Shown here: in pieces, positions 1-64,000 of the stretch
Layout: each line of letters opens with the position of its first letter
Numbering within the stretch: the stretch's first letter is position 1
From: Lachnospiraceae bacterium JLR.KK002
GTDB lineage: Bacteria > Bacillota > Clostridia > Lachnospirales > Lachnospiraceae
Length of the DNA: 64,000 nucleotides
NCBI GenBank assembly: GCA_036941025.1
Contig: JAYMNP010000001.1
Location: forward strand, 3,184,501 to 3,248,500
Direction: 5' to 3'
Notes under the pieces: generated by a model
What the model saw: only the letters and a program-made list of their open reading frames with translations
What the model was told of the DNA's origin: nothing
Database searches by the model: none
Translations under genes and position numbers: made by a program

Positions 1-190
1 ATGCCATACGAAGAGGCTTGGCAACATTGCCCGTATCACTTGGAAACAGCTTGGCATATTTTACTTCAAACTCGTCCCATGGGATGCGGTCAGCCAGTTT
101 GATCCAACGGTTATCCGGATTCATGTGGAGTCCCATAGGCTGGTTGAAATCGAGGAATGAATGCTGTAACTTGTCAATCGGTTTGTACAT
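1..190 (-). CDS. IS transposase, N-terminal part (runs off window edge)
   Basis: The first 63 residues of a transposase are readable on the minus strand; the rest lies left of the window. The N-terminus starts MYKPIDKLQHSFLDF and continues with the pattern ENRW-like NPDNRWIKLADRIPWDEFE and GNVAKPLRMA, which is the hallmark of the InsH-type N-terminal domain (DUF772) of IS5/IS1182-like transposases. The ATG at 190 is preceded by an AAAGGAGC ribosome-binding site at a good distance. A -10-like TACAAT lies upstream near 255-260. The gene sits inside the sigma-factor gene that follows on the same strand, so this is the promoter-proximal end of an inserted IS copy. Family assignment is from recalled motif patterns, not a search. 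Confidence 0.8.
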   Translation of the reverse strand, partial: MYKPIDKLQHSFLDFNQPMGLHMNPDNRWIKLADRIPWDEFEVKYAKLFPSDTGNVAKPLRMA

Positions 191-321
191 TGTTTTAGCT
201 CCTTTATACTCAAAATCTGTAAAAAACTGCAAGAAAAACGATTTGTTTTCGTCAAAATCCTTGCAATTATTGTACCAGAAAACGGGGCAAAAGTCAGTAA
301 AATCAAGTGTTTGCAACCTAA

Positions 322-516
322 TCAGCAGACACTAATTATCCGGTCCACATACTGTATCAGTAACACAAAGGTTTCATGCACCATATCTTCCGCATCGGAA
401 GGATTGTGCAGAATGCTGTTTGCCATTCGGAACATGTCGTCCCGGTACTTCTCATAAATTTTCGTAAAAAATTTCCTTTCTTCATCTGTTTCCAACAGAA
501 GCAGATATTGAAACAT
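322..516 (-). pseudogene. ECF-type RNA polymerase sigma factor, truncated by IS insertion
   Basis: Sixty-four codons are open. Residues 1-60 look like sigma-70 region 2 of an extracytoplasmic-function sigma factor (acidic N-terminus, FTKIYEKYRDDMFRMANSIL, then DAEDMVHETFVLLIQYVDRI). The reading then ends abruptly in ISVC and a stop, where a complete protein would go on through the rest of region 2 and region 4. The break lies at about 330-340 and the next thing on this strand is the IS transposase, so the IS has cut the gene; the missing 3' part may lie beyond the window. Start ATG 516 has a strong GGAGGGG site. No DNA-binding region 4 is left, so a working sigma factor is not expected from this fragment. 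Confidence 0.75.
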
Positions 517-717
517 ATCTCTCCCCTCCAGTAACTTCTTTTCTCTTTTGTGAATTTTAAAAGGTGCAAAATCTCTGCTGCTATCTTATATATAAACTTT
601 ACACATTGTTTTGCCCCTTTTCAATCCCCACGCCGGAAAATTTGAAGAATTAATTCCTGTATTCCGAGAATTCCGGTATTTTTTATAAAAAACAGGGTGA
701 GCAGGCATAATTATTTT

Positions 718-807
718 GTCGCGCCGAGTGCGGATTTATCCTAAGTGGTACCAGGCTTGCCCGGGGGATACTTTCACGCTTTAGCGTGACAGGGTCTTTC
801 CTGTAAG
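718..807. repeat. nested-palindrome element, chimeric copy
   Basis: Intergenic element starting GTCGCGCCGAGTGCGGATTT. Its left half matches the first module of the copy at 55208 (CCTAAG.GGTACCAGGCTTGCC), and its right half matches the second module (CTTTCACGCTTTAGCGTGAC...GGTCTTTCCTGTAAGA) found at 7940 and 55321. The left arm of the second module and the right arm of the first are absent, so the copy looks like a fusion of the two. It directly abuts the terminator of the flagellar operon. Confidence 0.75.
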
Positions 808-863
808 AAAAAAAATCCACGGGAATCAGGAGCTTACTGTCCCTGATTCCCATGGACTTTTTC
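808..863 (-). terminator. intrinsic terminator of the flagellar operon
   Basis: Read on the minus strand, CCATGGGAATCAGG pairs with CCTGATTCCCGTGG across a short loop and is followed by a run of eight T. It lies 67 bases after csrA and ends the flgM-to-csrA transcript. The other strand also ends in a T-rich tract, so the hairpin may act in both directions. The region 517-929 holds only this, the repeat element and the sigma-fragment leader. Confidence 0.85.
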
Positions 864-929
864 TTTTGCAATCAATCTCTGTTCTTCTGGCAGAAAAATG
901 GAAATACCATCCTTTCTGTGAACCTGTTC

Positions 930-1145
930 TTATAAAATACTCTTCAGGGCTGTCAGGCTGTCTGCTGAAGAAGCGGCCTCATTTTCTTTCTGTATCTGAA
1001 GATATACTTCTTTGCGATACACAGGAACTTCTTTCGGTGCATTGATTCCAACTTTCACCTGATCCCCCCGCAGTTCCAGGATACTGATTTCAATATCATT
1101 ATTTAAAATGATGGATTCTCCTTTTTTTCTGGTTAATGCCAGCAT
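930..1145 (-). CDS. csrA: carbon storage regulator CsrA
   Basis: CsrA is a small dimeric RNA-binding protein that blocks translation at GGA-containing leaders; in Gram-positive motile bacteria its main target is flagellin mRNA. The protein starts MLALTRKKGESIIL and carries the typical strand pattern EISILELRGDQVKVGINAPKE, 71 residues, normal for the family. I use the ATG at 1145 rather than the GTG nine bases upstream, because family members begin at this Met and the AAGGCGG site is better spaced for it. It starts one base after the fliW stop, so the two are translationally coupled. FliW binds and inhibits CsrA, and they form a partner switch with flagellin. Last gene of the operon. Confidence 0.95.
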   Translation of the reverse strand: MLALTRKKGESIILNNDIEISILELRGDQVKVGINAPKEVPVYRKEVYLQIQKENEAASSADSLTALKSIL

Positions 1146-1146
1146 C

Positions 1147-1611
1147 CTATTCACCCGCCTTTTCTTTTTTAGCCTTCAAAATCTCGTATATTGGGAATTT
1201 TACCGGAAAATCATCTTCTACAATGACCTGATGGGCTTTCCGTTCATCCGTATTGATTACAACAGGTGCTTTCAGATTCACACTCAGCAGTGTGATGTCT
1301 TCTTTGGCTGTGACAGTTACCAGTACGTAAGTATTTTCTGCGGTCAGGTTCCCCAGATGTTCCAGCGCCTCGTCCTCCACCTGAGGATTGTAATCCTCTT
1401 TCACCAGCAGCGGATCCATAACCGGGAGGGCAAATGCGGGCTCATCCAGAGACTGAAGCCAGGAAATTCCTTTGCGGGCCCCGTCCTCTCCTTCATCGTA
1501 AATCAGTGTGAATTTCTGGCAGTCCGGAAAACCGATAATGCCTTTTTCAAAAAAGATTATTTTCTCATCTTCTATATCTATCTCTCCGAATAATCGTGTC
1601 TCAATCTGCAT
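1147..1611 (-). CDS. fliW: flagellar assembly factor FliW
   Basis: FliW is a cytoplasmic protein that binds either flagellin or CsrA. When flagellin has been exported FliW is freed and inhibits CsrA, tying flagellin translation to assembly. The 154-residue protein shows the family start MQIETRLFGEIDI, the segment FEKGIIGFPDCQKF and the central FALPVMDPLLVKEDYNPQV, all typical of FliW, at the usual family length. It lies between flgL and csrA with 12 and 1 bases of spacing, the classical flgL-fliW-csrA order of Bacillus and Clostridia. Confidence 0.95.
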   Translation of the reverse strand: MQIETRLFGEIDIEDEKIIFFEKGIIGFPDCQKFTLIYDEGEDGARKGISWLQSLDEPAFALPVMDPLLVKEDYNPQVEDEALEHLGNLTAENTYVLVTVTAKEDITLLSVNLKAPVVINTDERKAHQVIVEDDFPVKFPIYEILKAKKEKAGE

Positions 1612-1623
1612 AGCTTCCTCCTG

Positions 1624-3153
1624 TTACAGATAATTCAGCAGTGTCTGGCCGTTTGCTTTGGCAGACGCCTGCAGGGACGCCTGATATGCGTTATAGGCCG
1701 CTGTATATTCGATGATGATGTCTGAAAGTTCCATATCTTCATTTCTGGATTTCAGCTGCTCAAAAGTCGTCTGCTGGTTAGCCATCCTGTTTTCCGTAAG
1801 ATTCAGACGTCCTTCCCGGCTGCCCATATCTGTTCTGGCAAGTTTCACCTGATCCAGATACCCCTGAAATTTCGTTATTCCTCTTGCATAAAGTTTCTGC
1901 ATATTCTCGTCTGCATAAACCGCTTCTTTTTCCGCTGCTTCCAGCCACTGACCCAGTGCCTCCTGAGAAGCAGGGTCGGAATACTGCTGCTGCGTCTGCA
2001 TTTCTTTAATCTTCTCTACTTTATCATGGGCTGCAATGGCTGCCTGAACCGCATTGGTCAGATCATCCACATCTCGCCCGATGGAAGCGTCAAGGACATC
2101 ACTGGCCTGTGTATTGATGGTCAGCTCCTGACCGAATGCAATTGTAAATTTAATTTCCTGATTTTCTTTTACATAAGTAATCTCATTTTTGGGATCTGTG
2201 GTGTTCTTACAGTCGAAATAATGCTCCGGTCTTACCTCGCCTTCCTTAAATCCCTGTTTGGTATAGGTGACGCTCAGCTGGGCTTTTTCACTGCCCAGAA
2301 AATCTGCCACTCCTTTTCCCATTACCAGTTCTCCGGTTTCCTTGAAATAAATTACCTCTCCATACCCCACAGGATATCCATCTTTCACCCACTGATCATA
2401 GGTCATATCTGTGGTCACTGTGATGGGTCTTCCGTCATCATCGTAACCTGTTCCTTCCAGCTCCTGTACATTTCCATCTGCATCAATATATTTGATATCC
2501 CCTGCCTCAATGTCTCCCAGTCCCTCATAAGACAGACGGATTCTATTAATCACATGTTCCTCCGGCATATCACCGAGGGCTACGCCTGTCAGAACTTCTG
2601 CAGAAGAATTGGGCACTTTCACCTCATTGCTGTAGAAACGCTTTTCCTCAATATCTTCAAAAGATACAGGCTCTGTAATCTCATAGGAAGTATCTTTTTC
2701 TTCTTTCAGGAAAGTGAGCTTGCTGTTGGTCTTATAGCCGGTAAATACACTTCTTCCGGCGCAGTCTGTGTTGCCTTCCGCATACACCTGATAACGGAGA
2801 GACTGCATATCTTTCAGAATGGCTGCGCGGTCTTCCTGGGTTTTCACATCTGTGGAACCGTCCACACATTTCTCATAAACATTCCGAAGAATTTCTTCCA
2901 TATTATCAAGGGCTCCTTCGGTTACCTCGAACCAGGATTTGGCATCCGGTATATTTCTCTCATAATACTGATTCAGCTCACTCAGATTACTGCGCAGGCG
3001 CAGGGCCCGAACTGCAATAATAGGATCGTCAGAAGGCCGGATAATCTTTTTCTGAGTGGTCATCTGAGTATTCAGTGTATCCACGTTTACTTTATTACTG
3101 TTAATGTTAGTCATGCTGTTTCTGCTGATCATGCTGTTAGTTACACGCATCAT
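1624..3153 (-). CDS. flgL: flagellar hook-filament junction protein FlgL (HAP3)
   Basis: FlgL forms the second junction zone between hook and filament after FlgK. The protein (509 residues) begins MMRVTNSMISRNSM with a flagellin-like N-terminal coiled coil and the conserved IIRPSDDPIIAVRALRLRS segment; it ends with a flagellin-like C-terminal helix (DIIIEYTAAYNAYQASLQAS). A middle section of about 250 residues is an inserted variable domain, making it longer than the roughly 300-residue B. subtilis protein. A TTG nine bases upstream is only two bases from the AAGGAGG site, so the first ATG (3153) is preferred. It follows the second flgK by 15 bases in the operon. Confidence 0.93.
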   Translation of the reverse strand: MMRVTNSMISRNSMTNINSNKVNVDTLNTQMTTQKKIIRPSDDPIIAVRALRLRSNLSELNQYYERNIPDAKSWFEVTEGALDNMEEILRNVYEKCVDGSTDVKTQEDRAAILKDMQSLRYQVYAEGNTDCAGRSVFTGYKTNSKLTFLKEEKDTSYEITEPVSFEDIEEKRFYSNEVKVPNSSAEVLTGVALGDMPEEHVINRIRLSYEGLGDIEAGDIKYIDADGNVQELEGTGYDDDGRPITVTTDMTYDQWVKDGYPVGYGEVIYFKETGELVMGKGVADFLGSEKAQLSVTYTKQGFKEGEVRPEHYFDCKNTTDPKNEITYVKENQEIKFTIAFGQELTINTQASDVLDASIGRDVDDLTNAVQAAIAAHDKVEKIKEMQTQQQYSDPASQEALGQWLEAAEKEAVYADENMQKLYARGITKFQGYLDQVKLARTDMGSREGRLNLTENRMANQQTTFEQLKSRNEDMELSDIIIEYTAAYNAYQASLQASAKANGQTLLNYL

Positions 3154-3168
3154 AATTATCAAACCTCC

Positions 3169-5019
3169 TTACACACCGGTTTCCAGAATCAGACGGTCAT
3201 ACATCTCTGACATGGTCTGAATCATCCTGGAGGCCAGATTATAGGAATTCTGGAATTTTAACATATCCAGAGCCTCCTCATCTTCATCCACACCGGAAAT
3301 AGACATACGTTTCTGCAGAATTGTCTCACCAATATTTTCATAATTTTTCAGTAAAGTTTTCGCTTTCTGGGTATCTACGGTATTGTCACTGATCAGGCAG
3401 GCCAGAAACTGATCTGCTCCCACGCCGCGGAAAACCTTGACATCTTTTTTCAGTTTCAGCATCTCCACCACAATATCCTGAGTCGCCACGTTATCCGGCA
3501 TGTCGGGTTTATTCATGGTTACCAGGAAATTGGGGTCATGCTCCAGGTCGTAGGCCACTTTAATATTTGCGGCAGTCAGCATATAATAATAATTTCCCGT
3601 AGAGGTCATGCTGTCTGTTTTATCAAGATCAAAATCAGCAAAATTATACTCTGAACCATCCGCAGGGTTCTCTGCCACAAAGAAGGAAATACCGTCATTC
3701 CCCTTCAGGTCAACCCCTGATTTGTGCAGTTCGTTAAACTGTTTTGCAAATTCCCTCAGAAAACTGTTGCACTGAGCCTGATAATAAGGTACACCCATGG
3801 CGTCAATATCTCCGCCAATTACTGCAGTCCGTTCCAGTAAATCCTGTTCCGTCTCTGCGCTCATGGTGTCTATTTTCAGGTCAAACACATAGGTCTGGGT
3901 TTCCGAATCATAGGAAAATCCCGTATAAGCGAAATCCCTGTTATTAATTGTAATGATTCCCTCGGAATCCATGGTCATCTGATTAACACTGGTGATACTG
4001 GGATTTTTGATGGTAACCTGATAATGTCTGTCATCGCCGGTGCCAACCATATTCAGAGACTGTACCCTTCCCTGAAATGCTTCATTATTATTGCCGTCCC
4101 GGACATCAAACAGACCTTTCAGCCTTCCGGTACAGGTTCTTCCTGAAGCGTTAAAGGGCACATTATTCCTGGTCCAGTAAATGTCGTACAGCCCTTCTGC
4201 ATCTGAGGCATTGACCTTATAATCCCTGGCCCTGCATTCCAGCGTATTGTATTCAAAGTTCTCCACCAGCGTCTGTCCGTTGATTTTCACAATGTAGTTG
4301 GTTCCTCCGGTATACATATCCGGATAATTGCTGTTGCTTACTTTGGACTCGGTCACTTCCACCGGTACCAGTTCGGAAAGCTGATCTATCAGAACCGCGC
4401 GCTGGTCGCGCAGATCATTGGCATTGGTGCCCTGCTGCTCGATAATATTAATCTGACGGTTCAACATGGAAATTTTCTGGCCGATAGCATTAATCTGCGC
4501 TACCTGTGTGGCAATTTCCTGATTAACATCTTCCTGAATGCGAATCAGTCCCACATTCATGCTGGTAAAGAAATTAGTAAAATTCTGGCATTTGCTGATA
4601 AATGCTTTTCTGGCGTCCAGACTTTCTGCGTTTTTTTTCACATCATCCAATGCGTCAAACATTTCATTCAGAATAGAACCAAAGCCTTTGACAGCATCCT
4701 CATCTTCCAGAAAATTCTCTATCTGCTGCGCTCCATATAACTGAGCGTCAAACATCCCGATTTTGGCATTGTTTTCCCAGTATTTCACGTCATAATAAAA
4801 ATCACGTTTCTGTATAATTTCCGTAGTGCAGACTCCGCTGCCCGCCATGCCGTAGCGCTGATGGGTACGAAGGGCCTCTGCAGCCACACGCACAGCTTCC
4901 TGTCTGGTATAACCTTTCGTGTGCACATTGGAAATGTTGTTGGCAACCGTGTTGGTGGCCACATGAAATGTATTTAAAGCGGAACCCGCTATGGTCAGTC
5001 CAAAAAATGTTGATGGCAT
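3169..5019 (-). CDS. flgK: flagellar hook-associated protein FlgK, copy 2
   Basis: FlgK is the first hook-filament junction protein. This 616-residue protein has the N-terminal flagellar rod/hook motif (TFHVATNTVANNISNVHTKGYTRQ in shortened form: ANNISNVHTKGYTRQE), a long coiled coil around residues 150-220, and the C-terminal helix ending LKFQNSYNLASRMIQTMSEMYDRLI. It sits directly between a second flgK-like gene (13 bases away) and flgL. The two FlgK proteins are clearly different in sequence and length (616 and 566), so this is an old duplication rather than a recent copy. Two FlgK subtypes could give a mixed junction or serve different filaments; this is inference. Confidence 0.9.
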   Translation of the reverse strand: MPSTFFGLTIAGSALNTFHVATNTVANNISNVHTKGYTRQEAVRVAAEALRTHQRYGMAGSGVCTTEIIQKRDFYYDVKYWENNAKIGMFDAQLYGAQQIENFLEDEDAVKGFGSILNEMFDALDDVKKNAESLDARKAFISKCQNFTNFFTSMNVGLIRIQEDVNQEIATQVAQINAIGQKISMLNRQINIIEQQGTNANDLRDQRAVLIDQLSELVPVEVTESKVSNSNYPDMYTGGTNYIVKINGQTLVENFEYNTLECRARDYKVNASDAEGLYDIYWTRNNVPFNASGRTCTGRLKGLFDVRDGNNNEAFQGRVQSLNMVGTGDDRHYQVTIKNPSITSVNQMTMDSEGIITINNRDFAYTGFSYDSETQTYVFDLKIDTMSAETEQDLLERTAVIGGDIDAMGVPYYQAQCNSFLREFAKQFNELHKSGVDLKGNDGISFFVAENPADGSEYNFADFDLDKTDSMTSTGNYYYMLTAANIKVAYDLEHDPNFLVTMNKPDMPDNVATQDIVVEMLKLKKDVKVFRGVGADQFLACLISDNTVDTQKAKTLLKNYENIGETILQKRMSISGVDEDEEALDMLKFQNSYNLASRMIQTMSEMYDRLILETGV

Positions 5020-5032
5020 ATTTTCCCTCCTG

Positions 5033-6733
5033 TTACAGTCTGGTCACAAGGTGTTCCAGCATTTCAGAAATCACGTTGATAAACCGGCTGGCTGCATTGT
5101 AAGCACTCTGATATTTAATCATATTCTGAAGTTCTTCATCAGAAGATACGCCAAATACCTGCTGTCTGCTGTTCTCAATAGAAGCCACCTCAGCCTCCAG
5201 GTCTTCGGCCATTGACTTGTAAACATTGCCGTTTGTGCCGATATCAACAATCATTTTCTTGTAATATTCTTTAAAATTACAGGGATTGGTATCATTGGGA
5301 TTACTGATATATTTCTTGGCTTCCCAGATATCCACAAGCTGCTGAGCCATATCCCAGGCAGGAGTCCCATCCGGATTCAGATGAGGCATTCCGGACTCTG
5401 TCTCCAGTAAATCCGGATTCACGTCAACGTTCTGAATGGTATACATTTTAAAGGTATCGGGTGAATCTTCTTCATTGTACACATAGTAAATGTTGGGCGG
5501 AACCTGATTATCTGCAACTTCTCTGTAACGGTCACAGCCCCGTCTTACAAACAGTTCTCTGCCGGGCTTCTGTCCGTCTGCCCCCAGGCATCCTTTATCT
5601 TCATCCCAGACACGGACATTATTGTACGGCGTACCGTCCGCCCCTGTAAATGATATGGTTTTAGTGGGACTGAGCACATCATTAACGGCTGTAATCACTT
5701 CATGAATAAACTGGTCAAATTCAGCTTCTGCCGAAAGCATAACAGACATGCCGGCTCCGTCATTGTATTCGTCTGCAGAAAGTCCGGCAATATCACGGTA
5801 AGTAGCAAATCTGTCTCCTCTGCTGAGTACAAGGGCTTTCAGTTCTCCGATATCTGAATTCAATTCCGGAGCAATATCCACATCAAAGTCAAACACATCC
5901 GCATATTTTCCTCTGCTCAGATCCGACAACCGGGGCCAGTAGGGCGTTACAAAACCTGTCACATCATCCTGCCGAATACCAATTTCAAATACATGGACTT
6001 CATCCAGAAATTCCACATTTTCCAGCCGGACTCTGACTGCTCCGTTGGCATCTTCCCGAAATTCCACTTTGGCCAGGGAGGAAAGTTCGTCCAGCGCATT
6101 ATCACGCTCATCCCGCAGGGTCATGGCTGTCTCCACACCGCCGGATTCGATTCTCATAATCTCTTTATTCAGATTCTGAATGGTATGGCCCAGTTCATTG
6201 ATACGGTCAACACCTTCCCGGATCTTAATATTAATCCGCTTCTGGTATTCCTTCATATTCTGATAAACACCCTGCGCTCTTTCAATAAACAGGGTTGCGT
6301 TTTTAACCACCAGGTTCTGGTTTACTTCTGTATTGGGACCTTTGCTCAGCTCTGCAAAAGATTCCCAGAATTCTTCCAGCTGAGTCTGAAACTGCTCTCC
6401 TTCCAGTTCCTGGAAAATATTTTCCACGTCCTGTACAGCCAGGTAATTTGTCTCATAAAAAGACTGACGACCATTCTCCGTGCGGTAATATCTGTCCAGG
6501 AAATAATCTCTGGTATGTATCACATCGGCAATCGCCAGTCCAAGTCCCGCCTGCTGTTTACTGATGGCAGCACTCTGAAAGGTTACATAATCTCTGTCTG
6601 CAAATAATACCTGCTGCCTCACATATCCTTTGGTATCTGCATTTGCAAGGTTATTGGCTGTAGTATTCAGCGCATTCTGACTGTTCTGCAGCCCGGATGC
6701 ACCGATATACAAACTTCCCATTCCATTTGCCAT
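5033..6733 (-). CDS. flgK: flagellar hook-associated protein FlgK, copy 1
   Basis: First of two adjacent FlgK-type genes. The N-terminus MANGMGSLYIGASGLQNSQN leads into NTTANNLANADTKGYVRQQV, the signature shared by FlgK, FlgE and rod proteins. A FlgK-type coiled coil follows (KIREGVDRINELGHTIQNLNKEI, quoted here only as its position, about residues 170-195), and the C-terminus ends MIKYQSAYNAASRFINVISEMLEHLV. At 566 residues it fits FlgK. FlgN, its export chaperone, is encoded 83 bases upstream. The start ATG at 6733 has a GAAGGAGAAAGC site. Confidence 0.9.
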   Translation of the reverse strand: MANGMGSLYIGASGLQNSQNALNTTANNLANADTKGYVRQQVLFADRDYVTFQSAAISKQQAGLGLAIADVIHTRDYFLDRYYRTENGRQSFYETNYLAVQDVENIFQELEGEQFQTQLEEFWESFAELSKGPNTEVNQNLVVKNATLFIERAQGVYQNMKEYQKRINIKIREGVDRINELGHTIQNLNKEIMRIESGGVETAMTLRDERDNALDELSSLAKVEFREDANGAVRVRLENVEFLDEVHVFEIGIRQDDVTGFVTPYWPRLSDLSRGKYADVFDFDVDIAPELNSDIGELKALVLSRGDRFATYRDIAGLSADEYNDGAGMSVMLSAEAEFDQFIHEVITAVNDVLSPTKTISFTGADGTPYNNVRVWDEDKGCLGADGQKPGRELFVRRGCDRYREVADNQVPPNIYYVYNEEDSPDTFKMYTIQNVDVNPDLLETESGMPHLNPDGTPAWDMAQQLVDIWEAKKYISNPNDTNPCNFKEYYKKMIVDIGTNGNVYKSMAEDLEAEVASIENSRQQVFGVSSDEELQNMIKYQSAYNAASRFINVISEMLEHLVTRL

Positions 6734-6816
6734 ATCTGCTTTCTCCTTCTATTTCCGCTTCCCTGCTGATTCTGCCTTCCCTGTTGTAATTCTGTTATAC
6801 ATATTCACCGACGCTC

Positions 6817-7329
6817 TCACTGCTTCGCGTCAAACCCGCTGCTTCCCAGCAGATCTCCGGTGTTATTGGCACGTTTGTCATAATTGGCAGTAGTGGGGGC
6901 CTGACGCATACTCTTAAACAGCGTCAGATCAAATTCAGTCATCTCAATGGCATGTTTCAGCAACGCTTCGTTCTGTGCATTGATATCCGCCATTTTCTCC
7001 AGTGTGGTACGCAGCTTCTCCTTCAGTTCCTTTAACTGTTGCTGCTCTTTCGGCTGTTTATTTAAAAAGGCTATCATATTAGTAATAGTCAGTTCTTCCG
7101 GCTTCTTACTAAGTACGATAGACATATCATTGACAACTTCTTCTCTTTTATTTTCCAGATTCTTAAGAACACTGGTCACTTCCTGTTCCCGGCTGGTAAT
7201 TTCTTCAAGAGCGGGGATATTCCCGTCAATAATAATCTGCCGTTTCTCCTGAGACAGTTCAGTCAGACGCTCATATTCCCCGTTCTCTTTCTCCAATATA
7301 CTGATAAAATCTTCCATTAAACTGGCCAC
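6817..7329 (-). CDS. flgN: flagellar export chaperone FlgN
   Basis: FlgN keeps FlgK and FlgL unfolded and delivers them to the flagellar export gate. The 170-residue product is almost wholly helical, with the heptad-rich pattern KRQIIIDGNIPALEEITSRE that is typical of FlgN and an otherwise low-complexity charged sequence. The start is a GTG at 7329 preceded by GAGG; an ATG five codons later is an alternative. Placement between flgM and flgK is the standard order and supports the call more than sequence similarity does, since the family is poorly conserved. Confidence 0.85.
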   Translation of the reverse strand: MASLMEDFISILEKENGEYERLTELSQEKRQIIIDGNIPALEEITSREQEVTSVLKNLENKREEVVNDMSIVLSKKPEELTITNMIAFLNKQPKEQQQLKELKEKLRTTLEKMADINAQNEALLKHAIEMTEFDLTLFKSMRQAPTTANYDKRANNTGDLLGSSGFDAKQ

Positions 7330-7344
7330 GTGAAAACCTCATTT

Positions 7345-7620
7345 CTAAAAATATGTTTCATATTTTTCCAGTAATTTAGCAGCAAAATCTCCTGTTTCCA
7401 CCTTGTAGTTTCCGGATGCAATACTGCTCTTCAACGCGGCAACCTTATCTTCTCTGATATCAGATGCTTCTGCCACTGCCTGTTTGGCAACCTGATAATC
7501 CCTGCCTGCCTGTGAAATCTCCACTTCATCTCTTCTGGAGACGGCTCCGCTGCCTTTAATTCTGGAAGCTCTCCCCGTATTAAAAACCTGGCCTATCTGA
7601 TTATATGCTTCTATACGCAT
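7345..7620 (-). CDS. flgM: anti-sigma-28 factor FlgM
   Basis: FlgM holds the flagellar sigma factor SigD/FliA inactive until the hook is finished and FlgM is exported. The 91-residue product has a disordered N-terminus and the conserved C-terminal sigma-binding region: RRDEVEISQAG, then REDKVAALKSSIASGNYKV and a terminal AAKLLEKY helix. It is the first gene of the operon and lies 78 bases downstream of a SigD-type promoter, so SigD drives its own inhibitor, as in B. subtilis. A GGGAGGAG ribosome site precedes the ATG. Confidence 0.93.
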   Translation of the reverse strand: MRIEAYNQIGQVFNTGRASRIKGSGAVSRRDEVEISQAGRDYQVAKQAVAEASDIREDKVAALKSSIASGNYKVETGDFAAKLLEKYETYF

Positions 7621-7697
7621 AAAGGCATCTCCTCCCTTTCTGTCTCTCTTTCTATACTGTTAGTATATCCAGCTGTCTGAATTGTTATCTAATTTAT

Positions 7698-7724
7698 TTA
7701 TCGGTTGTTTGGATAGAAACTTTA
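7698..7724 (-). promoter_or_regulatory. SigD (sigma-28) promoter of the flgM-csrA operon
   Basis: On the minus strand TAAA is followed by exactly 15 bases and then ACCGATAA; the SigD consensus is TAAA-N15-GCCGATAA, so only one position differs. It lies 78 bases upstream of flgM and explains the late-class timing of the operon. Confidence 0.88.
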
Positions 7725-7799
7725 GGAAATATTGGGCAACAATAAAAAGGAATCGCCTTAACTGCAATTTCCCTTATGCTTTGAAAGAATTTTTCCGCT

Positions 7800-7994
7800 T
7801 TCTCTGATACAGAACAAAGCGGACAGGTCCGCATCAGCTCCCTGAATCCCTCATTCATGAGGGACCTGGACGGTTTGCTGCGCCGAGTGCAGTCGCTTTA
7901 GCGACTAATACCTGTTGCACGAGTGCGCATATTACTTTTCTCTTATAGGAAGACACTTTCATGCTTTAGCGTGACAAGGTCTTTCCTATAAGAG
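7800..7994. repeat. compound palindrome cluster with nested-palindrome core
   Basis: A run of short hairpins: GCGGAC-GTCCGC near 7816, CCCTCA-TGAGGG near 7848, AGTCGC-GCGACT near 7890, then the core module at 7940-7994 (CTCTTATAGGAAGAC, inner TCATGCTTTAGCGTGA, GTCTTTCCTATAAGAG). The outer arms differ from the copy at 55321 by a matched C-to-T and G-to-A change, so pairing is kept. It shares the linkers CGCCGAGTGC and CACGAGTGCGCATATTA with the copy at 55208. It lies immediately after the terminator of the leucine-rich-repeat gene. Confidence 0.75.
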
Positions 7995-8000
7995 AACAAA

Positions 8001-8038
8001 GTGCTGCACATCTGCAATTAATCGCAGATGTGCAGCAC
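8001..8038 (-). terminator. terminator of the LRR surface-protein gene
   Basis: Perfect 15-bp stem GTGCTGCACATCTGC / GCAGATGTGCAGCAC with an 8-base loop, followed on the minus strand by a short T-rich stretch. It lies 17 bases after the stop of the gene at 8056. Confidence 0.8.
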
Positions 8039-8055
8039 CTATAAAATAAATATCC

Positions 8056-9612
8056 TTATTCCACATCAACTTTCTTTTTCTTCTTACTGATTACCAGATA
8101 TCCACCGGCAAAGAATACACCCAGGCAGAGCACATATCTTGCGTCAAAAGCAATTCCTGTCTTAGGAGTTCCGCTGCCCACCTGTGCAGTTCCCATATTT
8201 CTGGAAACAGAAGTTCTGGTTCCGGCATTTGTTCCGCCGCCGGTTCCTGTCTGCGTGGTTCCGCCGCTGTTTCCACCGGTATTATTGTTATTGTTATTAT
8301 TGTTATTGCTATCGTTGTTATCCGGTTTTGGTTCGGGTTCCGGTTCCGGCTCAGGATCCGGTTTTGGTTCAGGGTCCGGTTCCGGATCTTCCCCAAGATT
8401 TCCTATACTTTCAAAAATATATCCATTCTCATCTGCAAAACGCTCTGCCTGAGAACCTGTATATCCGCGGATTACATCCGGCGTCCAGGAGGACTGGGAA
8501 CCAATGGATGTAACACTGGGAGGAATAGTAACTGCTTTGATTCCGCTTCCGGTAAAAGCATCTACTTCAATGGTAGTTACGGAACTGGGAATCTCCAGGT
8601 TATATACATAAGGACAATTACTGAAAGCAGAAGATGCTATGGAAGTCATACTGTCCGGCAGTGTCAGCTGGGACTTGCCGATAGGGCAGAACAGAAGCTG
8701 TGTCATGCCTGCATCGTATACCGCACCGTCTGAGGAAGCATAGCTTCCGTTTCCGCCTTCTATATTTACCTCTGCCAGATTGCTACAGCCATCAAAGGCA
8801 CTGAAATCTATGGATGAAACAGAGGCAGGTATGCTGATACTTCCGATACCGCTGCAGTTTCCGAACGCCTGGGAGCCAATGCTTCCCACAGAGCCGGGAA
8901 TGGTAATACTGGAAAGGCTGCTGCAGCCATATAAAGTAAGTTCCGGAATTGAGGATATTCCCGCTGAAAGGCTGACCGACGACAATCCGCTGCAACCTGC
9001 CAGAACGCCGCTTCCCATGGAACTTACGGAAGAAGGAAATGTAATCTCAGAAAGACCCACACAGTTATTAAACGCACTGCTTCCAATCTCTGTTACGCTT
9101 CCCGGAATACTGATACTTCCGAGGCTTCCGCAACCGTTAAATGCCTGAGCTCCAATGGAGGTTACACCTTCCGGAATATTGACAACACCCAGACTTCCGC
9201 AGCCGTCAAAGGTTTCCGCTCCGATTGCAGAGAGACCTGCCGGAAGTTCCACATATCCCAGTGAAGAACAGCCGTAAAAGGCGCCTCCTCCCACACTTGC
9301 CGGGCCGCTGATTACTGCGCTGGTCAGTCCGGTGCATCCGGAAAAAGCATAACTTCCCACACTGGTTACATTAGACGGAATCGTAACACTTGAAATTGAC
9401 GCATTGCCTGCAAAGGCATAATCAGCAATTCCTGTCACAGAAGCCGGTATGGTAATATCGCCGCCCGGCCCGCTGTAACCGGTAATCACCGAGCCTTCCA
9501 TAATATATGCACTCAGGTCTTCCTGGGCCATGGCCGGTACCACCGGGCACAGCACCAGGGTTAAGGCCAGTATCAATATTCCATTGAAACATCTGCCAAG
9601 TAATTTTTTCAT
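8056..9612 (-). CDS. BspA-type leucine-rich-repeat surface protein with TPKTG sorting signal
   Basis: A secreted protein of 518 residues. Residues 1-29 are a signal peptide ending PAMA. Residues about 35-375 are repeats of the LRR_5/BspA type, recurrent units like YAFSGCTGL..V.IP.SVTSIG. A proline/acid-rich stalk (PEPDPEPKPDPEPE) and an Asn run follow near residues 395-440. The C-terminus is a cell-wall sorting signal: TPKTG at 482, a hydrophobic segment and a KKKKK tail. The motif TPKTG departs from LPXTG. A class B sortase is encoded 36 bases upstream in the same direction and is the obvious candidate to anchor it. BspA-like proteins often bind host matrix or other bacteria; the target here is unknown. 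Confidence 0.88.
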   Translation of the reverse strand: MKKLLGRCFNGILILALTLVLCPVVPAMAQEDLSAYIMEGSVITGYSGPGGDITIPASVTGIADYAFAGNASISSVTIPSNVTSVGSYAFSGCTGLTSAVISGPASVGGGAFYGCSSLGYVELPAGLSAIGAETFDGCGSLGVVNIPEGVTSIGAQAFNGCGSLGSISIPGSVTEIGSSAFNNCVGLSEITFPSSVSSMGSGVLAGCSGLSSVSLSAGISSIPELTLYGCSSLSSITIPGSVGSIGSQAFGNCSGIGSISIPASVSSIDFSAFDGCSNLAEVNIEGGNGSYASSDGAVYDAGMTQLLFCPIGKSQLTLPDSMTSIASSAFSNCPYVYNLEIPSSVTTIEVDAFTGSGIKAVTIPPSVTSIGSQSSWTPDVIRGYTGSQAERFADENGYIFESIGNLGEDPEPDPEPKPDPEPEPEPEPKPDNNDSNNNNNNNNNTGGNSGGTTQTGTGGGTNAGTRTSVSRNMGTAQVGSGTPKTGIAFDARYVLCLGVFFAGGYLVISKKKKKVDVE

Positions 9613-9648
9613 TCTCCTGTCCTCCTTGAATTATTGGTGTATGTGCTG

Positions 9649-10812
9649 TTAAGGTGAGCACTTCTTCGCCACCAAAAATAACCTTCCATCTTCCGTATAG
9701 TTGTTACAGGTCGAAAGAGTTAATAATCTATCTCCATAGGAGACATTAATGTCTCCGCTTATTATATTCATCTCTTTTATGTAATCCAGGTAATGATTGA
9801 AATTTTCTTCCGTTCCGGCGTTGATAAAATCGTAATACCGGATTCCTTCCTCTCCCTCCTGGGATACTTTTGACAGACATACGGCTATGATTTCATACTG
9901 AGCTTTCTCATAAATGGTATTGAAGGTCACCATTTTATGCTCCAGGCTGTAGCTTTCATCCAGGTAATTTTTCAATCCCCCAAACATCATTCCGCTCTTC
10001 ATGTTGTGTCCGTATATAATCAGATTATCGTCCTGCTGTTCATAATCATTTCTGGAATCCAGAAATATGGAGCCGTTGATATCCTCCTGCCCGTCATAAT
10101 TATGAGTAAGATAGAAATCACTGCTCTCCGGTACTGCCTGCATAACCGGATAATCAATCTCGGTTCCCGGTATGGTAAGCCATCCGGCAAAATCTGAATT
10201 CTGTTCATGGAGTCCCTGGTATTCCGGCAAAATCGGCGGCCCCTGGGGTTTCTCCACAGTCTCCTGCTCCAGCTCTGCTCCGTAAATAGTATTTTCCACC
10301 GTACCTGTCTGAGCTGTTACAGGCTCCTCTTCTGTATCATCTCCGTTCATGGCTTCTATAAACCTGGCGGAAAGCCAGTCAGAGGCTACGGAAATCTCCT
10401 GTTCATCTTTTATTTTCTCAAGTTCCCGGATTTTCTGCTGGTCATGATATTCACTTCCCAGGAAAATCAGAAAGCACACCACCGCGCCGACCATGCAGAT
10501 AGCACCTGCAATCTGGCCGGGCGACAGTTGTTTCAGTTTACGCGCAATCTGGCCGGTGAAGGTGGTCCTGGAAATGGCCTTGTAGTCTTCTGCCACCATA
10601 TCGGAAAGGTACAGGAGATAATCGTCTCCTATGACGCTTTTAAATATAATCTTCCCTTCCCGAATCAGTGAATAAAGACGCTGGGCCACTCCAGGCTCAT
10701 TGATATCCATTTTCTTGGAGATATATCTGATTTTCTCGATATCATCCAGAGCTTCCCGATACTTTTCATAGGAATCAAACTGGAACTTTCCAATGCAATA
10801 TACTCTGCTCAT
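9649..10812 (-). CDS. srtB: class B sortase
   Basis: Sortases are membrane transpeptidases that join surface proteins to peptidoglycan. The catalytic domain occupies roughly residues 200-387: substrate-pocket sequence FAGWLTIPGTEIDYPVMQ, catalytic His in NLIIYGHNM, catalytic Cys in LTLSTC (Cys369) and Arg in DGRLFLVAKK (Arg377), all in class B arrangement. Unusually, the single membrane segment is at about residues 99-118, preceded by a cytoplasmic domain of almost 100 charged residues that I do not recognise; most SrtB enzymes start with a short tail. It lies between two surface-protein genes, the TPKTG-bearing LRR protein and the giant repeat protein, so these are likely clients. Confidence 0.92.
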   Translation of the reverse strand: MSRVYCIGKFQFDSYEKYREALDDIEKIRYISKKMDINEPGVAQRLYSLIREGKIIFKSVIGDDYLLYLSDMVAEDYKAISRTTFTGQIARKLKQLSPGQIAGAICMVGAVVCFLIFLGSEYHDQQKIRELEKIKDEQEISVASDWLSARFIEAMNGDDTEEEPVTAQTGTVENTIYGAELEQETVEKPQGPPILPEYQGLHEQNSDFAGWLTIPGTEIDYPVMQAVPESSDFYLTHNYDGQEDINGSIFLDSRNDYEQQDDNLIIYGHNMKSGMMFGGLKNYLDESYSLEHKMVTFNTIYEKAQYEIIAVCLSKVSQEGEEGIRYYDFINAGTEENFNHYLDYIKEMNIISGDINVSYGDRLLTLSTCNNYTEDGRLFLVAKKCSP

Positions 10813-10837
10813 GGTATCAATCTCCTTCCTTCCCTGC

Positions 10838-13800
10838 TTATTTTTTCGCTGTTACTGACTTCACAGCGGAGTAACTGCTGTAATAATTCTTTTTGTCAAT
10901 CTTCTTGCATACACGGATTTTGTAATAATACTTCTTGCCTCCGGTTGCTTTTTTATCGGTGTAAGAGGTCTTTTTGGTGGTTCCAATCTTCTTATAACCG
11001 CTTTTTGATTTAGTACTTCGGTAAACCTCATACTGAGTAGCTCCTTTTACCTTCTTCCACTTGACGGTCACCTGCTTTGCCTTATTAGAGGCAATACTGC
11101 TGATTTTAGTGGAATCCGGCGCAGTAGCCGTTTTAATACTTGTAAAGGGACCGTAATAATACTGGCCGTCCTTGTTGACATAGGCACGTACCCGGAAGGT
11201 TGCTCCTGTTCCTGCTTTCAGTTTGGATATGGTGCCTTTGGTGGTACCTGGTTTGGTGATTCTGACATCACGCCTGTTTTTGGAATTGTAAATTTCATAT
11301 CCGCTTACCGCGCTGTTCTTCGTCCAGGACAGGGTAATGCTCTTATTGGTGTATTTGGATGTTTTCACACCTGTAATTTCCGGTACCGCAATGTTATAGT
11401 TTACAGTCTGGGTTCCGGTATAGTTGCCTTCCCCTTTGATGATAATGCTTGCCATTCCGGGGGTTGCACTGTTTACATATACCAGATTGTAGTCCCGGCC
11501 ATTTTCCAGGGTTGTGGTTCCGCTGGTAACCGTTACCGGAGGATTCTTTTCCTGCCCGTCATAAATCTGTTCTTCCACAGGAGCTACGGTGGCTCTTCCT
11601 AACTGCTGAGGCGTAATTCGGAATGTTACGGTTCTGCTGCCACTGTATTTGTTAATTCCCATAATGGTAATGGTCGCAGTTCCCGCGTTGACATTCTGCT
11701 CATAAATCACCTGATAATCCACACCGTTTACCAGCAGGCTGCCTTCTTCTTCCACACGTACCGGAGGGGCTATGGCTGCTCCCGTATAAGTATAGGCTGC
11801 AGCAACTCCGCGAATCGCGGTACTGTCTGAAAGTTCTCTTGCAATGTCAAATGTTACGGTTTTCGTTCCGGAAAGCCACTCTCCGATTCCTGTCAGAATA
11901 ATGCTGGCAGTTCCGCGCTCCACGTTGTTCCTGTATTCTACGGTATAATGGACACCTTTTACCAGTGCAACTCCTCCCATGCTTACCATGGGCTCCGGCG
12001 TTACGGCGCTTCCGGTATACTGCTGGGTGGGGATAGGCGCTACCGTGGCCATATTCATGTTGCCCAGAATCCGGAAATCTCTGGTTATGGTTCCGGAATA
12101 ATTATTGATACCTGTAATGGTAGCTGTGGCAACTCCGATGGAAGTATTGTTGACACAGGTTACCTGATAATCTCTTCCCACTACCAGGGGAACTGCTTCC
12201 CCAGGGGTTGCTGCTCCTTCTGCTGCCGGCAGCTGGAACCGCAGATCCACAGCCGGTACAATGGCAGTGCCGGTAAACTGGTAATCTTTGATATCTCCCA
12301 TAATCATGCTGGCGTCGATTACACCGTCTGCGCCGATGCTCTTTGGATTGATAGCATAGGAGGCTGTGACACGTTTGCCCAGGAAAATATCTTTCCCTGT
12401 AACGGTTACTGTGGCAACTCCTGCATTCTGACAGTTAGCATACGCAACGTCATAATCCAGTCCCTCCGTCAGCTCCACGGACATATCGGAATCCTGTACC
12501 AGAAGGTTTACCTTCACCTTCGGCTGGATGGGCTTCGTGTTGTACTCCTGGGCCTCGATGGGATCTATCTGGAAGGTACCGTCCGGCGGAAGAATTCGGA
12601 ATGTAGCTGTACGTGTTCCGGTGTAGTTGCCTGTTCCTGTCACAGTTACCGTTCCCTGTTCTCCAATACCTGTCTGGTTACTCTGGTCAGAAAGGGTAAA
12701 GTCCGTATCCCGTACCAGTGTGGCCCGCTCTGCCGGAGCGCCGTTATCCGTTACAGCCACTCTGGCTTCCACCGGTTCTCCATTTTTATAAAGGGCAGAG
12801 CCGGTAGCTGTAATATCTTCGCTGTTAATATTTTTCGGACTGATGGTAAATTTAATTCTTGCCACACCGCCATATCCGCCTTTTCCGGTGAGAACAATTT
12901 CAGGTGCATTCTCAGCACTGGCATCAGCCGCCTCCGTATTATTCTCATAGGCAATATCGTAGTCAGTGCCTGCTACCAGCGTTACTTTCTTACCGGCATC
13001 CATATAGGATACCTGAACTTCCGGTGTCTGAGGTCTTCCGTTATACACCGGTTTCTCCGCAATCACGCAGTCAGCTTCATCAATGGGTTTACGGATAATC
13101 ATAAAGTAAAATCTGTTTTCACCGCTGTAATTAGGCCCTTTTCCTCTGATAAGCACATAGGCCTTTTTGTCCTCCGTAGACAATTCCTTGTTGTCGTAAT
13201 AGCCTACAACTTCATATTCTGTAGATTTCAGTTCCCGTCTTGAATCATAGGGATTGAAATCCGGTCCCGGATTCTCCAGGTCTTTTATATTGTTGTTAAA
13301 TACCTTAACGGTGGGCCGCTGAGCCTGACCGTTATACACATAACCGTTCTCATACCCTTCACCGGTCTTACTTCCCACAAACTGCACGGTAATTCCGCTT
13401 CTGATATCAGAGAAATCCTTGGGTATGATTTTATACTCTCGTTTCACGATTCCTGTGTAGTAACCGATTCCCTTAATTACCAGCTTCGCTGTTTCATTTT
13501 CGCCGCTGACATTCACGTTATTGGTACTGTATTCCTTCTCTCCATACTGGGCACAGTTCTGCTGCGTAAGAATTACAAAATCTTTATCCTGTTCCAGAAT
13601 ATAAGATTCCTCACTGTCACCGGACAGAGGTCCGGAAATATCTTCAAACTTCAGTTCCGGAATCACTTCTACTCCGCCGCCATAATAAACATTGGGACGA
13701 TCGTTCTTTCCGTAGCCTACCAGTTCCATATAGCGTACACCATTCAGAGGATTGTCATTATCTACTTCCGCAATGGTAGCCATAATCTTGAAATGCTGGT

Positions 13801-16800
13801 CATATCTTCCGGTATAATTGCTGTACAGGTTATCTGGAGCTTCAATCCAGATTTTTGCATCTCCGATTTTTACATTATCTTCATAGGTTACCGTATAATC
13901 GGTTCCCTCTGTCAGCTTCGCAGATACATTTCCTTTCTTCCATGTAATATCCAGTCCATTTTTATTCGGATATGGCACCGATTCCCCGCTGTCCGGGAAC
14001 GTAATCGGTTTTCTGGTATATTCACATTCCCATTCTCCGTCCTTATTTGTGCTGTAAAGATCCGTTCTCTTATTCACCACTTCAACTGTAACGCCCTCGG
14101 CATCACGGTCCAGCCTTCTGGGCGTAATGGTAAATTCCTTCTTGAATTCTCCAAAATAATTTCCTGTATACTTACCGTCGTCTGCACCCTTTCTTGCTGA
14201 AATGGTGGCTGTGGGATTCAGTCTTATGGTCTGAGCCGCATCTTCAAAGGTCCATACATTCAGATTATGTTCGGCTGTAATTCCATAATCATATGGTACC
14301 GTCCCGGAATCTTCTCTTATAAGAGCCACTCCATCACAGGTTATCTCAAGATCCGGCACAATAGGAGCACCCGTATATTCATACTCCAGATCACCTTCCA
14401 CAACCAGTCCGGAGTCTTCTTCTTCGCTGAGCACCCGCTGGAAAATTTCAAAGGTATCGCTGTTGCTTCCATAAGCAAATCCGTCGGCAGTTGCAGTTAT
14501 GGTAGCTGTAGGCGCATTGGTACTATCATGCTCCGGCGCCGCATTTTCATTCTCCGGATCATCCTCCGGTCCTTTGGTAGCCCGGTCATTGTGAGTATAA
14601 CTTACCGTATAATCCTGACCTTCTGTATTCAGGGAAATCTCTTTTTCCCTTCCGTCTACCATTTTAACCACATACTTAACGGTAACTTCCGGTTCATTCG
14701 CCGGTCTTGCCGCATCATTAGAAGGCTTAAACGTACAGTCTGCCGCCTCCACTGTGGTATTCTCACTGCTCAGGTCTGCAAGAATCTTAAATTCTTCTGT
14801 AAATTCACCTGTGAAGTTGCTGCCTTCCACACCTCTGATGGTATAGGATGCAGTACCCGGCTCCGTATTGTTCTCATAGGTGACAGTGTAATCTATGCCA
14901 TAACGCAAAGCATATTTTAACGGAGTTCCATCATCACCTAGTACGGTATTACCTTCTATATCCACAGGAGTATACATTACCTGAAGATTTTTCCAGACAA
15001 TTCCGTCAGTGGGTGTATCTGTGGGCTGGCCGTTTTCATCCAGTTCCATATTGGTGGCCAGAGCATCGCCGGGCAATGGCGGTGACAAGGCTGTATCGGA
15101 AGAAGCATCCGGATATTTCACATGATCAAGCACTACTGCCGCCGACGTACCTTCAAGTTCAATTTTCCCCTGTTCCACACCGTCTGTTTTAAGATTGTAC
15201 TGTGTAATTTCATAGGGCAGTTCGATGTAGTCTTTGTAATTGGTTCTTCCGTTTATTCTGAGACCATAATGGGAGCCTACCGGAAAGTTACTTCCATCTG
15301 TTATATCCTCTATTTTCGTTCCAACGGCAGTCCCGTTGGCATAGGCATAGTATTCCAGTTCGTATTCTGTGTCTTTTTCTACCGGTTTGCCGCTATGGGT
15401 AATCTTAGGATCCGGTGTAATGGGAAGACCGGAATAGGTGTATTTCGGCTCTACATCCTTAATCTCATAATTATGATCCTTTTCCAGAACATCCCTGTCT
15501 TTGTCCAGACTCAGAGGATCTACAATAAAGGACGCGGTTGATGAATTTACATATAATCCCTGACCAGTGATGGTCGCCGTTTCATTCTGACTGACAGGAC
15601 TTATGTGATCCGGATCCGCATTACCGCTCCTTGGATTGGTCACTTCGTAGTCCCTTCCCCGTATAAGCGTCTTCGTTTCCTTTTCCGTGCGGAATGTGAC
15701 TGTTACATTTTTGGGCACAATAGTGTCCTTCGTATATTCTTCCGGCTCAATCTCAATCTTAGTTCTTCCGCCGGTTACATTAAAATCATTCAGATTGCCC
15801 TTAATTGCATAATACAGTTCCCGTTTTCCTGTATAGTTGTTGGTTTCCGTCCCTTCAATCACAAGGACTGCTTTCCCTATATCCGTATTGTCCCTGTAGC
15901 TTACCTTATAATCTTTGGAATCTATTGTCCGGCCATTATGAGTAATCCGGAAACCGTTCAGAACACTTCCCTCTTCCGGAACGGGCCTGCCAGTGTAGAG
16001 ATAATAGTTCTCAAGATATTTATCTCCCACGCTTCCGGCCACAAGATCTTTCTCAAGACCTGTCTCATCTATTGCTGTAACCCCCAATGTGGCCAGTGTT
16101 TCAAGATTACAGGCATTGATATTAAACTCATATTCCAGTGTTCCGGTAAAATTCTCCTGTCCTGTTACAATAATTTTCGCTTTTCTCTCAGAAGTTGTAA
16201 CATTTATGTGGTTACTGTGGCCCTTCATATAATCCACACCCAGGGTCATTGGTTTTCTGACCGTTCCGTTCTGGTAAGTAAGGCTGAACTCCGGTATAAT
16301 TTCTTCTCCGGTATATTCCTGGTTTGCATCGTAAACCGCAGCCAGTTCATTGGCCCGCAAAGGACGTGGCACAATTTTATATGTTCTTGTAAAATTACCG
16401 CCTGTATAGTTCCCCGTACCTGTAATAGTCATGGTAATCTCATCATCAGATACCTGGGAATGGGTCTCTCCTCCACCGGAGTTGCGATATGTTACGGTAT
16501 AATCCGTTCCCATATTCAGCTGTCTGGTATTTACCGTAACCGTCAGCCTTGGTTCAATCGGCTGCCCACCGTTATATTCTATCTCTTCTCCATCGGTCAC
16601 TCCTGTAATCGTTGTATTGGAAATATCCAGTATCATGGGGTCAATAGTAAATTTCTGGTTGACAGTACCTGTAAAATTATGATTTCCGGTAATTGGTATC
16701 TCTGCATTCTGACTGGCATTAATATTATTAACATATCTGCCTATGGTATAATCAACGCCTCCTCCGGTCATGGGCACTTCCACACCATTCCCATTTGTAT

Positions 16801-18397
16801 AAGTAAGGGTCGGCGTGGGCGTTACCGGCTGGCCTGTGAAAGTTCCGTTTGGGACAGTAATATTAACATTAGCAGAATCCATGGGCATTGGTGTAATCTT
16901 AATGGGTACATCCACTGCCTTACCCCGCAGTTTTCCGGTAGATGTAGGGGTTACCGTAAGATAATAGGTATTTGCATCTGTACCGGATGTTTTCGCCTTA
17001 ACAGTATAATCATCGACAGGGGTATAAGGCTCTGTTTCGCTTCCAACCCTGAGACGTGTTGTATAATCAGCGACTATATTACTCACCCGGTCTGTGGAAC
17101 CGTCAAATACATACTCCCTTTTCGTGTTTTCCACACCATTGTCCAGGATATGTATCATGGAATCGGATAATTCCGGGATTTCAAGAGTGATGGGCACATC
17201 CTGCGCCGTCCCCGTATAATAATTTCCTATTCCCTTAACATTACACCTCCACTGCAGTTTTCCATTCACTACCGGTTCAGACTGCCAGCCATTCTGAACC
17301 GTAACTTCAAATTTCTCCTGAGCAGGTATTTCCTTTACTGCATCACTGGCATTATTATCAATAAATTCCGATTTCTCATAATCCACCTCCAGGCCACTTC
17401 CGGAACCCAGCTTCGCCGTCAGATTCCTGTATGTTATAGGATGTTTGTAAATGTTTCTAAAAACCGTAAACTCTTCCGTATTGCTGCTTACCAGTCCAAT
17501 ATAATCCCCGCTTTTTACTTTGGCCTGTACTTTCATAATACCTACATATCCGCTGTTTCGGTCCGGATTGTAGATAAATTCCAGGTTCTCCCAGGGAACA
17601 GTTTCACTATCGTATGTCACCTCTACATCATGCTCCGTAAGTTCCAGCTTATTGCCGGTATAAAGTGCCCGGAGCGTACCACCACTCATTTCCAGTATTC
17701 CTGTATTGGGGCCGTTATACCCATTCTTTAACTGAATCGTCAGATTTGCAGCATCAATTCTTACAATGTTAAAATTAACAGTTCTTTTCCCCGTATAGTT
17801 ACCCTGACCGACAACCTCTACTTCACCGATTGCAGAAGGTTCTGTCTCTGCGACCGTATCCTTTATCCAGTTAAGGGTAAAATCTGAGGTGGGATCTAAT
17901 GTCTTTCCAGTCTCTGAATCTGATACGGTTATTTCCGGATGAACTACCTGCCCCGCTACCGCTTTCTTGCCAGGAATATTCGCCACTGTAATACTTGGAG
18001 CCGCAGTAATATCTTTTTTACTGATTACAAAACTCCCTGTTGTTCTTCCTTCATACCCCTGCTCCGGATTTCCTGTTACCGTTACCGTATAAGTCTTCGC
18101 GTCTATCATACTGTTTTCGCTCTGACTATAAGACAGCGTATACCCATCCGGGTTTGTTACCAGCTCCGAGTTTCCTCGATCATCCTCCGCCCAGACCTCA
18201 AAATCTGCCGCGTCCAGTTTCTGAGGCTGACCATTATATATCTTGGTTCCTGAAGCCTTTATATCTATTCTGCTGATAGTCAACTTCGAAGTATCATCCG
18301 CCGCACGCGACGTAAAGCCGGACCAGTCCACCATCCCGGCTATCATGCAGATGCTTAACAACACTGCCATTATCCTCTTCCCAACATCCCTATGCAT
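10838..18397 (-). CDS. giant secreted Ig-like repeat protein with C-terminal fibronectin III domains
   Basis: This 2519-residue protein has a signal peptide (MHRDVGKRIMAVLLSICMIAG, ending SRAAD) and about 24 repeats of 85-115 residues. Each repeat follows the scheme: Y-x-G-x-P-x-x-P, then a GTDYTV-type strand, Y-x-N-N, A-x-x-T-I-x-G-x-G-N-Y-T-G and a closing TFxI strand. These resemble the MBG/Ig-like repeats common in Lachnospiraceae surface proteins. Two fibronectin III domains close the protein (about 2320-2420 and 2425-2515: ITLSWTKNSAVSGYEIY; VTVKWKKVKGATQYEVYRS). No LPXTG-like motif or membrane anchor is seen at the C-terminus, so retention may be non-covalent. Early repeats have diverged, the last seven are more uniform. 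Start ATG has an AAGGAGG site. It heads the sortase locus and probably acts as a long adhesin or fibre. Confidence 0.85.
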   Translation of the reverse strand: MHRDVGKRIMAVLLSICMIAGMVDWSGFTSRAADDTSKLTISRIDIKASGTKIYNGQPQKLDAADFEVWAEDDRGNSELVTNPDGYTLSYSQSENSMIDAKTYTVTVTGNPEQGYEGRTTGSFVISKKDITAAPSITVANIPGKKAVAGQVVHPEITVSDSETGKTLDPTSDFTLNWIKDTVAETEPSAIGEVEVVGQGNYTGKRTVNFNIVRIDAANLTIQLKNGYNGPNTGILEMSGGTLRALYTGNKLELTEHDVEVTYDSETVPWENLEFIYNPDRNSGYVGIMKVQAKVKSGDYIGLVSSNTEEFTVFRNIYKHPITYRNLTAKLGSGSGLEVDYEKSEFIDNNASDAVKEIPAQEKFEVTVQNGWQSEPVVNGKLQWRCNVKGIGNYYTGTAQDVPITLEIPELSDSMIHILDNGVENTKREYVFDGSTDRVSNIVADYTTRLRVGSETEPYTPVDDYTVKAKTSGTDANTYYLTVTPTSTGKLRGKAVDVPIKITPMPMDSANVNITVPNGTFTGQPVTPTPTLTYTNGNGVEVPMTGGGVDYTIGRYVNNINASQNAEIPITGNHNFTGTVNQKFTIDPMILDISNTTITGVTDGEEIEYNGGQPIEPRLTVTVNTRQLNMGTDYTVTYRNSGGGETHSQVSDDEITMTITGTGNYTGGNFTRTYKIVPRPLRANELAAVYDANQEYTGEEIIPEFSLTYQNGTVRKPMTLGVDYMKGHSNHINVTTSERKAKIIVTGQENFTGTLEYEFNINACNLETLATLGVTAIDETGLEKDLVAGSVGDKYLENYYLYTGRPVPEEGSVLNGFRITHNGRTIDSKDYKVSYRDNTDIGKAVLVIEGTETNNYTGKRELYYAIKGNLNDFNVTGGRTKIEIEPEEYTKDTIVPKNVTVTFRTEKETKTLIRGRDYEVTNPRSGNADPDHISPVSQNETATITGQGLYVNSSTASFIVDPLSLDKDRDVLEKDHNYEIKDVEPKYTYSGLPITPDPKITHSGKPVEKDTEYELEYYAYANGTAVGTKIEDITDGSNFPVGSHYGLRINGRTNYKDYIELPYEITQYNLKTDGVEQGKIELEGTSAAVVLDHVKYPDASSDTALSPPLPGDALATNMELDENGQPTDTPTDGIVWKNLQVMYTPVDIEGNTVLGDDGTPLKYALRYGIDYTVTYENNTEPGTASYTIRGVEGSNFTGEFTEEFKILADLSSENTTVEAADCTFKPSNDAARPANEPEVTVKYVVKMVDGREKEISLNTEGQDYTVSYTHNDRATKGPEDDPENENAAPEHDSTNAPTATITATADGFAYGSNSDTFEIFQRVLSEEEDSGLVVEGDLEYEYTGAPIVPDLEITCDGVALIREDSGTVPYDYGITAEHNLNVWTFEDAAQTIRLNPTATISARKGADDGKYTGNYFGEFKKEFTITPRRLDRDAEGVTVEVVNKRTDLYSTNKDGEWECEYTRKPITFPDSGESVPYPNKNGLDITWKKGNVSAKLTEGTDYTVTYEDNVKIGDAKIWIEAPDNLYSNYTGRYDQHFKIMATIAEVDNDNPLNGVRYMELVGYGKNDRPNVYYGGGVEVIPELKFEDISGPLSGDSEESYILEQDKDFVILTQQNCAQYGEKEYSTNNVNVSGENETAKLVIKGIGYYTGIVKREYKIIPKDFSDIRSGITVQFVGSKTGEGYENGYVYNGQAQRPTVKVFNNNIKDLENPGPDFNPYDSRRELKSTEYEVVGYYDNKELSTEDKKAYVLIRGKGPNYSGENRFYFMIIRKPIDEADCVIAEKPVYNGRPQTPEVQVSYMDAGKKVTLVAGTDYDIAYENNTEAADASAENAPEIVLTGKGGYGGVARIKFTISPKNINSEDITATGSALYKNGEPVEARVAVTDNGAPAERATLVRDTDFTLSDQSNQTGIGEQGTVTVTGTGNYTGTRTATFRILPPDGTFQIDPIEAQEYNTKPIQPKVKVNLLVQDSDMSVELTEGLDYDVAYANCQNAGVATVTVTGKDIFLGKRVTASYAINPKSIGADGVIDASMIMGDIKDYQFTGTAIVPAVDLRFQLPAAEGAATPGEAVPLVVGRDYQVTCVNNTSIGVATATITGINNYSGTITRDFRILGNMNMATVAPIPTQQYTGSAVTPEPMVSMGGVALVKGVHYTVEYRNNVERGTASIILTGIGEWLSGTKTVTFDIARELSDSTAIRGVAAAYTYTGAAIAPPVRVEEEGSLLVNGVDYQVIYEQNVNAGTATITIMGINKYSGSRTVTFRITPQQLGRATVAPVEEQIYDGQEKNPPVTVTSGTTTLENGRDYNLVYVNSATPGMASIIIKGEGNYTGTQTVNYNIAVPEITGVKTSKYTNKSITLSWTKNSAVSGYEIYNSKNRRDVRITKPGTTKGTISKLKAGTGATFRVRAYVNKDGQYYYGPFTSIKTATAPDSTKISSIASNKAKQVTVKWKKVKGATQYEVYRSTKSKSGYKKIGTTKKTSYTDKKATGGKKYYYKIRVCKKIDKKNYYSSYSAVKSVTAKK

Positions 18398-18532
18398 AGT
18401 CCATTCCTCCTTGCTTCATCCCACACGCATACCATTTTTCGGTCTGTCTATATTTATATTATTAATTTTTTTCGGCATTATTGCCTGTATTCATAATAGT
18501 TCCGGTATAATTTTTTAAAACAGGAGAATCAC

Positions 18533-18592
18533 ATCCGGAGCAGCTTCCTCTTTTGTAAAAGTTGGTAAAACCGTATCCTATCTGCTCCGGAT
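18533..18592 (-). other. structured leader element of the giant surface-protein gene
   Basis: ATCCGGAGCAG and CTGCTCCGGAT form a perfect 11-bp stem around a 38-base interior that itself contains the palindrome CTTTTGTAAAAG. On the minus strand it falls at the very start of the predicted transcript, about 140 bases before the ribosome site. No poly-T follows, so it is not a plain terminator. I do not recognise a known riboswitch motif. Confidence 0.5.
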
Positions 18593-18610
18593 ACAATACT
18601 CCGTTTATGA

Positions 18611-18619
18611 ATTATAACA
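18611..18619 (-). promoter_or_regulatory. probable promoter (-10) of the giant surface-protein gene
   Basis: TGTTATAAT on the minus strand is an extended -10 hexamer (TG-N-TATAAT). A good -35 is not evident, as is common with extended -10 promoters. It would give a leader of about 200 bases. Confidence 0.5.
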
Positions 18620-18730
18620 CATTTTTCCGAAGAATGCTATTTTTTTACGGAATTCTTTCAGGAAATTTTTTATATGACTGGTAATTTCTGCAGATTTCGC
18701 AGACACACGGTATTTTTCCCGTAAAAGTAC

Positions 18731-18850
18731 ATAGAAATCCCCCGGAGCGTTTTTGAGGGGAGGCTCCGGGGGATTCTACAATCATTTATACTCCCTATTA
18801 TAATAACAACCGAGCGGGACAGAATATGACACTTTTCGGTAAAATTTTTA
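18731..18850. repeat. non-coding duplicated element, copy A
   Basis: About 115 bases that recur at 18965-19086. Each copy has a GC-rich hairpin (here CCCCCGGAGC / GCTCCGGGGG), then TTATACTCCCT, an ATAATAACAA tract and GGACAGAATATGACACTTT. On the minus strand TATAAT comes before the hairpin and the loop reads CTCCCCTCAAAAAC. The surrounding stretch 18640-19130 holds nothing else I can identify; a 76-codon open frame across it is not supported. Confidence 0.65.
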
Positions 18851-18964
18851 AAAAAATTTAAAAAAGTTGTTTTACTGTTCAAAGTCAGCAGCGTATGCAA
18901 TCAGGTTCCTCAGGAAAAAGGGAACAGGAAAGCCCGGCAAAAGCCCGCTTTGCTCTCAAAACTT

Positions 18965-19086
18965 ATAAGAACCCCCTGGAGCTGTTATGAGGGGAAGCTC
19001 CAGGGGGTTCTGCAATAATTTATACTCCCTGTCTATAATAACAATTAAGCAGGACAGAATATGACACTTTCTGACATAAAATTTTA
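18965..19086. repeat. non-coding duplicated element, copy B
   Basis: Second copy of the element at 18731. The hairpin is CCCCCTGGAGC / GCTCCAGGGGG, with a matched base change against copy A; the loop on the minus strand is TTCCCCTCATAACA. The distal part GACAGAATATGACACTTT is identical. A more distant relative of the hairpin is the operon terminator at 20159. Confidence 0.65.
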
Positions 19087-19133
19087 TTATTTTCTATAAT
19101 TGTAACTTCTTAATTGTAAATCTAAATTCCCAA

Positions 19134-19405
19134 TCATAGTCCCAGGTACCTTTTGATGGCTTTTTGCTCATCACCTTCACTTCCTGCAGCAATGATTTCT
19201 TTCAATGTTATAAGTTTATCCTGTAATCCATTCGAAACCTGTCCGCCTGACCATTCCAATGTTTTTCCATCCAATGTGCCTAAGTCGCACTGCACATAAG
19301 TATTACTTTTGACAGCCACTTTTGAGTCAGAGAATAATATCCCAGTTTCAAATAGTAATCGCCCAGGTATTGCATTCGTTCTATGACATGGGCAGACTGT
19401 GAAAA
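19134..19405 (-). pseudogene. degraded coding remnant of unknown family
   Basis: Two overlapping pieces in different frames read as protein-like: HVIERMQYLGDYYLKLGYYSL upstream, then after a frame change KSNTYVQCDLGTLDGKTLEW and NGLQDKLITLKEIIAAGSEG. Neither has a start codon with a ribosome site. I cannot name the family. It follows a decayed Rpn-type gene in the same direction, so it may be part of the same dead element. Confidence 0.4.
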
Positions 19406-19413
19406 AATTTACT

Positions 19414-19993
19414 TTACTGCCGCTGTTTTGCTGCTTTTAAGTCCTCTGCCGAATACAGCTCCAGAATCTGTGATTCCGGAACACTCAGTTTTAACATATT
19501 AAAGACAGCAACTATACGTTCTTCTCTCCGTCCGTTACGTTCCCCTTTTTCTATTCCATCTTCATATATCATTTTTCCGATTTTCGTCATGGCAAGCTCC
19601 CTCCTTATTGTCTCCGCGTCTTCTCCGCTGATGAATTTATCACTCACTACCAGAAGACCGGAAAATACAAATCACTATCATTCTTATCAGAGGAATTTCT
19701 CCTGTATCAGCGTAAATACGCTTTATCACTCTCCCAATATAATTCAGGTATTTTATCCGATTCTCTGTGGTGTTTCCGGATTCGTAATCCACAAGGGCAT
19801 ATGTTCCGTCCTCCAGCAGAAACAGGTTATCCATCCTCAGTTCATTTGCCGATACCTCCGGCAGATTCGTGGGCAGAACTTCTTTTATCCTGGGCAGTTT
19901 CAGCCCATAGGCTTCAAAGGATTTCTCTCTGTAAGCCTCACTCAGTATCTTGAATTCTATATCTTTATTCTGCCAGGCAATCCCTTCTGACAT
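19414..19993 (-). pseudogene. Rpn/PD-(D/E)XK nuclease-type transposase, internally deleted
   Basis: The N-terminal part (from ATG 19993, behind AGAGGAGGGG) reads SEGIAWQNKDIEFKILSEAY, then LPTNLPEVSANELRMDNLF and TYALVDYESGNTTENRIKYL, the start of Rpn-family recombination-promoting nucleases common in Lachnospiraceae. After RMIVI the frame breaks. The continuing piece (19414-19647) is the usual C-terminal part: DKFISGEDAETIRRELAMTKIGKMIYEDGIEKG and a charged tail. About 150 residues between them are missing, so the gene is dead. Such genes are multicopy in related genomes and often decayed. Confidence 0.7.
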
Positions 19994-20019
19994 TCCATCC
20001 CCTCCTCTTTTTTTACATT

Positions 20020-20148
20020 GTAACATCTGTCTGATATCAGTGCAAGAGCCGATATTTTCAGAGTAACATCTGTCTGATATCAGCGCAGGAGCCGATATTT
20101 TGAGAGTAACATCTGTCTGATATCAGTGCAGGAGCCGATATTTTCAGG
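20020..20148. repeat. three tandem 43-bp repeats
   Basis: Three units start with GTAACATCTGTCTGATATCA at 20020, 20063 and 20106, each 43 bases, differing by one to three bases. Each unit contains the perfect 10-bp palindrome CTGATATCAG. The array lies between the Rpn pseudogene start and the terminator of the cvpA operon. No spacers separate the units, so it is not a CRISPR array. Confidence 0.85.
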
Positions 20149-20158
20149 CAAAGCCAGC

Positions 20159-20206
20159 AAAAATCCCCTCAGAGCCTTTCCAGGGGTCAGCTCCAGGGGA
20201 TTTCTC
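20159..20206 (-). terminator. terminator of the pfk...cvpA gene run
   Basis: On the minus strand AATCCCCTGGAGC pairs imperfectly with GCTCTGAGGGGATT and is followed by TTTTT. It lies 33 bases after cvpA. Its stem resembles the hairpins of the duplicated elements at 18731 and 18965. Confidence 0.75.
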
Positions 20207-20238
20207 CGAAAAATTTATATATTATTCCGGATACTCTG

Positions 20239-20958
20239 TCAGAGTATCTGCTCAATCACGTTATTCTCATACAGCAGCTTCAGCAGTGGATTCTCCTGTA
20301 TCTCCTGCATCATGGCTCCTCCCCAGTCGCTGCTCTGGCACAGGGTAATCACAAAAAACAGAATCCACACAATTACCAGTCCTTCCAGAGCGCCCACAAT
20401 CAGGCCGCCCACATGGTTAATGCTGTTAATTCCAGGCAATCTTGCAATGATGTCAAGAAGATGAATCAGAACGCCCAGCAGAATACTGATAATAATAAAG
20501 GACAGCGTCCAGGACAGACGCAGCAGCACCGCGTCGGCAATCAAATCTGCCGCCTGTTCGTAAAGCCCGCTGTTTTCCAGCAGGTCTCCTGTCTGCTCTG
20601 TCAGATTTCCGGTAAGGAATTCCTGCACTTCAGAGGGAAGTTCCACACCGAATACGTTCCATTTCTCTGGTTCTGCTGTTTCATTCTGGCCGGAGCCTTC
20701 CTGCTGCTCTGGCAGTCTGCCTTCCATATTTTTCTCAATCCCGGATGAAACGGCTTCCATGCATTTTTCCCGGATGGTATCATACAGGGGCGTCTGTGTC
20801 CGAAGAAATTCCGCTGTATACGGGGCGGCCAGCGACGCCAGAACTATGGTCAGCACGATGGCCACCAGCGAAAAAATCATCCGAACCATCCCTCTGATAT
20901 AGCCATGAAGGGCAAAGCACCCCAGAACAATCAGCACGATTATCAGTAATATGTCCAT
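20239..20958 (-). CDS. cvpA: CvpA family membrane protein
   Basis: A 239-residue membrane protein with hydrophobic segments at about 1-20, 27-50, 145-170 and 180-205. The motif ILLIIVLIVLGCFALHGYIRGM at the N-terminus and LPGINSINHVGGLIVGALEG in the C-terminal half are CvpA signatures (the Gly-rich helix GGLIVGALEG is the most conserved part). The region between the second and third helix is a long extracytoplasmic loop of about 90 residues, typical of the Clostridia forms. CvpA is named for colicin V production but its usual role appears to be envelope maintenance. It follows the DUF5711 gene by 13 bases. Confidence 0.85.
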   Translation of the reverse strand: MDILLIIVLIVLGCFALHGYIRGMVRMIFSLVAIVLTIVLASLAAPYTAEFLRTQTPLYDTIREKCMEAVSSGIEKNMEGRLPEQQEGSGQNETAEPEKWNVFGVELPSEVQEFLTGNLTEQTGDLLENSGLYEQAADLIADAVLLRLSWTLSFIIISILLGVLIHLLDIIARLPGINSINHVGGLIVGALEGLVIVWILFFVITLCQSSDWGGAMMQEIQENPLLKLLYENNVIEQIL

Positions 20959-20971
20959 GTTTGCTGTACTC

Positions 20972-22156
20972 CTATTTCAGTCTGATCCTCTGTGTTTCTC
21001 CATCTGTCAGGAAAATATAATCTCTGACTTTGTTGGCAGACATTACCTTCCAGATGTTTTTCTCAAAGTTTTCGTGATACTTCCGAATACCCCGCAGGGT
21101 GTATATGGCGCATTCCAAATCATTCCGAATACAGATTTCATCATTTTCCAGAAAGCCGATTTCCTGATATTCCATCCGGAAATCCTGGGAGAGAACTTCT
21201 GCTCCCCGCAGGTCATAAATATTCATATGATAGGAAGATTCTTTATTTTCATTATCAAACACAAATCCCATATAGGCGTCGTTATAGAAAATGCTGCGGA
21301 TTTCCCGCTTCAAATCCAGTTCCTTTTTGACTTTCGGTTTCTGGGAAGCGTCAAAAATTACCGCTTTTCCATTTCCAAACCCCACCATAATATCGTTTGT
21401 GAGAAATTCCACTTTGGGTACTACCATCTCGGAGTAAGAATACTGGCCCACAATATTATCAATTTCATTCTGGCCCATGGCGTCAAAATAGAAAAAGGTA
21501 ATGGTGGTTTTTACGAATCCTTCATTCACATCCAGCAGAGACACCGCCAGTTTCTTCCCGTCATTGGATATGGTCAGATCCAGGGGGTATCCGCTGTTTT
21601 CCGTATGTACTTCCCCGCCTGCCAGATATTCTCCTGATTTGTCATACACTTGTATGTATCCGGTGCCCTCCTGTTCCAACAGCACCGCAACGGTGCCCTG
21701 GCCGGCCACCTGTACCCGCTGAACGGGCATGGACGTTTTAATTTCCCCGCAGGGGCCCGTTGTGTCCATAATATAAATCCGGTCGCCCTTTTTATCTGCA
21801 ATCGCCACATAGTTCTCACAGGAATCTGTCATGGGAGATTGCATTTCATAGGTCTGGTTCCAGATGGTTTTATTATTCGTATCCACCAGAGAGGCGCCGT
21901 CTTTGTTATATTTCAGAATATTTCCGTTAAACACATCAAACTGAGTGCCCGAAGTATCCTCCCGTTTTACGGTTTTCAGCACTTCGTAACCGGTATAAGT
22001 CCTGGTCTGCAAATATATATACAGCCCGGCGCTTCCGGCCAGAAGAAGAATGGTTACAAAAGCAATGATACCCAGTATTCTTCTCCGGTGCCTGTGGATT
22101 TTCTCATTCATTTCCTTTACATCCGATTTTACAATCCGGTATGCTTTATCTGCCAA
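20972..22156 (-). CDS. DUF5711 family membrane-anchored protein
   Basis: The product of 394 residues has a short charged N-terminus, one membrane segment at about residues 28-48 (ILGIIAFVTILLLAGSAGLY) and a large extracytoplasmic part made of strand-turn repeats that look like a beta propeller (for example YVAIADKKGDRIYIMD, GFGNGKAVIFDAS, YAYMGFVFDN-type blades). I recognise it as DUF5711; no function is established that I know of. A longer frame starts 30 bases upstream, but the GGAGGTG ribosome site lies inside that extension, so the TTG at 22156 is the better start. It is encoded between a LysM protein and CvpA, which suggests an envelope role. Confidence 0.75.
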   Translation of the reverse strand: MADKAYRIVKSDVKEMNEKIHRHRRRILGIIAFVTILLLAGSAGLYIYLQTRTYTGYEVLKTVKREDTSGTQFDVFNGNILKYNKDGASLVDTNNKTIWNQTYEMQSPMTDSCENYVAIADKKGDRIYIMDTTGPCGEIKTSMPVQRVQVAGQGTVAVLLEQEGTGYIQVYDKSGEYLAGGEVHTENSGYPLDLTISNDGKKLAVSLLDVNEGFVKTTITFFYFDAMGQNEIDNIVGQYSYSEMVVPKVEFLTNDIMVGFGNGKAVIFDASQKPKVKKELDLKREIRSIFYNDAYMGFVFDNENKESSYHMNIYDLRGAEVLSQDFRMEYQEIGFLENDEICIRNDLECAIYTLRGIRKYHENFEKNIWKVMSANKVRDYIFLTDGETQRIRLK

Positions 22157-22267
22157 AACTACACCTCCAGGTATGAAATCCGTCAACTGTGCATGGAAAG
22201 TCCGTCCTTATCATATCATACTCTTACGTTTCATGCACATTTTTTCATAATATAGTGATTCCGGCTC

Positions 22268-24067
22268 TTATGGAAGCAGCAGTTTCTGCCCTGCGTAAAT
22301 TTTATCTCCATTTTCAATCCCGTTTACTTCACAGACTTTTCCCATCATGTCTTTGGTATGGTAAATGCTGATACAGATGGAAGCCAGGGTATCTCCCGGT
22401 TGCACCGTATAATACCGGGGTTCTGCCGCCTGTCCGCCTGAGGTTTCCTGTGCGGTATTATCTTCTGCAGGAGCCTCCGGAGAAGAGTCTGTTCCTGCTG
22501 CATCCGGTTCTGCAGTTTCCTGACTGTCCGTGTTTCCCTGTCCCGCCTGATTATCAGCATTTCCTGACTGCGGAGCTTCCTGTCCCGCCTGATTATCAGT
22601 ATTTCCTGGCTGCGGGGTTCCCTGCCCGGTCTGGTCACCGGCAGCTTCCGGCTGCAAAGCGCCCTGGGCTGCTGTTTCTCCGGTACCTGTTTCCTGGCTG
22701 TCTCCTGCCTGTCCAGGTTCCGAAGCAGAAGTTTCTTCTTCCAGCGGGGATACCTGGGAGGATACGCTTTCCACCACAGGGCCGTTCTCATCCCCGGAAC
22801 GCTTCCCTTCCGATTCCACATGGCTCATCACATCCAGAACATCCTCTACTTTCTGCATTTTCCGGTAATTATTGATGGTGGTAATTCCCAGAACACAGAC
22901 AACCACCAGGAAAAAGGAGGAAGCGGTATAAAGGAAATTCCGGTTTTGTTTTGCAAGCTGTCTGCCCTGTCGTTCCAGTATCATGTTCCGGTAGGATTCC
23001 AGCGCTTCTTCTGCATGGGTCCGGGGTTCTTCCAGATTGTTTCTGGCAAATATTTTCTCCGGATTTCCCGGTTCCGTTCCCCGTTCCAGCTCCCGGTGCA
23101 GTTCCTGGAATGCTTCCGCCGCCGAAATTGTTTCGGATGGTTCCTGCACTGATTTCCCACGCTGCTCCGGAACTGTCTCGTCTTCCGGGCATGTCTGTGC
23201 CTGGGGGGCTTCTTCCGGCTGTTCCGGTGTCCGGGTTTTCTTCGTCTCTGACTGCTCCTGTGTCCGGGCTTTCTCTGTCTCTGACTGCTCCTGTGTCCGG
23301 GTTTTCTCTGTCTCTGACTGCTCCTGTGTCCGGGTTTTCTCTGCTTCCGGTCGTTTCTGCGTCCCGGCTTTTTTTGTCCCCGGCTGTTTTTCTGTTTCCC
23401 TTCCGGCCTTCAATTCCCGGTGCAGTTCTGCAAATTCCGTGCGTTCTTCTGCCTCCGCCAGCTCTGTCAGTTCTTCCAGCCGCTGCTCTTCTTCTTTTTT
23501 GCTGATCATATATTCCTGCATGGGAATATTTTTCTCATAATAGATGTAATAGCCTTCCCGTTTCTGCAGGTAGCCCTGGTCATAAATGAAGAACACTTCC
23601 TCATTTTCCAGCACGTCCATCAGCATAAGCACCTTGTCCCTGCCTGAAAAATATTTCCGGTGAGCTGCCTCCGCAACGGGCGTCAGTTCCATGGCCTGTC
23701 CTTTTTTTCCAAGAAACCAGCCTACAATCTCCTTTTCGGGAAAATACTGTCTGATTTCCCGTTCCGCAGATTCCCGGAAACTGTCGTCCATACAGATTTG
23801 CTCCAGCTGAAATACCGTGTTTCCGCACTCCAGGGCTCCGCTGATAAAGGTATAGCGGATATCTTTGCACACCTGGCTGTTTCCCAGAAATATTGCGGCG
23901 CAGGATTCATTTTTCCCGGCCAGAGTTTTCAGATATGTATACACGTAATCTTCCAGGTATATCTTATGTCTCCCTGCAGGGCTGCCCATCTGACGGATGT
24001 TCTTCGGAAGGCATATTTTTTTCTCTTTTTCTTCCGGTAACCCCTCTCTGCAAACAATTTCTATCAT
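22268..24067 (-). CDS. LysM-domain membrane protein with N-terminal MPN-like domain
   Basis: A 599-residue protein in four parts. The first 190 residues form a folded cytoplasmic domain whose run of IYLEDYVYTYLKTLA, CAAIFLGNSQ and EIVGWFLGKKG resembles an MPN/JAB fold without the metal-binding His residues. Residues 210-330 are low complexity with four tandem RTQEQSETEK-type units. One membrane segment lies near residue 375-395. A long disordered extracytoplasmic part with GNADNQAGQ repeats ends in a C-terminal LysM domain (YYTVQPGDTLASICISIY...MMGKVCEVNGI) that should bind peptidoglycan. I chose ATG 24067 because GAGGTGAAGAC precedes it; the 26-codon extension upstream has no site. Its gene follows recR. 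Confidence 0.75.
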   Translation of the reverse strand: MIEIVCREGLPEEKEKKICLPKNIRQMGSPAGRHKIYLEDYVYTYLKTLAGKNESCAAIFLGNSQVCKDIRYTFISGALECGNTVFQLEQICMDDSFRESAEREIRQYFPEKEIVGWFLGKKGQAMELTPVAEAAHRKYFSGRDKVLMLMDVLENEEVFFIYDQGYLQKREGYYIYYEKNIPMQEYMISKKEEEQRLEELTELAEAEERTEFAELHRELKAGRETEKQPGTKKAGTQKRPEAEKTRTQEQSETEKTRTQEQSETEKARTQEQSETKKTRTPEQPEEAPQAQTCPEDETVPEQRGKSVQEPSETISAAEAFQELHRELERGTEPGNPEKIFARNNLEEPRTHAEEALESYRNMILERQGRQLAKQNRNFLYTASSFFLVVVCVLGITTINNYRKMQKVEDVLDVMSHVESEGKRSGDENGPVVESVSSQVSPLEEETSASEPGQAGDSQETGTGETAAQGALQPEAAGDQTGQGTPQPGNTDNQAGQEAPQSGNADNQAGQGNTDSQETAEPDAAGTDSSPEAPAEDNTAQETSGGQAAEPRYYTVQPGDTLASICISIYHTKDMMGKVCEVNGIENGDKIYAGQKLLLP

Positions 24068-24157
24068 GTCTTCACCTCTTTTTCCACATGGTAGCATATT
24101 CTGTTTGCAGTTTTTGGAAATCCCTGTCAGGCCCCGGAAAAACATTTCGACGGGATT

Positions 24158-24754
24158 CTACAATTCTGTCCTGCCTTCCAGAGCCCGCAGCAGCGTCATC
24201 TCGTCGATGTATTCCAGATCTCCTCCCACAGGAACGCCGCTGGCGATTCTGGACACCTTGATTCCGGTGGGCTTAATCAGTTTGCTGATATACATGGCTG
24301 TGGTTTCTCCCTCCAGACTGGAGTTGGTGGCTATAATCACCTCGTCCACATCTGCCTGCAGGCGGTGCATGAGTTCTTTTAACTTTATATCTCCGGGGCC
24401 TATGCCCAGCATGGGGGAAATGGCCCCGTGGAGCACATGGTACACCCCTTCGTATTTGTTGGTTTTTTCGTAAGCTGCCAAATCCCTGGTATCTTCCACC
24501 ACCATAATGGTTTTATGGTCCCGGTTTTTATTTTTACAGATGGGACAGAGTTCCTCGTCGGTGAGGGTGTAACATTCCCTGCAGTACTTTACATTTCTTC
24601 TGGCTTCCGTTATGGATGAGGACAGCCTTTCCACATGCTCCAGCGGCATATGCAAAATATGAAAAGCAAGCCGCTGTGCCGACTTGCTTCCAATTCCGGG
24701 CAGAGAAGATAACTCCTCAATCAGTTTACTTATCTGGCTGCTGTAATAATCCAT
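24158..24754 (-). CDS. recR: recombination mediator RecR
   Basis: RecR works with RecO (and RecF) to load RecA on single-stranded gaps. The 198-residue protein has the N-terminal helix-hairpin-helix ([21 protein letters not shown]), a four-Cys zinc finger ([18 protein letters not shown]) and a Toprim domain with [14 protein letters not shown] and [12 protein letters not shown]. Length and domain order are normal. It is the last of the conserved dnaX-ybaB-recR trio, 21 bases after ybaB. Confidence 0.97.
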
Positions 24755-24775
24755 TTTCTCCCTCCCTGCCTGTGT

Positions 24776-25129
24776 CTAAAATGGAAATCCGCCGCCCATT
24801 CCGCCGAGTCCTCCCGTGATTTTCGACATGGACTGCTGGGACGCCTCTTCAATCTGACGGAGCGCCTCATTGGTGGCCGCCATAATCAGGTCTTCCAGCA
24901 TTTCAATATCGTCCGGGTCCACTACTTCTTCCGTCAGTTTCACTTTTGTGACTTCCCGCTTGCCGGAAACAGTAACCTCTACTGCTCCGCCCCCTGCAGC
25001 CGCTGTAATTTCTTTCTCCTCCAGCGCTTTGGTGGCCTCCTCCATCTGCTTCTGCATTTTCTGAGCCTGTTTCATCAGATTATTCATGTTGCCGGGCATT
25101 CCTCCCGGAAATCCTCCGCGTTTCGCCAT
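24776..25129 (-). CDS. ybaB: YbaB/EbfC family nucleoid-associated protein
   Basis: A 117-residue DNA-binding protein. It has the family pattern NMNNLMKQAQKMQKQMEEATKAL followed by AAGGGAVEVTVSGKREVTKVKL and an Asp/Glu-rich EVVDPDDIEMLEDLIMAATNEAL. YbaB dimers bind DNA without strong sequence preference. The gene lies between dnaX and recR, the almost universal order for this family. Confidence 0.95.
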   Translation of the reverse strand: MAKRGGFPGGMPGNMNNLMKQAQKMQKQMEEATKALEEKEITAAAGGGAVEVTVSGKREVTKVKLTEEVVDPDDIEMLEDLIMAATNEALRQIEEASQQSMSKITGGLGGMGGGFPF

Positions 25130-25152
25130 GGTATTTCCTCCTAATCTCTGTT

Positions 25153-26751
25153 TCAGTCTTCTATGACTATTTCCATATTTATGAGCTTTCCAAGATCCAC
25201 ATAAGTATCTTCCGCCGGACGTCCTGTCTCATGCAGCTGAATTTTTACTTCTGTTTCTTTTCCAATCCGTTGAAATATGACCTGCTTTAATTCCTGCATA
25301 TGGGCTTCTGAGCTGACAAAGGCCTCTGCCACTTCATCTTCCAGCACAATCAGAAGCTGGTTCTCTCCTGCCAGGCTTAAGCGGGCGGTTTTCAGATAAT
25401 TTTTCAGTCCGCCGGACAGGTCTTCAATTACAGAACGCCAGTTCTGTACTACCTGCCGGATATCTTCCGGCACTGCTTTAGGCACAGGGGGAGCCGCATC
25501 CTCATTCTTCCCTGCCGGCTCCGGCTGACCTGCTGTCGTTTCTCTCTGATTCCTGCCGCCGCTTCTTCCGGAAACCTGTTCCGGCAGTATCTGTATTCCC
25601 TGTTCCAGCTTCTGCTCCAGACTGGAAATTCTCTGAACCAGAGACTCGTAATCCCGCTCCATCTGGGGCCTGCACAGCTTAATCAGGGCTATTTCCAGAA
25701 GGATTCGCTTCTGGGCAGCATACCGAAGCTGGCCGGACAGTTCCGAAAATATACGGATATAGCGTATGAGCTGTTCCGGCTCCGCCATCTTCGATTCTTC
25801 TTTTAAAAGCTGCAGGTTTTCGCTGGAAATATCCAGCACGTCTTCCATATTATCAGAACTCTGCAATAAAAGCAAATTTCTCAGATACCAGGTGAAATCT
25901 GTCACAAACTGTCCCGGTTCCCGGCCCTGTGCCACCAGTTCTTCCAGCAGGCCGACGGCGCCGGCCACATCCTGCTGCAAAATCTTCCGCAGTATTCCGG
26001 AAAACACTTCGGTATCTACAGCTCCCAGAACTTCCAGCACATGGTCATAAGTGAGACGTTCTCCCAGGTAAAAGGAAATACACTGATCCAGCAGGCTTAA
26101 GGCGTCTCTCATGGAGCCGTCCGCTGCTCTGGCAATATAGCGGATGGCTTTGGGCTCCACCTCAGTCTGTTCTTTTTCCATCAGTTCTTCCAGCCTTGCG
26201 GCAATGGTATCAATGGAAATTCTCCGGAAATCATACCGCTGGCAGCGGGAAAGGATGGTCACAGGTATCTTGTGGGCTTCGGTGGTAGCCAGAATAAAAA
26301 TCACATAAGAGGGCGGTTCTTCCAGGGTTTTCAGCAGTGCATTAAAGGCTCCTGTGGAAAGCATATGAACTTCATCAATAATATAGACTTTATATCTGCC
26401 TTCCGTGGGAGAATAAGCCACTTCCTCACGGATTTCCCGGATATTATCCACACCGTTGTTAGAGGCTGCGTCAATTTCAATCACATTCATGGAACTGCCC
26501 GCGGCAATGGCCCTGCAGGAGGGGCACTGGCCGCAGGGGCTTCCTTCCTGAGGGTGTTCGCAGTTGACTGCCCTGGCAAATATTTTGGCAATGGTGGTCT
26601 TTCCGGTTCCTCTGGTTCCGCAGAACAGGTAGGCATGTCCCACCCGTTCTGCCCGTATCTGATTTTTCAGGGTTGTTACAATATGCTCCTGTCCCCGGAC
26701 GTCTTCAAATTCCTGGGGACGGAATTTCCGGTATAAGGCCGTATATGACAT
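25153..26751 (-). CDS. dnaX: DNA polymerase III subunit gamma/tau
   Basis: DnaX is the ATPase of the clamp loader that places the beta clamp on DNA. The protein of 532 residues begins YTALYRKFRPQEFEDVRGQEH, has Walker A GTRGTGKTT, the zinc module CEHPQEGSPCGQCPSC, Walker B IIDEVHML and sensor motif ILATTEAHKIP. Domain III and a tau-type C-terminus follow from about residue 370. The start lies two bases after the pfk stop, so translation is probably coupled. No obvious slippery A-run for a gamma form was noted. Confidence 0.96.
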   Translation of the reverse strand: MSYTALYRKFRPQEFEDVRGQEHIVTTLKNQIRAERVGHAYLFCGTRGTGKTTIAKIFARAVNCEHPQEGSPCGQCPSCRAIAAGSSMNVIEIDAASNNGVDNIREIREEVAYSPTEGRYKVYIIDEVHMLSTGAFNALLKTLEEPPSYVIFILATTEAHKIPVTILSRCQRYDFRRISIDTIAARLEELMEKEQTEVEPKAIRYIARAADGSMRDALSLLDQCISFYLGERLTYDHVLEVLGAVDTEVFSGILRKILQQDVAGAVGLLEELVAQGREPGQFVTDFTWYLRNLLLLQSSDNMEDVLDISSENLQLLKEESKMAEPEQLIRYIRIFSELSGQLRYAAQKRILLEIALIKLCRPQMERDYESLVQRISSLEQKLEQGIQILPEQVSGRSGGRNQRETTAGQPEPAGKNEDAAPPVPKAVPEDIRQVVQNWRSVIEDLSGGLKNYLKTARLSLAGENQLLIVLEDEVAEAFVSSEAHMQELKQVIFQRIGKETEVKIQLHETGRPAEDTYVDLGKLINMEIVIED

Positions 26752-26753
26752 CT

Positions 26754-27827
26754 TTAATCACCAAAACTGATTCCGATTAATTTTGCTTCTTTAATAATTT
26801 TGGAATCCGGTTCTACGGTTTTTAATTTTCCTGCCACTTCTCCCAGAGGAACTTTCTTCGTATTTCCATCCACCATGGCTACCATATACCCGTACTCCTC
26901 TTTCAGAATCAGATTTGCGGCTGCGGCGCCCAGTCTGGTACAGAGTACGCGGTCGTAGGGGCAGGGACTTCCACCTCTCTGGGTATGTCCCGGAACGGTC
27001 ACGCGCACTTCACTTCCGATTTTTTCTTCAATCCGGGCTGCCACCTCATAGGAAACAGAAGGGTATTTCATATTCTTTTTCTTTTCTTTCAGTTCTTTTT
27101 TGGACAGGGCCGCGTCTTCTTTGGAAATGGCGCCTTCGGCTACTGCCAGTATGGTAAATCCTTTTCCGGCTTTATTTCTTCCGGCAATAGCGGAAACTAC
27201 TTTGTCAATATCATAGGGGATTTCCGGAAGCAGAATAATGTCCGCGCCTCCTGCAATTCCGGCGTACAATGTCAGCCAGCCCACTTTATGGCCCATGACT
27301 TCCACAATAAACACACGGTTGTGGGAAGCGGCTGTGGTATGGATGCAGTCGATGGCTTCCGTTGCAATATTGATGGCGCTCTGGAATCCGAAGGTCACAT
27401 CCGTACCGTAAATATCATTGTCTATGGTTTTGGGAAGATGAATCACATTCAGTCCTTCTTCTCTGAGAAGATTTGCCGTTTTCTGGGTTCCGTTTCCTCC
27501 CAGAATCACCAGACAGTCCAGACGCAGCTTGTAATAAGTCTGTTTCATGGCTTCCACCTTGTCCAGCCCTTTTTCATCAGGCACGCGCATCATTTTAAAT
27601 GGCTGTCTGGAAGTTCCCAGAATCGTACCGCCCTTTGTAAGAATTCCTGAAAAATCCGAACCGGTAAGCAGACGGTAATTTCCGTATATCAGTCCCTTGT
27701 ACCCTTCGTAAAAACCATATACTTCCAGATCTTCCACATTTTTACTCAGTCCTTTTACCACTCCGCGCATTGCCGCATTTAACGCCTGGCAGTCGCCTCC
27801 GCTTGTCAGCATTCCAATTCTTTTCAT
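26754..27827 (-). CDS. pfkA: 6-phosphofructokinase
   Basis: Phosphorylates fructose 6-phosphate in glycolysis. The 357-residue protein has the phosphate-binding GGDCQALNAAMR, the donor-site loop GGNGTQKT and the catalytic PKTIDNDIYGTD, followed by substrate residues in VEVMGHKVGWL. Gly in the GGNGT loop (site of Gly104 in E. coli PFK) points to ATP, while the Lys before TIDND (site 124) is usual in pyrophosphate and group III enzymes; so the phosphoryl donor is not certain from sequence. I use ATG 27827 behind AAAGGATG; seven extra codons upstream lack a site. First gene of the pfk-dnaX-ybaB-recR run. Confidence 0.9.
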   Translation of the reverse strand: MKRIGMLTSGGDCQALNAAMRGVVKGLSKNVEDLEVYGFYEGYKGLIYGNYRLLTGSDFSGILTKGGTILGTSRQPFKMMRVPDEKGLDKVEAMKQTYYKLRLDCLVILGGNGTQKTANLLREEGLNVIHLPKTIDNDIYGTDVTFGFQSAINIATEAIDCIHTTAASHNRVFIVEVMGHKVGWLTLYAGIAGGADIILLPEIPYDIDKVVSAIAGRNKAGKGFTILAVAEGAISKEDAALSKKELKEKKKNMKYPSVSYEVAARIEEKIGSEVRVTVPGHTQRGGSPCPYDRVLCTRLGAAAANLILKEEYGYMVAMVDGNTKKVPLGEVAGKLKTVEPDSKIIKEAKLIGISFGD

Positions 27828-28073
27828 AATCTTCACATCCTTTACCATATTTCATTTCCAGTATTTTCATATATCTTTCCTTTTCACGGCAGAAAAATTA
27901 TTTCCTGCCTGACGGAAATATTATAGCTCATTCTCCGGCCCATCACAAGATTTTTCTGCTGTTTCCATTTGCATTTCTGAAAATATCTGGTATAATAGCT
28001 ATGGATATTACACTGCCCAAAGAGGCAGCAATTCCCATTACAGAATATTTCCAGTCTGTAATGAGAATATTAC

Positions 28074-28162
28074 GGAGGAGTACCCAAGCGGCTGAAGGGT
28101 CTGGCTTCGAACACCAGCAGGTCGGTAGTCCCGGCGCGGGGGTTCAAATCCCCCCTCCTCCG
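28074..28162 (+). tRNA. tRNA-Ser (anticodon CGA)
   Basis: 89 bases with the acceptor stem GGAGGAG / CTCCTCC and a G discriminator as expected for serine. The T arm is GGGGG-TTCAAAT-CCCCC. A long variable arm of the class II type follows the anticodon stem. The anticodon stem is CTGGC/ACCAG with one C-A mismatch at its loop end, and the loop reads TTCGAAC, giving CGA. No CCA is encoded. Confidence 0.9.
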
Positions 28163-28237
28163 TTTCCGGCACTTTTTTGTTTTTATAACCAAATAGTCAG
28201 GGACAAAAGAAGAAAGTACAAAAGAAGAAAATACAAA

Positions 28238-28284
28238 AAACGAATCCTCAGACGGTACTGCCATACCGGTCCGGGGATTCGTTT
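28238..28284 (+). terminator. terminator downstream of tRNA-Ser
   Basis: AAACGAATCC pairs with GGATTCGTTT, enclosing an inner CGGTA/TACCG hairpin, followed by TTTCTTT. It lies 75 bases after the tRNA. From here to 28525 I see only the T-rich decay of this region and no gene. Confidence 0.7.
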
Positions 28285-28525
28285 CTTTCGCCCACATGGA
28301 CTTTTTATCTCTTTTTTTGCCTGTTGGCATTATAGCATATGCAAAATTTTTTCAATATGCCTGCCACAGGAAAAAAATCTCTGCACCTGTGGAAACCGCA
28401 CCCTGCAGGTACTTTTCCTAATCCAGTCACAAAGATTTCTTTCGGAGCTAAAATTGAATTGAGATCTTCTCCCCTTTTTATACCCCTGTAATAATTCTAC
28501 CGACATTTTATGTCAGCCGCCATAC

Positions 28526-28657
28526 ACTTTGAGGAAAATTTCCTGGTTTTTCAGATTTTTATATCCTGCTCCGGAACTTTACTTTCACGCGTCAGTGCGA
28601 CGCGGTATTTCCTGATAAGATAAAAATAGGAAATTTTTCCTGGTTTTTCCTCAAAGT
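28526..28657. repeat. 132-bp inverted-repeat-bounded element containing a palindrome core
   Basis: ACTTTGAGGAAAA at the left end is repeated exactly in inverted form at 28645-28657. Just inside each end the direct repeat TTTCCTGGTTTTT occurs. The middle (28573-28630) holds a diverged copy of the nested-palindrome core (CTTTCACGCGTCAGTGCGACGCGGTATTTCCTG quoted by position only). On the minus strand AGGAAA-TTTCCT followed by ATTTTT comes just before the core, a terminator-like order. Confidence 0.6.
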
Positions 28658-28760
28658 TCATGGCTGCCCGGCAAATATCATGCTATACTTCCATCAACAT
28701 ATCAGTGTTCCCATCATCAGCCGGACACATAACTGTCAATTTCACAGAGGAGGTATTTTT

Positions 28761-28904
28761 ATGAAAAAAACAATCATAAGCACCTGTTTATCTTTTTGCC
28801 TTTTATCTGCACTTTTTCCGTCACTGCCCTCTTTCAGATTTCAGCTGAAGCTGCCCGGAATCAGCACCCTGTCATATTTTGACGATCTCATCGAGTATTA
28901 CTGA
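28761..28904 (+). CDS. small secreted peptide, candidate signalling pro-peptide
   Basis: Forty-seven codons from an ATG behind a strong AGAGGAGG site. The product starts MKKTIISTCLSFCLLSALF, a charged start plus a hydrophobic stretch as in an export signal, and ends in an aromatic acidic tail SYFDDLIEYY. A -10-like TATACT lies at about 28683. The gene overlaps the 3' end of the HTH-TPR regulator gene tail to tail by 33 bases. The size, signal and position next to an RRNPP-like receptor fit a pro-peptide processed outside the cell and re-imported. No homologue is recognised, so function is inference; a non-signalling secreted peptide remains possible. Confidence 0.55.
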   Translation: MKKTIISTCLSFCLLSALFPSLPSFRFQLKLPGISTLSYFDDLIEYY

Positions 28905-29807
28905 TTCCATCTGCCAGTTTTCTTTCAGAAAAGTCTGCAGCCTTTCACACTGCGTTCTGTTCCCCAGGGCATAAAAAGCGCAGCAGCCTTTCACCAGCGA
29001 CTCTTCTGCCTGTTCTCTCTCCTGCAGTTCCAGCAGGGCCAGACCTCTGTTGATGAGGAATTCCGGGAACAGGCAGAAGCGGTTATTTTCCTGGCTCATG
29101 GCAATTCCCTGATTACACAGCTCCACCACATCTGAAAATTTGTGTTCGTCCAGCAGCAGATTGGAAAGATTAAACAGGATCATCGGATATTTCTGCACCT
29201 TTTCTTTCCGGTCTATCATATGAGTATCCATATACTGTTTCAGTCCGAAAAGTATTTCTATGGCTTTATCCCGCCTGCCCAGCTTCCGGTAAGCTCTTGC
29301 GATGTTAATAAGAATTACCATTTCGTTGTAAGTCAGCAGACCTTTCAAAATATTTTCCATCGCAATTCCATTTGGTTTTGTCATGCGCAGAGTTTCCTCC
29401 AGTTCTTCAATAGCTCCCTCCCAGTCCTGATTTTTCCGCTGTTTCACTATAATTCTGGTAAATCGGCAATATTGGGAATTCAGGATATCTCCTTTTGCTA
29501 TGGTGCGCTCAAATCTGTCAATCAGCTCTTCCAGCCCTTCATACTCGTAATTGGTAATTTTGCGGACAATCCGGCTGCATATCTCCACCTGCTGCATTTC
29601 CTCTCTGCTGGAATACTGCAGAAACGTCTCCCCGCAGCCCAGGCGCTGCGTCAGCGCTTCCACAGTTTTCCGGTTGGGCATCCGCGTCCCGTTTTCAATC
29701 TTGGACAGATTTCCCACAGAACAGATACCAAAACATAATTCTTCCTGGGAATATCCACGCTCCACCCTCATATCGTGGATATAATTTCCAATTTCATATA
29801 CCGCCAT
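28872..29807 (-). CDS. XRE-HTH regulator with TPR-like domain (RRNPP/Rgg-like)
   Basis: The 311-residue protein has an N-terminal XRE helix-turn-helix at about residues 6-60 (IGNYIHDMRVERGYSQEEL, then SVGNLSKIENGTRMPNRKT). The remainder is helical with TPR-like repeats, such as ILINIARAYRKLGRRDKAIEIL near 165-190 and ALLELQEREQAEESLVKG near 255-275. This is the architecture of the PlcR/PrgX/Rgg group of regulators, whose TPR domain binds a short imported peptide. A gene for a small secreted peptide overlaps its 3' end on the other strand. Its start ATG lies 47 bases from the edge of an A/T-rich stretch; targets are unknown. Confidence 0.8.
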   Translation of the reverse strand: MAVYEIGNYIHDMRVERGYSQEELCFGICSVGNLSKIENGTRMPNRKTVEALTQRLGCGETFLQYSSREEMQQVEICSRIVRKITNYEYEGLEELIDRFERTIAKGDILNSQYCRFTRIIVKQRKNQDWEGAIEELEETLRMTKPNGIAMENILKGLLTYNEMVILINIARAYRKLGRRDKAIEILFGLKQYMDTHMIDRKEKVQKYPMILFNLSNLLLDEHKFSDVVELCNQGIAMSQENNRFCLFPEFLINRGLALLELQEREQAEESLVKGCCAFYALGNRTQCERLQTFLKENWQMESVILDEIVKI

Positions 29808-30021
29808 TCTTAATTATTTCCCTGCCTTTCCTCTCCCTCCTCTGTGTCTGACATTATAAAACACCTGGGTTTCTTTGTCCACGAAATCTGCAAATCTCCA
29901 ATTGCTTCCTGTACCGCCTTCTGTTTCTCTTGCCTTTTATTTTATTTCCCTATATAATAAGAATGAAAATCAGATAACGATTCAGAATATTTTACTGTTT
30001 TTATACAGGAAAGGATTTCCC

Positions 30022-30666
30022 ATGAAAAAATATGTTTCTCTTTTGCTTTTTTCCATGTGTTTATGCGCTGCTTTCCTGAGCGGCTGCGGCGAACCGAAAA
30101 AAAATGCCGCTGACTCTGTCAGAGCAATTTATGATTTGTATATTCTGGGCGATACCCAGGGCATCACCTCGCTGGGAATGACAGAAGAAGATATCAATAC
30201 TGCCCGCCGGACGTATGACGAGTCTCTGAAAGAAACCATCCGGGCCAATTTCGCCGCCAGCGGACAGGAAATAGAAGAACAGGTTCTGGACGAACTCTGC
30301 AACGCCCGCAAGGCTGCCCTTGCCAAACTGAAGGCTACCGCCGAAATCGTCTCCGAAACGGACGGAAAAGCAACGGTTGTGATTCACACTACCTGTTTTG
30401 ATGAATCTGAGCTGGACACAGATGCTTTTTTCGCCGCCAAGGAAGAAGCCCGGCATAACAGCTTTGCCACTACGGAAGAACAGAACAGATTTCTGATGGA
30501 CACTTACACCGAGAATTTAATTGCTGCCTACCAGGAAGTGACGCCTTCGGAAAAAACCACGGACATTTCCGTGGACTGTGTCATTCAGAACAATACCTGG
30601 GTGCCTGCCAATATGTCTTCTTTCGGCTCCGACCTGGCTCTGGCCATTACCGGACAGACACAGTAG
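30022..30666 (+). CDS. putative lipoprotein (DUF5105-like)
   Basis: A 214-residue lipoprotein. The signal peptide MKKYVSLLLFSMCLCAAF ends in the lipobox LSGC, with Cys21 as the likely lipidated residue. The mature part is helix rich with the pattern DSVRAIYDLYILGDTQGITSL and TEEDINTARRTYDESLKETI, similar to DUF5105-type lipoproteins of Clostridia; that assignment is from memory and moderate. I chose ATG 30022 with AGGAAAGG upstream; the open frame extends 49 codons further but through a promoter-like A/T-rich region. It is transcribed with the DUF6128 gene 94 bases downstream or alone. Confidence 0.75.
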   Translation: MKKYVSLLLFSMCLCAAFLSGCGEPKKNAADSVRAIYDLYILGDTQGITSLGMTEEDINTARRTYDESLKETIRANFAASGQEIEEQVLDELCNARKAALAKLKATAEIVSETDGKATVVIHTTCFDESELDTDAFFAAKEEARHNSFATTEEQNRFLMDTYTENLIAAYQEVTPSEKTTDISVDCVIQNNTWVPANMSSFGSDLALAITGQTQ

Positions 30667-30760
30667 CCCAAAATCCGGACTGCATACGTCCCTGTGAATT
30701 TTTATGCATAAATTTCATACGATGAGAATAAGATGTAAAAAGTTTTTCGGGAGCAGAAAA

Positions 30761-31912
30761 ATGTCTGAATTTCATCGAATGATTACATATCTTTATTTAT
30801 ATGAGCGCGGAATCAAACGTCACAACGTAGGATTTGCCAAAATAGAAAAACGAGACAGCCAGTGTCTTGTGGAAATACATATGAAAAACACCGGTCACAG
30901 CCTTTCGCCGATTCCGGTGTATTTCTATGCCGAAAATCAGCAGAAATTTCCCGGCATTCTGCTGGGAACCATGGGGCTCACCCGCGGAAACGGCGATTTC
31001 AAAACAATATTAAAAGGAGAGACCTTATGTGACAGCAGCTACAGGCTGGATGATGTCAGCGGAATTTTTATTCCTCTGGATTCGGAAATCATGTTTGTCA
31101 GCCAGTGGAATGACCGGGAATTTGTGAGAGAACGTTTTACAGAGCCCCGGAATCAGTCGGAACCGGCTCCGCAGAAAAAGTCTCCGGAACCGGCCTCTCC
31201 CGCAACCCCCGGCTCCACGGAGCCTTCAGCAGCAATGTCTGCAGGCCCCGGACAGGGAAACCGTACCGCAGACCCCGGCTCCCCGGAGCCTTCGGCAGTG
31301 CAGGCTGCTTCCACCGGCAGTATTCCGTCTCAGACTGCCCCGGAGGATGAACTGCCTCCCTTTCCCCTGTCCGGCTCCGGAGACAGTGATATTCCTGCTC
31401 CTTCTTCTGTTCCTGATTCAGATCTCAGGGCCGCAGAAGCCGCGCCGAAGTTAGCGGAATTTCCCAGGCAGAACCGTTCATTCCCATCTCAATCCCAGAC
31501 CCAGGTCTCTGCCGGGCCGGCACAAAAACCGGAACCTCTGCCGGAAAACTGGAGCCTGAAATGGGACTTTATTCTTGAAAATTATCCGGTGATGACGCCT
31601 TTTGCCGGGGATGAATCCACCCTCTGCGTCCGTCTGGAGTTAAAGGATCTGCGTCTTCTGCCCCGTCAGTACTGGTATCTGGGCAATAACAGTTTCCTGC
31701 TCCACGGATTTTTCAATTACCGCTATCTGATTCTGGGTATGACGGAGAAAAACGGAAAAAAACGCTGGTTTGTGGGCATTCCCGGCATATACCAGAATCC
31801 GGAGCGGGTGATGGCCACCCTGTTCGGATTCCCGGAATTCCGTAACGAGAAGTCTGTCCCTGTAAATACCGGGGAATTCGGCTACTGGTACCGCTACCTG
31901 AACGAGCCCTGA
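30761..31912 (+). CDS. DUF6128 domain protein
   Basis: The 383-residue protein has a conserved N-terminal domain (MSEFHRMITYLYLYERGIKR, VYFYAENQQKFPGILLGTM) of about 125 residues. A proline/serine/alanine-rich linker spans roughly 130-265. The C-terminal domain of about 115 residues (LELKDLRLLPRQYWYLGNNS, FVGIPGIYQNPERVMATLFG) is the part I recognise as DUF6128, found in Lachnospiraceae. There is no signal peptide or membrane segment. ATG 30761 has GGGAG at a fair distance; the 19-codon upstream extension has none. No function is known to me. Confidence 0.7.
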   Translation: MSEFHRMITYLYLYERGIKRHNVGFAKIEKRDSQCLVEIHMKNTGHSLSPIPVYFYAENQQKFPGILLGTMGLTRGNGDFKTILKGETLCDSSYRLDDVSGIFIPLDSEIMFVSQWNDREFVRERFTEPRNQSEPAPQKKSPEPASPATPGSTEPSAAMSAGPGQGNRTADPGSPEPSAVQAASTGSIPSQTAPEDELPPFPLSGSGDSDIPAPSSVPDSDLRAAEAAPKLAEFPRQNRSFPSQSQTQVSAGPAQKPEPLPENWSLKWDFILENYPVMTPFAGDESTLCVRLELKDLRLLPRQYWYLGNNSFLLHGFFNYRYLILGMTEKNGKKRWFVGIPGIYQNPERVMATLFGFPEFRNEKSVPVNTGEFGYWYRYLNEP

Positions 31913-31917
31913 CAGAA

Positions 31918-32493
31918 TTATGCCTCCCCGCCTCGTTGGGAGGCATCCGCCTCCGAAAGCAGAGCGTACAGCTCGTGGTCTCTCCAGACCCCATGCAGTC
32001 TGACGCTCTGTCTTTTTACGCCCTCCAGCTCAAATCCCAGGTTCCGCAGCAGTTTACCGGAAGCAGTATTCTCCGGCAGCACACTTGCCTCTATCCGGTG
32101 CAGTTTCATGTCCTCAAACATCACGCGGATTCCTCTGGAAATACTTTCCCTGGCATAACCTCTTCCCCAGTATCTGTGATCAAATTTGTATCCCAGCTCA
32201 CAGGACTGGTAATAGCCCCGGTTAATATGATGAAAAGACACGGTGCCGATAATCCTCTCCGGCTTTCCTTTTTCAAACACCCAGAACCGGACAGATTTCT
32301 GCTTTACTGCCATATTGTACTCGCACTGAATCAGTTTTTTCTGAAATTTTTCCGTATAAAACTGCAGGGGCCTGTCCGTCTCGTATTCTTCGAATATTTC
32401 CTGGTTATCCAGATGGAATTTCAGTATCTGAGGGGCGGCTGTATCCGTCAGTACTTTTAATTCCAGACGTTCGGTCTGATACATCAGATTCAT
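31918..32493 (-). CDS. GNAT family N-acetyltransferase (RimJ/RimL-like)
   Basis: A 191-residue acetyltransferase that uses acetyl-CoA. It shows the RimJ/RimL-type layout: YQTERLELKVLTDTAAPQIL at the start, IGTVSFHHINRGYYQSCELGY (strand 4), the acetyl-CoA loop RGYARESISRGIRVMFE at about residues 110-125, and RIEASVLPENTASGKLLRNLGF near 135-155. Family members modify ribosomal proteins or small molecules; the substrate is unknown. The start has a CAGGAGAA site. It is convergent with the DUF6128 gene, 5 bases apart. Confidence 0.88.
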   Translation of the reverse strand: MNLMYQTERLELKVLTDTAAPQILKFHLDNQEIFEEYETDRPLQFYTEKFQKKLIQCEYNMAVKQKSVRFWVFEKGKPERIIGTVSFHHINRGYYQSCELGYKFDHRYWGRGYARESISRGIRVMFEDMKLHRIEASVLPENTASGKLLRNLGFELEGVKRQSVRLHGVWRDHELYALLSEADASQRGGEA

Positions 32494-32569
32494 TTGTATG
32501 TTCTCCTGGTTTCCTGTATAATGATATCATTATCTTATCATACTCATTCAGAAAAAAACAGGAGCGCCT

Positions 32570-33088
32570 ATGAATCAGGAAGAAAAATTTATGAAGGCCG
32601 CCATCCGGGAGGCCCGGAAAGCTGAAAAAATTCAGGAGGTTCCCATCGGCTGCGTTATCGTATACGAAAATAAAATTATTGCCAGAGGCTACAACCGAAG
32701 AAATACGGATAAGAATACGCTGGCTCACGCGGAACTTTCCGCCATAAAAAAAGCCAGTAAAAAGCTGGGAGACTGGCGGCTGGAAGGGTGTACCATGTAT
32801 GTGACGCTGGAACCCTGCCAGATGTGCGCCGGAGCCATCGTCCAGTCCAGAATGGACCGGGTGGTCATCGGAAGCATGAATCCCAAAGCAGGCTGTGCCG
32901 GTTCTGTACTGAATCTGCTGCAGATACCTGCATTCAATCATCAGGTGGATTTGGAATACGGCGTACTGGAAGAAGAATGTTCTTCCATGCTCAGCGAATT
33001 TTTCCGAAAGCTGCGGGAAACAAAGCGGCAGCAGAAACAAATGGTAACAGGGAAGCTGAAGGCTGAACTGTTACAACAAATGGAATAA
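32570..33088 (+). CDS. tadA: tRNA adenosine(34) deaminase TadA
   Basis: TadA converts the wobble adenosine of tRNA-Arg(ACG) to inosine. The 172-residue protein has the zinc-dependent cytidine-deaminase motifs: HAELSAI (His plus catalytic Glu) at about residues 52-58 and PCQMCAGAI (two zinc Cys) at about 82-90. Its N-terminus FMKAAIREARKAEKIQEVPIG is typical. The SRP RNA gene follows 16 bases after a well-formed promoter, the tadA-ffs neighbourhood known from B. subtilis. Confidence 0.95.
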   Translation: MNQEEKFMKAAIREARKAEKIQEVPIGCVIVYENKIIARGYNRRNTDKNTLAHAELSAIKKASKKLGDWRLEGCTMYVTLEPCQMCAGAIVQSRMDRVVIGSMNPKAGCAGSVLNLLQIPAFNHQVDLEYGVLEEECSSMLSEFFRKLRETKRQQKQMVTGKLKAELLQQME

Positions 33089-33103
33089 AACCTTTCGGAA
33101 CGG

Positions 33104-33132
33104 TTGACATTTTCCCTTAAAAAGGATATACT
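33104..33132 (+). promoter_or_regulatory. SigA promoter of the SRP RNA gene
   Basis: TTGACA at 33104-33109 and TATACT at 33127-33132 with a 17-base spacer, a near-consensus promoter placed directly before the SRP RNA. Confidence 0.9.
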
Positions 33133-33137
33133 TAAGA

Positions 33138-33405
33138 CTCCGAGCAGCTGGGGCGGTAGCGGTGCCCTGTACCAACAATCCGCTATAGTTGGAGTGATGT
33201 TCTGCCCCGGGTTTTTGCCTGTGGGGCTGCCTTTTATAAGTGGTGATGACGTCTGGGTCTTACGCAATGGAACTCTGTGAACCGTGTCAGGTTGGGAACA
33301 AAGCAGCACTAAGCAGAATCTTTCATGTGCCGTAAGGGCGCCTGGGCTGAGCTAACTGTAAGAGTAACGCCCATGGTCAGGATTCAAAGCAGAACGCTCG
33401 GATTT
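33138..33405 (+). ncRNA. ffs: SRP RNA, large Gram-positive type with Alu domain
   Basis: RNA scaffold of the signal recognition particle. The S-domain core is plain: GTGTCAGGTTGGGAACAAAGCAGCACTAAG lies at about 33283-33312, containing the conserved GTCAGG, the GGGAACA-type loop and AGCAGCA. The 5' CCGAGC at 33140 pairs with GCTCGG at 33396, closing the molecule at about 265 bases. GGGGCGGTAGC near the 5' end belongs to the Alu domain, as in Bacillus scRNA. Confidence 0.9.
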
Positions 33406-33431
33406 TAAATTTCCAAAAAAGGAGAATTCAT

Positions 33432-33902
33432 TTGAAACATATACTGCGCAAAACCAGAAACGCCCTGTATGAATCCTGTAATTTTCTGGAGCTGATGATG
33501 GCCCTTGTGGTTCTGGCCGCTATTCTGATTGCATGTAGCTCCCTTGGCAGTTCTTTTCTGGATTACTGGAACGACAGAAGTTCCAACGCCGCTTTCCTGA
33601 CTTTTGTGGGACATGTGTTCAATATCCTGATTGGTATTGAATTTTTAAAAATGCTCTGTCAGCCCAGCGAAGATACGGTACTGGAAGTTCTGATTTTCCT
33701 TGTGGCCCGCCATATGATCCTGGACCACACTACCGTAGTGGAAAATCTTATCACCATTCTGAGTATCGGAATTCTGTTTGCTATCAAAAAATATATCAAT
33801 CTGCCTGCCCGCAAGGGAAGTTACGGTATTTTCTCCGGCAATTCCGGCTCGGAACCCTCCGGCAGGGAGCCGGCGCCGTCTTCTGAAGACATCCAGAACT
33901 GA
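33432..33902 (+). CDS. PsiE-like small membrane protein
   Basis: A 156-residue protein with four predicted membrane segments (about 22-44, 55-75, 80-98 and 105-122). The order and the segments FVGHVFNILIGIEFLKML and VLIFLVARHMILDH recall the PsiE (phosphate-starvation-inducible) family; function of these is not established. The C-terminal 30 residues are Ser/Pro rich and cytoplasmic. The start is a TTG behind AAAAAAGGAG. It lies after the SRP RNA and may be read through from it. Confidence 0.65.
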   Translation: MKHILRKTRNALYESCNFLELMMALVVLAAILIACSSLGSSFLDYWNDRSSNAAFLTFVGHVFNILIGIEFLKMLCQPSEDTVLEVLIFLVARHMILDHTTVVENLITILSIGILFAIKKYINLPARKGSYGIFSGNSGSEPSGREPAPSSEDIQN

Positions 33903-33971
33903 TATGGGAAAATTTTACTGTCCCCCGGCCCTTGACATTTCGGCGCCGGGGGATTATATTAAACAGGAATC

Positions 33972-33991
33972 AATAATAATTATCATTATTA
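33972..33991 (+). promoter_or_regulatory. PerR/Fur-type box before perR
   Basis: ATAATAATTATCATTATTA is an interrupted A/T inverted repeat close to the PerR consensus TTATAATNATTATAA. It lies directly upstream of the ribosome site of perR and suggests autoregulation. Confidence 0.65.
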
Positions 33992-34009
33992 CAGGAGGTA
34001 GGAACATTG

Positions 34010-34408
34010 ATGAAATACAGCCGCCAACGGGAATGCATACGTGAATTTCTTGCTGACCGTTGTGACCATCCTACTGCCGAGACAGTTTACATGAATGTGA
34101 AAAAAGATTTTCCCAATATCAGTCTTGGAACCGTATACCGTAATTTATCTCTTCTGGCCGATTTGGGAGAAATCAGGAAAATTTCGACCGGTACAGGACC
34201 TGACCGTTTCGACGGAAATACATCCCCCCATTATCATGTTTTCTGCACCGGATGCGGCAGTGTCATGGATTTGAAAATGGAAAATATCAACCATATCGAC
34301 ATTATTGCCGGCAATGAATTTGAGGGCAGAATCCACGGGCATATCACTTATTTTCTCGGTACCTGCAGGGAATGCATGAAAAAAGAAAATAATGAAAATA
34401 TCTCTTGA
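34010..34408 (+). CDS. perR: Fur family regulator, PerR type
   Basis: A metal-dependent peroxide-sensing repressor. The 132-residue protein has the winged helix (MKYSRQRECIREFLADRCDH, then SLGTVYRNLSLLADLGEI) and the C-terminal dimer domain with HYHVFCTGCG and CRECM, giving the two CxxC structural zinc pairs. GTGPDRFDGNTSPHYH carries the His/Asp residues of the sensing metal site. PerR rather than Fur is favoured by its position just upstream of reverse rubrerythrin and by the box before each of the two genes. ATG 34010 is preceded by AGGAGG; the TTG three bases earlier is less likely. Confidence 0.88.
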   Translation: MKYSRQRECIREFLADRCDHPTAETVYMNVKKDFPNISLGTVYRNLSLLADLGEIRKISTGTGPDRFDGNTSPHYHVFCTGCGSVMDLKMENINHIDIIAGNEFEGRIHGHITYFLGTCRECMKKENNENIS

Positions 34409-34453
34409 CAGAAGCCCGGAGATATGCTATTTTAATTTCAGTAATAATTACTG
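34405..34453 (+). promoter_or_regulatory. promoter with PerR box for reverse rubrerythrin
   Basis: TTGACA at 34405 and TATTTT at 34428 with a 17-base spacer. Right after the start region lies CAGTAATAATTACTG (34439-34453), a perfect A/T-rich palindrome placed to block transcription, matching a PerR site. Confidence 0.7.
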
Positions 34454-34476
34454 TTTTTAATTTACTAACAAGATTT

Positions 34477-34520
34477 GGGTATCAAAAGGGTGCGCAGCGC
34501 CAAAGGTGTTTTTGACACCC
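34477..34520. repeat. nested palindrome in the rubrerythrin leader
   Basis: GGGTATCAAAA and TTTTTGACACCC form an outer stem around GGTGCGCAGCGCC, an inner hairpin. The right end TGACACCCTAATC also occurs in the element at 41590, so this may be a diverged relative. It sits between the promoter and the coding region of reverse rubrerythrin. Confidence 0.55.
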
Positions 34521-34564
34521 TAATCCTGAAAATAAAATAAATACATAGAAAGGAAGAAATCACT

Positions 34565-35107
34565 ATGAAAAAATTTGTATGTAGCGTATGCGGTTATGTT
34601 TATGAAGGAGATGCAGCACCGGAGAAATGTCCGCAGTGCGGCGTACCTGCTTCCAAATTCACAGAGCAGACCGGAGAAATGTCCTGGGCTGCAGAGCATG
34701 TAATCGGCGTTGCACAGGGTGTTTCTGAAGATATTATCAAAGACCTGAGAGCAAACTTCAACGGAGAATGTACCGAGGTTGGTATGTATCTGGCTATGGC
34801 AAGAGTTGCTCACAGAGAAGGCTATCCGGAAATTGGCCTTTACTGGGAAAAAGCTGCTTATGAAGAGGCAGAACATGCTGCTAAATTTGCAGAACTTCTT
34901 GGCGAAGTTGTTACTGACAGCACCAAAAAGAATCTGGAAATGAGAATTGAAGCTGAAAACGGTGCAACTGCAGGCAAAACTGACCTGGCAAAACGTGCAA
35001 AAGCTGCAAATCTTGACGCAATTCATGACACCGTTCATGAGATGGCAAGAGATGAGGCAAGACATGGCAAGGCATTTGAAGGTCTGCTTAAGAGATACTT
35101 TGGATAA
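34565..35107 (+). CDS. reverse rubrerythrin (NADH peroxidase component)
   Basis: Reduces hydrogen peroxide and helps survival in oxygen. The 180-residue protein has the rubredoxin domain first ([10 protein letters not shown]...CPQCGVP, residues 6-30) and the ferritin-like diiron domain second, with Glu/His ligands in [26 protein letters not shown] and [10 protein letters not shown]. In ordinary rubrerythrin the order is the opposite, so this is the 'reverse' form known from Clostridium acetobutylicum, where PerR controls it. Codon use is strongly biased and the ribosome site is good (AAAGGAAG), fitting high expression. Confidence 0.93.
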
Positions 35108-35146
35108 GCTGAAAACAGCATAAAATAAGCATTTACGGCAATTTCA

Positions 35147-35185
35147 GGGTGCATGGATAAAAGTCCATGCACCCTTATTTTTTCT
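35147..35185 (+). terminator. terminator of the reverse rubrerythrin gene
   Basis: GGGTGCATGGA and TCCATGCACCC form a perfect 11-bp stem with a six-base loop, followed by TTATTTTTT. Confidence 0.9.
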
Positions 35186-35202
35186 CTGCATTTCTGATTC
35201 CC

Positions 35203-35886
35203 TTACCGCTCCGGCATCTGAAAACCCTTAAGCGCCCGGTTCAGGCAATCGTTAAAGGGCTTCATGTTCCGGAACATGTCCGCCGCAAATGTCAGGAATT
35301 CTTCTCCGTTTCTGATAAGTTCATCTGTCACCGGATATTCCAGATACCAGCTTTTATATTTCAGAAATTCAGCCTGGGGATGTTCTTTGTCGTAACCGCG
35401 GGGCACATTTTTCAGGGCTGCGCCCTGCACTTTAAAATTTTCCTGAAATTCTTTCTGGCAGATAATTTCTTCCCATTCTTCCGGATGTTCCTGAATATAA
35501 TCCCGCACCATTTTTGTGGCGTCCTTAAACATATCCGCAAAGAGCCCTCCTCCAAGGAAGGACTGATTGTCCGGCTTTATCATAAGATAATAGCCCACCG
35601 GCACCGGCAGCTTGCCCTGCGGGCCCATATGGGCGCGGAAGGAAGGATTATAAGGGGATTTGTCATGGCTGAAACGGGTGTCCCGCACCAGCCTGAAGGT
35701 GAGATTTTTGGGTTCATGGTGCAGAATACTGCTGTCAAATGCGCCGATTTTCAGCATGAGCTCCTGCAGGAATTCCTCGAACGCTTCATTTGCCTGGTGG
35801 TATGCTTCTTTATGGGCGTGATACCACTCCCGATTATTATTCTGGCTTAACTCTTTCAGGTAATCCAGTATCAGTGATGTATTCAT
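35203..35886 (-). CDS. DUF2461 family protein
   Basis: A 227-residue cytoplasmic protein of the DUF2461 (TIGR02453) family. Conserved parts: LKELSQNNNREWYHAHKEAY at the N-terminus, RDTRFSHDKSPYNPSFRAHM in the centre and GYYLMIKPDNQSFLGGGLF. The family is widespread in bacteria and some fungi, and no activity is established as far as I know. It stands alone between the reverse rubrerythrin terminator and a sigma factor gene. Confidence 0.85.
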   Translation of the reverse strand: MNTSLILDYLKELSQNNNREWYHAHKEAYHQANEAFEEFLQELMLKIGAFDSSILHHEPKNLTFRLVRDTRFSHDKSPYNPSFRAHMGPQGKLPVPVGYYLMIKPDNQSFLGGGLFADMFKDATKMVRDYIQEHPEEWEEIICQKEFQENFKVQGAALKNVPRGYDKEHPQAEFLKYKSWYLEYPVTDELIRNGEEFLTFAADMFRNMKPFNDCLNRALKGFQMPER

Positions 35887-35935
35887 GTGATGTTCTCCTT
35901 TATGTTATGCTTTCTTTTACGTTATGCTTTTTATG

Positions 35936-36802
35936 TTATGAATTCTTTACTACGGACATGGAAGCGGAATCCAGAAATTCCCGTACAAATTCTCTGAGAT
36001 GTTCCGGCGTTTCATAAGATTTACAGAAGGAAAATTTTGCTGCCAGACCGTCAATATCTTCCATGGCCTCTTTTACATCCCGCATTTTATCATCCGGAAT
36101 TGCTGTGGCTGCAACATAGTCCAGATGAGCCGGATTAATTCTGTGGTTTTGAATGGCATAATCTATCCGGTTTTTACATTTGCAGGCGCCTGTTCCGTAT
36201 TCCCCGCAGTAGGTTTCCAGAAAATCACCTACTTTCCGTCGGATTCTGGACAGCTTCTGACGATAGGCTTCCGGAGTCATATCCAGAAGATCCCCGGCTA
36301 TCCGGCTGTCTGTCCGAAACATGGTGCCCAGCACAAAAATACATCTGCTCTCCGTATCAAGGCACTGAAGCATTACATTGGTACAGGCCATTTTCAGTTC
36401 TTCCTCCAGGATGCTCCGCTCCACATTCTGGCTCAAATCCGGGATATCCTCCAGCTTTCCGTTTTTGATATCATCACCGTAATATTCAAAGCTCAGGGGA
36501 TATTTTGCAAACATATGCTTTTTATAATCTTTCAGATGGTTTACCGCAATACGGAATACCCAGGTGGAAAAAGCGCTTTCCTTCCGAAAAGATGACAGAT
36601 GGGTAATCACTTTCAGTATAATATCCTGCGACGCATCCTCCGCATCCGCAAACGTACCCAACATGCGCAGGGACAGATTAAAAATCAGATCCTGCACGCC
36701 GGAAATCACCGTTTCCAGAGCTTCTTTGTCCCCGGCAACTGCCTGGTCAATCAAAAGGGACAGTTCTTCGTTTGTTTTATGTTCCATGTTCTTTTGTTCC
36801 AC
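35936..36802 (-). CDS. ECF-type sigma factor with C-terminal extension
   Basis: The 288-residue protein has sigma region 2 at about residues 25-95 (FNLSLRMLGTFADAEDASQD, then FSTWVFRIAVNHLKDYKK) and region 4 at about 130-190 (SRCIFVLGTMFRTDSRIAGD, MTPEAYRQKLSRIRRKV). About 95 residues follow, starting with a Cys cluster CGEYGTGACKCKN, with an Asp-rich helical tail; this extension is not part of standard ECF factors and could bind metal or sense a signal. No anti-sigma gene is adjacent. The start is GTG at 36802 behind AGGAGG. Confidence 0.82.
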   Translation of the reverse strand: MEQKNMEHKTNEELSLLIDQAVAGDKEALETVISGVQDLIFNLSLRMLGTFADAEDASQDIILKVITHLSSFRKESAFSTWVFRIAVNHLKDYKKHMFAKYPLSFEYYGDDIKNGKLEDIPDLSQNVERSILEEELKMACTNVMLQCLDTESRCIFVLGTMFRTDSRIAGDLLDMTPEAYRQKLSRIRRKVGDFLETYCGEYGTGACKCKNRIDYAIQNHRINPAHLDYVAATAIPDDKMRDVKEAMEDIDGLAAKFSFCKSYETPEHLREFVREFLDSASMSVVKNS

Positions 36803-36913
36803 GTTCTTTACCTCCTGTATAATAAGACGTAATATTTCTGCTTTTGTGACAGGAAAAAACCCGCCGGAACAAATTTTTCATGATCTGTTCTGACGAGGTA
36901 TCCCCTGTATCGC

Positions 36914-38506
36914 TTATTTTTGATTTGCAGGCTCAATGTTGATACTTTTGCCTTTGATTTTGGAGTTGGTCATAGCCTGCAGTACTTCTTTTCCGTATTC
37001 CCGCGGTACTTCCACAAAGGTATACTTGTCGTACATGTCAATGGCTCCCACCAGCTTTCCGGGCATACCGGATTCTCCGGCAATGGCTCCCAGAATATCT
37101 CCCGGCTTCACATGCTGTTTTTTCCCGATATTGATAAAAAGACGCACCATGCCTTCTTCTGCACCTGTATCGCCGAATTCGTAATTTTCCATACTGCTCT
37201 GAGCTTTTTCTTCTTCGCCCAGCAATGCCAGCTTTAAGAAAGCTGCCGCAATGTCCATGGCAGTGTAATCTGCTTCATTTACCTGTGATTCAATCATATT
37301 TACCATGGAGGTCAGGTCTTCTTCCTCGATAATGGTTCCGATATGGTCCATAATTTTCTCCAGTTTTACCTGCACCACGTCTTCCATGCTGGGCACTTTC
37401 TGTGCCAGAATCTTGGTTTTGCAGTAACGCTGAATGTCTTTTAATTTATAGACCTCTTTTCCTTTTACAAAGGTGAAGGAACGTCCGGTTCTGCCTGCCC
37501 GTCCGGTTCTGCCGATACGGTGTACATAATATTCGTCATCCTGGGGCAGATCAAAGTTAAATACTGCTTCCACATCATCCACGTCAATGCCTCTTGCAGC
37601 CACGTCGGTGGCTACCAGAATCTCCGTATTGCCGTTGCGGAAATGGTTCATCACCCTGTCACGCTGCATCTGCTTCATGTCGCCGTGGAGGCCTTCCGCA
37701 AAATATCCCCGTCCCTGCAGTGCATTGGTGAGTTCGTCCACCATCCGCTTGGTATTGCAGAATACCAGGGAAAGTTTGGGATCATACACATCCAGCAGCC
37801 TGCTGAGCACTTCTACTTTGTCTTTACGTTTTACATCATAATAGTACTGTTCAATATTGGGAACGGTCAGTTCCTTTTTTACCACTTTAATGGTAACTGC
37901 GTCTTTCTGATACTTTTTGGTAATCTCCAGAATAGGTTTGGGCATGGTTGCGGAGAACAGCACAGTCTGCCGCTCCTGCGGAATATATTCCAGAACCGTC
38001 TCAATATCTTCACGGAATCCCATGTTCAGCATTTCGTCCGCTTCATCCAGTACAATGGTATTTACTTCTTCGCACTTGATGGTTCTCCGCCTCAGGTGGT
38101 CCATAATCCGCCCCGGTGTTCCGATAATAATCTGAGCTCCGCCTTTTAAAGAACGAATCTGTTTCACAATGTCCTGTCCTCCGTATACGGGAAGGACTTT
38201 CACGCCATGCATGTATTTTGCAAGGCAGCGCACTTCCTCCGCCACCTGGATGGCCAGTTCTCTGGTGGGACAGAGGACAATCGCCTGGGTATGTTTATCA
38301 TGGGGATTTACCTTCATCAGCAATGGAATTCCAAATGCCGCTGTTTTACCGGTTCCTGTCTGGGCCTGTCCGATTACGTCCACGCCTTCCATGACAACGG
38401 GAATTGCCTTGCTCTGAATGGGCGTGGCTTCTTCAAATCCCATCTCCTGAATTGCTCTCAATATCTGTGGGTATAAATTTAATTCGTCAAATCTTACTGT
38501 TTCCAT
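36914..38506 (-). CDS. DEAD-box RNA helicase (DeaD/CshA-like)
   Basis: Unwinds RNA in ribosome assembly, cold adaptation and mRNA decay. The 530-residue protein has the Q motif (FDELNLYPQILRAIQEMGFE), AQTGTGKT, PTRELAIQ, VLDEADEML, SAT and the HRIGRTGRAG box in order. A C-terminal DbpA-type RNA-binding domain follows (about residues 440-520: VRLFINIGKKQHVKPGDILG) and points to 23S rRNA binding. ATG 38506 has AAAGGAAT upstream; 36 more codons are open but have no site. Confidence 0.93.
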   Translation of the reverse strand: METVRFDELNLYPQILRAIQEMGFEEATPIQSKAIPVVMEGVDVIGQAQTGTGKTAAFGIPLLMKVNPHDKHTQAIVLCPTRELAIQVAEEVRCLAKYMHGVKVLPVYGGQDIVKQIRSLKGGAQIIIGTPGRIMDHLRRRTIKCEEVNTIVLDEADEMLNMGFREDIETVLEYIPQERQTVLFSATMPKPILEITKKYQKDAVTIKVVKKELTVPNIEQYYYDVKRKDKVEVLSRLLDVYDPKLSLVFCNTKRMVDELTNALQGRGYFAEGLHGDMKQMQRDRVMNHFRNGNTEILVATDVAARGIDVDDVEAVFNFDLPQDDEYYVHRIGRTGRAGRTGRSFTFVKGKEVYKLKDIQRYCKTKILAQKVPSMEDVVQVKLEKIMDHIGTIIEEEDLTSMVNMIESQVNEADYTAMDIAAAFLKLALLGEEEKAQSSMENYEFGDTGAEEGMVRLFINIGKKQHVKPGDILGAIAGESGMPGKLVGAIDMYDKYTFVEVPREYGKEVLQAMTNSKIKGKSINIEPANQK

Positions 38507-38785
38507 ATAATTCCTTTCATCTCTCTCACAAAGTCTGTTGCTTATCATAGCAGAGAAACGGGCCATTGTCAAATTATTTGTAACAGTTATGGGGGAAAGG
38601 CTGAACTGATACAATTATTTTCAAAAATCTTCCCCTTCTTATTGACTTTTATTTCTTCAAGGTGTAGTATCTGTTTATAAACAATGTAGTTTTTAATACT
38701 ATGTAATCATATTTCCATTACTTTTACATATACTATAACTGTTGATTACACTTTTAAATGATTACCAGAAGGAGGATATGTTATT

Positions 38786-39451
38786 ATGAAATTCAAGCTG
38801 AAAGACCCCGGAAGTTCCATTACTCATTTTATCGGTATGCTGATGGCTCTGTTTGCGGCCACACCTCTGTTAATCCGTGCTTCCATGAATCCGGACCTGG
38901 TTCATGTGGTTTCTCTTTCTGTTTTTATTATAAGCATGATTTTACTTTATGGGGCCAGCGCGGCTTACCACGCACTGGATTTATCGGAAAAGACAAACCG
39001 GATTCTGCGCAAGCTGGATCACATGATGATTTTTGTGCTGATTGCCGGCACTTACACGCCGGTATGTGTGATTGTTCTGGGAGGCCGGACTGGATATGGC
39101 CTTCTGGCTCTGGTATGGGGTATTGCTCTTGTGGGTATCCTTGTGAAGGCTTTCTGGATTACCTGTCCGAAATGGTTTTCTTCTATATTATATATTGCCA
39201 TGGGCTGGGTGTGCGTGCTGGCTTTTACCCAGATTATCACTTCTCTTTCTCCCCAGGCATTCGGATGGCTGCTGGCGGGAGGCATTATTTACACCATCGG
39301 AGGTGTTATATACGCTTTAAAGCTGCCGATTTTCAATTCCAGACATAAAAATTTCGGCTCTCATGAGATTTTTCATCTGTTTGTTATGGGCGGCAGTGTG
39401 TGTCATTTTATTATGATGTACTGTTTTGTTGCAAATATGCCTTTGCTTTGA
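38786..39451 (+). CDS. hemolysin III family (PAQR) membrane protein
   Basis: A 221-residue protein with seven membrane segments. The PAQR/hemolysin III signatures are present: GASAAYHAL in the third helix region and HEIFHLFVMGG near the C-terminus, which supply Ser and His ligands of the zinc site, plus KLDHMMIFVLIAGTYTP. In E. coli the homologue TrhA affects membrane energetics; a hemolytic role is doubtful. The start has a strong GGAGG. The gene converges with the GIY-YIG gene. Confidence 0.9.
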   Translation: MKFKLKDPGSSITHFIGMLMALFAATPLLIRASMNPDLVHVVSLSVFIISMILLYGASAAYHALDLSEKTNRILRKLDHMMIFVLIAGTYTPVCVIVLGGRTGYGLLALVWGIALVGILVKAFWITCPKWFSSILYIAMGWVCVLAFTQIITSLSPQAFGWLLAGGIIYTIGGVIYALKLPIFNSRHKNFGSHEIFHLFVMGGSVCHFIMMYCFVANMPLL

Positions 39452-39465
39452 TGTACCAGGCACGA

Positions 39466-39723
39466 TTAAGCCTGTCCATGTATCAGCGCTTCTTTTTCTT
39501 TTCTGGTAAGTTTTTTAATCCAGGCTTCCCGCTGCATGGCTTCCTGTTTCGTCTCGTGCGCTTCCTGATACAGCAGTTTTACCGGCCCCCGCCCTCTGGT
39601 ATATTTGGCTCCCTTTCCCGCATTGTGCTGCTCCAGCCGCTTTTCCAGATTGTTGGTCCATCCTGTATACAGGGTACCGTCACTGCACTGTAAAATATAA
39701 GTAACGTTTTCTTTTTCTTTCAT
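39466..39723 (-). CDS. GIY-YIG nuclease domain protein (UPF0213/YhbQ-like)
   Basis: An 85-residue single-domain protein of the GIY-YIG superfamily: [19 protein letters not shown] carries the YIL...LYTG pair, and [19 protein letters not shown] the conserved Arg and the loop typical of the small YhbQ/UPF0213 group, followed by [21 protein letters not shown]. Whether these small proteins cut DNA in the cell is unclear. Confidence 0.88.
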
Positions 39724-39753
39724 TCTGTCTGTTGACTCCTGTTATGTACAGAG

Positions 39754-39876
39754 ACTGCAGGCAGTCTCCTGTATGCAAAGCAGCACGTAATGCCGGTATA
39801 TAATCCATAGAATATGATTTCCAACAATCTCCGTTTCATGTATAAAAGAATTTCTTTCTGTGAAATTCCGTGCTGC
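39754..39876. other. intergenic stretch with inverted repeats
   Basis: The 220 bases between the GIY-YIG gene and the coiled-coil gene carry the hairpin GAGACTGC / GCAGTCTC at 39756-39773 and an 8-bp long-range inverted repeat GCAGCACG (39780) / CGTGCTGC (39869). No gene or clear terminator is seen. It might be the end of a transcript or a small RNA; nothing decides this. Confidence 0.3.
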
Positions 39877-39943
39877 GGATGGTCGCTTTTATTTATACTT
39901 TATGTTATGAGAAAGATGGGAATCGGTGCCTGTTTTACATGAG

Positions 39944-41362
39944 TTAAACTTTGTGCAGGCGGCAGACAATGGTATTTACTGCCGTTGAGGCCGCATTGTT
40001 GGATGCATGACCGTCACTGGGCGTACTTCCCAGGGTAATCATATACCTGCCGTCTCCGTGAAAATACAGCTTATTGTGCTTATTCTCCTTACTGATAAAT
40101 CCCAGTTCGTTCAGTCTCTTTTTGTCTTTCGCATTTAGCCGGTCCACTCTGCTCAGAATATCTTTCAAATCCCCTTCCAGGATTTTCCCCTTCCCTGTAA
40201 TTGCATTTTCTTCCAAAATGGCTTTCAGTACATGATATATTCTCCATCCCACCTGATTGGGGTCATCATCCATCTGTTTCTTTTCCCGCTCCAGCAGTTC
40301 CAGAATCATATCTTTAATTTCTCCCTCAAAAAATTCCGATTCGCTACATGCAAATACAATGTCTCCTGTCTGCCGGTCTTTCTTTTTTTGCAGGGCATCC
40401 TTATAATATTCCACCTTGCTTCTCAGTTCATTTGCTTCTTCTTCCAGTTGCGCATACTCTTCGTCTTTCAATTTCAGGACTTCCTCAGAGGCTTCTGCCA
40501 GCTCCGTATTTTCCTCTTTATATTTTTGATTCTTCTCCAGCAGTTTCTGATATTTTATGGTCTCCCAGGTATATCTATCTTCCACTTTCACCTGAGAAAG
40601 CCTCTTACATACAGATTCCACGATTTCTTTTCGGAACGTGTTGGATTCGCTGAATTCTTCCGGAATAATCCGGTTCCCTGCCTTGTCCGTATAATAAATA
40701 TGTACTGCTCCGTTAAATGGATTCTTTCCTCCTGTCCTCCTTTTCAGTTTTCTTGTTATATCCGTACTTTCCTCCACCAGTACATGGGCAGTTCCGGCCA
40801 GGTCTTTGGCCAGTTCCTCCGTATCCAGAATGGTGGTGCTGTCCATAAACCGTTTGGTAACGTATACTATCGGAAGAAGATACTTTGTTTTACCGCATAT
40901 CACATCCTCCGCCAGCGTGATATTCTGCCGGGTAATCAGAACTTCCTTATCTGAAATCTGCAATGTATTGTCTTTCGCTCCATAGCCGGCCCGCAGTATT
41001 TCTTTCATCAGCCTTGGGCGATGGAATCTGTGGGGTACAATACTTTCCTTATCCATGGCGTCCCGGTTCAGACGTACAAACAGCAGATTCCTGTCATCGC
41101 TTTCCGTAAAGGTAAAATTATTGGTCCAAAGGATATCACCGTCTCTGTTTTCCAGCCGGATTGCCATGGTTTTTTTATCATCTGACACAATCACAGAAAA
41201 CTTCTGCTTTTCACATTTCTGCTCATAGTAATCCTCTCCATTCCAGGTGAGACTGTCAAATCCATAATGGGGACTCATGTTTACCCACTCGAAGGCAAGT
41301 TCCGCCATTTTCTCTTTTGTCAGTTCTTTTGTCACATAAAACATTGTTGAAAATATAACCAT
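39944..41362 (-). CDS. unrecognised coiled-coil protein with HicA-like C-terminus
   Basis: I cannot assign this 472-residue protein. Residues 1-265 look globular, with DLAGTAHVLVEESTDITRKL and NPFNGAVHIYYTDKAG, a pattern I associate with a scattered bacterial family often found in accessory regions (weak memory). Residues about 270-335 are a strong coiled coil. The last 70 residues (LNELGFISKENKHNKLYFHG, then YMITLGSTPSDGHASNNAAS) recall the small double-strand-RNA-binding fold of HicA toxins, though the usual catalytic His pattern is not exact. ATG 41362 has AAAGGAG upstream. It stands alone between terminator regions, and its A/T content is slightly above that of its neighbours. Confidence 0.6.
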   Translation of the reverse strand: MVIFSTMFYVTKELTKEKMAELAFEWVNMSPHYGFDSLTWNGEDYYEQKCEKQKFSVIVSDDKKTMAIRLENRDGDILWTNNFTFTESDDRNLLFVRLNRDAMDKESIVPHRFHRPRLMKEILRAGYGAKDNTLQISDKEVLITRQNITLAEDVICGKTKYLLPIVYVTKRFMDSTTILDTEELAKDLAGTAHVLVEESTDITRKLKRRTGGKNPFNGAVHIYYTDKAGNRIIPEEFSESNTFRKEIVESVCKRLSQVKVEDRYTWETIKYQKLLEKNQKYKEENTELAEASEEVLKLKDEEYAQLEEEANELRSKVEYYKDALQKKKDRQTGDIVFACSESEFFEGEIKDMILELLEREKKQMDDDPNQVGWRIYHVLKAILEENAITGKGKILEGDLKDILSRVDRLNAKDKKRLNELGFISKENKHNKLYFHGDGRYMITLGSTPSDGHASNNAASTAVNTIVCRLHKV

Positions 41363-41526
41363 TCTCCCACTCCTTTGTCCTTTCTGTCCTGATTTGAATC
41401 AAATCGGACATTTCATCCTGTCTGTTTTTCAAAATTCATTTTTCTTTCTGTATTCTAACATAAATAACCCCGGCTTTCCATAAGGTTCCCGGAGTTTTTC
41501 TGCTCTTTTGCAATGTGAAAAAGAAT

Positions 41527-41605
41527 GTGCTGTGCGCATAACTATTTTGTCTTACAGGAAATACTTTCACGCATTAGCATGACACCCTAATCTTATAAGA
41601 CAAAA
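41527..41605. repeat. nested-palindrome element, diverged copy
   Basis: Begins with TGTGCGCATAACTATTTTG, matching the linker of the copies at 7918 and 55296. The core has TTTTGTCTTA / TAAGACAAAA as the outer stem and TCACGCATTAGCATGA as inner hairpin. It lies at the 3' side of the spoIIQ-like gene terminator, as other copies do at theirs. The intergenic region 41363-41664 otherwise holds only that terminator. Confidence 0.7.
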
Positions 41606-41650
41606 AACCACCGCACCACTGATTCTTTTATCACTGATACGGCAGTTCTT
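41606..41650 (-). terminator. terminator of the spoIID-spoIIQ-like operon
   Basis: On the minus strand CCGTATCAGTGAT pairs, with one mismatch and wobble pairs, with ATCAGTGGTGCGG and is followed by TGGTTTTTTG. It lies just after the spoIIQ-like gene. Confidence 0.65.
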
Positions 41651-41664
41651 TTTTATTGCTTTTT

Positions 41665-42465
41665 TTATTCCAGATGTTCCATGGGATTTACCGGCGCTCC
41701 GTCTTTCAGAAGCTGGAAATAAAGATTTGCCCCTTCTACGGAGTAATATTTGGTGGGTTCGCTCACGTAGCCGATGGTTTCGCCGCTTTCCACGTAATCG
41801 CCCTGATTTTTGGGCACTTCTTTTAACTGTCCATACCGGGCGCTGTAACCGTCTCCCAAATCCACAGTCATGGTAATTCCTGTCTCTTCACTGGTCTCAA
41901 TGGAAGTCACCTTGCCGGAAGCCACCGCATTGACCGGCGTATTGACTTCTGCCTGGATAATCACTGCAGGGTTATACTTATACTGGTCCAGTGTTGCAAA
42001 ATATACCGTCTGGTCCATATTATAATTCAGAATCACATTTCCCTGAAGGGGCCAGCTCAAATCCGCCGCCGCGTCAAAATGAAGTTCCGGTTCCACCGGA
42101 TTGCTTACTTCTGCCACAACCTCCGGCTCATCCATAAAATTATCATCCTGCGGTTTAAGGATATTGGATACTTCTTCCGTAGTTTTTTCCTGTTCTTTTT
42201 CCTGTTCTCTGGCTTTGATTTTCGCTTTGGCCTCGGCGGCTGCTTCTGCTTTCGCCCGTTCCTGCGCTGCCTTCATCTGAGCCGCATCTTCTTCTCTGGC
42301 CTGCTGCACCTGCGCTTCTTTCTCTCTGGCCAGCTGTGCTTCCTGTTCCCGCTCCTGCTGAGCATAGTACAATCCTGTCATACCAAAAGCGGCCACAATC
42401 ATAATCACCGCTGCCACAATATAGGATTTCCGGTTAAAAAATGCTGGGAGTTTTTTATTTCTCAT
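41665..42465 (-). CDS. SpoIIQ-like degenerate M23 peptidase
   Basis: Probably the forespore membrane partner of SpoIIIAH in the engulfment channel. The 266-residue protein has a short cytoplasmic N-terminus, one membrane segment (about residues 15-35), a long charged helical stalk (35-100) and a LytM/M23 domain (about 140-266). The domain has VNTPVNAVASGKVTSI and DGYSARYGQL, where active enzymes have Tyr-x-His-Leu, and NLYFQLL where they have HxH; so catalytic His residues are missing, as in B. subtilis SpoIIQ. Its position right after spoIID is the main argument for the role. ATG 42465 has AAGGTGACAGG upstream; a second possible start lies 15 bases earlier. Confidence 0.8.
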   Translation of the reverse strand: MRNKKLPAFFNRKSYIVAAVIMIVAAFGMTGLYYAQQEREQEAQLAREKEAQVQQAREEDAAQMKAAQERAKAEAAAEAKAKIKAREQEKEQEKTTEEVSNILKPQDDNFMDEPEVVAEVSNPVEPELHFDAAADLSWPLQGNVILNYNMDQTVYFATLDQYKYNPAVIIQAEVNTPVNAVASGKVTSIETSEETGITMTVDLGDGYSARYGQLKEVPKNQGDYVESGETIGYVSEPTKYYSVEGANLYFQLLKDGAPVNPMEHLE

Positions 42466-42623
42466 CCTGTCACCTTCCATTTCTGTTTGTTTTTCCTTCT
42501 TATTTTTGCCGGAAAAACTGGTATTATACAGGAATTATGAGAAAATTTTACTTACCCTTTCCAGGCGGAATCACTGAACATTTTTACTTCCGTCTGCTCA
42601 GCAAAACCGTTGAAAATTTTATT

Positions 42624-43556
42624 TCAGTTTTTCTCAATGGAAATATCTTTATAATAATATTGCAGCAGCTCTTTATACTCTTTTCCTTCTTTTGCAAGCA
42701 CATTTGCACCATACTGACTGAATCCCAGGCCATGGCCAAGGCCTTTTGTGACAATCCGCACCTGGTTTTCCACCTCTTTCAGATAAAAACAGGAAGAATT
42801 CAGCTTAAAATGATTCCGAAATTCTTCTCCGGTTATGGTCTGCTCTCCTACCGCTACCTTTGTCACATAATCACTGGAATCCCGCTCTGCAACAGTGACT
42901 GATTCCAGAATTTTTTCCGGTATACACTCAAACTCCGGACAGAGTTCTTTCAGTTTTTTCATGAATTCTTCTTTTTCCAGAAAAACCACCTTCAGAAAAT
43001 CCGGGGAAGGGATGTCCATTCCGCTGTCCGTACACTCCAGATAAGGTTCATCCTCCCGCTGCAGGGCTTCTCTGGCACTTCGGGTTTTGCCCGCGCTGAC
43101 TGCATGAAAGGCCGCATGAATGGGAGTTTTTCCGTAACAGAGGATTTCCCCTCTGGTGTCGGCTACTGCTGCTTCCAGAACCCGGTAATTTTCCTCAAAT
43201 CCATCCTGGCCCCAGAGCTCCAGCATTTCTTCCCTGGACATGGATTCCGGCAGAATTTTTTCCTGCGTGGCCAGAGCAGCCGTCAGCTCTGTTCTGGCAA
43301 TCACCGCCTGAGCTTTGATGGTCTCTGACTGGTAATCCAGCGGAATTTCCTTTGCTATAATTCCGGTAAGGTATTCCTCCACATCCAGTTCCCCGTCTCC
43401 TGTTTCCAGAACCGGAACAGATTCTTCCCCCGGCACATCCCGAATTTTCTCCCTGTCCGGGCTTGTCTGACCGTTCTGAAACAACAGGGTTACAATATAT
43501 GGTACTGTGAGAATCAGTACGCAGACCGCCAGAAATGTTTTTATTTTCTCTTTCAA
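42624..43556 (-). CDS. spoIID: stage II sporulation protein D
   Basis: SpoIID is a lytic transglycosylase that thins septal peptidoglycan in engulfment with SpoIIP and SpoIIM. The 310-residue protein has an N-terminal membrane anchor (FLAVCVLILTVPYIVTLLF) and the SpoIID motifs: VEEYLTGIIAKEIPLDYQSE at about residues 60-80, with the catalytic Glu and the KAQAVIARTE that follows, and the C-terminal GLGHGLGFSQYGANVLAKEG. It is transcribed with the SpoIIQ-like gene 158 bases downstream and divergently from the DNA-repair pair. Confidence 0.95.
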   Translation of the reverse strand: MKEKIKTFLAVCVLILTVPYIVTLLFQNGQTSPDREKIRDVPGEESVPVLETGDGELDVEEYLTGIIAKEIPLDYQSETIKAQAVIARTELTAALATQEKILPESMSREEMLELWGQDGFEENYRVLEAAVADTRGEILCYGKTPIHAAFHAVSAGKTRSAREALQREDEPYLECTDSGMDIPSPDFLKVVFLEKEEFMKKLKELCPEFECIPEKILESVTVAERDSSDYVTKVAVGEQTITGEEFRNHFKLNSSCFYLKEVENQVRIVTKGLGHGLGFSQYGANVLAKEGKEYKELLQYYYKDISIEKN

Positions 43557-43669
43557 AACAGCACCCCCTTTTCTGACTATATGCCGGAAAAGTGGAAAAT
43601 ATAACTGACGTGATTCCCGTTCTCTGAATCTTAAGATAATAAAAATGCAAACAAATGTTCTTTTTTCTG

Positions 43670-43717
43670 TTGCATTTTCTTTTTTTCTGTGGTATGATGT
43701 ACTCAGAACATAAGTTC
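43670..43717 (+). promoter_or_regulatory. promoter with LexA (SOS) box for the radical-SAM repair pair
   Basis: TTGCAT at 43670 and TATGAT at 43693 with a 17-base spacer. GAACATAAGTTC at 43706-43717 is an exact match to the Gram-positive SOS box GAAC-N4-GTTC and lies over the transcription start. A weaker half-match, AAACAAATGTTC, lies at 43649-43660. Confidence 0.8.
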
Positions 43718-43748
43718 TTTTTATAAATTATGACAGGAGGTTTCTCTT

Positions 43749-45101
43749 ATGAATTTGCAGAAAAATATGGAATTATCCGAGAAGCTGACCATCCTGTCTG
43801 ACGCAGCCAAATATGATGTGGCCTGTACCTCCAGCGGCGTTGACCGTAAGGGCAGCGGAAGAGGTATGGGGAACTCCATCGCGCCAGGTATCTGCCATAC
43901 CTTTTCCGCAGACGGAAGGTGCGTGTCCCTTTTAAAAATACTGTTTACCAACGAGTGCATTTTCAACTGCGCCTACTGCCTGAACAACTGTACCACAGAC
44001 GTCAGACGCGCTTCATTCACTCCCGATGAAATCTGCACCCTTACCATGGAATTTTACCGGCGCAATTATATCGAAGGACTGTTTCTGAGCTCCGGCATTA
44101 TGGTCAGTCCCAATTATACCATGGAACTCATCTATCAGACCATTTACAGGCTCCGCCGTATCCATCATTTTAACGGTTATATCCATGTGAAGTCTATTCC
44201 GGGAGCCGATTCTGCCCTGATTGAAAAGACCGGATACCTGGCGGACCGTATGAGTATCAATCTGGAACTTCCCACAGCAGACAGTCTGCGGCAGCTCGCT
44301 CCCTGTAAATCCCGGACTACCATTTTAAAACCCATGCGGCAGATTCAGAACCGTATTACCGACAACAAACAGGAACTGATGGTTTACCGGGAAACACCAC
44401 GGTTTGTTCCGGCCGGCCAGTCCACCCAGATGATTATCGGCGCCACACCGGAGAATGACTTCCAGATTATGAGCGTGGCGGAAAGCCTCTATGAGAAATT
44501 TCAGCTCAAACGTGTCTTTTACTCTGCCTTTGTAAATGTGAACGGCAATTCCATGCTGCCCGTTCTTCCCGGCGGACCGCCTCTGCTGCGGGAACACCGC
44601 CTGTATCAGGCGGACTGGCTGCTGCGCTATTATCATTTTCACGTTTCGGAGCTTTTATCGGAAGACCGGCCGGATTTTAATATTTTCCTGGATCCCAAGT
44701 GCGACTGGGCTCTGCGGCATCTGGAATATTTCCCTGTGGAAATCAACAAAGCCTCTTACCAGACATTGCTGCGGGTGCCCGGCATCGGCTATAAATCGGC
44801 GGAGCGGATTGTAAAAGCCCGCCGGCGAAACCGCCTGACCTTCGACGATTTGAAGAAAATCGGCGTGGTATTAAAACGGGCCCTGTATTTTATTACCTGT
44901 TCCGGGAAAATGATGTACAATACCAAACTGGAAGAGGACTATATCTGCCGGAATCTCATGGGGGATAAAACTCAGGTTCCGAGGGATATCCGGGAAGGCG
45001 GCTACCAGCAGCTCAGTTTCTTTGACCAGGATATGCGGGCGGATTTTCATCTCACCGACGCTCAGATTATCCCTCCCAGTCAGCAGATTGTCTCTCTTTA
45101 G
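43749..45101 (+). CDS. putative DNA modification/repair radical SAM protein (TIGR03916-like)
   Basis: The 450-residue protein contains the radical-SAM cluster CIFNCAYC (Cys-x3-Cys-x2-Cys) at about residues 67-74 and the further Cys-bearing NNCTTDVRRASF. A helix-hairpin-helix DNA-binding motif follows in the C-terminal half (LLRVPGIGYKSAERIVKAR, about 340-358). This is the set-up of the family described as a radical SAM protein linked to uracil-DNA glycosylase (TIGR03916). The next gene is its usual partner. An SOS box at the promoter supports a role in DNA damage. Ribosome site ACAGGAGG is strong. Confidence 0.88.
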   Translation: MNLQKNMELSEKLTILSDAAKYDVACTSSGVDRKGSGRGMGNSIAPGICHTFSADGRCVSLLKILFTNECIFNCAYCLNNCTTDVRRASFTPDEICTLTMEFYRRNYIEGLFLSSGIMVSPNYTMELIYQTIYRLRRIHHFNGYIHVKSIPGADSALIEKTGYLADRMSINLELPTADSLRQLAPCKSRTTILKPMRQIQNRITDNKQELMVYRETPRFVPAGQSTQMIIGATPENDFQIMSVAESLYEKFQLKRVFYSAFVNVNGNSMLPVLPGGPPLLREHRLYQADWLLRYYHFHVSELLSEDRPDFNIFLDPKCDWALRHLEYFPVEINKASYQTLLRVPGIGYKSAERIVKARRRNRLTFDDLKKIGVVLKRALYFITCSGKMMYNTKLEEDYICRNLMGDKTQVPRDIREGGYQQLSFFDQDMRADFHLTDAQIIPPSQQIVSL

Positions 45102-45114
45102 AAAGGACATATTT

Positions 45115-45912
45115 ATGTATATATTTCTCTGTGAGGACAGCATTGACGGTATTTTTACCGGAGTATACGACGCCTGGGCCAGCAGATACGGCCATGGCAA
45201 CATTTCCCTTACCACCTGTCCGCCGGACAACTACAGTCTGTTCGACGAATACGTTACGGTACAGACTGATTATGAAAAAAGTGAAAAGGTGGCCCGCACA
45301 CTGCGCAGCCGCCTTGGAGAAGATACTTATACGGAAATTTGTCAGGCCGCTTCTTCCACAGAAGAATACGGCCGTAAAAAAGCCATGAACAAAGGGGAAG
45401 CCATCTACCGTACCATTGTTCTGGCCCTGGCTCTGAAAGACGGAAGCAAGGTTCTGAATTATCTGGGAGAGCCTTATGTCAACCGGGTTTTTCACCTTTC
45501 CCGGAGCACCGGAAATGAAGCCCATCATCTCCTTGGATTTCTCCGGTTCCAGGAACTGGAAAACGGTATCCTTTTCGCCAGAATCCATCCCAGGAACCAT
45601 GTACTCCCATTCCTGGGAGAACACTTTTCCGACCGTCTTCCTCAGGAAAATTTCATGATTTACGACGCGTCCCACAGCCAGGCTGCCCTGCACCCAAAGG
45701 GAAAAGGCTTCTTCCTCACAGACACCGGAGAACTGGATGAGAAAATGCTCCACCGTTATTCTCCGGAAGAAACGGAATATCAGAAGCTCTGGTGCAGATT
45801 CTTTGACAGTATCGCCGTGGAAGCCCGGATTAATCCCAAACTTCAGAACCAGAACATCCTGAAACGGTTTCAGCAGGACGTAATCGAGTTTCAAAGACCT
45901 CGCAGAATTTAA
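45115..45912 (+). CDS. TIGR03915 family putative DNA repair protein
   Basis: A 265-residue partner of the radical-SAM protein just upstream (13 bases apart). It starts MYIFLCEDSIDGIFTGVYDA and contains ALKDGSKVLNYLGEPYVNRV, HHLLGFLRFQELENGILFA, ARIHPRNHVLPFLGEHF and DRLPQENFMIYDASHSQA, the conserved features of the family formerly called DUF4130. In some bacteria it is fused to a uracil-DNA glycosylase domain; no such domain is present here. I use ATG 45115 with AGAAAGGAC upstream instead of the longer frame that overlaps the previous gene. Confidence 0.87.
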   Translation: MYIFLCEDSIDGIFTGVYDAWASRYGHGNISLTTCPPDNYSLFDEYVTVQTDYEKSEKVARTLRSRLGEDTYTEICQAASSTEEYGRKKAMNKGEAIYRTIVLALALKDGSKVLNYLGEPYVNRVFHLSRSTGNEAHHLLGFLRFQELENGILFARIHPRNHVLPFLGEHFSDRLPQENFMIYDASHSQAALHPKGKGFFLTDTGELDEKMLHRYSPEETEYQKLWCRFFDSIAVEARINPKLQNQNILKRFQQDVIEFQRPRRI

Positions 45913-45970
45913 ACACCGGCCTGTCTTCCCTGTCCGCAATTCTTTCGGAAGAACTTCCGGAACCGGACTC

Positions 45971-46843
45971 TTATGTTCCGGAAGTATCTCTCAGCAGATT
46001 ACTCAGCGCTGCAAACTGCTCCAGTGTCAGCGCTTCTCCCCGTATACCGGGGGCCAGCCCCATTTCTGCAAGGGCATTTACAATCCGCTGTTTTTCCAGA
46101 TTCAGCTCCGGCGCATTGTTCAGACCATTTACCAGTGTTTTGCGCCTCTGGTTAAAGGAAGCGCGGATGAGTCGGAACATCAGATTCTCATCCTGTACCT
46201 CAACTGCTTTCTCCCTGTGCCGGGTAAGGCGAATCACAGCACTTCCCACTTTGGGACGGGGAATAAAACAGTTCGGGGGGACGTTTGCCACCACTTCCGG
46301 TCTGGCATAATACTGAACCGCCAGAGACAGAGCTCCGTAATCTTTCGTTCCCGGCCCTGCCTGCATACGTTCCGCTACTTCTTTCTGAACCATAATGGTA
46401 ATACTGTCCACCGGAACATGGCTCTCAAACAATCCCATAATAATGGGCGTTGTAATATAATAGGGCAGATTTGCCACCACTTTTATAGGTCTGCCCTGAT
46501 TCTTCTCCTGGGCCAGACGGTTGATATCCACTTTCAGGATATCTTCGTTCAGCACTTCCACATTCTGATATGCACGTAAAGTATCGGCCAGAATGGGAAT
46601 CAGATTCCTGTCAATCTCCACCGCAGCCACTTCTCTGGCATTTTCGCAGAGATATTGGGTCATGGTCCCGATTCCCGGACCGATTTCCAGTACAAAATCT
46701 TCCTTTGTAATTCCTGCCGCCTGAATAATTTTCTCCAGAACTCTGGTATCAATCAGAAAATTCTGCCCGAATTTTTTCTGAAAATTAAAGTTATATTTCT
46801 GCAATACCGCTATGGTATTCTGTGGTTTTCCTAAATCAGCCAT
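45971..46843 (-). CDS. rsmA: 16S rRNA dimethyladenosine transferase KsgA/RsmA
   Basis: Dimethylates two adjacent adenosines near the 3' end of 16S rRNA. The 290-residue protein has KKFGQNFLIDTRVLEKI, the SAM loop LEIGPGIGTMTQYL, acidic VEIDRNLI, and the catalytic NLPYYITTP, in that order. Length is normal. Its stop lies inside a CTTCCGGAAC/GTTCCGGAAG inverted repeat that may help end transcription. The next genes upstream are an unrelated ABC operon. Confidence 0.96.
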   Translation of the reverse strand: MADLGKPQNTIAVLQKYNFNFQKKFGQNFLIDTRVLEKIIQAAGITKEDFVLEIGPGIGTMTQYLCENAREVAAVEIDRNLIPILADTLRAYQNVEVLNEDILKVDINRLAQEKNQGRPIKVVANLPYYITTPIIMGLFESHVPVDSITIMVQKEVAERMQAGPGTKDYGALSLAVQYYARPEVVANVPPNCFIPRPKVGSAVIRLTRHREKAVEVQDENLMFRLIRASFNQRRKTLVNGLNNAPELNLEKQRIVNALAEMGLAPGIRGEALTLEQFAALSNLLRDTSGT

Positions 46844-46894
46844 TGTTACCTTCTTTCTGCTGTGATTTGTATTGCTGCCATATCCGGTTTCCAG

Positions 46895-47434
46895 TCAGTT
46901 CCACAGGATTCTGCCCAATCCGTTTGTTATCTCCATCCCCGCCATATAAAACACCGGAGACATGAGCAGACCCCGTTCCCCCGCTGCAAGCATTCCCAGA
47001 AAACTGAAGAAAAACCAGATTCCGCTGACTGCACTGCACAGGAGGATTCCTCCTGCCGCTGACACCGCGATTTCCTGATGCATCAGCAGCCTGCAGAGAT
47101 ACACAATTACCTGTATTCCAATCTGGAGGCCAAACACTTTTCCGGCAGGCACTGCTTTTGCCAGCAGATATTTCTTCCGGTCCACCGGAAAATACCGGAT
47201 TTTTTCGTACATGGAGCGCCAGTGTTCCTGTTCCCATCTGGTAAAAGAAAGCATAACGCAAAAGAGAAAGGCCATCATGGCTGCCGCCGATACATTGCGC
47301 AGAAACAGAGGTTCTTCATAGTCTCCCGCAAGAAGCAGCATAAAATAAATACTTTCTCCCAGAAACAGAAGGATAGCTCTGGCTCCCATGGGCCTTTTGT
47401 CAAAGGCTCTGATATTCTTCCAGGTTCTGTTCAC
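46895..47434 (-). CDS. small ABC-associated membrane protein
   Basis: A 179-residue protein with about four membrane segments (25-45, 55-78, 105-130, 137-165). No family is recognised with confidence. The position right after an ABC ATPase gene, with a 35-base overlap, makes it the membrane half of that transporter. It is short for an ABC-2 permease (usually over 220 residues), so it may be a reduced subunit. The start is a GTG behind AAGGAGGCGGAGACG. Last gene of the GntR-controlled operon. Confidence 0.65.
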   Translation of the reverse strand: MNRTWKNIRAFDKRPMGARAILLFLGESIYFMLLLAGDYEEPLFLRNVSAAAMMAFLFCVMLSFTRWEQEHWRSMYEKIRYFPVDRKKYLLAKAVPAGKVFGLQIGIQVIVYLCRLLMHQEIAVSAAGGILLCSAVSGIWFFFSFLGMLAAGERGLLMSPVFYMAGMEITNGLGRILWN

Positions 47435-48392
47435 CGTCTCCGCCTCCTTTTGTCATATAATACATCCACCCTGACAAATCCGTATCTTCGCACAGAATCC
47501 CGGTTTCCGTCTCTTTCAGCCAGTCCCCTGCCATACCATTCCCGCCGTACAGGTTCCCACGGCTTTCAGGTATCCGCTCCCGGTCCAGCAATGCCTCAAA
47601 GCCCACGTTACTCACCTGAATTCCCACAATTTCCGGATAATTCCCGTCCCGGAGTCTCCGGCCTGTTTCCGGCCCTCCTCTGATGCGGCGATAACGGGTC
47701 AGAAGGCGCTCCATGGAATCTGTGTAGAGTATCTCTCCCTGCTCCAGCAAAGCAATCCGGTCGGCCACCTGTTCCATATCCGAGGTCAGATGGGAAGACA
47801 GCAGTACACTGAGTTCCTCCTCTTCCACTGCTGCCTGCAGCATATCCAGAAATTCTTTTCGGAAAACCGGGTCCAGATTTCCTGTAGGCTCATCCAGCAG
47901 GAGAATCCGGGGCCGATGGGCCATGGCAAAGGCAAACTGAAACTTCATCCGGTAGCCTTTGGACAAAAAACCCAGCCGCTCCGATTTCTTCAGCCCGCAG
48001 ACAGAAAGCCATTTTCCCCATCTTTCTTCTGTAAATTCCGGATAAAACCGCCCGAAAGCCAGCCCGTTCTTCCAGAGGCTCTCTGTTTCCAGAAACACAG
48101 GCTCATCCAGCACAAATCCCGTCTGAACCTGGACCCCCATACGGTCTTTTCCCATGTTTATGCCATTCATCCATACAGTCCCGCTGTCTGCAGAGGTATG
48201 GCCTGTCAGAATTCGGATAATGGTAGTCTTTCCCGCCCCGTTTCTTCCCAGCAGTCCCAGAATATTTCCCGGCGGTATCTCCAGGGAAATATTGTTCAGC
48301 CGAAATCGTCTGTACTTTTTGGAAAGACATTCCACTTTGAGACCGTCCCTCTGCAAACTTTCTTTTTTCCGGCTCTCCTTTAATTTTTCCAT
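47400..48392 (-). CDS. ABC transporter ATP-binding protein
   Basis: The 330-residue protein is an ABC ATPase with Walker A GRNGAGKTT, Q-loop region QVQTGFVLDEPVF, signature LSKGYRMKFQFA (atypical: SKGYR replaces SGGQ), Walker B ILLLDEPTGNLD and H-loop SSHLTSD. The last 90 residues form an accessory domain. The altered signature is common in the YtrB-like family that pairs with GntR regulators of the YtrA type. ATG 48392 has GGGAGAAG upstream; the longer reading would overlap gntR. It is the second ABC ATPase of this operon. Confidence 0.85.
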   Translation of the reverse strand: MEKLKESRKKESLQRDGLKVECLSKKYRRFRLNNISLEIPPGNILGLLGRNGAGKTTIIRILTGHTSADSGTVWMNGINMGKDRMGVQVQTGFVLDEPVFLETESLWKNGLAFGRFYPEFTEERWGKWLSVCGLKKSERLGFLSKGYRMKFQFAFAMAHRPRILLLDEPTGNLDPVFRKEFLDMLQAAVEEEELSVLLSSHLTSDMEQVADRIALLEQGEILYTDSMERLLTRYRRIRGGPETGRRLRDGNYPEIVGIQVSNVGFEALLDRERIPESRGNLYGGNGMAGDWLKETETGILCEDTDLSGWMYYMTKGGGDGEQNLEEYQSL

Positions 48393-48447
48393 TTTCTTCT
48401 CCCTTCCGGATTCCTTTGAGATATCCCCGGCTTTTCCTGTATCAACG

Positions 48448-48822
48448 CTACAGCTCCTCAAATAAAACTTCAATATAATCCATCATATCTTCTCTGGAAA
48501 GCCCGGCTTTCTTCCATTCCACCGCCAGTTTGCCCAGTTCCTCCTCCAGCATCTGTATTCTCTTTTCTTTGAGCATACTGGTATTCTGCCGGGAAACATA
48601 AAAGCCTTTTCCGGCTACCGGGTAAATCAGCCCCTCCTGCTCCAGTTCTTCATAAGCTCGTTTGGTAGTTATAACGCTAATCTGCAAATCTCTGGCCAGA
48701 GAACGGATGGAAGGCAGGGGTTCCCCCTCCCGCAAATCCCCGGCAATTACCGCATCTTTGATCTGACGGACAATCTGTTCATAAATTGCAAGGTTACTTG
48801 TATTGGAAATTATAATTTTCAT
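48448..48822 (-). CDS. GntR family regulator, YtrA type
   Basis: A 124-residue one-domain regulator: winged helix YEQIVRQIKDAVIAGDLREG, LPSIRSLARDLQISVITTKR, then GLIYPVAGKGFYVS, and a short helical tail of about 50 residues typical of the YtrA subfamily. YtrA-type regulators bind palindromes before ABC transporter operons and respond to cell-wall antibiotics or similar stress. The 40-bp palindrome at 50518 in front of this five-gene operon is the expected operator. ATG 48822 is preceded by AGGAAGGG. Confidence 0.88.
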   Translation of the reverse strand: MKIIISNTSNLAIYEQIVRQIKDAVIAGDLREGEPLPSIRSLARDLQISVITTKRAYEELEQEGLIYPVAGKGFYVSRQNTSMLKEKRIQMLEEELGKLAVEWKKAGLSREDMMDYIEVLFEEL

Positions 48823-48854
48823 GAAGCAGTCCCTTCCTGTTATGATTCCGTTCC

Positions 48855-49568
48855 TCACAGTTCATCGTAATACAGATCTGCACAGGCAATTTTCCGGTAA
48901 AAATATCCAATTGCAAACAGGCCTGTCAGATAATTCACGGCTGGCAACAGGCACCCTGGTATGCTCCAGAAATCGCCTGTTGACAGAAGATTAAAAAAAG
49001 CAGCTCCCACATCCAGACACAGCACCATAATGGAAAGGCCGTACAGTTTTGTCCCGTTCCTTTCACTCCCCTTTACAGGCTGCACAGCTGCAATCTGAGA
49101 AGAACTTAAGGCCATACTTACCGGTATTACTCTCGCAAAGAAATCCCACCAGAATCTTTCTGTCTCCTGGCCTGCACAGGCAAGCTCTGCTGATGTGAGC
49201 AGCAGGAGAAACATAGCCACCCAGAGCATTTTCCGTATCTGCATGGCGGCAAACTCCTTCCTGCTTATCGGAAGAAGATATATCAATCTGTGGTTCTGGA
49301 AGTTTATCATAATGATCAGCCCTATATTGCTCCAGCATAGGCTGCTTATCAGCTGATCTGCCAGTTCCCGTCTGTTTTCTGCCCCTTGCAGAACCCCGTA
49401 GAAACCCACCGCAATTCCGAACAGAAGCAGTGCAAATCCAAATTTTCCCCGGAATGTATGCAGAGAAGCTCTGAGTTCCACCAGAATTTCCCTTCCTGTA
49501 AACAGGAATTTTCCCGGTGTAAAATTTCCTGTGCCCTTATTCTGAGCGCATGTATCCATACCTTTCAT
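48855..49568 (-). CDS. ABC-associated membrane protein
   Basis: A 237-residue membrane protein with about six hydrophobic segments. LLPISRKEFAAMQIRKMLW is a loop of the kind found in ABC-2 permeases of the YtrC/D group. It lies between the first ABC ATPase gene (49640) and gntR, hence the likely membrane part for the upstream ATPase. I start at ATG 49568 behind AAAGAGGG; a much longer frame upstream is charged, has no site and is not membrane-like. Substrate unknown. Confidence 0.68.
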   Translation of the reverse strand: MKGMDTCAQNKGTGNFTPGKFLFTGREILVELRASLHTFRGKFGFALLLFGIAVGFYGVLQGAENRRELADQLISSLCWSNIGLIIMINFQNHRLIYLLPISRKEFAAMQIRKMLWVAMFLLLLTSAELACAGQETERFWWDFFARVIPVSMALSSSQIAAVQPVKGSERNGTKLYGLSIMVLCLDVGAAFFNLLSTGDFWSIPGCLLPAVNYLTGLFAIGYFYRKIACADLYYDEL

Positions 49569-49639
49569 TCCAATCCCTCTTTTCCCACGCTTTCGGCTTC
49601 CGAAACCAGGTTCTGATCTGTCAGAACATTCGTTCACCG

Positions 49640-50485
49640 TCAGAATTTTCCGTCCAGATAATACATCAGTTCTGCCAGAGTGGGACGGGACACGCTGACG
49701 TCCACCCACAGTCCCCGTCCATCCTCCTGAAACAGACCTTCTTCATAATATTTCATACTCCGCCTGCCAGTCAGGCGATTGTCCAGATAATCCATCTGCC
49801 TCCTGCTGCCCCGCACAATTTTGTACTGTTCTTCCAGCTCTGTCATAGTCAGAGAAAAAATCTGGCGGCCTTTGGACAGCATGGTAACCGCATCCGCGTA
49901 CTGCTCCAGTTCTTCCGTCAGATGAGTGGCAAAAAGAATGCCGCAATCATCATTGAGCACATCATACAGCAGGTTCATCCATTCCCGGCGGAATACCGGG
50001 TCCAGTCCCGCTTCCGGCTCATCCATCAGAATCAGTCCAGGGCGGCGGGCCAGTGCAAAAGCAAGCTGAAACTTCATATAATTCCCCTTTGACAGCTTTC
50101 TGAGATTCTGTCCCGTATCCACATCAAACTGCCTGCAGTAGTTCAGGAAATCATTCTGATTATATGTTTTATAATAAGTTCCATAAATTGCTCCCGCATG
50201 TTTTACGGACAAGTCCAGCCGGAAGTAGTCATCGTCAAAAATAACTCCTGTCTCCCGTTTACACCGCTCCGGCTCCTGCTTCATGCTGACGCCTTTCAGC
50301 CATAAATCGCCCTGGCTGATGCGGGAAAGGCCGCAAATCATATGAAACAGCGTTGTCTTTCCGGCTCCGTTCCTGCCGATTACACCCATAAACATTCCAG
50401 GCTCCAGCGTCAGATTTATATCCCGCAGCCAGAAAGTGGTTCCCCGTTCCGCCCCGGCACCTTCAATTCGCAATATCGGTTCCAT
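49640..50485 (-). CDS. ABC transporter ATP-binding protein
   Basis: A 281-residue ATPase with Walker A GRNGAGKTT, a Q-loop region TGVIFDDDYF, LSKGNYMKFQLA at the signature position, Walker B LILMDEPEAGLDPVF and the H-loop ATHLTEE. Like the second ATPase of this operon it has SKG.. in place of the usual SGGQ. It is the first gene of the operon, 33 bases from a strong operator, with the start preceded by GGAAGGAGGG. Together with the genes at 46895-48855 it makes a double transporter: ATPase-permease-GntR-ATPase-permease. Confidence 0.88.
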   Translation of the reverse strand: MEPILRIEGAGAERGTTFWLRDINLTLEPGMFMGVIGRNGAGKTTLFHMICGLSRISQGDLWLKGVSMKQEPERCKRETGVIFDDDYFRLDLSVKHAGAIYGTYYKTYNQNDFLNYCRQFDVDTGQNLRKLSKGNYMKFQLAFALARRPGLILMDEPEAGLDPVFRREWMNLLYDVLNDDCGILFATHLTEELEQYADAVTMLSKGRQIFSLTMTELEEQYKIVRGSRRQMDYLDNRLTGRRSMKYYEEGLFQEDGRGLWVDVSVSRPTLAELMYYLDGKF

Positions 50486-50517
50486 ACATACATTCCCTCC
50501 TTCCTGAAACGCAAAGT

Positions 50518-50568
50518 GTGCATATACTGTATATATCTATATATACAGTATATGCACAGATATGTCAA
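50518..50568 (-). promoter_or_regulatory. promoter and 40-bp palindromic operator of the GntR-ABC operon
   Basis: On the minus strand TTGACA (50563-50568) and TATATA (50540-50545) are 17 bases apart. The palindrome GTGCATATACTGTATATA / TATATACAGTATATGCAC with a 4-base centre (50518-50557) has no mismatch in 18-bp arms and covers the -10 region. It is placed for tight repression by the GntR protein of the operon. Confidence 0.88.
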
Positions 50569-50619
50569 TACTTTATTCAGAAATTCGAAACATTTTCATC
50601 TGCCATCCGGAATACTGTC

Positions 50620-51396
50620 TTATCTGACTCTGGAAAACAGCCTCCGGGCATTTTCTCTGGTAACCTCCATCACTTCTTCCTGGGTAATCCCCCGCAGACG
50701 TGCAATTTCCTGCGCCACATAAGGCAGATTCAGGGATGAATTCCGTTTCCCCCGCTCCGGTTCCGGAGATAGATAGGGACAGTCCGTTTCCAGCAGAATA
50801 TGTTCCAGGGGAATTGCGGCCGCAGTCTCCTTTAACTTTCTGGCATTTTTAAAGGTTACGACTCCTCCGATTCCAATGTAATAACCCATTTTTATATATG
50901 CAAAGGCCTGTTCCGGTGAATAGGAAAAACAATGTACCACTCCCGGTATCTGTTCCCCGTGAATACCCTGTACCAGCTTCAGAGTATCCTCCGCCGCATC
51001 TCTGGAGTGGATGATGACCGGCAGTTCCTGCTCCCTGGCCAGTTCCATCTGCCGGCAGAACCAGTAACGCTGGCTCCGCTTCACTTCCTCATCTTTATCC
51101 CAGTAATAATCCAGGCCAATCTCTCCCACAGCCGCAACTTTGGGCAAACAGCACCTTTCCCGCAGCCATTCATACACTTCTTCACTCAAATCTTCTATTT
51201 CGCTGGGGTGTATGCCTATGGCTCCGTAAATAAAAGGATATTCCTCCGTAAGGGCAAGAGTTTTTTTCACTCCCTCCAAATCGGAACCCACATTTATAAT
51301 CGTTTCAATCCCATGTTCCTCCATGGATAACAGAAGCTCTTTCCGGTCAGAATCAAACCTTCTGTCATCGTAATGGGCATGACTTTCAAATATCAT
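50620..51396 (-). CDS. tatD: TatD family hydrolase/DNase
   Basis: A metal-dependent nuclease of the TIM-barrel amidohydrolase superfamily. The 258-residue protein has the N-terminal metal site SHAHYDD, the conserved GAIGIHPSEI, AVGEIGLDYYWD, VIIHSRDA, VVHCFS and LLETDCPYL motifs in order. Its start overlaps the stop of the GGDEF gene by 4 bases, so these two are translationally coupled. Usual partners in Firmicutes are metG and rnmV; metG is indeed two genes upstream. Confidence 0.94.
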   Translation of the reverse strand: MIFESHAHYDDRRFDSDRKELLLSMEEHGIETIINVGSDLEGVKKTLALTEEYPFIYGAIGIHPSEIEDLSEEVYEWLRERCCLPKVAAVGEIGLDYYWDKDEEVKRSQRYWFCRQMELAREQELPVIIHSRDAAEDTLKLVQGIHGEQIPGVVHCFSYSPEQAFAYIKMGYYIGIGGVVTFKNARKLKETAAAIPLEHILLETDCPYLSPEPERGKRNSSLNLPYVAQEIARLRGITQEEVMEVTRENARRLFSRVR

Positions 51397-53024
51397 AATA
51401 TCACACTTTCCGCATTATCTTCATTTCTGTGTATCAGGCAGATACTGTTTTTCTGTTTCCGCTTTACGTTGTACAGAGCCCCGTCTGCCGCATAGAGATA
51501 ATCCCACATCCGGTTCTGATGTGTGGGAACACTGTTTCGGATTCCCTGCGATACAGTTACATATTCTGATACCTGAGAACCCTTATGCTCTATCTTCAGC
51601 CCTGAAATCCGCTCCCGCAGCTCTTTGGCCAGTGCCAGAATCTCTTCATCGGTTTTCCCATAATAGATAATGATAAATTCATCGCCGCCATATCTGGCAC
51701 AGAAAATATTACTGTCCCGCTTCATCAGCTCTTTTAAGATTTCACCGATTTGCTGCAGACATGTATCGCCTGCCTGATGTCCGTATGCGTCATTATATTG
51801 TTTGAAAAAGTCCACATCAAAAATTTCGATGGAAAGGCGCTCCTGATTTTCACTGGCTCTGTCAAATATCTTTCCGGCAAAATCATTGAGTTTATAGCGA
51901 TTGGGCAGCCCTGTCAGTTCGTCTTTCTCAGAACGCTCCTGCAACTCTTTCTTCTCTTTGAGTAAAGCCTCCTCTTTCAGACGGGCCTCTTTCAGGCTGA
52001 ACCGCAGCTCAGTAGATCGGTGAATCACTCCCACATTTTCTTCTTTCAGAATCTTTCCGTCCTCATAGAGACTGGCGCAAACCTCCAGATATCGTTCCCG
52101 CTGTCCGGTATCCCGGTAATATTCTGCCTGCCGGCGCAGCAGTTCCATCTGCAGATTGGTAATACCTGTCTCTTTCACCAGCAGCTCCAGTCCCGGAAAA
52201 ATTCTTTCCAGCTCCTTAAATTTCCCAATTTCCAGAAGAAAATCCAGAAAATCGAAAACGTCTTCATGGCTGTCCATAATAATCTGGAGATTTTCCAGTT
52301 TCTGAATTATGTTTTCAATATACTGATCCCGCTCCGCAAAACGTCCCTGGACATGACGTATTCTCACAATCAGCCCCTGAGTCATGAAAAAATCTATACC
52401 TGTCTCATCCATTTCTCCGATTTCACGGATTTTTTCTTCGTATTCTGCAGCTTCTTCCAGATTCTTCTGAAACAGGCTGCACCTCCCCAGCGAGGCATAA
52501 GTGTTGGCCAGATTTCCTCTGCCAAAAAACTCCTGTTTATAATCTGAAAAAATATCCTGTGCCTTTTTCAGATACCGGACTGCGGAATCAAATTCTCCAA
52601 AACCCATATACAGGCGCCCAATGTTGCAGGTAACCAGAGCAGTCTCATAGGGAAAATCATACTTTTCCCCATAAGACAATGCTGTAATATACTGATCCAG
52701 CGCCACCGTGGTGTTTCCCCGGTTAAACGCGTCAACTCCCATCACATTATGAGAACGTATCAGCAAATCCCACTGGGAAGCCTTCTGCTGGTTTACAATG
52801 CTTTCTGCCAGGCAGATCATCAGATTCTGATGATCATTCAGACAGAGATAACTTTCCGCCAGATAGTAATATGCGAATCCCAGAAGATACGAATCATTCT
52901 TCTCTTTTCCAACATCCACCAGCCTGCGGCAGCTTTCCATGTACGGTTCTCCTCTCTTATAGCGGAGCTCCATCATTTCCTCTATCTGCGCCTGAATTTC
53001 TTTCCCGTAATTCGTAAAGTCCAT
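51393..53024 (-). CDS. diguanylate cyclase with N-terminal TPR sensor region
   Basis: Makes the second messenger c-di-GMP. Residues 1-340 are a helical repeat region (TPR type; for instance LVTCNIGRLYMGFGEFDSAVRYL and LANTYASLGRC), residues 345-375 a coiled coil and 375-530 a GGDEF domain with DELTGLPNRYKLNDF and an intact YGGDEF active site. A clear RxxD inhibition site five residues before it is not present. No membrane segment is seen, so it senses inside the cell. It lies between metG and tatD and ends within the tatD start. c-di-GMP in this motile organism likely affects flagella and the surface proteins, though no c-di-GMP riboswitch was recognised here. Confidence 0.88.
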   Translation of the reverse strand: MDFTNYGKEIQAQIEEMMELRYKRGEPYMESCRRLVDVGKEKNDSYLLGFAYYYLAESYLCLNDHQNLMICLAESIVNQQKASQWDLLIRSHNVMGVDAFNRGNTTVALDQYITALSYGEKYDFPYETALVTCNIGRLYMGFGEFDSAVRYLKKAQDIFSDYKQEFFGRGNLANTYASLGRCSLFQKNLEEAAEYEEKIREIGEMDETGIDFFMTQGLIVRIRHVQGRFAERDQYIENIIQKLENLQIIMDSHEDVFDFLDFLLEIGKFKELERIFPGLELLVKETGITNLQMELLRRQAEYYRDTGQRERYLEVCASLYEDGKILKEENVGVIHRSTELRFSLKEARLKEEALLKEKKELQERSEKDELTGLPNRYKLNDFAGKIFDRASENQERLSIEIFDVDFFKQYNDAYGHQAGDTCLQQIGEILKELMKRDSNIFCARYGGDEFIIIYYGKTDEEILALAKELRERISGLKIEHKGSQVSEYVTVSQGIRNSVPTHQNRMWDYLYAADGALYNVKRKQKNSICLIHRNEDNAESVIL

Positions 53025-53097
53025 CCTTTTTCCTCCGTGACAGCCCGTCCCCGGGCTGCCCGATCTTCTGTTCCCGCAAAAGGGCCTGACTTCCTGT

Positions 53098-55065
53098 CTA
53101 ACAGATTTCCGCTCCGGAAGGCATATTCTTTTCAGGTACTACCAGCGCCAGTTCTCCTTTTTCATTTTCTGCACAGAGCAGCATTCCTTCAGACAATACC
53201 CCTGCCAGTTTTGCCGGTTTCAGGTTTACCAGTACCATGACTTTCTTTCCAACCATTTCCTCCGGAGCATAGTATTTCCGAATGCCGGACACAATCTGTT
53301 TCACCTGACTTCCGATACGCACCTGAGAACACAGCAGTTTTTTGGACTTGGCCACTGCTTCGCAGGCGATGATTTCGCCCACCTGGAACTGCATTTTCAT
53401 GAAATCATCGTATTCAATTTCCGGTTTCGCCTCCAAATCTATGCCTGCCTCTTCCGGTTCCGGCGCTGATTCCTGAGTCTCCGGATACAGTTCTTCCACC
53501 TTTGCCAGCACATCCTCCGGTTTCATCCGCTCAAACAGGATTTCCGGCTGGGAGGTCACCTTGGTTCCGCTTCCATAATGGCCGAAGCTGCCCAGCTCCT
53601 CAAAAGGCACTTCAAAGGCATTTAACTGAGACAGAATCTTTTCCGAAGTTTCCGGCATAAAGCTCTTTAACAGGCTGGCCCCAATGGTAATGCTCTCCAC
53701 CAGGTTGTACAGAACCGTGGCAAGACGGGGTTTGGAGGCCTCCTCCTTTGCCAGAATCCAGGGGGTTGTCTCGTCAATATATTTGTTGCAGCGTTTGAAC
53801 AGATTAAAGATTTCCGTCAGAGCGTCCGCCACGCGCAGCTCATTCATTTTGGCAGTTACTTTGGCTGCGGCGCCTGTAACCACCCGCTTCAGTTCTTCAT
53901 CCACATCTTCCGCCACATTTTCATTGGTAACCACTCCTTCAAAATATTTATTGCTCATGGAGATGGTGCGGTTCACCAGATTTCCCAGGGTATTTGCCAG
54001 ATCGGAATTGCGGCGCTCCGTTACCAGTTCCCAGGAAATCACTCCGTCATTTTCAAAAGGCATTTCATGGAGCAGGAAATAACGAACGGCGTCCACACCG
54101 AAAATTTCCGTCATTTCGTCGGCATAGAGTACATTTCCTTTGGATTTACTCATTTTCCCCTCTCCCTGCAGAAGCCAAGGATGGCCGAAAATCTGTTTCG
54201 GCAGGGGCAAATCCAGGGCCATCAGGAAAATCGGCCAGTAAATGGTATGGAAACGGATAATATCTTTCCCTATCAGATGCAGCTCTGCCGGCCAGTTCTT
54301 TTTAAATAATTCACTGGAATTTCCTGCAGCATCATATCCGATTTTGGTAATATAGTTGCTCAGTGCATCCAGCCAGACATAAACCACATGTCCGGGGTCA
54401 AAATCCACCGGAATTCCCCAGCTGAAAGAAGTTCTGGATACGCACAAATCCTGGAGGCCCGGCAGCAGGAAGTTGTTCATCATCTCATTTTTCCTGGATA
54501 CGGGCTGAATAAATTCAGGGTGGGTGTTGATATGTTCAATCAGGCGGTCCGCATATTTGCTCATCTTAAAGAAATAGGCTTCTTCTCTGGCGGGCTGCAC
54601 TTCTCCGCCGCAGTCCGGGCACTTTCCATCCACAAGCTGGGATTCCGTCCAGAAAGATTCACAGGGGGTACAATACAGTCCCTCATAGGCGCTCTTGTAA
54701 ATATCTCCCTGGTCATAAAGCCTTTTGAAAATCTTTGCCACCTGCTCCTCATGGTCCTTATCCGTAGTACGCACGAAGCTGTCATAGGATGAATTCATCA
54801 AATCCCATATTTCTTTCACCTGGCCGGCCACTTTATCCACATATTCTTTGGGGGTAATTCCGGCTTCCTCTGCCTTAATCTGAATTTTCTGCCCATGTTC
54901 ATCGGTTCCGGTCTGGAAGTAAACATCATACCCTTCCTGCCTCTTAAATCTTGCAATGCTGTCTGCCAGTACAATCTCGTAGGTATTTCCAATATGAGGT
55001 TTCCCGGATGTATAGGCAATGGCTGTTGTCATGTAGTATTTCCCTTTGGTGCATTTTGTACACAT
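53098..55065 (-). CDS. metG: methionyl-tRNA synthetase
   Basis: Charges tRNA-Met. The 655-residue enzyme has the class I site TSGKPHIGNTYE (HIGN), zinc knuckle residues CTPCES...CPDCG at about 140-165, KMSKSKGN at about 300 and a C-terminal EMAP/tRNA-binding domain (FMKMQFQVGEIIACEAVAKS from about 550). The gene starts at ATG 55065 with AAGGAGG; a longer frame begins within the repeat element and is not coding. A T-box leader lies about 310 bases upstream, and the palindrome cluster between them is part of the leader transcript. Confidence 0.96.
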   Translation of the reverse strand: MCTKCTKGKYYMTTAIAYTSGKPHIGNTYEIVLADSIARFKRQEGYDVYFQTGTDEHGQKIQIKAEEAGITPKEYVDKVAGQVKEIWDLMNSSYDSFVRTTDKDHEEQVAKIFKRLYDQGDIYKSAYEGLYCTPCESFWTESQLVDGKCPDCGGEVQPAREEAYFFKMSKYADRLIEHINTHPEFIQPVSRKNEMMNNFLLPGLQDLCVSRTSFSWGIPVDFDPGHVVYVWLDALSNYITKIGYDAAGNSSELFKKNWPAELHLIGKDIIRFHTIYWPIFLMALDLPLPKQIFGHPWLLQGEGKMSKSKGNVLYADEMTEIFGVDAVRYFLLHEMPFENDGVISWELVTERRNSDLANTLGNLVNRTISMSNKYFEGVVTNENVAEDVDEELKRVVTGAAAKVTAKMNELRVADALTEIFNLFKRCNKYIDETTPWILAKEEASKPRLATVLYNLVESITIGASLLKSFMPETSEKILSQLNAFEVPFEELGSFGHYGSGTKVTSQPEILFERMKPEDVLAKVEELYPETQESAPEPEEAGIDLEAKPEIEYDDFMKMQFQVGEIIACEAVAKSKKLLCSQVRIGSQVKQIVSGIRKYYAPEEMVGKKVMVLVNLKPAKLAGVLSEGMLLCAENEKGELALVVPEKNMPSGAEIC

Positions 55066-55119
55066 ATGATCTGCCTCCTTAAATAATTGGAAGAACAAAA
55101 TGGGCAAGCCCACTTCAAC

Positions 55120-55375
55120 TCTCCTGCCCCTCAGTCTTGAGGGGCGCTGGACATCCTGCGGATGTCCGTTTAGCGCGGACCGAAGCGGAGCGTAGATTTG
55201 CACATTTTGTCGCGCCGAGTGCGGATTTGTCCTAAGGGGTACCAGGCTTGCCTGGGGGATACCTTAGGACGGTCACGTAGTGACATCTTCCATTCGCACG
55301 AGTGCGCATATTATTTTTTATCTTACAGGAAGACACTTTCACGCTTTAGCGTGACAAGGTCTTTCCTGTAAGATA
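55120..55375. repeat. compound nested-palindrome element, fullest copy
   Basis: Between the T-box terminator and metG. In order: CCCCTCA/TGAGGGG (55126), GCGCTGGACATCC-GGATGTCC...AGCGC (55145-55178), then from 55208 GTCGCGCCGAGTGCGGATTT, module A with TCCTAAGG/CCTTAGGA around CCAGGC-GCCTGG (55229-55269), GTCAC/GTGAC (55272), CGCAC/GTGCG (55295), and module B at 55321-55373 with TCTTACAGGAA / TTCCTGTAAGA around TCACGC-GCGTGA. Modules A and B have the same plan: outer stem around an inner hairpin. Confidence 0.8.
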
Positions 55376-55377
55376 AA

Positions 55378-55668
55378 AGAACCGCCTTCTGCATCAGTCA
55401 GAAGGCGGCTGTCCGCGGTACCACTTCTTTTCGCTCCTTTCTCACAAAAAGAGCCTTATCAAGTATTCCATACTTTTCGCTGTAACAGGCGAACCTGTCA
55501 TCGCTTATCGGTATTTTCTCCGTATCTTTCTGCCGCTCCGTTCTGCTGCGGGCCGGAGCATACCGTTCAGCAATGCCACTCCAAAGCCATCTTCTGCATA
55601 ACCTCCTGCGTCCCTTTTCACCAGCCGGAACTCTCTGTGTCATTCCGTTATGCATACTCTCTTTTTCG
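55378..55668 (-). promoter_or_regulatory. T-box riboswitch, methionine type, of metG
   Basis: The T-box sequence GTGGTACCGCGG lies at 55413-55424 on the minus strand, and the terminator GCCGCCTTCTG / CAGAAGGCGG with TTCTTTT follows at 55378-55409. The stem I region begins at about 55668 with GAAAAAGAGAG; the likely specifier ATG is at 55588-55590 in AGAAGATGGC. Uncharged tRNA-Met would stabilise the antiterminator and turn metG on. Confidence 0.88.
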
Positions 55669-55775
55669 CTGTGTTTGGTTTGTTTTTATTTTATCAAAGA
55701 CTACCACAGAACCGGCGGAAAGTCAAGATAAATGCCCATGACAAATCAGCGGAGTAATTCGTCATGGTATGAACT

Positions 55776-56984
55776 TTAACGAAAAACATATCGGTTCAGC
55801 CGTTCAAAAGCCTCCTGTACCCTGGAAAAAGGCAGGGCCAGATTCATGCGGACAGCACAGGCTCCGTGGAACATTCTGCCGTCCTGCCAGGCCACTCCCA
55901 CTTTCCAGCCTGCCTGCAATACCTCATCAATGGTGGTTCCATGGTCCTGGCACCAACGGGAACAGTCTAAAAACAGCATATAGGTTCCCTCCGGTTTGCT
56001 GACCTGCACCCCCGGAAAATGTTGTCCGATATAGTCGCAGGCATAATTTATATTTGTGCTCAGCACCTGCCGCAGCTCATCCACCCATTCCTGGCCTTCC
56101 GGCTTATATGCCCCAATCAGTGCGTGCATGGACAGCACATTCATGCTGTTATAATGGGATTTGCTGCCCTGAGCCCTTACACGGTCCTTAAGATACGGAT
56201 GATAGATAATATGATAACTGCCCACCAGACCCGCCAGGTTGAAGGTTTTACTGGGGGCATAGACAGCCACCGTACGGTTTCTGGCGTCTTCGCTTATCGA
56301 CTGGGTGGGAATGTGCCTGTGATGGTTCAGAATAACGTCAGACCAGATTTCATCTGAGATTACCACACAGTCATTTTTCCGGTAGACCTCCATGGCCTGC
56401 TCCAGTTCCCACTGCTCCCAGACCCGGCCGCAGGGATTGTGGGGACTGCAGAATACGGCCACATGAATCCGATGTTCCTTCAGTTTCCTGTCCATATCCT
56501 CAAAATCCATGCGCCAGACATGATTTTCATCCTGTTTCAGAGGGCTGTGAATGATTTTATATCCGTTGTTTTCGATACTGCCTGTAAATCCCACATAAGT
56601 GGGACTGTGCAGCAATACCTTATCTCCCGACGCTGCAAAAGCATTCAGAACGGATACAACGCATCCCAGAACACCGTTTTCATATCCGATATCTTCCGGC
56701 TTCAGCCCCTTTACACCGTTTCTGCATTCCTGCCAACGGATGATGGATTGGAAGTATTCATCTGTGGGTGTAAAATATCCGAATGCCGGGTGTTTCACCC
56801 GTTCCGTAATTGCTTCCTGCACCGTAGGAACTGTGGGAAAATTCATATCGGCCACCCACATGGGAATGGGGTCAAATCCCTCCTGGGGAGCTGCCGGAGC
56901 TCCGCTCATTTCCGTTCCCAGTGCGTCTACCGCAATGGCGTCTCTGCCGCAGCGGTCCATAACTGAAGTAAAATCGTATTTCAT
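55776..56984 (-). CDS. MalY/PatB family PLP-dependent aminotransferase / C-S lyase
   Basis: A 402-residue fold-type I PLP enzyme. The PLP Lys lies in YAPSKTFNLAG at about residues 230-240, and the motifs PIPMWVADMNFP, NPCGRVW and SDEIWSDVIL fit the MalY/PatB group (cystathionine beta-lyase and related C-S lyases), with the substrate Arg near the C-terminus (GACAVRMNLALP). Possible roles are methionine biosynthesis or cysteine breakdown; choosing between them needs assays. Start ATG 56984 has GGAGGAAG upstream; a 43-codon extension lacks one. The neighbouring metG is a methionine gene, but the two do not share a leader. Confidence 0.88.
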   Translation of the reverse strand: MKYDFTSVMDRCGRDAIAVDALGTEMSGAPAAPQEGFDPIPMWVADMNFPTVPTVQEAITERVKHPAFGYFTPTDEYFQSIIRWQECRNGVKGLKPEDIGYENGVLGCVVSVLNAFAASGDKVLLHSPTYVGFTGSIENNGYKIIHSPLKQDENHVWRMDFEDMDRKLKEHRIHVAVFCSPHNPCGRVWEQWELEQAMEVYRKNDCVVISDEIWSDVILNHHRHIPTQSISEDARNRTVAVYAPSKTFNLAGLVGSYHIIYHPYLKDRVRAQGSKSHYNSMNVLSMHALIGAYKPEGQEWVDELRQVLSTNINYACDYIGQHFPGVQVSKPEGTYMLFLDCSRWCQDHGTTIDEVLQAGWKVGVAWQDGRMFHGACAVRMNLALPFSRVQEAFERLNRYVFR

Positions 56985-57081
56985 GGCTTCTTCCTCCGTG
57001 TGTTTTCTTCTGTCTCTACTGCATATTTTACCACACGCCGCTGCTTCAGACACATGAATTTTAAAAATATCCGGAAGAATT

Positions 57082-58389
57082 TTATATCTGTTTATCACAG
57101 GTATTATCCACATGATGTTTCAGAATTAATGCCAAAAGAGCAGATAAAATCCTTGCAAACACCGTACTCCACCAAATCATAATCTGGCCGCCGAACAGCG
57201 GCGGTAAAACAAGCATCAGCACCAGCATAAACAATGGCTCTGTAAAAGTCAGAATATAGGAAAACGCGCTTTTTTCCGTTGCATAAAAACTTGTCGTAGT
57301 AATTCTGAGAACAGCCACAAAGGGTACAGAAATCAGAAAAACAGGCATAATTTCGGCAATCTCTCTGTTTACTTCATGAGAAGCTCCAAATAATGCTCCC
57401 AGGCTTCCTCTGGTCAGATACATAACGATACAGCCGGCCACGGACAATGCAAATGCAAAGCCATACGCTGATTTCCGCACAAATTTCAGTTCACTCCAGT
57501 TCCTTTCGCCGTAACACCGGCTGAGCAGGGGCTGGCTTCCATCGCCTACTCCCTGTAATATCAGATAAATAATACAAATCACATACGCAATACACGCATA
57601 AGTTGCGATTGCCTTTTCTCCTCCATAGAAAGCAGAAAAACGGTTGATAATCATCAGCGATATATTGGGCGACATGGCAAGTCCAAAAGGCGCAATTCCA
57701 ACTTTAATGATGGAAGCCCACACCTTTCCCGTTTTTGAAAAAGAAATACATAATGTGAACTGTTTTTTCCTCAATAAATAAACCAGGGCAGTCAGCATGG
57801 TAACCCCCTGCCCGATAACGGTAGCCCATGCCGCACCTGCTACTCCCTGTCCCAGTATCCACACAAACACATAATCCAGAATGATATTCGTAACAAAACC
57901 TGCAATCATGGAAACCATTGCATAAAAGGCGCCTCCGTGATTGCGGATAAAGGGCACCAGCCCCGTACCGATTACCTGCAGAGCTGCTCCTGCAGCAATC
58001 ACAGCAATATATTCTTCCCCCATAGAAAGAAGCTGCCCGTCTGCTCCTAACAGCCTTAAAAGGGAACTGTTCAGAAAGAAGGTGGAAACTGTCAGGATAA
58101 TACTCGAAATCATCAGAAGCCATAACGCGCCTGCCGTAAATTCTTTTGCCTGAGCGTCTTTCTGTTCCGCTTTACTGATGGAATAATAAATTGCTCCGCC
58201 CATACCGATTCCGGTCCCCGATGCCTGGATAACTGCCACAATCGGATAAGCGATATTTATGGCTGAAAGCCCCATATCACCGATACTGTTCCCCACAAAA
58301 AAACCGTCTACAATCGAATAAATCCCTGACAATGTAAAGGATAATACAGAAGGTATCACATACTGAAAAAACGTTTTTGTATTACTCAT
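57082..58389 (-). CDS. MATE family efflux transporter
   Basis: A multidrug/Na+ or H+ antiporter of 435 residues with twelve membrane segments. The N-terminal part FFQYVIPSVLSFTLSGIYSIVDGFFVGNSIG and the central repeat with MISLMIINRFSAF-like residues (positions about 235-250) fit the MATE fold of the VmrA/DinF-like type. It stands behind a long operator palindrome (58410) and opposite a marR-EamA operon on the same strand. Substrates unknown. Confidence 0.9.
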   Translation of the reverse strand: MSNTKTFFQYVIPSVLSFTLSGIYSIVDGFFVGNSIGDMGLSAINIAYPIVAVIQASGTGIGMGGAIYYSISKAEQKDAQAKEFTAGALWLLMISSIILTVSTFFLNSSLLRLLGADGQLLSMGEEYIAVIAAGAALQVIGTGLVPFIRNHGGAFYAMVSMIAGFVTNIILDYVFVWILGQGVAGAAWATVIGQGVTMLTALVYLLRKKQFTLCISFSKTGKVWASIIKVGIAPFGLAMSPNISLMIINRFSAFYGGEKAIATYACIAYVICIIYLILQGVGDGSQPLLSRCYGERNWSELKFVRKSAYGFAFALSVAGCIVMYLTRGSLGALFGASHEVNREIAEIMPVFLISVPFVAVLRITTTSFYATEKSAFSYILTFTEPLFMLVLMLVLPPLFGGQIMIWWSTVFARILSALLALILKHHVDNTCDKQI

Positions 58390-58409
58390 ATATTTTACTG
58401 CTCCTTTAT

Positions 58410-58464
58410 TTTAGTCCGTACATGTACTATATTCATTATAGTATATGTACGGACTAAATGTCAA
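58410..58464 (-). promoter_or_regulatory. promoter and 49-bp operator of the MATE gene
   Basis: TTGACA (58459-58464) and TATAAT (58435-58440) with an 18-base spacer on the minus strand. TTTAGTCCGTACATRTACTATA is repeated as inverted arms of 22 bp with one mismatch and a 5-base centre (58410-58458), spanning the spacer, the -10 and the start. The inner part ATACTATAATG...TAGTA recurs at the marR promoter. Confidence 0.85.
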
Positions 58465-58516
58465 GAAAAAATGGAGCTGCCGGAAAATGAAATTTGCCTT
58501 TTCCCGACAGCCCCAT
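58465..58516 (-). terminator. terminator of the marR-EamA operon
   Basis: On the minus strand GGGGCTGTCGGGAAAA and TTTTCCGGCAGCTCC pair and are followed by ATTTTTTC. The T-run ends one base before the -35 hexamer of the MATE promoter. Confidence 0.85.
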
Positions 58517-58556
58517 TGCGGTACTGTGTAAAAGAAATATGCAGCTTTAAAGCAAA

Positions 58557-58970
58557 TTATAAAACCATACATAATGTCCCTGCACCGATTAGTATACAGC
58601 CTGCCAGAGACCTGACCGTAACTTCTTCATGAAGGAAAATAAACGCCAGTAAAAGGGTAATCACCACACTCAGTTTATCAACAGGAACCACCTGAGAGGC
58701 CTTCCCCACCTGCAATGCCCGGTAATAGCAGAGCCAGGACGCTCCGGTTGCCAGTCCGGAAAGAATCAGGAAAATCCAGCTTTTTTTACTGATTTCTGTT
58801 ATGCCGCTATGGGCATTCGTCAGAAATACCATTCCCCATGCCATGACAAGAACCACCACGGTACGTATTGCTGTGGCAAGATTCGAATTAACGCCTTCTA
58901 TTCCAATTTTAGCCAGTATGGACGTTAACGCCGCAAACACCGCAGACAGTATTGCAAATAGAAACCACAT
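58557..58970 (-). CDS. EamA family transporter, half-size
   Basis: A 137-residue membrane protein with one EamA domain of about five segments (FLFAILSAVFAALTSILAKIG, then LILSGLATGASWLCYYRALQ, VPVDKLSVVITLLLAFIFLHE and SLAGCILIGAGTLCMVL). Full-size members have two such domains; single-domain ones form dimers. It is transcribed with the marR gene 18 bases upstream and is likely its main target besides the MATE gene. Confidence 0.88.
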   Translation of the reverse strand: MWFLFAILSAVFAALTSILAKIGIEGVNSNLATAIRTVVVLVMAWGMVFLTNAHSGITEISKKSWIFLILSGLATGASWLCYYRALQVGKASQVVPVDKLSVVITLLLAFIFLHEEVTVRSLAGCILIGAGTLCMVL

Positions 58971-58988
58971 ATATGTTCACCTCCAGCC

Positions 58989-59420
58989 TCACATATCCTT
59001 TTCCATTTCTTTCTCAAATACCGTATTAAACAATGCGATATTGTCAACCATTTGCTGCACTTTGTCGTTTCCCATAATCTGAAATACCCGGTGTTCCAGT
59101 TCCAGCAACGGTGTTAAAAGTTCTCTGGAATAAGCAATGCCTTTCCCGGTTAATGCAATCTGCTTTTCCCTCCGGTCCTCAGTGCCGGGAACCAGTTCAA
59201 TATATTCGTCTTTCTTCAAAGAGCGAATCACACTGTTGACCGTCTGCTTGGTCAGTCCGGTACAGATACAGATTTTCTTCTGTGTCATTGCCTTCTGTCC
59301 TTCCAGAGCATACAGCACAAGCAGAAGATAATAATTTATATTCCTGGAAGCTGCCCAGGAATTGTACAGTCCATCTGACTTTCCCCATACTGTCCATAAT
59401 TTCTGTTCATCTGCAGGCAT
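58989..59420 (-). CDS. MarR family regulator
   Basis: A 143-residue winged-helix repressor. LLLVLYALEGQKAMTQKKIC is followed by the recognition helix GLTKQTVNSVIRSLKKDEYIEL and the wing PGTEDRREKQIALTGKG, a standard MarR arrangement, with dimer helices at both ends. ATG 59420 has GGAGGGAG; the 48-codon upstream extension contains the promoter and is rejected. Autoregulation is likely since the TATAAT sits inside the ATACTA/TAGTAT repeat. Confidence 0.9.
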   Translation of the reverse strand: MPADEQKLWTVWGKSDGLYNSWAASRNINYYLLLVLYALEGQKAMTQKKICICTGLTKQTVNSVIRSLKKDEYIELVPGTEDRREKQIALTGKGIAYSRELLTPLLELEHRVFQIMGNDKVQQMVDNIALFNTVFEKEMEKDM

Positions 59421-59442
59421 AGTTCTCCCTCCCTGTTTCCTC

Positions 59443-59483
59443 ATACTAAATGCCATTATAGTATTTATACATACTTTTATCAA
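59443..59483 (-). promoter_or_regulatory. marR promoter with probable MarR operator
   Basis: TTGATA (59478-59483) and TATAAT (59455-59460) with a 17-base spacer on the minus strand. ATACTA and TAGTAT (59443-59464) flank the -10; the string ATACTATAATG is shared with the MATE operator. Confidence 0.75.
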
Positions 59484-59582
59484 GACCTTTCTGTTCCGAC
59501 TAAAGTACCGCTTCAAAATAGCCGAATAGCAGGATATTGTAACATAAAAATCTTTTTCTTTCATAAAACAGATGCTTATTTC

Positions 59583-60296
59583 TTACCGGATTTTACACAA
59601 ATACCGTTTAAACAAAAAGCAAATCCACATAGCAGATAAAACAAATGCGGGAAGCATATAAAGAGGTATATTCTCTAAAATCGCTTTTCCAATCCAAAAA
59701 GAGGGTAGCGGAGATATTACATACTGTATATCTGATTTAATGAAAAACGGGATAACTGCACCAAAAACAGTCAGCGTAGATAGCTTCGTTACTGCCATAC
59801 CCTCCAGCTTATTTGATGAAAACGTCAGTACAAGTAATGCAACAATCATGCCCTGCAAGGTTCCTCCTGCCGCCAGCAATAAAATGGTAATCGAAGAAAG
59901 GGGCGTCAGTTTAAAAGCAGGCAGCAGAATAATAGTCGTAAAAAATGCAATGACAGAAGGCACACCAAACCGTGCAACTATGTATCCTGTTTTTCTTAAA
60001 GGCGTGATGAATAAATAGACGTCTGTCTTTTCATCCCTTTCCTCTAAAGAAATCATTGCTGAAACAAAACAGAACATAGTGGACGACAGCATTGCAAACA
60101 GGATGTCAACCAATTTGTAACAGGGAGAAATAATTGCATTCATATGAAGACTGTCTGTCAAAGCAGCTTCTATTGAAGGTATGGCAAACCGAAAGAAAAT
60201 GCCTGCAAGGACTGGCGCAAAACAAGATACAGACAACATCATGTCCCGCCGCATGGCTGCCACCATTTGGAAAAAGCTCAATCTAATTGCTTTCAT
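59583..60296 (-). CDS. ABC transporter permease (drug-export type)
   Basis: A 237-residue membrane protein with about six segments, similar to the permeases of two-permease drug exporters (fluoroquinolone-export type). Notable parts are FRFAIPSIEAALTDSL, the loop SLEERDEKTDVYLFITPLRK (characteristic of these permeases) and LEGMAVTKLSTLTVF. Its start overlaps the end of the next permease by 4 bases. The ATPase of the set is broken, so this permease probably no longer has an energy source unless another ATPase serves it. Confidence 0.8.
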   Translation of the reverse strand: MKAIRLSFFQMVAAMRRDMMLSVSCFAPVLAGIFFRFAIPSIEAALTDSLHMNAIISPCYKLVDILFAMLSSTMFCFVSAMISLEERDEKTDVYLFITPLRKTGYIVARFGVPSVIAFFTTIILLPAFKLTPLSSITILLLAAGGTLQGMIVALLVLTFSSNKLEGMAVTKLSTLTVFGAVIPFFIKSDIQYVISPLPSFWIGKAILENIPLYMLPAFVLSAMWICFLFKRYLCKIR

Positions 60297-60973
60297 AGCT
60301 TTACACCTCCCATGCTATCCCACATTTTCGAAACACAAAATCCTGAAATCACAAATAGAATTACCATCATTGCCACCACGCCCAAAAAACCTGTTGCGGA
60401 CGAAGAATGCCCTGAAACCATATCCATACAGACATTGACAGGATAATACCTGCACCATGCAGGAGTAATTTTAAATAAATGCAAAATTGCAGGAACAAAG
60501 CAAACGGCTTCGATTGGCACAGTCCACAATATAAACTGGTTAAGGCCTGTAATTTTTCTTGCAACGATTATTCCAGATAATGTAAATATAACACCGGATA
60601 GAAACGTGCCAAAAAGTACAATGTGCAAATGATTCGCATCTGCGGCTAACGCTAAAATAGCTGCTACAACAAGTGAAATGGCAGACAATGAACAAACTTT
60701 AGCAATCACATATTCTGCCGCATGGACAGGAGAAACTGCCAATTCACATGTTGTATGCCGGCTCTTTTCCAAAAGGACAATCGCTCCCATGAAGAACAGC
60801 CCCATGGACGCGGGGTCGGAAAAGATTAAAATTGCGGCAGCTTTTTCTTTCCAGTTTTCGGGAAGCGCAAACAGTACTGTTATATAGATTACAGTCAACG
60901 CTGCATATAAAAAGTAAAAACCATATTTTGCCTGAAAGCGCATATCCAGTAAAAACAGCTTTTTCAACCTCAT
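60293..60973 (-). CDS. ABC transporter permease (drug-export type)
   Basis: A 226-residue second permease of the same set with six hydrophobic segments: FYFLYAALTVIYITVLFALPE, then MGLFFMGAIVLLEKSR, the loop TTCELAVSPVHAAEYVIAK and GLNQFILWTVPIEAVCFVP. It overlaps the C-terminal end of the ATPase pseudogene by 4 bases and the permease at 59583 by 4 bases, so the three were once one tightly coupled operon. Confidence 0.8.
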   Translation of the reverse strand: MRLKKLFLLDMRFQAKYGFYFLYAALTVIYITVLFALPENWKEKAAAILIFSDPASMGLFFMGAIVLLEKSRHTTCELAVSPVHAAEYVIAKVCSLSAISLVVAAILALAADANHLHIVLFGTFLSGVIFTLSGIIVARKITGLNQFILWTVPIEAVCFVPAILHLFKITPAWCRYYPVNVCMDMVSGHSSSATGFLGVVAMMVILFVISGFCVSKMWDSMGGVKL

Positions 60974-61825
60974 AACAGCGTCCTCCCTGTAATATCCATA
61001 AAAATGTCATTTAAGGTTGGCTCACTGCTGTGGATGGATTGCAGACGGTTTTCAGCTATCAGCCTTTTCAGCCGCTCATCAGAAGATATTTGTTCCAAAG
61101 GGCAGCCTGCACTGTGCTCCCCATTCTCAACCCATGTATAAGTTACGGTTGCCGCTCCTTTTGACATAATCAGATTGTGCGGGCTGTCAAGGGCGCATAT
61201 TTTACCGTTTACAATAAACGCTACCCTGTCGAAAGCTCGGCTGCGTCCTGCATATTATGCGTCGTCAGAAGAATGGTTTTCCCTTTTGCCTTTTCCTCTA
61301 AAATTATATTTTTCATCCTGCGGCTGTTTGCGGGGTCAAGCCCGCTGGTCGGCTCGTCAAGGCAGAGCAGGACAGGGTCATGCAGCAATGCTTTTATAAA
61401 ATTTAAGCGAGATTTCATGCCCTTTGAATAATCGGCTACACGTTTATCTGCATCCTGCTCCAAACCTACCGTTTCCAAAAGTTCATCCATCGGGCGCGGC
61501 CTTTTTCGTATAATGATGAGAAAAACTGCAAGTTCTCTCTTGCCGTCAACTTTTCATACATTGTTGAAAATTCAAAATCAACCCCTATATTCTCATAAAA
61601 ATTCTTTGTACGATTTTTACACTCAATGCCATTTACCAGACAGGAGCCCTGATATGTTCTCAACATTCCAATCAGGATTTTCTGCAATGTGCTTTTGCCT
61701 GCCCCGGATAGTCCTGAAAATCCAAAAATTTCACCCTCCGGAACAGAAAAATTCATACCGGAAATAAGTGGGGTTTTCGTGTAACGAAACGAAAGATTTT
61801 CTACTGTAATCATGTCTACCTTCAT
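60970..61825 (-). pseudogene. ABC transporter ATP-binding protein with two frameshifts
   Basis: Three successive frames together spell one ATPase. Part 1 (61825 down to about 61490) has ENLSFRYTKTPLISGMNFSV, Walker A GLSGAGKST and the Q-loop; it ends in a stop after SSLYEKGRARW. Part 2 (61490-61221) has DYSKGMKSRLNF (signature), LLCLDEPTSGLDP (Walker B) and TTHNMQDA (H-loop). Part 3 (to 60970) resumes as DRVAFIVNGKICALDSPHNL and ends GEPTLNDIFMDITGRTLL-like. The first shift is consistent with loss of one A in an A-run near 61485; the second with loss of one base near 61232. All motifs are still present, so the decay is recent. Sequencing error is possible but two independent ones in one gene are less likely. 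Confidence 0.85.
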
Positions 61826-61895
61826 ACCATTTGACTTAATCGCTCTATATAGTCAATTTAGGGGCTGTTTTAAGTCCGGCCGGTTGCCAGACTCT

Positions 61896-62410
61896 TTAAA
61901 TAATTTGTGTCACCACACCATAAATCAGGGAATACAACGCTTCATCATACTGCTCGCCAATCTCCGCCTTATGCAGCGTTGCAAAATAAATTGCGTGGAA
62001 TGCGGCACTGAGAACTTTTATATCTACTTCTTTTTTCACAGGAAACAGGGTAAGCATTTTTTCAATCGTATCTGTATCGTCCTGAAAATGCTCCTCCACA
62101 ATTTCCCGTGGCAGCTTACGCACAAGCAATTCCACTTCATTGACATCTGTCAATTTCAAAATCAGCATTTCCTCTGTCATTTTATAGAACTCAAATATCA
62201 CGTCGGTCAGCTTTTTTGCTGACAACTCTGTACTGGCAATGCCGGAAATGGTCTGATACAGTCTGCGGTTGACATTTTCCTGCTGTTCCTGGATAACTTC
62301 AACCAAAAGTAATTCTTTTGATTTATAAAAGAGATAGAAAGTTCCTTTTGGAATATTCACCCGTTTCACGATTTCATCGACTGTTGTGCGGCGGACCCCT
62401 ATTCGCAGTA
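61896..62410 (-). pseudogene. TetR family regulator, N-terminus degraded
   Basis: From about residue VRRTTVDEIVKRVNIPKGTF (recognition helix region) onward the sequence reads as an intact TetR protein: FYLFYKSKELLLVEVIQEQ and a ligand-binding part to YSLIYGVVTQII. The first helix and start are missing: upstream there is KTILYC in a different frame, then a stop, and the in-frame extension to 62525 is not protein-like. No start codon with a ribosome site is found. It is divergent in style from nothing nearby and precedes the broken ABC cassette by 70 bases, so it was probably its regulator. Confidence 0.65.
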
Positions 62411-62684
62411 GAGGATAGTCTTTTCCGTTACTTGCGGTTAGAGAAGAAATTTCTCCTTGCCACGTCTGTTCCTGTCGCGCCATAGGTTGAAGCTGCATAG
62501 CGTATGACGACTTTGCAAAAACCATTGAAAGAATACATGATGTGTTCCTGTATACTTCTGTGCGTCTGTCGGCTCTGCGTCTTTACATCTGATTCTTTGA
62601 CGATGTATTTGTTCTTCCCTGCAAACAGGAATTCTGAAATCCCCGAAATCATAGGCATCCGCCAGTGATTATAGGGCTTTTATG

Positions 62685-62937
62685 AAATCCTCTCATCAAA
62701 ACAGAGCGCAAAACCCTGTACACGAAACTGCTGACCAGCGGCAGGCTGAATACCTACCTTGACGACATCAACGAGCAGGCGACGGAGCAAATGCTCCTGC
62801 TGATAAAACAGATGGCAGAGCGTGAGGGCGTCACCGAACAGCTCAAGGCGCAGGATCAAATGCTGTGGGTGCAACGGATGAACAACATCCGGGACAGGGC
62901 AATAGAGATCGTAAATCACAGTCTGATCTACGCATAA
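62685..62937 (+). pseudogene. TnpV transposon protein, 5'-truncated remnant
   Basis: In one frame the plus strand reads KTLYTKLLTSGRLNTYLDDI, EQMLLLIKQMAEREGVTEQLK and MNNIRDRAIEIVNHSLIYA, then stop. This is the C-terminal two thirds of the TnpV proteins found on conjugative transposons of gut Firmicutes. The N-terminal part is missing and a stop lies just upstream in frame. A GCGGGGA/TCCCCGC hairpin follows the stop. It marks the edge of a former transposon. The stretch 62411-62684 before it has no recognisable gene. Confidence 0.75.
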
Positions 62938-63000
62938 TGAACCGGGCGGCGGGGAGCAATCCCCGCTGTCCATTTTTGCGATCGAACTGACATTTTTATA

Positions 63001-63016
63001 GTGACAAATATGTCAC
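63001..63016 (+). promoter_or_regulatory. palindromic operator before the AlbA/ATPase regulator
   Basis: GTGACAAATATGTCAC is a perfect 6-bp inverted repeat; TGACA also occurs 15 bases before it and TGTCAC 16 bases after it. A TATGAT hexamer lies at 63023. The site is 44 bases before the next gene and may be bound by its product. Confidence 0.5.
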
Positions 63017-63059
63017 TACGTGGTATGATAATGTCACTTCGGAAAGCGAGGGGCAGGAT

Positions 63060-64000
63060 ATGAACTTAGGAAAAGAAACAGAAACACTTGAATTCAAGAA
63101 GACAACAGGAGAAATGAAAGAGGCGATGATCTCTATTTCGTCCATCCTGAATAAGCATGGGATCGGAACGCTCTATTTTGGTGTAAAGCCTAATGGTGAC
63201 ATCTGCGGTCAGGATGTGTCCGAATCCTCGCTCAGAGATGTGTCACGATCCGTATATGAAAGCATACGGCCACAGATCTATCCTGCCATTGAGGAAGTCG
63301 TTCTGGACGGAAAACATTTGATTAAGGTAGAATTCAACGGTAATAATACACCGTATTCCGCTGCTGGAAGGTATTATCTTCGGACCTCCGACGAGGATCG
63401 AGAGGTGACGCCAGAAGAACTGAAAAACTTCTTCGTTTCAAACGAATACCGTGAAAAGTGGGAAAAATCTCCCTCTACCGCATCGGCGAAACAGGTCGAT
63501 AAGAATACTGTCAAATCGTTTTGGCAAAAAGCCGTTTCCGTCGGAAGAATACCTGAGGGAAGATATACTTGCCCGGTCATCCTGAAGCGGTATGGGCTTG
63601 TCAATGGCGACAACCTCAACAATGCGAGTGAGTACCTTTTCGGAAGCACGCATCCCGTCACGCTGAAAGCCGCCATATTTGCGACGGACGAAAAGCTCAC
63701 TTTCCTTGATATGAAGCTGTTTGAGGATAACATCTATAATCTTCTCGGAACGGCTGAGGATTACATACTGAAAAACATCCGGTGGAGAAGCGAAATCATC
63801 GGCACAGAGAGAACTGAGATACCGGAAATCCCCGTGGCGGTCATCAGAGAAGTTTTGGCCAACAGCTTTGCCCATGCGGTTTACAATAGCCGCACGAATC
63901 ACGAGATTTGTATTCATCCCGGAATGATCACCATATACAGACCCGGCGAATATGCCAGCAATCACAAGCCGGAAGACTATATGAAGGGCAATTACGAATC
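63060..64000 (+). CDS. AlbA_2/ATP-binding domain regulator-like protein (runs off window edge)
   Basis: The first 313 residues are in the window. Residues 1-120 form an AlbA_2 (schlafen-like, RNA/DNA-binding) domain: TETLEFKKTTGEMKEAMISI, SSILNKHGIGTLYFGVKPNG and a C-terminal YYLRTSDEDREVTPEELKNFF. From about residue 250 comes a GHKL-type ATPase-like segment with IREVLANSFAHAVY, whose Glu, Asn and His fit an N-box, and GMITIYRPGEY. Such proteins are common on mobile elements and are called transcriptional regulators or DNA-binding helicase-like proteins; activity is not established. The start ATG has GAGGGGCAGG upstream. It is next to a TnpV remnant, suggesting transposon cargo. Confidence 0.8.
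   Translation, partial: MNLGKETETLEFKKTTGEMKEAMISISSILNKHGIGTLYFGVKPNGDICGQDVSESSLRDVSRSVYESIRPQIYPAIEEVVLDGKHLIKVEFNGNNTPYSAAGRYYLRTSDEDREVTPEELKNFFVSNEYREKWEKSPSTASAKQVDKNTVKSFWQKAVSVGRIPEGRYTCPVILKRYGLVNGDNLNNASEYLFGSTHPVTLKAAIFATDEKLTFLDMKLFEDNIYNLLGTAEDYILKNIRWRSEIIGTERTEIPEIPVAVIREVLANSFAHAVYNSRTNHEICIHPGMITIYRPGEYASNHKPEDYMKGNYE

Follow-up and report, generated by a model that had tools for sequence, protein, structure and literature searches.

We describe a family of dispersed, modular and folded intergenic repeats in the genome of Lachnospiraceae bacterium JLR.KK002 and its relatives. Our reading is that they are short, non-autonomous and mobile, that they insert at intrinsic terminators and that their A-tract end anchors them there; we give this reading a probability of about 0.7. 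Mobility and terminator targeting are supported by five features: fixed polarity, conserved folding, orthologous terminators that are bare in some species and occupied in others, one-sided truncation and the order of copies in arrays.

The family was met in the window, a stretch of 64,000 nt (positions 3,184,501-3,248,500 of the main contig of the 4.28-Mb genome), which contains five members (table below). An earlier note on this DNA had proposed a common core at five intergenic sites. The core is present at all five, and at a level far above chance: a 20-nt core pattern with at most three mismatches had four matches in the window and none in 100 shuffled versions. Other parts of that description held for some of the sites. 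The outer stem around an inner hairpin, claimed for all five, exists at three (7879-8003, 41526-41610 and 55262-55383), but the copy at 716-811 has no left arm and the one at 28580-28626 is left-truncated. Likewise, the core stands beside a strong terminator at four of the five sites (dG from -20.1 to -31.6), while at 28573-28630 only a weak terminator-like hairpin (dG -3.1) is found. The copy at 41526-41610 abuts the terminator (dG -23.8) of an M23-peptidase gene (SpoIIQ-like, PF01551). The ORF at 930-1154 is presumably csrA, a name taken from the earlier note.

Copies of the element in the window and the terminators next to them (window coordinates)
Feature	Position	Strand	Remarks
Longest window copy	55093..55383	+	left-end hairpin modules, left domain with long insert, T-tract, core, A-tract
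Core of the metG-leader copy	55312..55383	+	nested palindrome, T-tract on one side, A-tract on the other
Terminator hairpin of the metG T-box leader	55381..55409	-	dG -20.1; abutted by copy 55093..55383
Copy with complete left domain and core	7879..8003	+	R1 123.7 bits
Terminator of leucine-rich-repeat protein gene (8056-9612, PF13306)	8000..8039	-	dG -31.6; abuts copy 7879..8003
Internally deleted copy	716..811	+	left-domain start fused to right half of core; left arm missing; R1 match 763-801
Terminator downstream of csrA-like ORF (930-1154)	815..857	-	dG -28.5; abuts copy 716..811
Core; left flank short, right arm degenerate	41526..41610	+	R1 46.8 bits
Left-truncated core	28580..28626	+	core HMM positions 21-66 of 67

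The longest copy separates the terminator of the metG T-box from the metG start (T-box RF00230 at 55398-55678, 89.7 bits, below the gathering score of 93). Our covariance model, R1, matches it at 55262-55383 with 108.5 bits. Repeat coverage around its inner hairpin (at 55336) runs from -245 to +57, so that the core, which had been taken for the extent of the element, is a part of a larger unit of about 55093 to 55383. The core at 28580-28626 is missing from the same place in a related species (G024). At locus L310 of G024, compared with window positions 28080-28660, the terminator of a selenocysteine-like tRNA gene has a copy in inverted orientation against it; our genome has no copy there. 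The window also encodes the large signal recognition particle RNA (RF01854, 33140-33401).

In the orientation used here, a complete element consists of left-end hairpin modules (of several kinds), a left domain of ∼55 nt, CAT, a T-tract, the core and an A-tract, after which comes the terminator of a gene on the opposite strand. The left domain has an outer GCGC/GCGC stem, an internal loop (with GA on both sides in several versions), a variable stem and a short inner hairpin; it occurs in several sequence versions. The core has outer arms of the type TATCTTACAGGAA..TTCCTGTAAGATA that enclose an inner TCACGC-loop-GCGTGA hairpin; a second core type, with a different inner part, was found when the genome was searched by left domain. 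Element size is roughly 50-280 nt. Some copies have loops such as GCGAAGC, a type that is stable in DNA.

The folding of the element is conserved and is supported by covariation, most of the variable helices being kept through changes on both sides. RNAalifold, run on 52 copies from our genome, G024 and other genera, arrived at the same two domains unaided, with 18 of 27 pairs changed on both sides. With our own structure, 90% of the alignment cells were paired (79.8% in shuffles, 33-58% when the structure was slid along the alignment) and both-side changes were present in 26 of 44 pairs, against 17.8 in shuffles. Three left-stem pairs (7-48, 8-47 and 9-46) are mostly or partly unpaired in the commonest versions. 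In a model-fitted alignment of copies from other genera, at least two Watson-Crick types were seen in 26 of 43 pairs; this figure is restricted to 16 rows, whereas counts on the whole alignment (A2) are partly redundant, as it includes 11 opposite-strand matches of the same sites. On the plus strand G-U pairs outnumber A-C pairs 97 to 59 overall (left domain, 33 to 9; core, 64 to 50), an excess that weakly favours this strand as the folded one, be it RNA or single-stranded DNA.

The core does not have the plan of an intrinsic terminator, a GC-rich stem with a T-tract after it: T residues precede and A residues follow its stem on either strand. The left-domain stem with its T-tract, and the left-end hairpin, could terminate transcription. 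The second-layer transcript end that the earlier note had offered as an alternative is conceivable as a side effect, with the left-end hairpin and A-tract forming a terminator on the same strand, but it leaves the uneven copy numbers unexplained.

The junction with the terminator was characterized by a test that accepted any hairpin whose dG was -8 or lower and whose T-tract lay no more than 14 nt from the junction. A fixed artificial arm was used in place of the sequence of the element, which removes the effect of variation in the element's own T residues; the same arm was put on random positions. Among 86 distinct copies of our genome, found by the inner hairpin and taken from the fetched loci, 73 have a terminator flush with the right end of the core (61 at a cut-off of -12). 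Background values were 102 of 1500 for random and 131 of 1500 for random intergenic positions. Each of the 73 T-tracts found begins at a distance of 17-31 nt from the inner hairpin, in a scan that extended to 75 nt. A right-end terminator was also found in 38 of 46 copies of G024 (from 42 loci; this genome has 83 pattern hits) and in 17 of 20 pattern hits from six other genera. L287 and L288, which account for two of the three exceptions in this last group, are apparent chance matches. A further sample, the best model matches from 16 of the 136 family genomes with matches, had a right-end terminator in 16 of 16 copies, one per genome, at the same energy cut-off and with the A-tract of the element left in. 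As to the 13 own copies without a terminator by the energy test, the first copy of L067 precedes another element, the hairpin at L004 is seemingly below the cut-off and L097 is truly in reversed orientation, judging from its flanks; the others show nothing.

The polarity of the core is thus fixed: its A-tract end is flush with the T-tract of the terminator. The statement that the copies are always in the same orientation stands with respect to the terminator (in the window, that of a minus-strand gene), but genome-wide they are on both strands, with 48 forward and 39 reverse matches. A preference for one replication strand was considered and dropped: with replication arcs split at GC-skew changes, 67 of 83 main-contig core hits (counted by hand) are co-directional, compared with 58 of 82 predicted terminators (p 0.15) and 247 of 346 ORFs (p 0.10), and neither difference is significant. 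The background here came from 20 stretches chosen by hand, which have no core-pattern hit and thus do not sample the genome at random; even so, R1 finds a copy in one of them (L360).

The 87 genome matches that make up these strand counts were obtained with the 20-nt inner pattern at up to three mismatches; the backward control gave one. The left-domain pattern had 64 matches, again with one in the backward control, and the 23 copies read among them were mostly of the second core type. Since the palindromes can be matched on both strands, the number of R1 matches is not a copy number; 119 of 120 scored candidates in our genome match the model. Within the genus, 11 of 29 genomes have at least 100 R1 matches (G000, G439, G023, G014, G024, G003, G009, G021, G002, G012 and G016) and six have one to five (G011, G019, G018, G015, G020 and G008), some of the element-poor assemblies being incomplete (G008 74%, G019 82% and G020 83% complete). 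Carried from the genome to its relatives, as the earlier note had proposed, a covariance model matched 136 of 299 sampled genomes of the family (E 0.001). The number of candidates scored per genome was limited to 120 in the count for the genus and to 11 in that for the family. The family-wide copies that were read follow the same plan with other sequence, e.g. different arms closing the same T/A-tract stem. The 20-nt pattern is rare outside the genus: 47 of 397 genomes match, mostly once, at about the level of the backward control. The 86 copies above, being found by the inner hairpin, do not include copies with other cores. A scan of contigs with the exact pattern, which is too strict, returned one contig, and an equally strict scan of viral contigs returned none; plasmids and phages gave no match in blastn.

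The association with terminators persists across our genome, a second species and other genera, and a common core is shared by copies genome-wide; the opposite outcomes, named in advance as grounds for giving up the idea of insertion targeted to terminators, did not occur. Orthologous regions, compared as had also been proposed, point the same way, as the element is present in the metG and dapA leaders of some species, while other species have bare leaders. By eye, among 29 genomes, the metG leader is bare (terminator followed by ribosome-binding region) in G436, G003, G013 and G019, and has differing versions of the element after the terminator and before the start codon in G000, G439, G024, G009, G010, G438, G014, G004 and G007. 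The remaining species have unrelated, degenerate or remnant sequence, and in several no leader was recognized; the Rfam T-box was above the cut-off in two loci (L145 and L151). The dapA leader, whose lysine riboswitch was checked in G000 and G024, appears bare or nearly so by eye in G002, G005, G012, G017 and G015 and carries versions of the element in G000, G024, G439, G010, G016, G004, G019, G007 and G438; in G018, G008 and G023 it may, from the look of the letters, hold right-end remnants.

A second genome of the same species (G439) differs little from ours. For 59 of the 60 loci fetched from it, the matching locus of our genome already carries a copy; 51 align in one piece over 95% or more of their length, and identity is 99% or higher in 50 of the 51. 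No clean new insertion was present among the differences read in these 60 loci. The differences include a 142-bp tandem unit in G439 (L180), a left domain lost from our genome between TGCGCAT repeats (L182/L060) and a different version of the element between similar flanks at L205 and L209. At L205, compared with L067 of our genome, the flanks are near-identical and an entire tandem element is replaced by another version. L184 has no match among our loci; its orthologue in our genome is 91% identical in dapA, and this site is an older or recombined allele. The two dapA genes (L241 in our genome, L239 in G439) differ by 9% though the fetched loci are mostly >99% identical, which suggests recombination in one of the genomes. 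Alignment was only partial at L194, L218, L229 and L238; the right part of L194 is 100% identical to L009 of our genome, its first 551 bases are unmatched and the left flanks differ. No target-site duplication could be read, with A/T-tracts at the junction and empty sites available from other species only.

Truncation is mostly one-sided in our genome. Measured from the start of the inner hairpin, repeat coverage ends 42-70 nt to the right for 69 of the 86 copies; another 13 run into a neighbouring repeat and four end earlier. The left edge varies from 0 to -376. By eye, 10 copies have lost the left arm and kept the right (two of them counted after turning, the terminator being on the other side) and two show the reverse. 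HMM scoring gave left against right losses of six to two in our genome, two to zero in G024 and two to two in other genera. The right arm is present in 21 of the 23 copies found by left domain (from 20 stretches hand-picked among the 64 matches), and a left-domain start was recognized in 35 of the 86 copies found by inner hairpin, one of the 35 being spurious and some longer copies being missed by a 120-nt limit. A fixed right (3′) end and a variable left (5′) end are as in target-primed retroelements; the counts from other genera are even.

Copies also occur in tandem. Near 186.8-187.4 kb, four left-domain matches follow one another head to tail at a spacing of 195-196 bp; this locus (L397, G000:C1:186300-187800) consists of four near-identical units of ∼196 bp of the second core type, with a terminator at the end. 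Among 20 tandem pairs that could be oriented (the ambiguous L008, L014, L070 and L086 and opposite-strand readings set apart), the copy farther from the terminator has the lower HMM score in 16; the HMM was built on the first core type, and other core types also score low.

We propose that an enzyme would recognize the terminator hairpin with its T-tract, and that the A-tract end of the element would be joined or primed at this T-tract. Copying would proceed away from the terminator and often stop early, and a newcomer would enter between the terminator and the older copy. In long copies the left-end hairpin and A-tract may mimic the target, which would explain head-to-tail arrays. With an RNA template, the process would be target-primed reverse transcription, the 3′ T-tract end of the terminator annealing to the 3′ A-tract of the element; copying from the A-tract end would account for the fixed right and varied left ends and perhaps, by template switching, for mosaics. 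If the element is mobile, RNA is a possible template, single-stranded DNA a slightly less favoured one, and something other than these two is about as probable as RNA, each with less than even odds; an enzyme that acts on single-stranded DNA and needs a hairpin with a T-tract fits the same facts of polarity and truncation. The fullest version, in which the element is the bacterial counterpart of a SINE, we regard as speculative: its folded non-coding RNA, ending 3′ in an A-tract, would be reverse-transcribed by self-priming from the terminator T-tract with the enzyme in trans, and would leave 5′-truncated copies at gene ends across the family. Against mobility, deletion between short repeats, of which there is one example (L182/L060), may also produce left truncation, and internal deletion may produce the core (L006 and L007).

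A more specific form of the DNA route is single-strand transposition of the IS200/IS605 or REP/RAYT kind, carried out by a Y1 (HUH) enzyme, where a terminator hairpin and T-tract exposed on one strand would be the target and the left-end hairpin and A-tract would regenerate it. Hairpins at both ends, the target mimic at the left end, loops of the GCGAAGC type in some copies and seven Y1 (Y1_Tnp) matches of equal score in our genome agree with this route, yet we judge it rather unlikely, as Y1 matches do not track abundance. In a survey of 16 genomes of the genus (G016-G024 lay outside it), Y1 matches numbered seven and five in the element-rich G000 and G014 and one and five in the element-poor G011 and G015; the element-rich G002, G009 and G012 (drafts, 92, 92 and 95% complete) had none. 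The core was absent from all 30 fetched Y1 loci. The ends of the IS200-like element of our genome (seven Y1 matches) look unlike those of our element; the agreement of its four aligned copies (L099, L112, L120 and L126) starts inside the gene and reaches the right end, over at least 532 bp, and the four have a common left end next to TTTAT. Arm-like 18-nt matches (at most three mismatches) were seen in four of the 30 Y1 loci (L100, L115, L116 and L125, all from other genomes). A RAYT or IS200 enzyme as the sole mobilizer was rejected, given that Y1 presence does not follow the element and that no core was found at the 30 loci.

Reverse transcriptases gave a similar picture. RVT_1 matched in four of five genomes searched, ours included, and had no match in the element-rich G024 (at least 100 R1 matches); none of the 19 reverse transcriptase loci fetched had a core or an arm-like match alongside, and ORF layouts of five loci with at least two copies showed nothing recurrent by eye. 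With RVT_1 missing from G024 and Y1_Tnp from G002, G009 and G012, the enzyme may be of another kind, or may have been lost after the expansion.

Insertion anywhere, with survival only behind terminators where harm is least, would need no targeting. Insertions are tolerated in intergenic 3′ regions, and the enrichment of pneumococcal repeats there is partly explained in this way in the portion of PMC3049150 available to us; however, the flush junction, the single polarity and the two sites in 5′ leaders (from the T-box or lysine-riboswitch terminator to the start codon), which are not obviously safe places, make this improbable. We think it just as improbable that the element is a host-functional part of terminator regions (a bidirectional terminator, an insulator or a 3′-end protector) kept by selection. 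Conserved folding, matches in 136 of 299 family genomes and the terminating potential of the left-domain stem with T-tract and of the left-end hairpin are what such a part would show, but within a single genus the number of matches in a genome ranges from one to at least 100, the element is present at some orthologous terminators and missing from others, and the left domain or one of the arms is absent in many copies.

Group II introns have a 5′ end of the GTGYG type. Descent from group IIC introns is very improbable: the target class is the same (PMC4424553, in the part available) and reverse transcriptase matches exist in our genome, but the Rfam scans of the window and six element loci found no group II match, G024 has no RVT_1 match with at least 100 R1 matches, and the terminator meets the A-tract end of the folded strand and not a GTGYG-type 5′ end.

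Should terminator-targeted mobility be true, small elements of a common class would land at intrinsic terminators in a large bacterial family, and riboswitch and T-box attenuators would be among these sites. So sharp a site preference would provide a handle on the enzyme and predict where new copies appear, and the element would illustrate how folded modules build up in 5′ leaders and behind genes. No Rfam family reached its gathering score for the element in the window and six element loci, so the covariance model can serve for annotation. The earlier note knew no named element with such a plan; this holds for the Rfam scans and for the literature searched, in whose accessible portions we found no description of the element. 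One source, as far as its excerpt goes, gives 250 candidate palindromic RNAs from human microbiomes and predicts that 230 form terminators (PMC8040213); the element could be among those 250.

Known systems share some of these properties. REPs flank RAYT genes and REP heads carry GTAG or GTGG (PMC2817692), and BIMEs can act as terminators or attenuators (PMC2965389), according to the excerpts available. Our element resembles both in being dispersed, palindromic, intergenic, mosaic and present in about a hundred or more copies. It differs from REP/RAYT systems, so far as that excerpt describes them, as no GTAG/GTGG head is conserved beside the palindrome (aligned copies, by eye) and Y1 genes do not track it. 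No terminal inverted repeats of MITE type join its ends: left ends differ among copies and from the core, which is palindromic alone. In the pneumococcus, a Gram-positive, BOX, RUP and SPRITE are likewise folded intergenic repeats, compared here by their partial descriptions. BOX is modular. SPRITE, on the description in the part of PMC3049150 at hand, is enriched close to 3′ ends and is itself terminator-like, whereas our element abuts a separate terminator that belongs to a gene. Uptake signal sequences of Neisseria and Pasteurellaceae are terminator-tied repeats too, but, in the accessible text of PMC1852404, they form the terminator hairpin and have about 9-11 nt, while the element has ∼50-280 nt and lies beside the hairpin. 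Group IIC introns, which insert at the DNA motif of intrinsic terminators without an endonuclease (PMC4424553, in its available part), have the same target and, on this account, the same position directly at terminators; the element described here is far shorter, has no internal reverse transcriptase and no Rfam group II match, and meets the terminator with its A-tract end.
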